DNA of 32,041 bases from an uncultured Alphaproteobacteria bacterium (GTDB taxonomy: Bacteria > Pseudomonadota > Alphaproteobacteria > Rs-D84 > CACZYB01): positions 1 through 32,041 of the forward strand of contig CALXYK010000014.1 in assembly GCA_944392955.1 (NCBI GenBank), written 5' to 3'. The first letter of the stretch is position 1; each line of letters begins with the position of its first letter. A program made the translations under genes and the position numbers. This document shows positions 1 through 32,041 of this stretch, piece after piece. The notes under the pieces are model-generated. The model had not been told where the DNA came from and made no database searches. It saw nothing but the letters and a program-made list of their open reading frames with translations.

Positions 1-36
1 TGAAATACAAACATCTCTATTTATTTTATAAGCCAT
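1..36 (-). CDS. Probable 4Fe-4S ferredoxin, first 12 codons only
   Basis: The reverse strand carries an AAGGAG ribosome-binding site followed after a short A/T spacer by an ATG (complement of 34-36). The reading frame stays open to the window edge and gives MAYKINRDVCIS. This closely resembles the start of small bacterial 2[4Fe-4S] ferredoxins, where the Cys of 'D-x-C-I-S-C-G-x-C' is the first cluster ligand. Only that first Cys is visible, because the rest of the gene lies outside the window. The gene has the same orientation as the Bax-inhibitor-like gene upstream of it and is separated from it by about 80 bp that include a TTTTGTGATA promoter-like element. The identity rests on 12 residues and is tentative. 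Confidence 0.55.
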   Translation of the reverse strand, partial: MAYKINRDVCIS

Positions 37-117
37 TTTAAACTCCTTTTTTCTTTTGACTACAAAACTTTCATAAGTATCACAAAAAATTTTGTATTTT
101 TCAAGTTTTTTTTCCTA

Positions 118-843
118 TTATCTATCCCTTGATATAATTCTTAACATTGCCATAAAACTATTTAAGAAGGATAAATACAAACTTACAGCACAAAATACTG
201 CATATTTATCAGCAAGTTCACCCCTATTACCGATTTGATAATAGATATTTCTGATTTGTTGTACTTCAAATGCAACTAATCCTGTAAATATTATAACAGT
301 TAAGTATGAGAACCAAATTCCTACCCCACCAAAAAATAGGCTAAAAATAGAAACTAAAACTAATCCCCAAACTCCCATCGTTACAATAGCACCCAATTTA
401 AGCAAATCTCTATTGGTTAATAAACCATATAAAGACACGCTTCCGAATAAAATTCCTGTTATTAAAAAGGCCTGGAAAGCATTTGAAACACCTGCAAAAA
501 ATACAAGTAAGGAAACAGAAGCACCTTCTAAGGCTGCTATGGAAAACAAACCTATCTTTGATCCTTTTGATGTGATAGTTCTACTAAAACTCATATACAT
601 TGAAATAAAAAGTGGAGAGATTACCACCAAAAAACCAAGCAAAGAATATCCTACTCCGGTATCGGTAATACGGAAAAAATGTCTAAGGAAACCAGTTCTT
701 AACATAAAATATGTTACCAATGCTGTTAAACCAAGACTTAACATCATATAATTAAAAACCTTGCGGGTATAGGCTTTTAAACCTTCATCCCCTACAACCT
801 TTGCATTGTTAAGTTCTGCGTAGTTAATGTTATTTGTTGTCAT
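118..843 (-). CDS. Bax inhibitor-1 / YccA (UPF0005) family membrane protein
   Basis: A 241-residue polytopic inner-membrane protein with about seven hydrophobic segments between residues 30 and 235, a soluble N-terminus of about 25 residues and a very short basic tail. The pattern FEVQQIRN in the second-last cytoplasmic loop, followed by a last segment beginning about residue 215, is typical of bacterial Bax inhibitor-1 homologues. Family members in bacteria (YccA, YbhL, BsYetJ) are linked to membrane-protein quality control through FtsH or to pH-sensitive calcium leak; which applies here cannot be told. The ATG at 843 is supported by an AAGGAG six bases upstream. A likely promoter (TTGATT-17-TATATA) lies 40-65 bp upstream. 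The length is normal for the family. Confidence 0.9.
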   Translation of the reverse strand: MTTNNINYAELNNAKVVGDEGLKAYTRKVFNYMMLSLGLTALVTYFMLRTGFLRHFFRITDTGVGYSLLGFLVVISPLFISMYMSFSRTITSKGSKIGLFSIAALEGASVSLLVFFAGVSNAFQAFLITGILFGSVSLYGLLTNRDLLKLGAIVTMGVWGLVLVSIFSLFFGGVGIWFSYLTVIIFTGLVAFEVQQIRNIYYQIGNRGELADKYAVFCAVSLYLSFLNSFMAMLRIISRDR

Positions 844-880
844 TATTTACTCCTTGTTTTTTGTTATAGTTAACATTTTA

Positions 881-909
881 TATATAAGAAAATTTTTATT
901 ATAAATCAA
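881..909 (-). promoter_or_regulatory. Sigma-70-type promoter for the Bax-inhibitor-like gene
   Basis: On the reverse strand a -35 box TTGATT (complement of 904-909) is followed after exactly 17 bases by a -10 box TATATA (881-886). Transcription would start near 874, leaving a leader of about 30 bases before the ATG at 843. The same TTGATT -35 box is used by the proposed promoter of the VirB6-like operon. Prediction from consensus only. Confidence 0.45.
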
Positions 910-934
910 GCATAAAAGTCTAACATATTGAAAA

Positions 935-939
935 GAGTC
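935..939. promoter_or_regulatory. GANTC (GAGTC) methylation site upstream of ccrM
   Basis: GAGTC is the only GANTC motif I find in the 200-bp intergenic region between the Bax-inhibitor-like gene and ccrM. GANTC is the target of the CcrM enzyme encoded just downstream, and in Caulobacter methylation of GANTC sites near the ccrM promoter contributes to its timed expression. The site lies about 75 bp upstream of the proposed ccrM -10 box, so direct promoter control is possible but unproven. The motif match is certain; its role is inference. Confidence 0.4.
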
Positions 940-1003
940 TTTTTTTTAAAGTTTAGGTAAAATATTTCCAAAAATTCTTATTTTATACTTTTTTTCAGTG
1001 AAA

Positions 1004-1017
1004 TTTTGTGATATAAT
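1004..1017 (+). promoter_or_regulatory. Extended -10 promoter of ccrM
   Basis: TTTTGTGATATAAT contains a perfect -10 hexamer TATAAT (1012-1017) preceded by TG plus one base (1009-1011), an extended -10 element. The region 17 bases upstream is only a T-run, so no good -35 is visible, which is usual when the -10 is extended. A start near 1024 would leave a leader of about 22 bases before the ATG at 1046. The same TTTTGTGATA string occurs upstream of the lipoprotein gene (23551-23560) and upstream of the ferredoxin gene on the reverse strand. Confidence 0.6.
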
Positions 1018-1045
1018 ATGTACCTAAGAGAGAATGAGGAAGGGA

Positions 1046-2119
1046 ATGACTAATAAATTAGAAGTCAATACTATTATTTTAGGTGATTGCATACAAGAAT
1101 TAAAAAAAATACCATCAAACTCTGTGGATATGGTTTTTGCAGATCCTCCTTATAACTTACAACTTAATAATAGGTTGGTAAGGCCTGATAATACTACCGT
1201 GGACGCTGTTGATGATTATTGGGATAAGTTTGAGAGTATGAGTGCCTATGATGATTTCTCTTTTAAATGGCTTAATGAAGTAAAACGGGTTATGAAAGAT
1301 GATGCTACTATTTGGGTGATTGGATCTTATCATAACATTTTCAGAGTTGGAACCGTTTTGCAAAACCTTGGGTTTTGGATTTTAAATGATATTGTATGGG
1401 TTAAAAATAATCCTATGCCTAATTTTAAGGGGACAAGGTTTACTAATGCTCATGAAACTCTTATTTGGGCTTCTAAATCTTCTAAATCAAAATATACTTT
1501 CAATTACGAAGCGATGAAAGCATTAAACGATGGACTTCAAATGCGTTCTGATTGGAATTTGCCTATTTGCACAGGTAATGAAAGAGTAAAAGATGAAAAT
1601 GGAGAAAAACTTCATTCCACTCAGAAACCTGAATCTTTATTACATCGTGTTATTTTATCTTCTTCTAATGTCGGTGATGTGATTTTAGATCCTTTCTTTG
1701 GAAGTGGAACTACCGGTGCCGTTGCAAAAAAATTAGGTCGTAACTTTATTGGTATAGAACAAGATAAAAAATATGTAGATGGTGCGAAAAAACGAATTGA
1801 TGCAGTAAAGAAAGGAAGTGTCATTGAAACAACTGAAAAGAAAAAACTTGTTCGTGTACCTTTTGGAAATTTAATAGAATATGGAATTTTGAATCCTGGT
1901 GATGTTTTAACTGATGAAAAAGGAAAGTTTAAAGCAAAAATACTTGCTGATGGAAGTATAAAGTCTAACAATATACATGGATCTATACACCAAGTTGCCG
2001 CACAACTACAAAACTTTCCGTCATGTAATGGTTGGAAGTTTTGGTATGTAGATAACAAAGATAAAAAGTTAATAGATGATTTAAGACAAAATTTCATTAG
2101 CAAAATGAATTTGCAATAA
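1046..2119 (+). CDS. ccrM: CcrM-type adenine-N6 DNA methyltransferase (GANTC)
   Basis: A 357-residue methyltransferase that closely follows Caulobacter CcrM from memory: DPPYNLQL (residues 33-40, motif IV, amino-methylation site), an [11 protein letters not shown]-like stretch, [28 protein letters not shown], then the SAM-binding [12 protein letters not shown]. Motif IV precedes the SAM motif, which is the beta-class order. The C-terminal about 100 residues ([12 protein letters not shown] ... GSIHQVAAQ ... CNGWKFWY) form the CcrM-specific extension (RAMA domain) needed for DNA recognition. CcrM methylates adenine in GANTC and times gene expression with replication in many alphaproteobacteria. 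I chose the second ATG (1046) because GAGGA sits five bases upstream; an in-frame ATG at 1034 would add four residues. It converges on the dipeptidase gene eight bases downstream. Confidence 0.96.
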
Positions 2120-2127
2120 ATCTTTAT

Positions 2128-2838
2128 TTACTCTTTATTATTATAACAAACAGATCCCTTTGTATCACAAACACGAATTAGTGGATATTTTGAAGTGTCG
2201 CCTTTCTTTTGGTAATGCCACCATTCGTTTTTTATACTTCTTAACCCTGCTTGTTCCATAAGACTTTTTAATAATGCCCTATTATCGCATTTATACTGCT
2301 CTTCTGGTTTACATTTATAACTATGTGATGAAGCCTCAACAAAATGATCCATTCCTGTTGCAAATTCCAATTTTTTACCATTCATATCTGCAAGACCTAT
2401 ATCAACTGCTAATCCTTTTGAATGAAGGGATCCACTTTTGTTTGGATTTGCTAAAAACTTTGGATTTGGGTTTAGGTTCCACATATAAATCTGTGCTTCG
2501 TGTGGACGAAAACAATCAAACATTACAGCCTTTAAATTATGTTTTTTTAATAAACCTTCTAATGCTAACATATTTGCGTAAATATCCTTGTGCACATAAC
2601 ATTCTGTGATTCCAAATTTATCATAAAAAGGATGTTTTAAAAAATTATCAGCCTTGTTATACGACAAATCATTTATAAAATATGGACTGGAAAGTTTTTT
2701 TAATGGGAAATTACTTTCAAAAAAATCCTTGGAAACCTTTTGTTCTGGATTATCATTAGATGATTTGGAATTTTTCATACTAAGTCCATAAAATATGAAC
2801 ACAAATACTATAAATGATAAAATAAATGTTTTTTTCAT
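2128..2838 (-). CDS. Membrane-anchored or exported VanX-type D-alanyl-D-alanine dipeptidase (peptidase M15D)
   Basis: 236 residues. Residues 1-20 form a hydrophobic signal anchor after MKK, so the catalytic domain should be periplasmic. The zinc site is complete: SLHSKGLAVD (S137, H139, G142, A144, D146) and EWWH (E205-H208) match the VanX/DdpX pattern SxHxxGxAxD plus ExxH. DCFRPHEAQ (R111) supplies the substrate-positioning arginine, and FATGMDHF is also family-typical. The enzyme would split D-Ala-D-Ala or other short peptides released from peptidoglycan. VanX itself is cytoplasmic and about 200 residues, so the N-terminal anchor is a difference. The gene is divergent from a D-lactate-dehydrogenase-type gene with 83 bp between them. 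There is no D-Ala-D-Lac ligase in the window, so I do not call it a vancomycin-resistance gene. Confidence 0.88.
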   Translation of the reverse strand: MKKTFILSFIVFVFIFYGLSMKNSKSSNDNPEQKVSKDFFESNFPLKKLSSPYFINDLSYNKADNFLKHPFYDKFGITECYVHKDIYANMLALEGLLKKHNLKAVMFDCFRPHEAQIYMWNLNPNPKFLANPNKSGSLHSKGLAVDIGLADMNGKKLEFATGMDHFVEASSHSYKCKPEEQYKCDNRALLKSLMEQAGLRSIKNEWWHYQKKGDTSKYPLIRVCDTKGSVCYNNKE

Positions 2839-2850
2839 TATATTTTCCTA

Positions 2851-2879
2851 TTGTTTATCTATAAAAAAAAGAATATAAT
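2851..2879 (+). promoter_or_regulatory. Promoter of the D-2-hydroxyacid dehydrogenase gene
   Basis: TTGTTT (2851-2856) and TATAAT (2874-2879) are spaced by 17 bases, a good sigma-70-type promoter. Transcription would begin near 2886, about 36 bases before the ATG at 2922, which has AAGGAG upstream. The promoter is framed by the two arms of a 9-bp inverted repeat, one overlapping the -35 box and one overlapping the start point. Confidence 0.6.
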
Positions 2880-2891
2880 ATCATAGATAAA
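2854..2891. repeat. Perfect 9-bp inverted repeat framing the dehydrogenase promoter; candidate operator
   Basis: TTTATCTAT (2854-2862) and its exact complement ATAGATAAA (2883-2891) are separated by 20 bases. The arm centres are 29 bp apart, close to three helical turns, so both would face the same side of the DNA. The left arm overlaps the -35 box and the right arm overlaps the expected transcription start, the usual arrangement for a repressor that occupies two sites. It also lies upstream of the divergent dipeptidase gene and might regulate both. No repressor gene is evident nearby. A chance match is possible in AT-rich DNA. Confidence 0.4.
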
Positions 2892-2921
2892 AAAACAAGA
2901 AAAATATAAAAGGAGATAAAA

Positions 2922-3938
2922 ATGCAAATACTTTTCTGTGATGTTGATGAAATAACAAAAAAATATCTTGAAAACCATCCTGCACCTGATGGGGTGGAAT
3001 ATGTTTTATTTGAAAAAAGCCTTAATGATATGGGGGATGACGAACTACAAAAATATTATGATTCAGTAGATATTATATCTACATTCGTTTATTCACGATT
3101 AACCGCAGAAGTATTAAGTAAATTTAAAAAACTTAAACTGATTTCTACCCGTTCAACTGGATATAATAATGTTGATCTTGATTATTGTAAACAACACAAT
3201 GTAAAAGTTATAAATGTTGTTGGATATGGGGAAATAACTGTTGCTGAATTTGCAATAGGTGTTTTATTAAATCTAACAAGGAAAATTAGAACTTCTCAAA
3301 GAAAACTTAAACATGGAATTGTTAATGTTGATGAAGATATTGGTGTTGATTTATTTGGTAAAACAGTTGGTGTAATAGGAACTGGTGCTATTGGTAGACA
3401 TTTTGCAAGATTGGCAAAATCTTTTGGTTGTAAAGTTCTTGCCTATGATTTATATCCTAATCAAACATTGATTGACGAAGGTGTTTGCGAATATACTGAT
3501 TTGGAAAATATTTATGCAAAATCTGATATAATAAGTTTGCATTGTCCTGCAACAAAAGAAAATTATCATATGATAAATAAAGATACTATCGCAAAAATGA
3601 AAGATGGTGTATATATTATAAATACTGCAAGAGGTGATTTGATTGATACCATTGCATTATACAATGCCCTTGTATCAAATAAAGTTGCAGGTGCAGGTCT
3701 TGATGTGCTTGAATACGAAGATATAATGTTAAAAAATAATGTTGAAACTGCGGTTGAAAAAGATAAAGAATTTATATTATATTCTCTTGTAAATCAAAAA
3801 ATGCTTCAATTGGAAAATGCAATTATTACTCCTCATATTGGATTTAATTCTGTTGATGCAGTAATAAGAATTTTGGATACAAGCATGAATAATGTAAATT
3901 TATTTATTCAAGGCAAAGAAGCAAAATACATTGTATAA
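2922..3938 (+). CDS. D-2-hydroxyacid dehydrogenase, probably D-lactate dehydrogenase
   Basis: 338 residues, the usual length for NAD-dependent D-lactate dehydrogenases (LdhA/VanH group). The Rossmann motif GTGAIG is at 153-158 with an acidic D176 after the second strand, fitting NAD. The catalytic triad of the family is present: R237 (NTARGDLID), E264 (LDVLE) and H305 (TPHIGFN). STRSTGYNNVD (75-85) in the substrate domain is typical of D-lactate dehydrogenases. It would reduce pyruvate to D-lactate in the cytosol, regenerating NAD during fermentation. AAGGAG precedes the ATG. The divergent neighbour is a D,D-dipeptidase, a pairing reminiscent of vanH/vanX but without the ligase. Specificity for pyruvate rather than another 2-keto acid is not proven. 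Confidence 0.88.
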   Translation: MQILFCDVDEITKKYLENHPAPDGVEYVLFEKSLNDMGDDELQKYYDSVDIISTFVYSRLTAEVLSKFKKLKLISTRSTGYNNVDLDYCKQHNVKVINVVGYGEITVAEFAIGVLLNLTRKIRTSQRKLKHGIVNVDEDIGVDLFGKTVGVIGTGAIGRHFARLAKSFGCKVLAYDLYPNQTLIDEGVCEYTDLENIYAKSDIISLHCPATKENYHMINKDTIAKMKDGVYIINTARGDLIDTIALYNALVSNKVAGAGLDVLEYEDIMLKNNVETAVEKDKEFILYSLVNQKMLQLENAIITPHIGFNSVDAVIRILDTSMNNVNLFIQGKEAKYIV

Positions 3939-3954
3939 TATATAATCTTTTGAA

Positions 3955-3988
3955 TATAAAAAATCCTACACAAAGTAGGATTTTTTTT
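3955..3988. terminator. Bidirectional rho-independent terminator
   Basis: A stem AAATCCTAC (3961-3969) / GTAGGATTT (3975-3983) closes a five-base loop ACAAA. It is preceded by an A-run and followed by a T-run to 3988, so it can act in both directions. On the plus strand it ends the dehydrogenase transcript. On the minus strand it ends the VirB6 operon, whose last stop codon (complement of 3987-3989) overlaps the T-run. Confidence 0.88.
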
Positions 3989-6488
3989 ATAACTTTTTAT
4001 TTGGATTTATTCTACCTCTACCCCTTCGTTTATTTTTCTTCCACTTGGCTATTTCATCTTCTACAATATCTTCCATTTCTATTGCATTTTTTTCTGAAAT
4101 CTCAGAAAGTTCATTTTTCAATTTTCTGACTTTCCTTCTTAACATTGCTAAGCGTAAAGGTGAACTATTCATATCTATTGAATCTATTTCTGAATTTAGT
4201 TTATCTAACTCATCTTTTTTAATTGAAAGTATGACAGATTTTGCATCTATTTTAGCTGTACCAAAGTTTTTATTTAGTTTTTCAGATAATTTTCTTTCCT
4301 GATATAATTTTTCTAATTTATCCTTTCTTGCCTTTATATCACCTGCAATTTCACCTTCCATTTTATTAAACAAAGTTTTGTTTTCTGCTTTTTGTATAGT
4401 TCTTCCTTTTTCAACATGTTCTTTTAAATCCTTTTTAGTTTTTCGTGGAAGTTTATTTATTTGCTTTAACAACTTTTCCTTCATATATTCTTCCTTCATA
4501 ACTTCCATAGGTGTTGAAGCTGTTGATGTAGTATCTTTTGTTGTTAGAGGGAATAATATTTTTAAATCCTTTTGTATTACATCAGAAATACGTGAGATGG
4601 TTTCATCTGTATATATATTATCCATTTCCTTAGGAGTTGTCGTTAATAAAATATCTTCTATTTTTTCTTTTTCGGTTAAAGGAAGTTCCTTATACTCCTT
4701 ATAGTGAGATAATTTTTCAGATACAAATTCATGTTCTTGTTTCTTTAAATCTGAGATTTGATAATTTAATTCTACTTGCTCAATTGGTTGTGGACCATTA
4801 TCAAACATAGAAGAAGCAATTTCTTTTTCGTGATTTTTATTTGCAATATATTCTTCTTTTGTTTGTGGACCAATAGGTGTTTTAGAAGTATCTTCTTTTT
4901 GTTTTTCATATTCTTGGACTAAAAATTCTGGTGGAAGATCTGATACATCCTTTGCATCATTATTTTGAGGTTCTTTTAACTTATTTAAATTTTTCTTAAC
5001 TTCATCAAGTTTATTATATAAATTAACTTCTCTTTGTGCACCATTTTTAATATAGTTAATAGTGCTCATTGTAATTTTTTTAAGACCTTTGAATATATTA
5101 TCATTTTTCAATCCACTATATATAGAATCTGAAAAACTATCGGCCATAGAGATGCTTTCTCCTAATAACATCCATGATACAAGAGTTGCAAACAATATTG
5201 CTATAAATAATCCCATATTATTTAAAAATAAATTCAAAGTTCCAAGTGCATTGTCATTCAACCCCGTCCATTGAACTAAATTTTGTCCTAGGGTTTGTTT
5301 TTTATTTAGGTAATCAAATAAAGAGGATACAGAATATTGGGTATCAAATGTATTAGTTAGTAATTCTGTTAATAGAAATACTGATATACTTATAGATACG
5401 GCTAAAAAAGCCAATCTTACTGCACATCTTAAAATTCCCCAAAATAACTTCTCGGACAATTTGCTTCGTAAATTCACCATATCACTACTTGAAAAAGCCC
5501 AGGAGCCTATTGTTATAGGCATCATGACTCCGACCATAGCAAGTTGAATTATTATATCTATTATCAATGTAATATATGTAAATGCGACATATAGAAATGG
5601 TAGTGCTATGCCAACTCCTAAAACTACAACTAAAAAGTTCATAGCCCATCCAAACCATAAAAACCCCTGGAATAAAAAGATTGCAATGTTAACTGCCCAA
5701 AATGCTATAACATTTGGGATAAACGAAGTAAGGTTTTGTAGTTTTTCAGTTCCTAAACTTATTGCCCTGTTTTCTGCGATGCCTAATAGTCCAGTAGTTG
5801 CAATTTTGAACCCCAAATTTATTCCTGTATTATATGTATTGGAATATTCCCGTGTTATACATATTAAATTTTTAATAGTATTTGTATTAGTTTCATCTTC
5901 TGGATTGATAGAGTTAGCCCGAAGCATTTGTGATATATTTTCTGATAATTGTATATCATCACAATTAAATTTTGGTAGTGTATTTTCTGATAAATTAGAA
6001 AGTTTATTTTCAGTTTGCATCACACTATTTTCATTTCTGGTTTCTATCAAAATCCATTTTGCAAAACCAGAACCAAGATTCATTATTGGATCTATTGTAT
6101 AATGAAATATCTCATTTGCAGGAACTTTTGACAACATAGTTAATACGAAAAGTATTGTAAATAATTTAACAAAAATTCCCTTTAATAATTCATAAACATC
6201 ACCTTCCTGCTTTTTTATAACATTGTTCCAAATAAGCCATAAAAACCAAACTCCTAAACCAACTAATACAAGAGTATAACTGATAGAACTTAATATATCA
6301 TACATTTTATATACAAAATTAAATGTATAGGTATATATCCCTTCTACTAAATTACATTCCCAACATTCGCTACCATCTCTTATTGTAGAGGTGATAGTGT
6401 TATCAACCCCTGCATTTCTTATTTCCTGAGCATAAAGAGGAAATGCAAAGGTAAAACAAAACAACAATGTAAATAGTATTCTTTTCAT
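3987..6488 (-). CDS. VirB6/TrbL-like T4SS inner-membrane protein with long charged tail (fifth of five)
   Basis: 833 residues, last gene of the operon. An export signal covers residues 1-20 (cut expected after LYA). CWEC (C42, C45) precedes the first membrane segment (about 67-88); a second follows near 108-122. A periplasmic loop carries C176 and C210. A block of membrane segments (about 255-440) contains the VirB6-typical LPFLYVAFTYITLIID stretch and ends with LLGESISMADSF. Residues 450-833 are a highly charged, Lys/Glu-rich, probably coiled-coil tail ending in basic KKNKRRGRGR, expected in the cytoplasm. VirB6 proteins form the inner-membrane pore of T4SSs; classic ones have about 300 residues, so this resembles the extended Rickettsiales VirB6 proteins. 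The ATG overlaps the stop of the preceding gene (TAATG). The tail could bind nucleic acid or a partner; that is inference. Confidence 0.8.
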   Translation of the reverse strand: MKRILFTLLFCFTFAFPLYAQEIRNAGVDNTITSTIRDGSECWECNLVEGIYTYTFNFVYKMYDILSSISYTLVLVGLGVWFLWLIWNNVIKKQEGDVYELLKGIFVKLFTILFVLTMLSKVPANEIFHYTIDPIMNLGSGFAKWILIETRNENSVMQTENKLSNLSENTLPKFNCDDIQLSENISQMLRANSINPEDETNTNTIKNLICITREYSNTYNTGINLGFKIATTGLLGIAENRAISLGTEKLQNLTSFIPNVIAFWAVNIAIFLFQGFLWFGWAMNFLVVVLGVGIALPFLYVAFTYITLIIDIIIQLAMVGVMMPITIGSWAFSSSDMVNLRSKLSEKLFWGILRCAVRLAFLAVSISISVFLLTELLTNTFDTQYSVSSLFDYLNKKQTLGQNLVQWTGLNDNALGTLNLFLNNMGLFIAILFATLVSWMLLGESISMADSFSDSIYSGLKNDNIFKGLKKITMSTINYIKNGAQREVNLYNKLDEVKKNLNKLKEPQNNDAKDVSDLPPEFLVQEYEKQKEDTSKTPIGPQTKEEYIANKNHEKEIASSMFDNGPQPIEQVELNYQISDLKKQEHEFVSEKLSHYKEYKELPLTEKEKIEDILLTTTPKEMDNIYTDETISRISDVIQKDLKILFPLTTKDTTSTASTPMEVMKEEYMKEKLLKQINKLPRKTKKDLKEHVEKGRTIQKAENKTLFNKMEGEIAGDIKARKDKLEKLYQERKLSEKLNKNFGTAKIDAKSVILSIKKDELDKLNSEIDSIDMNSSPLRLAMLRRKVRKLKNELSEISEKNAIEMEDIVEDEIAKWKKNKRRGRGRINPNKKL

Positions 6489-8020
6489 TATGAAATATCC
6501 TTTGCCTCATTTTTAGTTTTATTTTCGTCCTTGGCCAATTCCTCGTCCATTAACTTTTTTATTTTTTTATCTTCTAAGAATTTATATTGTTCTCTTTTTA
6601 CCGTAGATGTTGTCCATTTCCAAAAACTTGTTAGTAATGACTTTCCGTATTTACCAACTTCAAACATATAACCACTTATTAACTTGGAATATGTTTTAAC
6701 ATTTCCCATAATCATAAGGGATAAAAGTCCAAATGTAAACATTGGAAGAAAGCTTCCGCCCGGATTACTTATACTTGGGATTTTAAAATCTATACCTATT
6801 CTTGCTAAACAAGTTTGTATTTGTGAAACGTTTCCACCCGCAGAATTGAAACATGCCCTGAAACCTTCGTTCTTCATAATATTAGCAGTCTGACTTGACA
6901 CCATATCTGTATAAATAAAATCAGGGAATAAATATGTAAAGTTATCAAGAGGACCAGGATAATACATATCTGCGATATAAACAAAAGATGAGTATAATAT
7001 GCCTAAAAATATGCTATACATTATAATATAAAAACTCATACCGAACAAAGAACTAATCCCTTTTGATGAAAAACTTTTAGTCCTGTCGTATGCATATCCA
7101 CCTATCATCAATGGTATAAAAGATATTAAAATACCCATAGTGAACACTATATCTATTAACATAAATGGTATTGTTAAATACATTAAAAAGAAAATTGCAA
7201 CTATGGCCATGCCGGCAACTATATCAGGTAAGTATTTTGCATTACCCATTGGATTTTCCATAAAGTTTCGCCATGACATTCCTATCATATTAGAACCTGC
7301 TGTCATAGAACTTAGAAAAACAGTATTAACAGAATTCATTAAACATAACATATCATTTTTTAATTCTTCTGTAATAATACCACCTACTTCGCTTTTGGGA
7401 TAATATAACTTATCACATACATTCACCTTTAATGTTTCTGTCCCTATACCTATACCCATTTTTAAAATAGGGACTGCTGTATTTTCAAAAATGGTATTCG
7501 CCATATTTGTTATGTATTGTTCATTTTTATTTTTATCAGTGGTGGAAAATAAGGCACCCCCAATTACTCCTATAACTATAACTTTTTTTGCAATATCACG
7601 AAGCATTGAAGATACATCTGATTTTTGATCCTTTATCAAATTATCATACATATACATCAATAGCCAAACCGCAAATCCCATAATTATTAGTGTCCAAGCA
7701 ATATCTGCGATATATATGTATAACTTTAACCCCATCAAACTCATTAAATCAAAACATTTTGCAAAAAGGCTACAACTCCAACAAGTATTAAAATCAACTG
7801 CACTAAATTTACCATCTATGACTTCTGAGCCATTCATACTTGCCCACCATGTTTCAAATGACGTTCCAATAGTCCAATCACCACTTGCTAGGCTTCCTGC
7901 TATGGCAAAAGCAATAAGGGCCCCTAATCCCAAAACGACAGAGGATAACATTACCTTTAAACTGGCAAAGAAAAACCTAAATATATTTCCAAATTTTTTT
8001 CTTACAAAATCATTAAACAT
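6488..8020 (-). CDS. VirB6/TrbL-like T4SS inner-membrane protein (fourth of five)
   Basis: 510 residues, the shortest and most canonical of the five. Residues 22-45 form an N-terminal membrane segment, followed by an exported stretch of about 35 residues and CWSC (C80, C83). Two membrane segments (about 105-125 and 147-160) precede a periplasmic loop with C202 and C226. Further segments lie at about 270-365, with TIPFMLIDIVFTMGILISF typical of VirB6, and a last one near 425-440. A Lys-rich cytoplasmic tail of about 60 residues follows. GGAGG six bases upstream supports the ATG at 8020, which overlaps the preceding stop codon by eight bases. Predicted role: part of the T4SS inner-membrane channel. 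Confidence 0.82.
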   Translation of the reverse strand: MFNDFVRKKFGNIFRFFFASLKVMLSSVVLGLGALIAFAIAGSLASGDWTIGTSFETWWASMNGSEVIDGKFSAVDFNTCWSCSLFAKCFDLMSLMGLKLYIYIADIAWTLIIMGFAVWLLMYMYDNLIKDQKSDVSSMLRDIAKKVIVIGVIGGALFSTTDKNKNEQYITNMANTIFENTAVPILKMGIGIGTETLKVNVCDKLYYPKSEVGGIITEELKNDMLCLMNSVNTVFLSSMTAGSNMIGMSWRNFMENPMGNAKYLPDIVAGMAIVAIFFLMYLTIPFMLIDIVFTMGILISFIPLMIGGYAYDRTKSFSSKGISSLFGMSFYIIMYSIFLGILYSSFVYIADMYYPGPLDNFTYLFPDFIYTDMVSSQTANIMKNEGFRACFNSAGGNVSQIQTCLARIGIDFKIPSISNPGGSFLPMFTFGLLSLMIMGNVKTYSKLISGYMFEVGKYGKSLLTSFWKWTTSTVKREQYKFLEDKKIKKLMDEELAKDENKTKNEAKDIS

Positions 8021-10004
8021 TTTTATCCTCCGGTGAAAGATTATCTTTCTGTTCCGTTTTGTTTTCCTTGTTTTGTTTTTGATCTTTCTCTTTTTCTTTT
8101 AGTAACTTATTCGCGATTGCGCCTGCTTCTAATTTTAAATTTACCTTTTCTACAACAACACTGGTAGACCATTTAACCATACTTTTAGTCCATTCAAAAA
8201 ACTTTTTAGGGGCAGTTTCCGTGCTTGCATAACCACTGAATTTATTTGCGATTGTTAAAGCTTGGCCCATTAAATACCAACAAATTATTCCTGTGTATAA
8301 TATTTCTAATAACTTATTTGTATTAAATGAAAGCATAAGTAATATTTGCGAGGTCATTTCCTGAGCATTATTATTTTCTAATGCAGATTGAAAAGTGTAG
8401 AAATCCAATGTCGATATATACATCATTAACAAAGAAATAACCGAACACATTATAGAAATAGAAACTATTTGAAAAATTGAAGATAAAAATGTATCTAGCC
8501 CCTGTTTCAAAAATGATTTTCCCCTGTCAAATGCATAGCCCATTAAAAATAGTGGGAAAAGAAATACCACAATAGCAATTTTAAACAATGATTCTATAAA
8601 GAAAAATGGGACGGTTATATTGAATATAAAGAACATACCCATAATACTTATACCTAAAACAACCTTTACTAAACCTGCAAAAATATCAAAATTGGTTAAT
8701 TGTCGCCAACCTTGTATCACCTGATATTTTCCTATCATAATATTTAGGTTGTTGAAATCACCTATTCTTTCTATTGTACAGACTATGTTTTGTTTAACAT
8801 CTTTTGAAAATAACACTTGGTTATCAGAAATATCTGTTGTTGCATATCTACAACTCCATTCCCTATCATTTTTATCTATCGCCTTTGTCATAACTTTGTT
8901 ATACCCCATCATGAAATCTGTTAATGGGCGAACCGTATAATTTATTATGTTATTTTCGTCTGTTATAGATACTGATAAAAATGCACCTACTATCACTACC
9001 CAAACTGATTTTGTGAAAAATGTTTTTATATAACCATATTCATCTTGTTTCCTTAAAACATTATCAAAAAACATAAATAAGGTCCAAAGAGAAAAAATCA
9101 CAACTAGAAAATCTATTGCATATCGTGATAACTTATCATACATTACAAAACCTATCCTGGACACTGTATTAAATGCTATTTCAAACATTGTGCAAGATGT
9201 ACAAGACAAAGTTCGTTTTATTTCATCACCTATATTAGAAATACGACAAGAATCATCTTCCCAAATACCAGCATGAACCGATGAACCTAAAACATAAACT
9301 CTGTTCTGACTGATATTATTTTGGTTAAATTCTTTGATTTCTCCAACTATTTCTCCAAATGCATTTATTATATAACGACCAACGACACCTACCGGTGAAA
9401 GAGCCTCTGGGAAAATATTAAATGCACTTAAATTACTAAAACTATTTATACAATCTATACCAAACATTTTAAACATAGGTTTATAAACACTACTTGATTT
9501 AGCATTACTTACTAAATTTTTACCAGTAGTTCTAGAAGTAAATAAACCTTTGATAAAAAATATTGGTCTTCCGAATAAAAGAGGAACTTTGTCTTGGATT
9601 TCTAGTTTTGCCTTTGCTATTGCTGAATTGATTACCTTATTAAAACTGCGATTGCTGGAAGATGAATCATCAATAAAGTATTTATTTAGGTAATCAAATT
9701 TTTCCGGTGTAATGCCAAGTTTCCTTAGTCTTTCAATATCATTGACTGAAATATTATCTGGAAATAACTGATAATACGAGTTAATGTTCATAGTTAAGAT
9801 ATTATGATATTCCTTTAAATACCTAATTTCCCAACAATATAAATCAGAATTAGAAAGGTTGACTTCTGTATTTGATAAACCGTATGCAGATGGGGTTTGA
9901 CATTTTATAATAGTGCTTTGAGAAAAACAACTAAATCCACTTAATAGCATTACTAAAAATACTATTGTAAAAGAAAAAAATGTTTTTAATTTATTACTTT
10001 TCAT
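8013..10004 (-). CDS. VirB6/TrbL-like T4SS protein with large periplasmic N-terminal domain (third of five)
   Basis: 663 residues from the ATG at 10004; an upstream TTG at 10037 would add eleven basic residues in front of what is otherwise a clean signal peptide (1-30), so I rejected it. About 230 residues of predicted periplasmic domain contain C35, C57, C185 and C253, which line up with four Cys of the next upstream paralogue, as do the motifs KLGITPEKFDYL and INAFGEIVGEI. CTSC (C268, C271) precedes the first membrane segment, and C385 and C409 follow in the second periplasmic loop. The membrane block (about 445-600) ends with YLMGQALTIANKFSGY. The charged tail ends with Lys/Glu/Asn-rich sequence. 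It overlaps the upstream gene by eleven bases. Predicted role: T4SS inner-membrane channel. Confidence 0.78.
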   Translation of the reverse strand: MKSNKLKTFFSFTIVFLVMLLSGFSCFSQSTIIKCQTPSAYGLSNTEVNLSNSDLYCWEIRYLKEYHNILTMNINSYYQLFPDNISVNDIERLRKLGITPEKFDYLNKYFIDDSSSSNRSFNKVINSAIAKAKLEIQDKVPLLFGRPIFFIKGLFTSRTTGKNLVSNAKSSSVYKPMFKMFGIDCINSFSNLSAFNIFPEALSPVGVVGRYIINAFGEIVGEIKEFNQNNISQNRVYVLGSSVHAGIWEDDSCRISNIGDEIKRTLSCTSCTMFEIAFNTVSRIGFVMYDKLSRYAIDFLVVIFSLWTLFMFFDNVLRKQDEYGYIKTFFTKSVWVVIVGAFLSVSITDENNIINYTVRPLTDFMMGYNKVMTKAIDKNDREWSCRYATTDISDNQVLFSKDVKQNIVCTIERIGDFNNLNIMIGKYQVIQGWRQLTNFDIFAGLVKVVLGISIMGMFFIFNITVPFFFIESLFKIAIVVFLFPLFLMGYAFDRGKSFLKQGLDTFLSSIFQIVSISIMCSVISLLMMYISTLDFYTFQSALENNNAQEMTSQILLMLSFNTNKLLEILYTGIICWYLMGQALTIANKFSGYASTETAPKKFFEWTKSMVKWSTSVVVEKVNLKLEAGAIANKLLKEKEKDQKQNKENKTEQKDNLSPEDKNV

Positions 10005-12021
10005 TTTTGTCTTCTTTGCTTTCCGTTTTATTTGCAAGTTTGTTGTCTTCCTTTTGTAAATTTTTATCCTCTTCCCTTGAGGCGGTAAGTTTCATAGAAC
10101 TGGTAAATAAATTTTTTATGTTTTTACCTATTGTCATTTTCCCCATGCTGCCACCATAACTGGATGCCAATGTATCAAGTTTAGCATAAATGTAATATAT
10201 GCAATATATTATAAATAAAAACTTTGTAATAGACAATAAGTCATACGGAATATTATTTGTAATAATAGATGTATCGTTTTCTGCTATTGCCCTATTTAAT
10301 TGTTGCATTATATTTTCTTTTGATGTGCCAAAATAAAATGCATTTAATAAGGCCGAATTAAACATACTAAATACTGCCAAATTAACCATAGTTAATCCAA
10401 AATTTTTAGCTATGTTTATTATATTTTTTACATTAAATCCAATAAATGGGAAAACATATCCGAATACATAAAATGGCCATAAAATAGCAAGTTTTAAAAA
10501 TTCTAATAATCCATCTAAGATATAAAAAGAAATCATCAAACTGATTAAAAAATATAACATAAATATAATAAAACCGAAAATAAATCCTAAAAACTTATGT
10601 TCAGATTGACTTTGGGAATTGAACAAATCCTTCATCAACACTTCGCCCATAGTCATTTGCTTACCATTTGCTTGTAATGTATTAGTTAAAAAGCATATTA
10701 TATTGCCCATAGTTTCTTTTGAAATAACTATTGAATCTTGGAGTTGCTCAAATGCTTTCACTTGATTTAATTTAGATACCGGTGGAATAACTTGATCGTT
10801 TTGTTCCGCCCTTCTTTTATTATTTAGTTCATCTACTATTTGTGAACTATTACAGGTAAATTCTGAATTTTCAGTATTACCAACCTGAATAATACTATCT
10901 GAAACCGCGATAGTTAAATCTATTACAGGTTCAATGGTCCAAGAAAATAAATATTTAGGTGGAACTAAAATAACTGCACTTACTATAAAAATTGCCTTTA
11001 ATGTTTTTGATATTGATTTTGGATAGTCAGAAAAATCAGATGTAAATGGAATTCCTTTGAAGCCTTTTAAAAATTCATAAAGTAAAAATAATGCCCCAAA
11101 GACTACTAAAAACTCTAAAATTATACTTCGGAAATTTGTATACATATATTCAAACAAATAAGAAATCTCATTAAAGACTATCAATATATAAGGACAAAGG
11201 TAGCAAGTACTGTTCCTGTTTGCGATTTCTTGTAATGTATTGGCCTTACAAACCTTTTCATTCCAATCAATATTTGCAACTAATGGACGATTTATAATGT
11301 CAGATGAAAAAGTTATTTCACGAGTAGAACTGCCAAGAGCCCTGTTATCATAAATTTTCCCAACTACCATACCAAACATATTTAATAAATTATTACCATC
11401 TATCACAATAGGAGCCAATGCCGGTGGCAGTGCGGAAATAATCTTTTTATAACTTGGTGTAGTATCTGAATAAATAGAGTCTGTAGAAATTTCGTATTTG
11501 TCCTCCTTGATAGTGCTGCAAGCCTTATATCGCTTATCCTTATTAACTATACTACCAACAGAATATTCTTCAAATATATCGGGATTATCTTCAAACTCCC
11601 TGTATGAAACTATGTAATAGTTATTATTTATTCGTGCCTGAGAAATGCCAGATTGAATATAACTATTTACTCCATCCTTTGTTAGAAGTAGTGAATAACT
11701 TTCTTCATCTATATAATTTTCTATTATATCAGGGGTGATACCAACCTGTCTTAGGTAATTAAAATTCGCCTGTAATAATACAGGATATAATGATTTATAT
11801 TCAGATAAAGTGATATTGCCCTTTTGATTTTTTTCTAAATAAACTATATCACTACAATAATAATCCGGAGAATATTCTGATGTAATTACAGAAGGTGAAG
11901 TAAAATATATAGATGCCTTTTCATAAGGACAATTGGAACGAGTAGTTTCAGAAGCGGAAAAGCATACTTTCCCAAAAGAAAAGATTAAAACAAGTATGTA
12001 TAAATAAAGTTTCTTTATCAT
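9994..12021 (-). CDS. VirB6/TrbL-like T4SS protein with large periplasmic N-terminal domain (second of five)
   Basis: 675 residues with a signal peptide (1-22), then a long exported domain with C31, C56, C168 and C258. The segment NYLRQVGITPDIIENYID and the later NMFGMVVGKIYD align with the neighbouring 663-residue protein, so the two share a homologous extracytoplasmic module. CYLC (C273, C276) precedes the first membrane segment; a second segment (about 342-355) and a periplasmic loop with C390 and C443 follow. The C3-C4 spacing (53) is the longest of the five. Membrane segments at about 475-640 are followed by a short charged tail. AGGAG nine bases upstream supports the ATG, which directly abuts the preceding stop codon. 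Predicted role as in its paralogues. Confidence 0.76.
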   Translation of the reverse strand: MIKKLYLYILVLIFSFGKVCFSASETTRSNCPYEKASIYFTSPSVITSEYSPDYYCSDIVYLEKNQKGNITLSEYKSLYPVLLQANFNYLRQVGITPDIIENYIDEESYSLLLTKDGVNSYIQSGISQARINNNYYIVSYREFEDNPDIFEEYSVGSIVNKDKRYKACSTIKEDKYEISTDSIYSDTTPSYKKIISALPPALAPIVIDGNNLLNMFGMVVGKIYDNRALGSSTREITFSSDIINRPLVANIDWNEKVCKANTLQEIANRNSTCYLCPYILIVFNEISYLFEYMYTNFRSIILEFLVVFGALFLLYEFLKGFKGIPFTSDFSDYPKSISKTLKAIFIVSAVILVPPKYLFSWTIEPVIDLTIAVSDSIIQVGNTENSEFTCNSSQIVDELNNKRRAEQNDQVIPPVSKLNQVKAFEQLQDSIVISKETMGNIICFLTNTLQANGKQMTMGEVLMKDLFNSQSQSEHKFLGFIFGFIIFMLYFLISLMISFYILDGLLEFLKLAILWPFYVFGYVFPFIGFNVKNIINIAKNFGLTMVNLAVFSMFNSALLNAFYFGTSKENIMQQLNRAIAENDTSIITNNIPYDLLSITKFLFIIYCIYYIYAKLDTLASSYGGSMGKMTIGKNIKNLFTSSMKLTASREEDKNLQKEDNKLANKTESKEDKNEK

Positions 12022-13677
12022 TTAAACTTGCTCCTTTTCTGATTGTTCCTTTTGAAGTTTTTTTAGTTTACGTTTTTTTAACAATGTATCAATATAACTT
12101 CCCTTATCTGCTAAACCTATGGAACCTGATTTTCTGTATTCCTTTACCTCTCTTATCACAGAAGTTGTAAATGTATAAGAGGACTTTCCCAATTTTTTTA
12201 GTGGTTCAACTAAACTAGAATCTGAAATATTTCCATTAAACCAACCGGCAAAAGTTTGACTTTCCTTCATTATCAATGCATTAATACCTATTGCAAAAAA
12301 GACATACAAAAAATACCAATAATCACCAACCATAGCATTAAAACTTTCTATATCGCCTGATTGTAAAAATGATAATGCCTGTTGTGGTGTAGTAATATTT
12401 GAACCAATTGGAGCGGAAAACATTCCTCCTAAAATCCAATCATTTATTTCTGCACACATTACCATTCCAATACAAAGGAATATTAAACCTATTGCATAAC
12501 TGAATGTCCTTTGTAAGGCTGTTGTGGCAAAACTTCTAGTTTGTTCAAAAATATAACATCCTGCGATAATAGGAAGAAGTATTATTGTCACACCTAGAAA
12601 TAGCAACTGCTCTATTATAATAAAAGCAAAAAATAAATTTATTATAAATAATCCTATTGTAATACCTAAACCTGCAACACCCATTCTGACATTTTCATTA
12701 GATAAGAAACTTATTATAACAGGAAGAATACCAAACCAATCATCATGTTCCTTTATAAATTTTCCTGTTCTTACCATATTTTTGGCTGTATTTTTTCCCT
12801 TTTCCAGTTGGTCTTTTAACTTTTTTAAATTTTCTAATCTTTCGGTATTTTTGGGATCTTTTTTCTTAAATTTCTCGACCAAAATATCCAATCTTTTTAT
12901 TTTATCTTCTATTACCTTTAATATTCTGTTACCTATTTTTTTTGTAATAAAGCCCCCAACCCATGCAAAAACTTTCGTTGATACACCAACTACTATTGTT
13001 GTTAAGATAGGTTCCGCACCATATTCAAACAACTCTATCCCTATATCTGTATAAGTGTATTTTAAGGCATGGACTTCCTTTAAAAGACAAACCATATTAT
13101 TTTTTGTATTTTCGGAAAGGGCATGACCTTCTTTGTAAATCAATTCGTCCGGCATGTTTTGACATTCTGGTGGTATCATTTTGGGATCGGTTATTTTCTT
13201 TCGTAATAGCTCTCTTCCTACACCACTTCCAAAATCAAGTGTGATTTCAAAAGTATTCGCGAAAATATTTCGGGGATTATTTACAATGAATAATCCAACA
13301 ACGGCAACTACTAAAAAAATCTTTTTATAAATTGTTTTAAAATAATTCTCATCAATTTTATCCTGTTCTGGATATAATGACAAACTTGGTGATAAAGCCT
13401 TATATGTTTCATATACAATCCACAATGCTAAGCAAACTGAAATTATGACTATAACCTTGTCTTGAAAATAAGAAAAAGTTTGCATACTGATAACTGAAAA
13501 AGCATCATAAATATTTTCAAAAACATTACATGTCCAACAATCTTTGAAAATTGGATAAAGGTTTGTTCCCAACACAAAAAAGGAAACACATACGGCTAGA
13601 ACTAAAATCCATTTTACCCATGTAAAAATGGTGCCTAAAATTTCAAAAAAACCTGTATCACTTTTATTAGAAGCCAA
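12022..13677 (-). CDS. VirB6/TrbL-like T4SS protein, TTG start (first of five)
   Basis: 551 residues. An N-terminal membrane segment (about 19-38) is followed by CWTC (C47, C50), membrane segments at about 73-92 and 118-132, and a periplasmic loop with C172 and C197. Residues about 245-315 are a Lys/Glu-rich, probably coiled-coil insertion not seen in the other four. The membrane block then resumes (about 318-470), ending with ALIMKESQTFAGWF, which matches the equivalent position in the 833- and 663-residue paralogues. The only start near the N-terminus is a TTG directly after the stop codon of the 88-residue gene (TAATTG), with AAGGA seven bases upstream, so translation is probably coupled. 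Predicted role: T4SS inner-membrane channel. Confidence 0.78.
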   Translation of the reverse strand: MASNKSDTGFFEILGTIFTWVKWILVLAVCVSFFVLGTNLYPIFKDCWTCNVFENIYDAFSVISMQTFSYFQDKVIVIISVCLALWIVYETYKALSPSLSLYPEQDKIDENYFKTIYKKIFLVVAVVGLFIVNNPRNIFANTFEITLDFGSGVGRELLRKKITDPKMIPPECQNMPDELIYKEGHALSENTKNNMVCLLKEVHALKYTYTDIGIELFEYGAEPILTTIVVGVSTKVFAWVGGFITKKIGNRILKVIEDKIKRLDILVEKFKKKDPKNTERLENLKKLKDQLEKGKNTAKNMVRTGKFIKEHDDWFGILPVIISFLSNENVRMGVAGLGITIGLFIINLFFAFIIIEQLLFLGVTIILLPIIAGCYIFEQTRSFATTALQRTFSYAIGLIFLCIGMVMCAEINDWILGGMFSAPIGSNITTPQQALSFLQSGDIESFNAMVGDYWYFLYVFFAIGINALIMKESQTFAGWFNGNISDSSLVEPLKKLGKSSYTFTTSVIREVKEYRKSGSIGLADKGSYIDTLLKKRKLKKLQKEQSEKEQV

Positions 13678-13944
13678 TTACTTTTCCTTCGTATTTGTGA
13701 ATTTATCCCTTAAACTTATTAAAAAATTTACAAACCTTGAAGACATAAATAGTTTGAAATAATAATCTATTTTATCTTGTAAATTTTTGTTTTTGCTATT
13801 TGCCTTTATATATATTATACCAAGGCAAAAAATTATAATAGACCATGATATAAATAGTATAAAATATTTAAGTTTTGATATTACAAAAACTGCACCTATT
13901 ATGCTTAATAAACCTACTAATAATTTGAAGTTTCCTGAAAACAT
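13678..13944 (-). CDS. Small two-TM membrane protein heading the VirB6 operon, unknown
   Basis: 88 residues with two adjacent hydrophobic segments (about 7-22 and 25-46), then a basic cytoplasmic tail with KANSKNKNLQDKIDYYFK. It is the promoter-proximal gene of the six-gene VirB6 operon and its stop codon abuts the TTG start of the next gene, so it is likely a component or chaperone of the same system. Size and layout recall VirB3, which also has two N-terminal membrane segments and often precedes VirB4 and VirB6, but I see no sequence motif to support that. GGAGG lies eleven bases upstream of the ATG. Confidence 0.6.
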   Translation of the reverse strand: MFSGNFKLLVGLLSIIGAVFVISKLKYFILFISWSIIIFCLGIIYIKANSKNKNLQDKIDYYFKLFMSSRFVNFLISLRDKFTNTKEK

Positions 13945-13947
13945 ATC

Positions 13948-13976
13948 TTGCCTTTCCTCCTTTTTTAGTATATAAT
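13948..13976 (+). promoter_or_regulatory. Promoter of the SUKH-containing plus-strand operon
   Basis: TTGCCT (13948-13953) and TATAAT (13971-13976) are spaced by 17 bases. The start would lie near 13983, with the first ATG at 14019 preceded by GAGG (14009-14012). The -10 box overlaps the -10 box of the opposing VirB6-operon promoter. Confidence 0.5.
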
Positions 13977-14000
13977 AAACAATAGATTTAAAATAATCAA
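13972..14000 (-). promoter_or_regulatory. Promoter of the VirB6 operon
   Basis: On the reverse strand TTGATT (complement of 13995-14000) and TATTAT (complement of 13972-13977) are spaced by 17 bases. The -10 box shares five bases with the TATAAT of the opposing promoter, so RNA polymerase probably cannot occupy both at once. The leader before the ATG at 13944 would be about 20 bases and includes the GGAGG ribosome-binding site. Confidence 0.5.
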
Positions 14001-14018
14001 ATAATTTTGAGGTTTTTT

Positions 14019-15335
14019 ATGGCTGAAAACGATAAAAATATATCGGAAAATGACAAAAACAACTCAGTTAGTCAGCAAAACATAAAATTAGATATTATTG
14101 AGAAACTCAAATATCTTGTTGAAAACTATAATCCTGAAAAAAAAGATGATACTTTAAAGAAAATTGACAATTTAGAAAATGACGATAAATCTCAAAAATT
14201 CAAAAATTTCTTTGATTTGATAAAAAATACTATCAATGGAAATGTTTCAAGGGCGGAATATAAAAAACAGCTTGAAAAGTTGGAAGGTGAATATCAAACA
14301 CAATTAGACTTTGATATGGATGCCCTATTTACAGCGGGGGTGCAAAAACAATCCGAAGGTGAAACTATTGCTGATTTAGTATCAGAAATAAAGGCTGAAC
14401 ATTCAGATAAATCAAATGAGGAAATTTCTGCATCTATAAAAGAGATAATTCAGAATGAGGCAACTATTGCCGAGGTAGATGAAGATGATATTTTTGAAAC
14501 AGATTTTAAACTTTCTAGACCAGAAAAAGAAAAAATAAAAAAGATATATAAGTATAAAGTGGAAGGTAAAATTACCTCGGGTATAGAAGATTTGGATACA
14601 TTTTTGGGAATTATTCAACCTGCTTTGAATCAAATAGTTATAACAGGTTGGAGGGGAATTTTTGGACTGAGTGATTTAAAAAACTTTGCACTTGAAAATT
14701 TTGAAAATTGGCAAGCGAAGAAAAAAAATCTTGCTACTGCTTGGAAAACATTGCAAGCATTAGGTTTTGTAGATGCAAATGAAAAATTTTCTTACTTAGG
14801 TTCTAATAAAGAAAAAGAAGATTTAATCGCAAAAATCTTTAATGACAATATGTGTAGAAAATTAAATGAATTTTTAAAAGAAGAAGAACTCAGAAATTCT
14901 GTAAGTACAGAACAAGATGGTATTCAAAATACTCCTATCAATGATGCTAATTCCTTTAAACCGAGAAAAAAGTTTTTTGATCACAAATATAGTGCTGAAG
15001 AACCTAGAATTGTTTTAGTTTCAACTTTGCAAAATTTAATTAAAGATAAATGTAGAGATGAAAATGGAAAAATTTCAGAAGATGGTGAAAAACTGCTTAA
15101 AGGATTTTCGGTTATTATAGATTTGTTTAATATGGAAGACAAGGATACTATTCCAAACTATTATGCTAAAGATTTTGCTTATATATTCAAAGAAGCCAAA
15201 AAAAGAACGACACCAGGAGATCCACCTATTGAATATGACGAAACTTTGATAACAAAGTTAGATGAGGAAGAGGAAAATTCCAAATTGGATCGTTTATTGG
15301 AAGAAAAGTTTAAACAAATGCAGGAGAGTAAATAA
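14019..15335 (+). CDS. Acidic soluble protein of unknown function, T4SS-linked operon
   Basis: 439 residues without a signal peptide or membrane segment, expected in the cytoplasm. The first 170 residues are Lys/Asp/Glu/Asn-rich and low in hydrophobics, probably partly disordered or helical. A more globular stretch (about 175-260) includes GIEDLDTFLGIIQPALNQ and ITGWRGIFGLSDL; residues about 325-395 hold a second ordered part. I recognise no family. I chose the ATG at 14019 over the in-frame TTG at 14007, because GAGG lies six bases before the ATG. It is the first gene of the plus-strand operon divergent from the VirB6 genes and ends two bases before the next gene, so it may supply a cytoplasmic partner, chaperone or effector; that is inference from position. 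Confidence 0.7.
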   Translation: MAENDKNISENDKNNSVSQQNIKLDIIEKLKYLVENYNPEKKDDTLKKIDNLENDDKSQKFKNFFDLIKNTINGNVSRAEYKKQLEKLEGEYQTQLDFDMDALFTAGVQKQSEGETIADLVSEIKAEHSDKSNEEISASIKEIIQNEATIAEVDEDDIFETDFKLSRPEKEKIKKIYKYKVEGKITSGIEDLDTFLGIIQPALNQIVITGWRGIFGLSDLKNFALENFENWQAKKKNLATAWKTLQALGFVDANEKFSYLGSNKEKEDLIAKIFNDNMCRKLNEFLKEEELRNSVSTEQDGIQNTPINDANSFKPRKKFFDHKYSAEEPRIVLVSTLQNLIKDKCRDENGKISEDGEKLLKGFSVIIDLFNMEDKDTIPNYYAKDFAYIFKEAKKRTTPGDPPIEYDETLITKLDEEEENSKLDRLLEEKFKQMQESK

Positions 15336-15337
15336 AA

Positions 15338-16450
15338 ATGAAAAAATTATTTTATTTTTTACTTATTACTTCTGTGTTATTGACTCCGATTTTTTATTGG
15401 CTTCATAATTGGTGGGGAATTACCTTTTCAAACTTTTTTTCAGTTCAAAGGTTAATGTATATATATTCTCAGGATACCTTCCTTTTATTTACAACTATTA
15501 TAAATTTTGCCTTATATCTGTTCGCAATATATAAATTATTCAAAAGAAATGAGGTTGTTAAACCTGAAAATGTAAATGCAAATATTCAAAATGAAAACAA
15601 AAATGAGACTCCGGAATTTTTAATGAAAAATAGTTCAGGAACTTCTTCTATAAATTGGGAAAATTTATATGGACCTAATAAAACGGTAAAGGAAGAAGAA
15701 AAAATCACTGCTGAAAAGAAGCAGGAAATAAAAGAAGTAAAATCCGAAAAAATTGAAACTCCTAATATACAGACAGAACCTGCTACACCTAATATTGCTA
15801 TTAACTCAAAGCAAGAAGATAAAAAAGTTGAACAACCTTTACCTCCTGAAAAAAATGATAATATTATAGATATAAGGCAACCTTTGAATATAAAGGATGT
15901 ATATAAGGTTCAAATTTCATCTGTCTTAGAAAAAAATGGCTATAAGAATTTGGGCGATTGTGTAATTGATAATATAGATATTGACTTTATTGCTATTGCG
16001 GATAGTGATACCTTGGTTTTGGGGATAATAAATGATGAGTATGGTGATATTATTGCAAATGAGGTTCCTAATTCCGATGAGAAATTCCCTTCTTGGTTCA
16101 CAAATGAGAAAAAATACAACTCCCCTGTTTGCGAAGTAAAAACCGCAGTTGTGGCTGTTGAAAAAGTAATAAAAGAAGTTCTTCCAGAAGACAGCGAAAT
16201 ATTGATAAAACCAGTTGTAGTCATTCCTAATGCTGTTGTTTCTAATAAAACTGATATAGAAAGTAAATGGGCAGAAATGGGGGTATCAGTAGTTAAGTTT
16301 TTAAATTATTCTGATTTGCCTGATTTGATGGAAGTATTACCTGAAAAATCTGGGACCACAGTTTTGGAAAGTTATCAAACTTTTGTGCAAACTTTGATTA
16401 AGTATTTTAATAAAAAGGCGAAAAATTACCCTGTAAAAAAGACAGGATAG
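15338..16450 (+). CDS. Two-TM membrane protein with possible degenerate NERD-like domain
   Basis: 370 residues. Two membrane segments (about 5-25 and 47-65) are followed by a Lys/Glu/Pro-rich linker (70-175) and a globular C-terminal domain (185-365), so the domain should sit on the cytoplasmic side. The pattern IDFIAI (215-220), then LVLGIIN (226-232), EYGDII, and after about 25 residues NSPVCEVKTAVVAVEKVI and PVVVIP, resembles the layout of NERD / PD-(D/E)xK nuclease-like domains. The expected E-x-K on the second strand reads G229-I-I231, so catalytic activity is unlikely. The fold call is inference by eye. It follows the acidic protein gene by two bases and precedes the 188-residue gene by 13, with AGGAG upstream of the latter. 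Confidence 0.65.
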   Translation: MKKLFYFLLITSVLLTPIFYWLHNWWGITFSNFFSVQRLMYIYSQDTFLLFTTIINFALYLFAIYKLFKRNEVVKPENVNANIQNENKNETPEFLMKNSSGTSSINWENLYGPNKTVKEEEKITAEKKQEIKEVKSEKIETPNIQTEPATPNIAINSKQEDKKVEQPLPPEKNDNIIDIRQPLNIKDVYKVQISSVLEKNGYKNLGDCVIDNIDIDFIAIADSDTLVLGIINDEYGDIIANEVPNSDEKFPSWFTNEKKYNSPVCEVKTAVVAVEKVIKEVLPEDSEILIKPVVVIPNAVVSNKTDIESKWAEMGVSVVKFLNYSDLPDLMEVLPEKSGTTVLESYQTFVQTLIKYFNKKAKNYPVKKTG

Positions 16451-16463
16451 GAGATAACTAAAA

Positions 16464-17030
16464 ATGCTGTTTAGTGAAGAATATTATCATGATTTAATTG
16501 CAAAACTTGGTTTACCTGAAATGCCTATATTAAAAGTTAAATACCAAGGTAAACCTTCTGTGAATTTAAAAAATTTTAGATTAGATTTTTTTAAAATTTC
16601 AAAACAACTTATGAAATATGTTTCTTTTAATAATATTACTCAGTTAATAGATGCAGGTTTTACCTTTGATATTATAGAAGAACTTCACGATGGAATAATT
16701 CCTGAAAACCTAACTATCTATTTAAAAAAACCTTTGGAATATGGTGGTAAATTAGAATTTTCAAATATGTTTTTAATAAAAACAAGGCCTTTTAAAAATA
16801 TATTGGATACATTTTTAGAAAATCAAATAATATCTTTTAATCTTGAACACCCTGGATATGATAGGAATAAGGGATTTTTGCTTCCTACTGAATTTTATGT
16901 GCCAAATCCAGAAGGTGTTATTTTCCTTCCTGCATTAAAAGATTTTGCGGGGGCTGGTGGAAACACTTCTACTGATAAAATGTCCGAAATAGGAAGTACT
17001 ATGTTTTTAAAAAATGACGGGAGATTTTAA
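16464..17030 (+). CDS. Protein of unknown function encoded directly before a SUKH protein
   Basis: 188 residues, no signal peptide, membrane segment or Cys. The N-terminal half is basic and mixed alpha/beta (NLKNFRLDFFKISKQL, LIDAGFTFDIIEEL); the C-terminal part has GFLLPTEFYVPNPEGVIF, a glycine-rich GAGGNTS stretch and ends in FLKNDGRF. I recognise no family. AGGAG precedes the ATG. It ends two bases before the SUKH gene, the classic toxin-then-immunity order, so it could be an effector or toxin, but no nuclease, deaminase or peptidase motif is visible. Equally it could be an ordinary component of the system. Confidence 0.65.
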   Translation: MLFSEEYYHDLIAKLGLPEMPILKVKYQGKPSVNLKNFRLDFFKISKQLMKYVSFNNITQLIDAGFTFDIIEELHDGIIPENLTIYLKKPLEYGGKLEFSNMFLIKTRPFKNILDTFLENQIISFNLEHPGYDRNKGFLLPTEFYVPNPEGVIFLPALKDFAGAGGNTSTDKMSEIGSTMFLKNDGRF

Positions 17031-17032
17031 AC

Positions 17033-17476
17033 ATGCAAAAAAATGATTTTTCATCCCTAATGAATAAATTTAAAAATGTTGTGCTTTTTGAACCTACGAC
17101 ACAATCTAAGATTGACTTTGCTAATGCTATGTTAACAAATAATAATATTCAAAAAATTCCATCTGATTATTCTGATTTTTTAAAGGTTCATAATGGCCTT
17201 ATAATACCTCCGTTTGAACTTTATGGAACTGATGTTATACATAGAAATAATTATAATTATAAATTTCCTAATTTGTTTGATATAAACTCTTTGTTTATAA
17301 AAAATAAGAATCCTTTAATTGAAAACAGAATTGTTGTGGGAAGTATTGGGTTTGATATAATCCTTTATGACTACATTGATAGCAAGTATAAAATTGTAAA
17401 TAGATTAAATTTTGAAATAATAGAACAATTTGATACTTTTGATAATCTTTTTGATTATGTTATAAATACATTATAA
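17033..17476 (+). CDS. SUKH (SMI1/KNR4-like) domain protein, candidate immunity protein
   Basis: 147 residues, single domain, cytosolic. IPSDYSDFLKVHNG (42-55) followed by PPFELYG (59-65) is the characteristic SUKH signature of an acidic helix, 'P-x-D/E-Y-x-x-F-L' and 'N-G', then a strand ending in L-Y-G. The rest (GSIGFDIILYDYIDSKYKI, LNFEIIEQFDTFDNLFDYV) fits the later strands and closing helix. Known bacterial SUKH proteins are mostly immunity proteins for polymorphic or contact-dependent toxins, though some have other roles. It sits in an operon divergent from five VirB6-like genes, directly behind an uncharacterised 188-residue gene. Only two bases separate the stop and start codons, suggesting co-translation. 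Confidence 0.8.
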   Translation: MQKNDFSSLMNKFKNVVLFEPTTQSKIDFANAMLTNNNIQKIPSDYSDFLKVHNGLIIPPFELYGTDVIHRNNYNYKFPNLFDINSLFIKNKNPLIENRIVVGSIGFDIILYDYIDSKYKIVNRLNFEIIEQFDTFDNLFDYVINTL

Positions 17477-17485
17477 GGCAACAAA

Positions 17486-17689
17486 ATGTTAAAAAAACAT
17501 TCTATTACAATAATGGGACATAAAACTAGTATTTCTTTGGAACCTGAGTTTTGGGCTGAACTTAAAATTATTGCTGAAAATAATAATAAAAATATTGCTG
17601 AAATAATTTCTGAAATAGATTCATGTGCGACGGATAGTAATCTATCAAGTAAAATTAGAGTTTTTGTTTTGAAAAATTTGAAAAAGTAG
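17486..17689 (+). CDS. Ribbon-helix-helix domain protein
   Basis: 67 residues. HKTSISLEPEFWAELK forms the N-terminal DNA-contacting strand and start of helix 1, then IAENNNKNIAEIISEI and SSKIRVFVLKNL complete the fold. The pattern T-S-[IV]-S-L-E-x-x-F-W, I-D and N-L-S-S-x-[IL]-R-x-F-V-L is that of the RHH_4 family widespread in alphaproteobacteria. It could be a DNA-binding autoregulator of the operon. Because the family is common in the class outside secretion loci, it may instead be an unrelated gene read from the same transcript. It starts nine bases after the SUKH stop codon and converges on the AsmA gene with a gap of two bases. Confidence 0.82.
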   Translation: MLKKHSITIMGHKTSISLEPEFWAELKIIAENNNKNIAEIISEIDSCATDSNLSSKIRVFVLKNLKK

Positions 17690-17691
17690 TG

Positions 17692-20600
17692 TTATTTCTT
17701 TTTTCTTTGTAAATATACTGGATTTATTTCTGATGTAAGTCCGCTTGTGTTAACATTTCCCGTTAAATTATTGATAAATCCGTTTAAGTTATACATGAAA
17801 ATTAAGCTATTAGGAGCCAAATCCTTAATATCAAAAACACTTTCTATATTCAAAGATTTTTGTATTAAATTACCTGTGATTGTTCCTGTGATATTCATAT
17901 TATTAGATGCAAGAGTAAAACCTGAATTTTTAACATCTGCCTCATCAATATCACCTTTTATATTTAGGTTTGTGAAGTCAAGCATTCCTGACTGAACAGA
18001 ATTTTCTATTACATAAATTACATTGTTTGTTGTTATATTTGCTAAACTTAATATATTAGATAATATTGTAGTATAATTGCTTATACCTTCTATTGTTCCA
18101 TTTTTTATTGTAGTTTCATATTTACCATTTAAGTTAGAAAGTAGTTGATAAGAAGAGCCTCCGTTTGTTTTAAATGTTATTTTGGCATCAAGGATACCAG
18201 AACGTAAATTAAATAAATCATTTTGCATTATATCATTTGGAATTGTGTAGTTGGAAATATCAACTTTACCCTCAAAAATACTATTATTTAAAATTTCGGT
18301 ATCTAATGAAATTTTGTAGTCACCCTTTTTTAAATTAAAAATAAATTTTCCTGGATTTGTTGCATTTTTTAAGTTGAATGAAAAATCCTGATAACTATTT
18401 CCATCATAATCATCAAATACAGGTGTTTGTATATCAAGGTTGATTTGCATACCTCGTATAATTTTTAAAATTAAATCCAAATATCCATCTGTGTTTTTTA
18501 TCCTTTTGATAACACCTTTTATATCAAATTTTGGAGTTGTTAGTTTAACAGAACGAATTGTTTTTCCCTTTTTATCCTTTTGATTTATAACTTCACCTGT
18601 TAATTTATTGTTTTTAATTTCCAGTTGTATATCCTTAATATTATCTTTTTCCATTGTAGCCTTTAACTTAAATGGAATATCATCATAAAAATAACCTAGC
18701 AAACTTTCGGGAATAAAGCCCCAAGAAAATAAAAATCCCTTTAACTCGTTATGAGATAATTCCAGTGTATAAGAATTATTTTTATTTAAAAGATGCCCGT
18801 TAATTTTCATTTTGATATTATTTAATGTTGCATCAACCTGTGAAACAGGATCTTTTGCACTACCATTTAAAACTATATCTATTTTATTTACACCATTACT
18901 TATCATTTTATCAATGAAACTATTACTTATGAATGGTATAGATATTCCCCTTAAATTTGAAGAATATATCTTGTAATTGAAATTTCTGAATTCTCCATCA
19001 GAACCAAGTAGGTCAAATAACTCACCTTTCATTTGAGAAGAATAATCATTTGTTTTAAAAGTTAAAGTATTTATCATTAAATTTCCATCTTTGAATGATG
19101 TATCTAGTTTGAAATCATTATAATTGTTTTTGTTAATTTTTAATGATTTCACATTTGTAGACAATGAAAAATCGGTATCTTTTAACAAAGATAATTTTGA
19201 AATTATAAATGATAAATCAATCTTGTTAGAAGTAATATTAGTAATATCAAAATCGTCAGAAGTTAAATTTATTTGGTATGTTGTTTTTTTGTCAGTTTCT
19301 TTTACTGAAAGACTTCCTTTTGCAGTGTTTTTACCTATACCTACGCTTGCATTTGTGATATTTATATTATTTTTATCAAGCCCTATGTTTCCTGAGAATT
19401 TATTTAATAGAAGTCTATTATTAAATATACTGGAAACGGAAAATGGAACTTCGCTATTTATTGAAGCATCTATTTTTAAATCGTTTAAAATATTAAACAT
19501 TTTTCCAGTTAAGGAAAAAGGGTTTTTCAAGAAATTATAACTTAGGTTTTTAATATCTAATCCATTAAATTGATTATTGTAAACCAGCGGAGAGGTAGTT
19601 AAAATCAAATCGTTAACAACACCTTGTCTAAATATGAAATTTTTTGCTGTTATTGTAAAATTACCATATTGCAATAAACTCAATAATGTTTTGGAATTGT
19701 TTATCAGATTAATTGGATCTTTGAAGCCTGTCTTATCCATTTTTATCATTTTTTCAATAGGCAGAGAAGTAAAATCAATATTGAAACTATTTGGATTAGA
19801 AGAATCTTTAACAAACGGAATTTTACCCTTGAATTTTCCAGAAATATCATCACCTTCAAAAGAGCCGTTGTTTATCAATATTGAATCCACAGAGTGTTGT
19901 ATTGTCGCGCTAAGATTCAATTTTTCATTAAAAAATGGAGTTTCCGGCAAATTAACTTTAAAGTTTAATAGTTGGAAAAAATTTGACAAGTTGTCCGTAG
20001 AAAGACTTAAATCCCCAGAAAATGTTTTTTCACCATCTTTCATAACAAAAGTAAACTTTTCCCCTACTTTGTTTTTATCCAGTGAGAAGTTTCCGTCAGA
20101 TATTATATTATAATTTTCCTTATTTAAATAAGATATTATTAAGCTTAAATCATCGGCAGTTCCTGATTTATAAGAAAAGGAACCTACACCTTTTATTTTC
20201 TCATTTTCTAGTGTTGTAAATGTCATATTGATATTGCTGATTGCAGAATCAGTTAGAACAACACGACTATTTTTTAAGGTAATTTCCTTAAATGTTTTGC
20301 CGTTTAAAATCATATCTAAATTTTCATATTTTGAACTTTTGTATGCATTAGCATAAAAACTGGCATCAATTATTCCTATTCTATTAAAAACGGTATCTTC
20401 TGAAAAAATATCTGAAAAACCAGTGTTTATAAATATTTGTGGTGCATTTATAAAAAAGCCCGAAGTATTACTGGTATCTTTTGAACGAATCTCAACAGTT
20501 TTTAATATCAATGCAGGTTTGGGCAATATGGTAAAGGAAACATCACCTTTTATGACTGCACGAAAGCCGAAATTATCCTCTATCTTCTTTTCTATAAAAG

Positions 20601-20703
20601 ATTTTTGACTATTTAAGTTAACAAAAATAGGCAATATATATAACAGAAGTATAATACTTAGAAAAACAAGAATAATTTTATAATATTTTTTAAGAAAACT
20701 CAT
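17692..20703 (-). CDS. AsmA-family envelope protein
   Basis: 1003 residues. A single N-terminal membrane segment (about 8-28) is followed by a very long periplasmic region of beta-strand-rich repeats. The early stretch GDVSFTILPKPALILKTVEI is the AsmA signature and the C-terminal part (KNGTIEGI ... TTNNVIYVIENSVQSGMLDF ... NMNITGTITGN) is the AsmA-like C-terminal domain. AsmA/TamB-type proteins bridge or span the periplasm and are involved in outer-membrane lipid homeostasis. GAGGGG lies just before the ATG. The gene is divergent from uvrB. Length is within the broad family range (about 600-1300). Confidence 0.9.
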   Translation of the reverse strand: MSFLKKYYKIILVFLSIILLLYILPIFVNLNSQKSFIEKKIEDNFGFRAVIKGDVSFTILPKPALILKTVEIRSKDTSNTSGFFINAPQIFINTGFSDIFSEDTVFNRIGIIDASFYANAYKSSKYENLDMILNGKTFKEITLKNSRVVLTDSAISNINMTFTTLENEKIKGVGSFSYKSGTADDLSLIISYLNKENYNIISDGNFSLDKNKVGEKFTFVMKDGEKTFSGDLSLSTDNLSNFFQLLNFKVNLPETPFFNEKLNLSATIQHSVDSILINNGSFEGDDISGKFKGKIPFVKDSSNPNSFNIDFTSLPIEKMIKMDKTGFKDPINLINNSKTLLSLLQYGNFTITAKNFIFRQGVVNDLILTTSPLVYNNQFNGLDIKNLSYNFLKNPFSLTGKMFNILNDLKIDASINSEVPFSVSSIFNNRLLLNKFSGNIGLDKNNINITNASVGIGKNTAKGSLSVKETDKKTTYQINLTSDDFDITNITSNKIDLSFIISKLSLLKDTDFSLSTNVKSLKINKNNYNDFKLDTSFKDGNLMINTLTFKTNDYSSQMKGELFDLLGSDGEFRNFNYKIYSSNLRGISIPFISNSFIDKMISNGVNKIDIVLNGSAKDPVSQVDATLNNIKMKINGHLLNKNNSYTLELSHNELKGFLFSWGFIPESLLGYFYDDIPFKLKATMEKDNIKDIQLEIKNNKLTGEVINQKDKKGKTIRSVKLTTPKFDIKGVIKRIKNTDGYLDLILKIIRGMQINLDIQTPVFDDYDGNSYQDFSFNLKNATNPGKFIFNLKKGDYKISLDTEILNNSIFEGKVDISNYTIPNDIMQNDLFNLRSGILDAKITFKTNGGSSYQLLSNLNGKYETTIKNGTIEGISNYTTILSNILSLANITTNNVIYVIENSVQSGMLDFTNLNIKGDIDEADVKNSGFTLASNNMNITGTITGNLIQKSLNIESVFDIKDLAPNSLIFMYNLNGFINNLTGNVNTSGLTSEINPVYLQRKKK

Positions 20704-20748
20704 TCGCCCCTCTTTGCAAAAAACGTCAAAAATACCTATTTATTTTCT

Positions 20749-20776
20749 TTGACAATCTCCTTATAGTGTATATATT
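20749..20776 (+). promoter_or_regulatory. Promoter of uvrB
   Basis: A perfect -35 box TTGACA (20749-20754) is followed after 16 bases by TATATT (20771-20776), giving a start near 20783. This argues against the TTG at 20789 as the uvrB start, since almost no leader would remain. On the reverse strand the same sequence reads TTGTCA (complement of 20750-20755), which may serve as -35 box of the AsmA gene. I see no LexA-type GTTC/GAAC direct repeat here. Confidence 0.65.
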
Positions 20777-20815
20777 ATATTTATACTTTTGTTAAGACAA
20801 GAAAAAAATAATTTT

Positions 20816-22876
20816 ATGGTGTTTTATATGAACAAAAATCCAATTTTATCATCTTTGTTTAACAAAATGCCTTCTGGTGAGCCTGCGGGCTTTCAGATGG
20901 TATCCAAATTTAAACCAAGTGGAGATCAGCCTGAGGCTATAAAACAATTAGTTCAAGGAATTAGTGAAAATAAAAAAGATCAAGTTTTACTTGGCATAAC
21001 GGGTAGTGGTAAAACTTTTACTATGGCAAATGTTATTCAACAATGTCAACTGCCTACTTTGATAATGGCCCCTAATAAAATTTTGGCTGCACAACTTTAC
21101 CAGGAAATGTTAGAACTATTTCCAAATAACCATGTGGAATACTTTGTTTCCTATTATGATTATTATCAGCCAGAAGCATATATACCCAAAACTGATACCT
21201 ATATAGAAAAAGATAGCGCTATAAATGAACAAATAGATAGACTTAGACATTCGGCAACACGCTCTTTGTTAGAATTTAGAGATGTTATAATAGTTGCATC
21301 GGTATCTTGTATATATGGATTGGGTTCCCCAGAATCTTATTCTTCTATGAGCCTTACTCTTGAAGAAGGACAAAATATAAAGTTGGAATCTGTAATCAAG
21401 TCATTATCTGAAATGCAATATGAAAGAAATGATGTTGCATTAGACAGAGGTAATTTTAGGCTAAGAGGTGATGTATTGGAAGTATTCCCTGTGCATTTAG
21501 AAGATAGGGCTTGGCGATATTCTTTTTTCGGTGATGAAATAGAAACTATTGCCGAATTTGATACATTAACTGGTAAAAGAACTTTATCTTTACATTCAAC
21601 GACTATCTATCCTTCTAGCCACTATGTTACTCCGGGACCTGCTTTGTCCAATGCTATTGCTGGGATAAAGGAAGAATTACAGGAAAGATTGGCTTTTTTC
21701 AAAGATAATCACAAACTATTAGAAGAACAACGTCTACGAGAAAAAACCAATTTTGATATAGAAATGTTAGAATCTACTGGATATTGTAAAAGTATTGAAA
21801 ATTATTCCCGATATTTAACAGGAAGACCTGCGGGGGCTCCGCCTCCTACTTTGTTTGAGTATCTACCTGATGATGCATTATTGTTTATTGATGAATCTCA
21901 TGTATCAATACCTCAGATCGCAGGAATGTATAACGGAGATAGGGCAAGAAAAACTACTCTATCGGAATATGGGTTTAGGCTTCCATCATGTTTGGATAAC
22001 AGGCCTTTGAAATTTGAAGAATGGAATAATTTTAGGGGCAGAACTATTTATATATCGGCAACACCAGGACAATGGGAATTAGAACAAACCGGTGGAAAGT
22101 CCGTAGAACAAGTAATAAGACCTACTGGACTTTTGGATCCTGTTGTTGAAGTAAGACCATTAGAAAACCAAGTTGACGATTTAATGCACGAATGTAGAAA
22201 GGTTGCAAAAGATGGTGGGCGAGTATTATGCACAACACTGACGAAAAAAATGGCTGAACAATTAACAGAATACCTTGCTGAATATGGTATTAAGGTTAGG
22301 TATTTACACTCTGATATTGATACATTGGAACGTATTGAAATTATTCGTGATTTACGAATGGGGGTATTTGATGTATTAGTTGGTATAAACTTGCTTAGAG
22401 AAGGATTAGATATTCCTGAATGTCAGTTGGTTGCAATACTTGATGCGGATAAGGAAGGTTTCCTTCGTTCCGAAAGGTCGTTAATTCAAACTATTGGAAG
22501 GGCTGCACGAAATGCAAAGGGGCGAGTTATACTTTATGCTGATAAAATAACAAAATCTATGAAGTATGCTATGGATGAAACTTATCGTAGAAGACAAAAA
22601 CAAATTGAATACAATAGGAAAAATAATATAACTCCTACCACTGTTTCTAAAAAAATTGCCAACAATATCGCCGATATGGATTATGTGGATATTGAAAAAT
22701 CTAGTATCAATAAGGTTAAAAAGATTAAATTTAAAGACAAAGATGAAATTAAAAAAATTATCAAGTCAAAGGAAAAAGAAATGCTTTCCTTGGCTAATAA
22801 CTTAGAGTTTGAAAAGGCTTCTGTCCTTCGCGATGAAATAAAAAATCTGGAACAACTTTTACTTGAATTAGATTGA
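20816..22876 (+). CDS. uvrB: Excinuclease ABC subunit B
   Basis: 686 residues from this ATG. Present in order: [11 protein letters not shown], Walker [11 protein letters not shown], the DNA-wedge beta-hairpin around [20 protein letters not shown], the Walker [11 protein letters not shown], the helicase motifs through QTIGRAARN, and a C-terminal UVR domain ([21 protein letters not shown]) that binds UvrC. UvrB is the damage-verification helicase of nucleotide excision repair, working with UvrA and UvrC in the cytosol. No strong ribosome-binding site is visible. ATG 20816 and ATG 20828 (MNKNPILS) are both plausible; I use the first. The TTG at 20789 is too close to the predicted transcription start. 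All motifs are intact. Confidence 0.97.
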
Positions 22877-22931
22877 TTTTTTTTGTAATATATTCTTATG
22901 TATTGTTAATTTAAATCAAAGAGGAGGAAAT

Positions 22932-23471
22932 ATGAAAAAAAAGGCTTTGTATATAATACTTGGAATTGCTGTTGTTATTGGAATTGTTATGTTGGTTATA
23001 ACCTCAAACAAGAAGCAAACCATATCATTTAAAGATATGACTGTGGTAAAACAAGATGAAAATAATTTGGGAAAAGTTCGTGTAGTAAAAGATGGTAAAT
23101 GGGGTCTAACAAATCCTGATGGAACATTGCTTGTAGATATGGATTATGATTTCATTGATGTTTTCAAAGAAAATCGTGCAATAGTAGTCAAAGATGGAAA
23201 ATACGGATTTATTGATGAAAATTTGAATGTAGTTGTTGAACCAAAGTATAGTTATGCTACACATTTTGTAAATGGCGCTTCGATTATAAAGATGAATAAT
23301 AAGGCAGGTGTAATAAACTTAAAAGGTGAAGAAATTGTTAAACCTGTTTATTATGATTATATTTCAACTTTTGATGCAAATGGAATTGCAAAAGCGAAAA
23401 ACTTTACCGAAAATAAGAATGTTGCAATAAATATAAAAGGTGAAATTGTAAAAGATTTTAATGCAAAATAA
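22932..23471 (+). CDS. Membrane-anchored WG-repeat protein
   Basis: 179 residues. After KKK an N-terminal membrane segment (about 4-24) anchors a periplasmic domain built of about four WG/KWG-type repeats: KDGKWGLTNPDG, KDGKYGFIDENL, NNKAGVINLKGE and NKNVAINIKGE, each followed by an acidic or proline-containing '[IV]V-x-P-x-Y' link. WG repeats form small beta-structured units whose partners are generally unknown. GGAGGAA precedes the ATG. It lies 55 bp after uvrB and may be cotranscribed; a strong terminator follows. No specific function can be assigned. Confidence 0.8.
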   Translation: MKKKALYIILGIAVVIGIVMLVITSNKKQTISFKDMTVVKQDENNLGKVRVVKDGKWGLTNPDGTLLVDMDYDFIDVFKENRAIVVKDGKYGFIDENLNVVVEPKYSYATHFVNGASIIKMNNKAGVINLKGEEIVKPVYYDYISTFDANGIAKAKNFTENKNVAINIKGEIVKDFNAK

Positions 23472-23498
23472 TCTGTTTTGTTTGCAATTTTTATTGGG

Positions 23499-23527
23499 AA
23501 AAGGCTTTTTGAAAAAAAGTCTTTTTT
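23499..23527 (+). terminator. Rho-independent terminator after the WG-repeat gene
   Basis: AAAAGGCTTTTT (23499-23510) pairs with AAAAAGTCTTTT (23514-23525) through eleven Watson-Crick pairs and one G-U pair around a three-base loop, followed by a T-run. It lies about 28 bases after the stop codon of the WG-repeat gene. Confidence 0.65.
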
Positions 23528-23535
23528 CTTTTATG

Positions 23536-23564
23536 TTGGAAATATTGTTTTTTTGTGATATACT
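23536..23564 (+). promoter_or_regulatory. Extended -10 promoter of the lipoprotein gene
   Basis: TTGGAA (23536-23541) and TATACT (23559-23564) are spaced by 17 bases, with TG one base before the -10 box (23556-23557). The core TTTTGTGATA is identical to the element in front of ccrM. The start would be near 23571, with the ATG at 23592. Confidence 0.6.
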
Positions 23565-23591
23565 TCTTAATTATAGTATGAAAGTTTTAAA

Positions 23592-23981
23592 ATGATAAAT
23601 AAATATATACCTGTTTCTGTTTGTTTGTTGTCGTTGATGGGCTGTTTATCCATTCCAGCACCTGGAAACATTGACGATGCACAGGTTTTTCATTGGGAAA
23701 ATGATTATGTAGTTATGGCAAAGTTTATAGAAGATCATAAGGCCTGCCTTGGTGTAAAAGGGAACAGAGCAAGATCTCAATCTTCTAATATATTTAATAA
23801 TATGAAACCTAGAACTATTCCAAAGTGGGACTCTTTGTGGGCAACATTTGAATCCAGAAGCCATAGGGAAGTAGGACAAAGAATTGCCTTTTCAATTCCA
23901 TCAGATGGTGGAAATTCTAATGCAAGTAATTATAAAAAATGTATGTTAGATTTGGGATACAGACTTACATATAAAAGATAG
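23592..23981 (+). CDS. Small lipoprotein of unknown function
   Basis: 129 residues. A short lipoprotein signal peptide ends in the lipobox L15-M-G-C18; the residue after the lipidated Cys is Leu, not Asp, so sorting to the outer membrane is expected. The mature part has two more Cys (in HKACLGVKG and YKKCMLDLGYRL), a plausible disulfide pair, and a Trp-rich middle (IPKWDSLWATFES). The C-terminal 'Y-K-x-C-M-x-x-L-G-Y' resembles the end of other small proteobacterial lipoproteins, where a late Cys precedes a Gly-Tyr. It has its own promoter and converges on the secreted coiled-coil protein gene with a ten-base gap. Confidence 0.72.
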   Translation: MINKYIPVSVCLLSLMGCLSIPAPGNIDDAQVFHWENDYVVMAKFIEDHKACLGVKGNRARSQSSNIFNNMKPRTIPKWDSLWATFESRSHREVGQRIAFSIPSDGGNSNASNYKKCMLDLGYRLTYKR

Positions 23982-23991
23982 TTTAACCCTT

Positions 23992-25005
23992 TTATTTTCT
24001 TTTGGCTTTAATTGTTCCCCATGGTAGTGTGATAGTTACATTATTTTCAGCATCTTCTTTTGCAAGCCTTTCTTTTTCCTTCTCTTCCTCTTCTTTTGCT
24101 TTTGCGGCCTCTTCTAATGCCTTTAATTCTTCTTCGGCTTCTATTTTAAGGTTAAATTCTTCTATTGCAGATTCAAGTTTTGTTTTAAGACCAGTGATAA
24201 AACTTGTCGCATTTTCTTTTGCAGTTATTAGTTTTTCACTTAAAAATACTTCATAATCCTTACAACTTTTATTCAAAGATAAATCAGCCTCTTCCCACTT
24301 TTCAGCCAATTTCTTTGATAATTTTGGGCATCCTTCTAAATCTGTGTTTTGGGAACTATCCATACAATATGCTACATTGGCTTCAAATATTTTTGTTGGA
24401 TTTAGTGTTGTTATTTTATAAGAAACACTTGGTAAATTAACACTTCCCTTTTTCAAAGGTTTCATTGATATACTGCCTAATGATAAAACATCGGAATCTA
24501 ACATTTCAACACCTAATGTTTTATTCGCAACATTTGTGGCATTTTCCTTTAAATAATTATAATATTCTATTGAATTTTTGCCGATTTTATCTACAAATCC
24601 GGAAGTTGGAGATGAAACATTTGTATTAAAATAATATGTAGAATATATGGATTTTACACGTGGTGAATAAATACACTTAAAAGCAGGCATTGTCATACCA
24701 GAATAAATATCCGTAATCATATCAGAATAATCATCGTATATTATATCATATTGCATCAAAGTTTCATTAGTTTTTTCATCCATACATTTGTAAAATATTT
24801 CTTCGCAAGTTTCCTTATCAAGTTCTGTTGAAGAAGATGATGTAGTGGTAGAATCAAGATTTCGTATAGTAGAAGAAGCACGTAGGTTAGATACCCTGCT
24901 TCTGTTATTTCCTGAACGATTTGTATTTACATCAGATCTTGATTTTGCATAAATGCTGGTTGATGTTAATAATAAAACGAATAAAACTTTGTATGCATTT
25001 TTCAT
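23992..25005 (-). CDS. Secreted Ser/Arg-rich and coiled-coil protein, unknown
   Basis: 337 residues from the ATG at 25005, which has GGAG seven bases upstream; an ATG six codons earlier lacks this and would spoil the signal peptide. Residues 1-20 form a signal peptide (cut expected after SIYA). A low-complexity Asn/Arg/Ser/Thr region follows (about 21-60), then CEEIFYKCMDEK and a globular part with further Cys (AFKCIYSP, AYCMDSS, EGCPKLS, NKSCKDYE). The region about 255-325 is a Glu/Ala/Lys coiled coil (EAAKAKEEEEKEKERLAKE), ending in a basic strand. It should be periplasmic or surface exposed. No family is recognised. The gene shares orientation with fabI upstream but is separated from it by a terminator. 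Confidence 0.68.
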   Translation of the reverse strand: MKNAYKVLFVLLLTSTSIYAKSRSDVNTNRSGNNRSRVSNLRASSTIRNLDSTTTSSSSTELDKETCEEIFYKCMDEKTNETLMQYDIIYDDYSDMITDIYSGMTMPAFKCIYSPRVKSIYSTYYFNTNVSSPTSGFVDKIGKNSIEYYNYLKENATNVANKTLGVEMLDSDVLSLGSISMKPLKKGSVNLPSVSYKITTLNPTKIFEANVAYCMDSSQNTDLEGCPKLSKKLAEKWEEADLSLNKSCKDYEVFLSEKLITAKENATSFITGLKTKLESAIEEFNLKIEAEEELKALEEAAKAKEEEEKEKERLAKEDAENNVTITLPWGTIKAKRK

Positions 25006-25058
25006 ATTAGTTCTCCATATCATCTTATATGATACATCAAAATCTTAATTTTAGCAAA

Positions 25059-25083
25059 TAAAAAAACTTTCCCGAAGGAAAGT
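25059..25083 (-). terminator. UUCG-tetraloop terminator after fabI
   Basis: On the reverse strand ACTTTCC, loop TTCG, GGAAAGT form a seven-base-pair stem closed by the very stable C(UUCG)G loop, followed by a run of seven T. It lies 29 bases after the fabI stop codon. The forward strand also shows T-rich sequence after the stem, but it has no gene to terminate there. Confidence 0.88.
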
Positions 25084-25112
25084 CTTTTTATTATATTGTA
25101 TAAAGTGGAATA

Positions 25113-25961
25113 TTAGTCATCTTTTCTTTCTAAACGACCTGCATATTCTATTAAAAGATCGCCTGATTCCTTTACATGATTTAGGTTAACCATTCCTTGG
25201 GCATGATAACCACAATCAACATGATGTATTTCACCTGTAACACCACTGGACATATTTGAAAGTAGGTAAAGTCCAGTTTTTGATACATCTTCCATTGTCA
25301 TATTTCTGCCTAAGAAAGAATTATATTCGTTCCATTTCATCATCAATTTGAAATCGTCTATACCTGATGCTGCAAGTGTTTTAATTGGACCTGCGGAGAT
25401 TGCATTTACCCTTATGCCCTTATGTCCTAAATCTGATGCAAGATAACGAACAGAAGCATCAAGTGCAGATTTCGCAACTCCCATAACATTATAGTTTGGA
25501 ATGTATGTTTCACCACCTAGGTATGTAAGGGTTACACAAGAACCTCCTTCGTTCATTATTTTTGATGCCCTACGGCATAAATCTGTGAATGAATAAACGG
25601 AAATATCCATAGTGTTTTTGAAATTTTCCCTTGTTGTTTTTTCTACATATAGACCTGACAACTCTTCTTTACTTGAAAAAGCAACTGCATGTAGAAGGAA
25701 GTCTATCTTACCGAATTTTTTTTCTACTTCTGCAAAAAATGCATCTAATGAAGCATCATCTTGAACATTTGCAGGCATAATCACAGGTGCATTTATTGAT
25801 TCACCTAATGGGCGAACCCTTTTTTCCATTATGTCGCCCATATAGTTTAGGGCAACTTCGGCACCTGCCTCGTGAACAGCCTGTGCAATACCCCAAGCCA
25901 TTGATTTTTCGTTTGCTACTCCAAAAATTATACCTTTTTTACCTTCCATTATTCCAGCCAT
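25113..25961 (-). CDS. fabI: Enoyl-[acyl-carrier-protein] reductase (NADH), FabI type
   Basis: 282 residues, full length for the family. The nucleotide-binding G-V-A-N-E-K-S-M-A-W-G-I-A (14-26) and the FabI active site Y147 (TYLGGE), Y157-x6-K164 (NYNVMGVAK) are intact. It catalyses the last reduction of each fatty-acid elongation cycle in the cytosol and is the target of triclosan-type inhibitors. I start at the ATG at 25961, which has GGAGG eight bases upstream; an ATG five codons earlier overlaps that ribosome-binding site. A TATAAT box lies about 55 bp upstream and a UUCG terminator follows. Confidence 0.96.
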   Translation of the reverse strand: MAGIMEGKKGIIFGVANEKSMAWGIAQAVHEAGAEVALNYMGDIMEKRVRPLGESINAPVIMPANVQDDASLDAFFAEVEKKFGKIDFLLHAVAFSSKEELSGLYVEKTTRENFKNTMDISVYSFTDLCRRASKIMNEGGSCVTLTYLGGETYIPNYNVMGVAKSALDASVRYLASDLGHKGIRVNAISAGPIKTLAASGIDDFKLMMKWNEYNSFLGRNMTMEDVSKTGLYLLSNMSSGVTGEIHHVDCGYHAQGMVNLNHVKESGDLLIEYAGRLERKDD

Positions 25962-26015
25962 ATTAAAAACCTCCATTTATTTAAACTGGTTAATATTGAT
26001 ATTCTTTCCTATGTT

Positions 26016-26021
26016 ATTATA
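26016..26021 (-). promoter_or_regulatory. -10 box of the fabI promoter
   Basis: The reverse strand reads TATAAT at this place, giving a transcription start near 26009 and a leader of about 48 bases before the fabI ATG. A -35 box is not convincing (TTATCT at 17 bases spacing). Confidence 0.4.
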
Positions 26022-26084
26022 AAATCTCTGTAAAAGCAAGATAATTTTATTTTTAACTTTTTATATAAGAATTTAAAAATTTTA

Positions 26085-26113
26085 TAGAAACATTTATAAT
26101 TTTATGTTATAAT
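26085..26113 (+). promoter_or_regulatory. Extended -10 promoter of the outer-membrane protein pair
   Basis: TAGAAA (26085-26090) and TATAAT (26108-26113) are spaced by 17 bases, with TG one base before the -10 box. The start would be near 26120, and AAGGAG precedes the ATG at 26138. Confidence 0.6.
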
Positions 26114-26137
26114 GTTTTCAGAGTTAAGGAGTATAGT

Positions 26138-27622
26138 ATGTCAAATTTATCAAATTACTTTAAAAAAGCATTAGTTTGTTTGTGCTCTGGGACAGGTATA
26201 TTTTATTCTTTGTCAGCCAATGCAGAAGGGTCTCCTATTTACTATGACTCTTTTTATGAAGACTATTACAAGGCTTTTCCTGATGCTAAACCTAAGAAAA
26301 AGGAAACTAAAGTTAATGTTACTCCTCAACAGGTTGCAATGGATCCCTATGTTCAATATCAAACAACTGGATTTTATAATCAAAATGTGATGCCTATGGC
26401 TTCGTTTTACCAAAGTGTAGAACATGATCCTTCTAAATGGGATATTGAAGTCCAGATGAAAAAAACCTATGGTCAATTTATGTTTGAAACTGATGTGGGT
26501 TCTGTACTTAATTGGGATGAATTGGACTCTACTGAAACTATATTTAAAGTTTCCCGTGATTTTATGATTAAAAATAGGCAATATGTGTTTACTGCTACCT
26601 ATGGAACTGGTAGTGGTTCTACGACAAGAACTTCTGATGATGATATTTATAATGAGGCTCATATAATTTCTTTGGGTAGTGGAGATGTGGATTTAAGTAG
26701 TTGGTCTATTGCTTTTGGTATGCGAAATTTATGGAGATTGGGAAATTGGGATATTACTCCTTATGTAGGTTATAAAAAGAAGAAACAAGAATTTACTATG
26801 AAGGATCATGCGACACCTTTCACCTTTGCTTTGGAGTATTTCTGTGGCTTTGCAGATGATGGTGGTGTGGTCAATATTGATGGAAATGTTTATGAAAATG
26901 TTTGTACCTCGGGTATAAATTTGCTTGATCATGTAGATGAATCTTATTGGCAAAATTATATGTACTATATAGATGATAATGGGTATGAAATAACAGGTGA
27001 AACAGTTAGTAGCGCAGATATGACTATACCTGGATATGTTGCAAATCAAGGTGTTATCAACCTTATGTATGGCGATCAAATTTATCAACAGGATTATTGT
27101 TATTATACTGATACAGAGGCTGGACAATCAGGTAGAAGAGTTTGTATTTCGGCTGCGGATAATGGGGCTGCTTTGTTAAATGCTTTTGGTGGTGTATCTT
27201 CTGTATTTATTGCCGATGGTATCACACATATGTATTTTGTTGATTGGTCAGGTCCTTTTGTTGGACTTAATTTAGAAAGAAAAATATCCAATCGCGAGGA
27301 GGTAACTCTTTATGCTGAATATTTCCTTCCTCATTACAAAGTTTGGGGAAATTGGCCAAACAGAACTGATTGGATGCATGATCCTTCGTTTATAGATGAA
27401 GGCGGTAGTGGTTTAGGTTTATTATTAAATCTTAATTACAAATATTTAATAAAAAATAATATTCAATTTGTCCTTGGTGCAGAATATGAATATTTAGAAA
27501 ATAGTAATGCTGATACCACACTTTTCTTTGCTGATGGAACCGTTGGGTTCTATCCTGCATCGGTTGTAAAATCCAGGTGGCAAAGTTATGGGGTAAATTT
27601 GGGACTCACATTTAAATTTTAA
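26138..27622 (+). CDS. Outer-membrane beta-barrel protein (first of a tandem pair)
   Basis: 494 residues. A signal peptide ends in S-A-N-A, with cleavage expected before E30. The mature N-terminus is very Tyr/Phe/Asp-rich (YYDSFYEDYYKAF). The rest alternates hydrophobic and polar residues in barrel-strand fashion (WDIEVQMKKTYGQFMFETDVG, WSIAFGMRNLW, WDITPYVGYKKK) and ends in G-L-T-F-K-F, the C-terminal aromatic needed for BAM-dependent insertion. Two Cys-bounded segments, C near residue 234 to C near 255 and C near 325 to C near 339, look like disulfide-closed external loops. Specific function (porin, adhesin, other) is unknown. AAGGAG supports the start; the next gene follows after 13 bases. 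Confidence 0.82.
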   Translation: MSNLSNYFKKALVCLCSGTGIFYSLSANAEGSPIYYDSFYEDYYKAFPDAKPKKKETKVNVTPQQVAMDPYVQYQTTGFYNQNVMPMASFYQSVEHDPSKWDIEVQMKKTYGQFMFETDVGSVLNWDELDSTETIFKVSRDFMIKNRQYVFTATYGTGSGSTTRTSDDDIYNEAHIISLGSGDVDLSSWSIAFGMRNLWRLGNWDITPYVGYKKKKQEFTMKDHATPFTFALEYFCGFADDGGVVNIDGNVYENVCTSGINLLDHVDESYWQNYMYYIDDNGYEITGETVSSADMTIPGYVANQGVINLMYGDQIYQQDYCYYTDTEAGQSGRRVCISAADNGAALLNAFGGVSSVFIADGITHMYFVDWSGPFVGLNLERKISNREEVTLYAEYFLPHYKVWGNWPNRTDWMHDPSFIDEGGSGLGLLLNLNYKYLIKNNIQFVLGAEYEYLENSNADTTLFFADGTVGFYPASVVKSRWQSYGVNLGLTFKF

Positions 27623-27635
27623 GGGTTATGTTTAA

Positions 27636-28520
27636 ATGAAGAATACTTTTGTAAAATTTGCTTTTTTATTAGGATGCATTTCATCCATTCCTGCATTCGC
27701 AGATGAATATGATAATTATTATGTGCAATATATGTATGAAAATTATGTAGGAAAAAGAAGAGCAAGACCAGTTGAATTTGATATATTAGAACAAAACCTG
27801 AAAGAAAATAAAAATATTCAGATGCCTCAGGTCATAGATGAAAAAGACCTAGGGAATACTGATACAAAACAGACTTATCATTTAGATTTTGATACAAGAT
27901 TTTATCTGCAATTAAATGCAGGTGTAAGTCAACTAAATAAGTATAAATTAAACTTTGCTAATTATTCTTTGAACAAAGCAAAAATGGAAAATGATACCAA
28001 TGAGTTTTCTTATGGACTTTCGTTAGGTTGGGCATTTGAAAATTGGAATGTAGAAATAGAGGCAAACAAAGTCAAATATGGCAAAGTAGAAACAAGTGAT
28101 ATAAATAAAACTTTCTTAATAGAATATAATAACAAACTTGATATTATGGATTTGGGTGGAAATATTACTTATAATATTTTAAATCCAAAGACAAATAGAC
28201 TTGTTCCTTTTGTAGGGGTAGGATTGGGATATTCAATATTTAAAATAGCAGATTTTGGTCAGGTATGGGCAAAAGATGGGGTGCCAGTAGAAGCAGGAAC
28301 CGAAGGTGCCGTAGCAACAAACTTTGAAAGTGGTTATGAAGAAACTAATCCATGGTATACAAAAGTTATGGCTGGCTTAAATATTGCTGTATCTGACAGG
28401 GTAAATTTACTTGTATCTGTTGATTATAAAATGTATGAAGATATTACAACTGATAACAATCTAGAATTTTCTGATATAAATAGTTTAAATGCAAACTTAG
28501 GGTTGAGGCTTAATTTCTAA
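27636..28520 (+). CDS. Outer-membrane beta-barrel protein (second of a tandem pair)
   Basis: 294 residues. A signal peptide ends in A-F-A (cut before D23). The mature N-terminus again has a Tyr-rich, acidic stretch (DEYDNYYVQYMYENY) followed by a basic patch (GKRRARP), like its upstream neighbour. Strands such as FDTRFYLQLNAGVSQL, FSYGLSLGWAFENW, VPFVGVGLGYSIF, VMAGLNIAVSD and VNLLVSVDYKMYED, and the final N-L-G-L-R-L-N-F, fit an eight-stranded OmpA/OmpW-like or OMP_b-brl barrel. It is probably cotranscribed with the first barrel gene. Its last 24 bases overlap the convergent peptidase gene. Confidence 0.82.
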   Translation: MKNTFVKFAFLLGCISSIPAFADEYDNYYVQYMYENYVGKRRARPVEFDILEQNLKENKNIQMPQVIDEKDLGNTDTKQTYHLDFDTRFYLQLNAGVSQLNKYKLNFANYSLNKAKMENDTNEFSYGLSLGWAFENWNVEIEANKVKYGKVETSDINKTFLIEYNNKLDIMDLGGNITYNILNPKTNRLVPFVGVGLGYSIFKIADFGQVWAKDGVPVEAGTEGAVATNFESGYEETNPWYTKVMAGLNIAVSDRVNLLVSVDYKMYEDITTDNNLEFSDINSLNANLGLRLNF

Positions 28521-29309
28521 TATTGCATAACCTAAATACCTAGGCCAACGTTGAAGAAGTTTTGTATATTCAAGGAAGTTTTCATCAGTAACTTTTCCGT
28601 GTCGTTGTGATGCATGTCTTATAAAAACATCATCTCCCTTTTTAAATAAAAAACCAGTATGAGAAACATCTAATTCTGTACCCAATTTTTTATTCAAATT
28701 ATCATCATAAATTATAGTCATAAATATATATGGTTTATCAACGTATATAGAAAATGCATCTATGTTATTTACAAAATATGCAAGAGGTATATATTTTATT
28801 TTAACTACCTCTATTTCCTTGTTGGGGAAATCCCTATGATGAATAGTTTTAAACCAATTATATCTGTTAAGTTTTGTTTCTGAAATGCTGACAGGTAGAT
28901 TAAAAATTTCTGTTGAAATTTTTTCACTTATATTTTTTACTAGCCAATCATTATTATTAAGCCAGTCGGGATTTTGAAAATGATTTCGCGTGGAAAATCT
29001 TACATCTGAATCTTTATACCGAATCTTTATAATTGTGTTTTTCAAATCTTTTTCATTAGATGTAATAGATTTTGCCAAAACGGTTTCTACGAATGTTAAA
29101 CAATCAAATTGATCAAACCTATATAATGGATCAATATCAACTAAACCTTCGGGGCCTTCACCTAATGGATCCAATGCATAAGGGACATCTTTGAATTCTT
29201 CTGAAACTTGCAACAATTTATCGTTTACAGATACAGAATTCGCATAGGACAAAGGACAAACTTGAAGAAAAAATATTATTATAAATGTTGTTATATATAT
29301 TTTTTTCAT
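28497..29309 (-). CDS. DUF1460 family exported cysteine peptidase-like protein (NlpC/P60 fold)
   Basis: 270 residues from the ATG at 29309; twelve upstream codons would place charged residues in front of the signal peptide (1-23, cut after SYA), so I left them out. RFDQFDCLTFVETVLA holds the catalytic Cys of the DUF1460 (N-acetylmuramoyl-L-alanine amidase-like) family, preceded by the typical 'G-x-G-x-E-G-x-x-D-x-D-P-L-Y-R-F-D'. V-S-H-T-G-F-L-F supplies the His and I-R-H-A-S-Q follows, as usual. The enzyme would act on peptidoglycan or its fragments in the periplasm. The ribosome-binding site is weak. It converges on and overlaps the second barrel gene by 24 bases. Confidence 0.87.
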   Translation of the reverse strand: MKKIYITTFIIIFFLQVCPLSYANSVSVNDKLLQVSEEFKDVPYALDPLGEGPEGLVDIDPLYRFDQFDCLTFVETVLAKSITSNEKDLKNTIIKIRYKDSDVRFSTRNHFQNPDWLNNNDWLVKNISEKISTEIFNLPVSISETKLNRYNWFKTIHHRDFPNKEIEVVKIKYIPLAYFVNNIDAFSIYVDKPYIFMTIIYDDNLNKKLGTELDVSHTGFLFKKGDDVFIRHASQRHGKVTDENFLEYTKLLQRWPRYLGYAILEIKPQP

Positions 29310-29493
29310 AGTTTTTATTACTTTATTATGTCTAAATATAAACATATTTTAAATCATATTAAAAAAAAAACAATTTTTATTTTATATAGGATTTAAGATT
29401 TAGTTCTTAAATTCATTTTTTTTTAAAATTTTAATGACTTTTTCAGAACATAATATTATTATATATAAAGTTTCAAAATAAGGGCCTACATAA

Positions 29494-30642
29494 ATGTTTA
29501 AAAATAAAAATGTTCTTTTGATTGCTTCTTCTTTAGAAAGTGGACCAATAGATAAATCTGTTATTGATATTGCTATTATCCTTAAAAAAAATGGATTTGT
29601 TGTATCTGTGATTTCTGCTGGTGGAAAGATGGTGAAGGAATTGAAAAAAGAAGGTATAGACCATTATCTTCTTCCTGTGAATTCCAATGACTTTTTTGTA
29701 GTCAGAAGAAATATTAAAAAAATTTCTGAAATAGTAAAATTAAATGCTATATCTTTGATACATGCATTTACTCCACACTCTGCATTTTATGCATATAAAA
29801 TGTCAAAACTTAATAAAATACCTTACATATCTTCTTTCTCAAAAATTTACAAAAGAACATTTTGGCCTTTTGTAAAAAAGAAAGTTAATTACTTGGCAAA
29901 AGGTAGAGTTGTTATAGTGCCTAGTGAATATATGGCTTCGTTTATTCAAATTGCTTATAAAGTTCAAAATAAAAGAATTGTTATAATACCTCAGTGGGTA
30001 GATACCGATCTTTTTAATGCTTATAATGTAAGTGCTGAACGAATCATTTCAACTGCTTCGGATTTAAGATTACCAGAGGAGCATTTTATTATAACAACCA
30101 TTGGAAAATTAGAAAAGGCAAAGGGGCAAGCCTTACTTATAACTGCTATCTCTAAATTACCAGTAGAAATAAGAAATAAAATAAGATGTGTCATAATTGG
30201 CTCTTTTAAAGAACATAAAAGATATAAAAATGAATTAGAAAAACTGATTTCAAAACTTGGTGTGGAAGGAATTATTCATTTGGCTGGGGAAACAAATGAT
30301 ACTCCTGCATTGTTAATGTTAAGTGATGTATATGTTGCAACCAATGTGGAACCTAAGGCGGGAATGATTACCTTATTAGAAGCCCAAAGTTTAGGTAGGC
30401 CGATAATTGCTTCTAATATAGGTGCCACACCTGAGTATGTGTTGGATAATCAAACTGCTAGATTATTTGATGTCAATAATGTAAATGAATTAATAGATGC
30501 TATTGTATGGTCTATGAAAATAACTGAAGAAGAGAGAAATGAAATATCTCAAAAACTTTCTACTAATGTAAGGTTGAATTTTTCAAAAACTCTTTTACCT
30601 CAGCGAGTTGTGGATATTTATAATTATATACTAAATAAATAA
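29494..30642 (+). CDS. Glycosyltransferase family 4 (GT-B fold)
   Basis: 382 residues without signal peptide. The N-terminal half has the pattern G-P-x-D-K-S-V-x-D-I-A-x-x-L and HAFTPHSAFYA of a GT4 acceptor domain. The C-terminal half shows IGKLEKAKGQALLI, VVIIGSFKEHK-like strand and loop, and EPKAGMITLLEAQSLGRPIIAS with GATPEYV, the donor-nucleotide region. The usual E-x7-E motif is stretched here (E, then nine residues, then E). Such enzymes add sugars to lipopolysaccharide, capsule or other glycans at the cytoplasmic face of the inner membrane. The sugar is unknown. AAGGG lies upstream of the ATG. Glycogen synthase follows 22 bases downstream, so a role in glucan metabolism is possible but not shown. 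Confidence 0.88.
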   Translation: MFKNKNVLLIASSLESGPIDKSVIDIAIILKKNGFVVSVISAGGKMVKELKKEGIDHYLLPVNSNDFFVVRRNIKKISEIVKLNAISLIHAFTPHSAFYAYKMSKLNKIPYISSFSKIYKRTFWPFVKKKVNYLAKGRVVIVPSEYMASFIQIAYKVQNKRIVIIPQWVDTDLFNAYNVSAERIISTASDLRLPEEHFIITTIGKLEKAKGQALLITAISKLPVEIRNKIRCVIIGSFKEHKRYKNELEKLISKLGVEGIIHLAGETNDTPALLMLSDVYVATNVEPKAGMITLLEAQSLGRPIIASNIGATPEYVLDNQTARLFDVNNVNELIDAIVWSMKITEEERNEISQKLSTNVRLNFSKTLLPQRVVDIYNYILNK

Positions 30643-30664
30643 AAATTTTTATAGGAGGGAAAAA

Positions 30665-32041
30665 TTGAAAACACTTTTTGTAACATCAGAGTTATTTCCA
30701 TTTAATAAAACTGGTGGCCTTGGTGATGTTTCTGCTTGGCTTCCACTATCGTTAAAAAAGGCTGGTATTGACATAAGGTATTTGATGCCTGCTTTTCCTG
30801 CGGTGTTGCAAAATTTTTCTGAATTGACTCCTGTTTATAAATTTGAAAATAAGTTTAAAGCAAAAGAAATAAACGTTTATAAGGGAACAATTAAAGGCAA
30901 TCCTATAAAATTTTATTTAGTAGAGGCTCCTGAATTATTTTTAAGGGCCGGAAGTCCCTACTCTGATGTATGTGGAAATGCTTGGGGGGATAATCACATA
31001 AGGTATGCAGCATTCTCGTGGGTTGCTGCCCAATTCGTGGAAAAAAATATTGATAACTGGACTCCTGATGTAATTCATACTAATGACTGGATGACAGGAT
31101 TGGTTTCTGCATATATAGAAGTAATTAAAAGAAGAAATCCTAATGTAAAAACATCTTCTGTCTTTACTATTCACAATCTTGCATTTCAGGGATTATATCC
31201 TTTCTCTTGTTATGAAGATTTGGATTTACCTAACTATATGTTTAATGAAAATGGCTTAGAGTTTTATAGGCAAATTTCATTTTTAAAGGCAGGTATCGCA
31301 TTTGCAGATAAAATTACTACGGTTAGCCCTACCTATGCAAACGAGATACAAACAAATGAATTTGGTTGTGGATTACAAGGAACTTTGATACAAAGGAAAG
31401 ATGCCCTAACCGGAATTTTAAATGGTGTTGATTATTCAATTTGGAATCCTGAAACTGACAAATATATATATGAAAACTACTCTAAAAATAATTTTGCTCA
31501 GGGTAAAAAAGTCAATAAAGAATACTTACAGGAAAGACTTGGCATACTTAAAAATTCAAAGATACCTGTATTTTCTATATTAAGCAGACTTACCGAACAA
31601 AAAGGTATCGATATATTGATAGATTCAATCCCTGCTATTTTGATGAATAATGTGCAATTGGTTATAATGGGAACAGATCAAGGAAATTATTTACCTAGAC
31701 TTAGAAATGTTGCAAAACAATATCCAGAGCAATTCGCTGTGATTGATTTTGATGAAGATTTTTCACATCAGGTAATCGCAGGATCTGATGTTTTGATTAA
31801 CCCTGCTAGGTTTGAACCTTGCGGACTTACTCAAATGTTTGCTATGCGCTATGGGACCATTCCTTTTGCAAGAAGAACGGGGGGATTAGTAGACTCTATT
31901 ATTGATGCTAATTTCCAAAATACTATTGTCAATAATACTGCTACTGGCTTTTTATTTGATAATTATTCTGTTCATGATTTTGTTTATGGTATAAATAGAA
32001 TCTTTAATACATATAAAAATGAAAAGAAAGTATGGGAAAAA
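30665..32041 (+). CDS. glgA: Glycogen synthase, ADP-glucose type (GT5), 3' end cut by the window
   Basis: The frame is open from a TTG at 30665, which has AGGAGG a few bases upstream, to the last base, giving 459 residues of an enzyme normally about 480 long. The start K-T-L-F-V-T-S-E and K-T-G-G-L-G-D-V is the ADP-glucose-binding signature of GlgA; HTNDWMTGL, TIHNLAFQG, TVSPTYANEIQ, NGVDYSIWNP, SRLTEQKG and NPARFEPCGLTQMFAMRYG followed by RRTGGLVDS complete the GT5 pattern. It elongates alpha-1,4-glucan from ADP-glucose in the cytosol, a carbon store that suits a fermenter. Use of TTG is notable but no ATG precedes the conserved N-terminus. It is probably in an operon with the GT4 gene. Confidence 0.95.
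   Translation, partial: MKTLFVTSELFPFNKTGGLGDVSAWLPLSLKKAGIDIRYLMPAFPAVLQNFSELTPVYKFENKFKAKEINVYKGTIKGNPIKFYLVEAPELFLRAGSPYSDVCGNAWGDNHIRYAAFSWVAAQFVEKNIDNWTPDVIHTNDWMTGLVSAYIEVIKRRNPNVKTSSVFTIHNLAFQGLYPFSCYEDLDLPNYMFNENGLEFYRQISFLKAGIAFADKITTVSPTYANEIQTNEFGCGLQGTLIQRKDALTGILNGVDYSIWNPETDKYIYENYSKNNFAQGKKVNKEYLQERLGILKNSKIPVFSILSRLTEQKGIDILIDSIPAILMNNVQLVIMGTDQGNYLPRLRNVAKQYPEQFAVIDFDEDFSHQVIAGSDVLINPARFEPCGLTQMFAMRYGTIPFARRTGGLVDSIIDANFQNTIVNNTATGFLFDNYSVHDFVYGINRIFNTYKNEKKVWEK

What the first reader, a model, noticed from the sequence alone, without database searches (positions are those of the whole stretch)
3987..13677. Five tandem VirB6-like proteins keep one four-cysteine periplasmic signature
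All five share CxxC just before the first core membrane segment and two more Cys in the next periplasmic loop. Positions: C42/C45/C176/C210 (833 residues), C80/C83/C202/C226 (510), C268/C271/C385/C409 (663), C273/C276/C390/C443 (675) and C47/C50/C172/C197 (551). The gap from CxxC to the third Cys is 114-131 residues in every case, and from third to fourth 24-34 in four of them (53 in the fifth). Little else is conserved by eye. With the N-termini exported, all four Cys should face the periplasm. This suggests conserved disulfides or metal sites at the mouth of a hetero-oligomeric VirB6 channel. Tandem VirB6 arrays are known in Rickettsiales; I am not aware of this signature being described as a defining trait.
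Basis: partly seen in the sequence, partly recalled or inferred. Interest (0 to 1): 0.75.

Follow-up and report, generated by a model that had tools for sequence, protein, structure and literature searches.

The report
Paired cysteines in five VirB6 proteins
A gut bacterium with a very small genome carries five side-by-side versions of one part of a protein-export machine, and each keeps two pairs of cysteines that very likely act as separate clamps on the outer face of the inner membrane; this is a real, deeply conserved and apparently undescribed feature of a known protein family, not a new kind of system.

Summary
All five proteins carry CxxC before the first core helix and two more Cys in the next periplasmic loop, and all five are VirB6 homologues. 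In a blind alignment of 44 relatives (paralogues 12-22% identical to the reference), the four Cys are four of only seven columns conserved at 90% or more. The "single four-Cys signature" needs correcting. Across the order (about 46 genomes, four families, five syntenic paralogues each) the Cys behave as two independent pairs. CxxC can be lost while the loop pair stays, and the reverse, and the loop pair is present or absent together. This favours two separate disulfide-like units over one tetrathiolate metal site. P2 has a third pair; P3 and P4 have two more in an N-terminal periplasmic domain. CxxC is older than the array: single-copy VirB6 of Magnetospirillum and Roseibium plasmids have it, while the top-scoring TrbL/VirB6 controls lack both pairs. 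The "invariant essential Trp" of VirB6 is missing in all five. True Rickettsiales VirB6 could not be obtained, so "defining trait of Rickettsiales" remains untested. Best reading: structural disulfides on the periplasmic face of a VirB6 pentamer, possibly a heteropentamer. New variant of a known kind.

The parts
3987..6488 (-). VirB6-like P1 (833 aa). CxxC C42/C45 (codons 6365-6363, 6356-6354), loop pair C176/C210 (5963-5961, 5861-5859)
   Evidence: homologous to P2 by hhalign 99.0%; no Pfam hit on its own
6488..8020 (-). VirB6-like P2 (510 aa). CxxC C80/C83 (7783-7781, 7774-7772), loop pair C202/C226 (7417-7415, 7345-7343), third pair C390/C404 (6853-6851, 6811-6809)
   Evidence: TrbL PF04610 E 1.3e-3, over the cut-off; Cys columns; fold
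8013..10037 (-). VirB6-like P3 (674 aa from TTG, 663 from ATG). CxxC C279/C282 (9203-9201, 9194-9192), loop pair C396/C420 (8852-8850, 8780-8778)
   Evidence: model pLDDT 72, best PDB match R388 TrwI/VirB6 8rt9_F E 1e-4
9246..9902 (-). N-terminal periplasmic domain of P3 with two further Cys pairs, C46/C68 and C196/C264
   Evidence: alpha/beta secondary structure in the model
9994..12021 (-). VirB6-like P4 (675 aa). CxxC C273/C276 (11205-11203, 11196-11194), loop pair C390/C443 (10854-10852, 10695-10693)
   Evidence: homologous to P2 and P3 by hhalign 98.0% and 99.9%
11248..11931 (-). N-terminal periplasmic domain of P4, related to that of P3, with Cys pairs C31/C56 and C168/C258
12022..13677 (-). 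VirB6-like P5 (551 aa from TTG). CxxC C47/C50 (13539-13537, 13530-13528), loop pair C172/C197 (13164-13162, 13089-13087)
   Evidence: TrbL PF04610 E 2e-6, 28.1 bits, over the cut-off; hhalign 99.5% to P2

Best explanation
The five genes encode VirB6-type subunits of a type IV secretion system, the inner-membrane base of its central stalk. In each, two transmembrane helices (alpha1, alpha2) cross the inner membrane and the rest lies on the periplasmic side. The cysteines form two independent structural pairs: a CxxC at the periplasmic start of alpha1, and a loop pair just after alpha2, most likely two disulfides that brace the base of the stalk. P2 adds a third pair, and P3 and P4 add two more in an extra N-terminal periplasmic domain. 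Shown: the Cys, their conservation, VirB6 homology, and loss and retention in pairs. Supported by inference: periplasmic placement. Inferred only: that the bonds form, via DsbA; and that the five paralogues fill the five seats of a VirB6 pentamer as a heteropentamer.
For: Conservation: in 10 genomes of the same family the Cys columns of each paralogue are nearly invariant, and the four Cys are 4 of 7 columns at 90% or more in 44 cores. Pairing: in about 234 order-level sequences the loop Cys come as two or none with few exceptions (one sequence with a single Cys, three with extra ones), and CxxC and the loop pair are lost independently (P3 f5, P1 f2 and P1_G008 keep only CxxC; P1 f5/f6, P4 f5, P5 f2 and P5 of genus g4 keep only the loop pair; P4 f6 has neither). 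The extra pairs also go as pairs (P4 of g4 lost C31/C56; P3_G007 lost C196/C264). Placement: all conserved Cys pairs named here fall in predicted periplasmic segments and none in the charged cytoplasmic loops or tails; the P3 model matches R388 VirB6, in which only alpha1 and alpha2 enter the membrane (PMC9259494). Context: VirB3-VirB4 and VirB8-VirB9-VirB10 genes; DsbA-like proteins with CGYC and CGHC. Five paralogues are kept in nearly all genomes of the order; solved VirB6 and DotA stalks are pentamers (PMC9259494, PMC12857230).
Against: No DsbB or VKOR was found in the family, so how DsbA would be re-oxidised in what the literature calls a non-respiring gut lineage is unknown. CxxC is only four residues long, so its joint loss could be one local event. 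Most of the 33 f5 genomes belong to one genus and are not independent. The f5 P4 loop pair aligns some 5-22 residues away from the f1 pair, so its equivalence is uncertain. The loop-Cys count used a wide window, not exact columns. No model coordinates were available, so no Cys-Cys distance was measured. CxxC pairs can also bind metal or be redox-active.
Confidence: 0.62

Rival explanations
1. The four Cys of one subunit form a single tetrathiolate metal site (zinc or iron) holding alpha1 to the next periplasmic loop.
For: Four Cys with conserved spacing in all five paralogues of the window and family; CxxC is a common metal-binding motif.
Against: The two pairs are retained separately in whole families: P3 of f5 keeps CxxC without loop Cys, P1 of f5/f6 keeps the loop pair without CxxC. 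No conserved His stands out as a further ligand in the consensus.
Confidence: 0.1
2. The CxxC of one subunit is linked to the loop pair of its neighbour in the pentamer, as a disulfide relay or shared metal site, so the Cys fix the order of five different subunits.
For: Independent loss of the pairs rules out an obligatory site within one subunit. One cyclic order of the paralogues (5 to 1 to 4 to 3 to 2 to 5) satisfies 'wherever a CxxC is kept, the neighbour's loop pair is kept' in every lineage tabulated, and it is the only one of 24 that does.
Against: Random loss patterns of the same sizes admit some such order in 12-39% of trials, so this is not significant. Two plain local disulfides explain the data more simply.
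Confidence: 0.12
3. The CxxC is a redox-active switch at the N-terminus of alpha1, gating the stalk in response to host or gut redox state, while the loop pair is an ordinary disulfide.
For: CxxC sits at or just before the start of a long helix in both models, as thioredoxin-type motifs do; it is also present in single-copy VirB6 of free-living alphaproteobacteria.
Against: The residues between the two Cys are not conserved (WE, WS, TS, YL, WT), unlike a catalytic motif, and it is lost in several paralogues without loss of the gene.
Confidence: 0.1
4. The Cys are kept only by shared ancestry and have no specific bond or function.
For: All five paralogues descend from one ancestor that probably had them (tree).
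Against: Paralogues are only 12-22% identical to the reference elsewhere, yet these columns are conserved at 90% or more, and loss occurs in pairs.
Confidence: 0.04

Closest known systems
VirB6/TrbL (Pfam PF04610); R388 TrwI/VirB6 pentamer (PDB 8rt9, 7o3v)
   Same: Pfam match for P5 and P2; P3 model best match is TrwI, E 1e-4, and P2's weak top match is the same chain; two N-proximal membrane helices then a hydrophobic body; invariant Pro of the conserved loop.
   Different: Five diverged paralogues rather than one; two Cys pairs that the highest-scoring control TrbL/VirB6 proteins lack; much larger, with N- or C-terminal extensions; the conserved-loop Trp reported as essential is absent.
Rickettsiales vir homologue (rvh) T4SS, RvhB6a-e of Rickettsia and VirB6-1 to -4 of Anaplasmataceae (PMC2653234, PMC7648143, PMC10732058)
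   Same: Tandem, highly diverged extended VirB6 genes, five copies as in Rickettsia; vir genes scattered in clusters.
   Different: Published VirB6 motifs there contain no Cys and do contain an invariant Trp (PMC2653234, PMC10732058), which all five proteins lack here; only one VirB4 found, whereas rvh has two. Direct alignment with Rickettsiales sequences was not possible.
CxxC-bearing single-copy VirB6 of conjugative-type T4SS in free-living Alphaproteobacteria (Magnetospirillum gryphiswaldense pMSR-1, Roseibium aggregatum plasmid)
   Same: CxxC directly before the first core helix, e.g. CWTC in pMSR-1, identical to P5.
   Different: Single copy and small (335-389 aa), without the loop Cys pair or extensions.

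Membership tests
VirB6/TrbL family (PF04610) | Profile match over the curated cut-off | tested here: met
   P5 28.1 bits against 25.9; P2 over the cut-off in the genome search. P1, P3 and P4 do not match Pfam on their own but are homologous to P2/P3 by hhalign 98-99.9%
VirB6/TrbL family (PF04610) | Fold of the R388 VirB6 stalk subunit | tested here: met
   P3 model to 8rt9_F, E 1e-4, probability 1.00, TM 0.57 by target; P2 weaker, E 0.2, same top hit
VirB6/TrbL family (PF04610) | Conserved loop P-x7-F-x2-T-x6-W with the essential Trp | tested here: not met
   Pro kept in nearly all, [FY] common, Trp absent in every order-level sequence of P1-P5 at the aligned column
Functional T4SS context | Other VirB core genes in the same genome | tested here: met
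   VirB4, VirB3, VirB8, VirB9 and VirB10; VirB11, VirD4, VirB2 and VirB5 not searched
Rickettsiales rvh T4SS | Three to five tandem VirB6 genes with large flanking extensions | tested here: met
   five in the window; array of five across the order
Rickettsiales rvh T4SS | Duplicated VirB4 (also VirB8, VirB9) | tested here: inconclusive
   one VirB4 match in a 95.6% complete genome; a degenerate second copy could be missed; VirB8/VirB9 copies not counted
Rickettsiales rvh T4SS | Sequence kinship to RvhB6a-e or Anaplasma VirB6-1 to -4 | not testable with these tools
   no Rickettsiaceae found in the class sample (best pyrophosphatase identity 65% to what I recall is the R. prowazekii protein, PDB 3d53); the one genome-contig scan returned only this order
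Pentameric VirB6 as heteropentamer | Five different subunits in one ring | not testable with these tools
   constant copy number of five is suggestive only
Single four-Cys metal site | All four ligands retained together | tested here: not met
   pairs lost separately in several lineages

The most novel reading that the evidence does not exclude
The five paralogues form an obligate, ordered VirB6 heteropentamer in which the CxxC of one subunit and the loop Cys pair of the next make inter-subunit bonds, so paired Cys loss across lineages records the seating order of the ring (a candidate order is 5-1-4-3-2).
Probability: 0.1. Interest if true: 0.82.

Novelty: new variant of a known kind. Interest (0 to 1): 0.5.

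Why it matters
VirB6 expansion to four or five paralogues in host-dependent alphaproteobacteria is long known and unexplained. A conserved set of paired Cys gives (i) a sequence handle for recognising these very diverged subunits where Pfam fails, (ii) a direct biochemical test, non-reducing gels and crosslinks, of whether different paralogues sit in one ring, and (iii) evidence that a five-gene VirB6 array is fixed across a large gut-dwelling order of about 1 Mb genomes in which T4SS-dependent partner interaction has hardly been considered. That would tie the copy number five to the five-fold symmetry of the VirB6 stalk.

Tried and rejected
Third PF04610 hit in the genome (G000:C14:61491): an FtsW-type protein between murein genes, a chance hit. 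PDB sequence search with the core profile: no hit. Naming class-level genomes through pyrophosphatase: f80 is not Anaplasma-like, and no Rickettsiaceae in the sample. Plasmid search with P3: no match. Literature on VirB6 with CXXC or disulfide: nothing describing such a signature in the papers held; two key Rickettsia T4SS reviews are not held. Cyclic-order idea: one solution exists but 12-39% of random patterns give one too. Heme attachment rejected: no CxxCH in the five. Chance rejected. Cys-Cys distances from models: no coordinates are released to the session.
Full report
What was checked. The window (32 kb) is part of contig C14 of a 915 kb, 95.6% complete genome. Five ORFs on the minus strand, 3987-13677, overlap or abut each other. 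P3 is 674 aa from a TTG or 663 aa from an ATG, which accounts for the different numbering. Shuffling each protein makes the joint pattern very improbable, about 2e-11 as a product.

Identity. P5 passes the Pfam TrbL/VirB6 cut-off and P2 does so in the genome search. P1, P3 and P4 have no Pfam hit but are homologous over the core: hhalign 99.0% (P2/P1), 98.0% (P2/P4), 99.9% (P3/P4), 99.5% (P2/P5), with most of the cysteines in register. The AlphaFold2 model of P3 (mean pLDDT 72, pTM 0.63) finds R388 TrwI/VirB6 as its best solved structure, E 1e-4. The P2 model is poorer (59) but has the same top hit. The genome also has VirB4 and VirB3 and a VirB8-VirB9-VirB10 cluster, so this is a scattered vir-type T4SS.

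Who it is. Relatives by sequence are gut and termite-gut MAGs named 'Alphaproteobacteria bacterium' or 'Rickettsiales bacterium' by their submitters (the termite origin is my reading of the isolate names). The order holds many genomes of about 0.7-1.1 Mb, mostly of one genus. That fits the GTDB order Rs-D84 with Candidatus Enterousia, described as reduced, non-respiring gut symbionts or parasites (PMC12306168); this assignment is my inference.

Conservation within the family. In the same family (10 genomes with a match) the five-gene array recurs, wherever the contig is long enough, with each paralogue recognisable. CxxC and the loop Cys are invariant in P2, P3 and P4, 8/8 and 7/8 in P1, 6/8 and 8/8 in P5. 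A blind alignment of 44 cores leaves only seven columns at 90% or more: P239, C16, C19, C138, C162, G178 and G206.

Conservation across the order. Of 190 genomes, 186 match, most with five VirB6 genes. Gene order is the same (P5-P4-P3-P2-P1), with P5 inverted head-to-head in family f5. A tree groups P2 as one clade and the others mostly by position, so the array probably predates the order's radiation, though deep support is weak. The cysteines behave as two independent pairs. P2 keeps both almost everywhere and adds C390/C404 in 47 of 48. P3 in f5 keeps CxxC only. P1 in f5 and f6 keeps the loop pair only. P4 in f5 keeps the loop pair only, although its alignment is shifted. P4 in f6 has neither. 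P5 in f2 and genus g4 keeps the loop pair only. P1 in f2 and in G008 keeps CxxC only. Of about 234 sequences one has a single loop Cys and three have extra ones; the rest have two or none. All four combinations of presence and absence occur, which argues for two separate bonds and against one four-ligand site.

P3 and P4 share an N-terminal periplasmic domain with two more pairs (C46/C68 and C196/C264; C31/C56 and C168/C258), aligned to each other and also lost as pairs.

Beyond the order. In 387 class-level genomes only 27 match the profile, five of them besides the window's own genome from the same order. Arrays in several other families (f15, f22, f43, f46, f64, f80) carry CxxC before the first helix, often with loop Cys, commonly three in f43 and f64. 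Two genomes with only one profile match (f106, f119) have all four Cys. Small single-copy VirB6 with CxxC but no loop pair occur in other alphaproteobacteria and on named plasmids of Magnetospirillum gryphiswaldense and Roseibium aggregatum. The highest-scoring TrbL/VirB6 controls have neither (L166-L183). So CxxC is the wider and probably older trait, and the loop pair is the addition typical of the extended, mostly tandem forms.

Mechanism. Hydropathy and charge put CxxC and loop Cys on the periplasmic side in all five. In R388 the VirB6 pentamer is anchored by only two N-proximal helices with the rest periplasmic (PMC9259494), which would put the third pair of P2 outside too. Two DsbA-like proteins with CGYC and CGHC are encoded, but no DsbB or VKOR was detected. 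The simplest reading is local disulfides bracing the base of the stalk. Solved VirB6 and DotA stalks are pentamers (PMC9259494, PMC12857230), so five paralogues for five seats is an attractive but untested hypothesis; a Cys-based seating order can be written down but is not statistically supported.

Comparison with what is known. Five tandem RvhB6 in Rickettsia and four VirB6 in Anaplasmataceae are known (PMC2653234, PMC7648143). Published motifs for these contain an invariant, essential Trp and no Cys (PMC2653234, PMC10732058). Here that Trp is absent in all five paralogues throughout the order. I therefore do not file the array as rvh, only as similar to it.

Noticed in passing
window 3987-13677 and order-level homologues: The Trp described as invariant and essential in VirB6, including Rickettsiales, is missing at its motif position in all five paralogues across the order, while the Pro of the same loop is kept.
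   Followed up: yes
window 9246-9902 and 11248-11931: P3 and P4 share an extra N-terminal periplasmic domain with two more Cys pairs and a shared LR.xGITP motif; no Pfam family.
   Followed up: partly
L220:4841-6370 (G000 contig C7): The VirB9 homologue (509 aa) ends in a SPOR domain, a peptidoglycan-binding module fused to a T4SS outer-ring protein.
   Followed up: no
G000 and its family: Two DsbA-like oxidases (CGYC, CGHC) but no DsbB or VKOR detected; how disulfides are formed without a known re-oxidant is unexplained.
   Followed up: partly
window 14007-17030: Divergently transcribed genes beside the array (442 and 370 aa, then 188 aa), with no Pfam hit; similar-sized Cys-poor ORFs lie at the same place in other genomes of the genus; possibly part of the same system.
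   Followed up: no
G022, loci L115 and L116: One genome carries two copies of the five-gene VirB6 array on different contigs (10 matches).
   Followed up: no
class-level loci L131, L133, L138, L140, L143, L144: In families f43, f46 and f64 the loop often holds three Cys spaced about 21-26 and then 21 residues instead of two.
   Followed up: no
window 1034-2119: CcrM-like cell-cycle DNA methyltransferase gene kept in this reduced genome.
   Followed up: no
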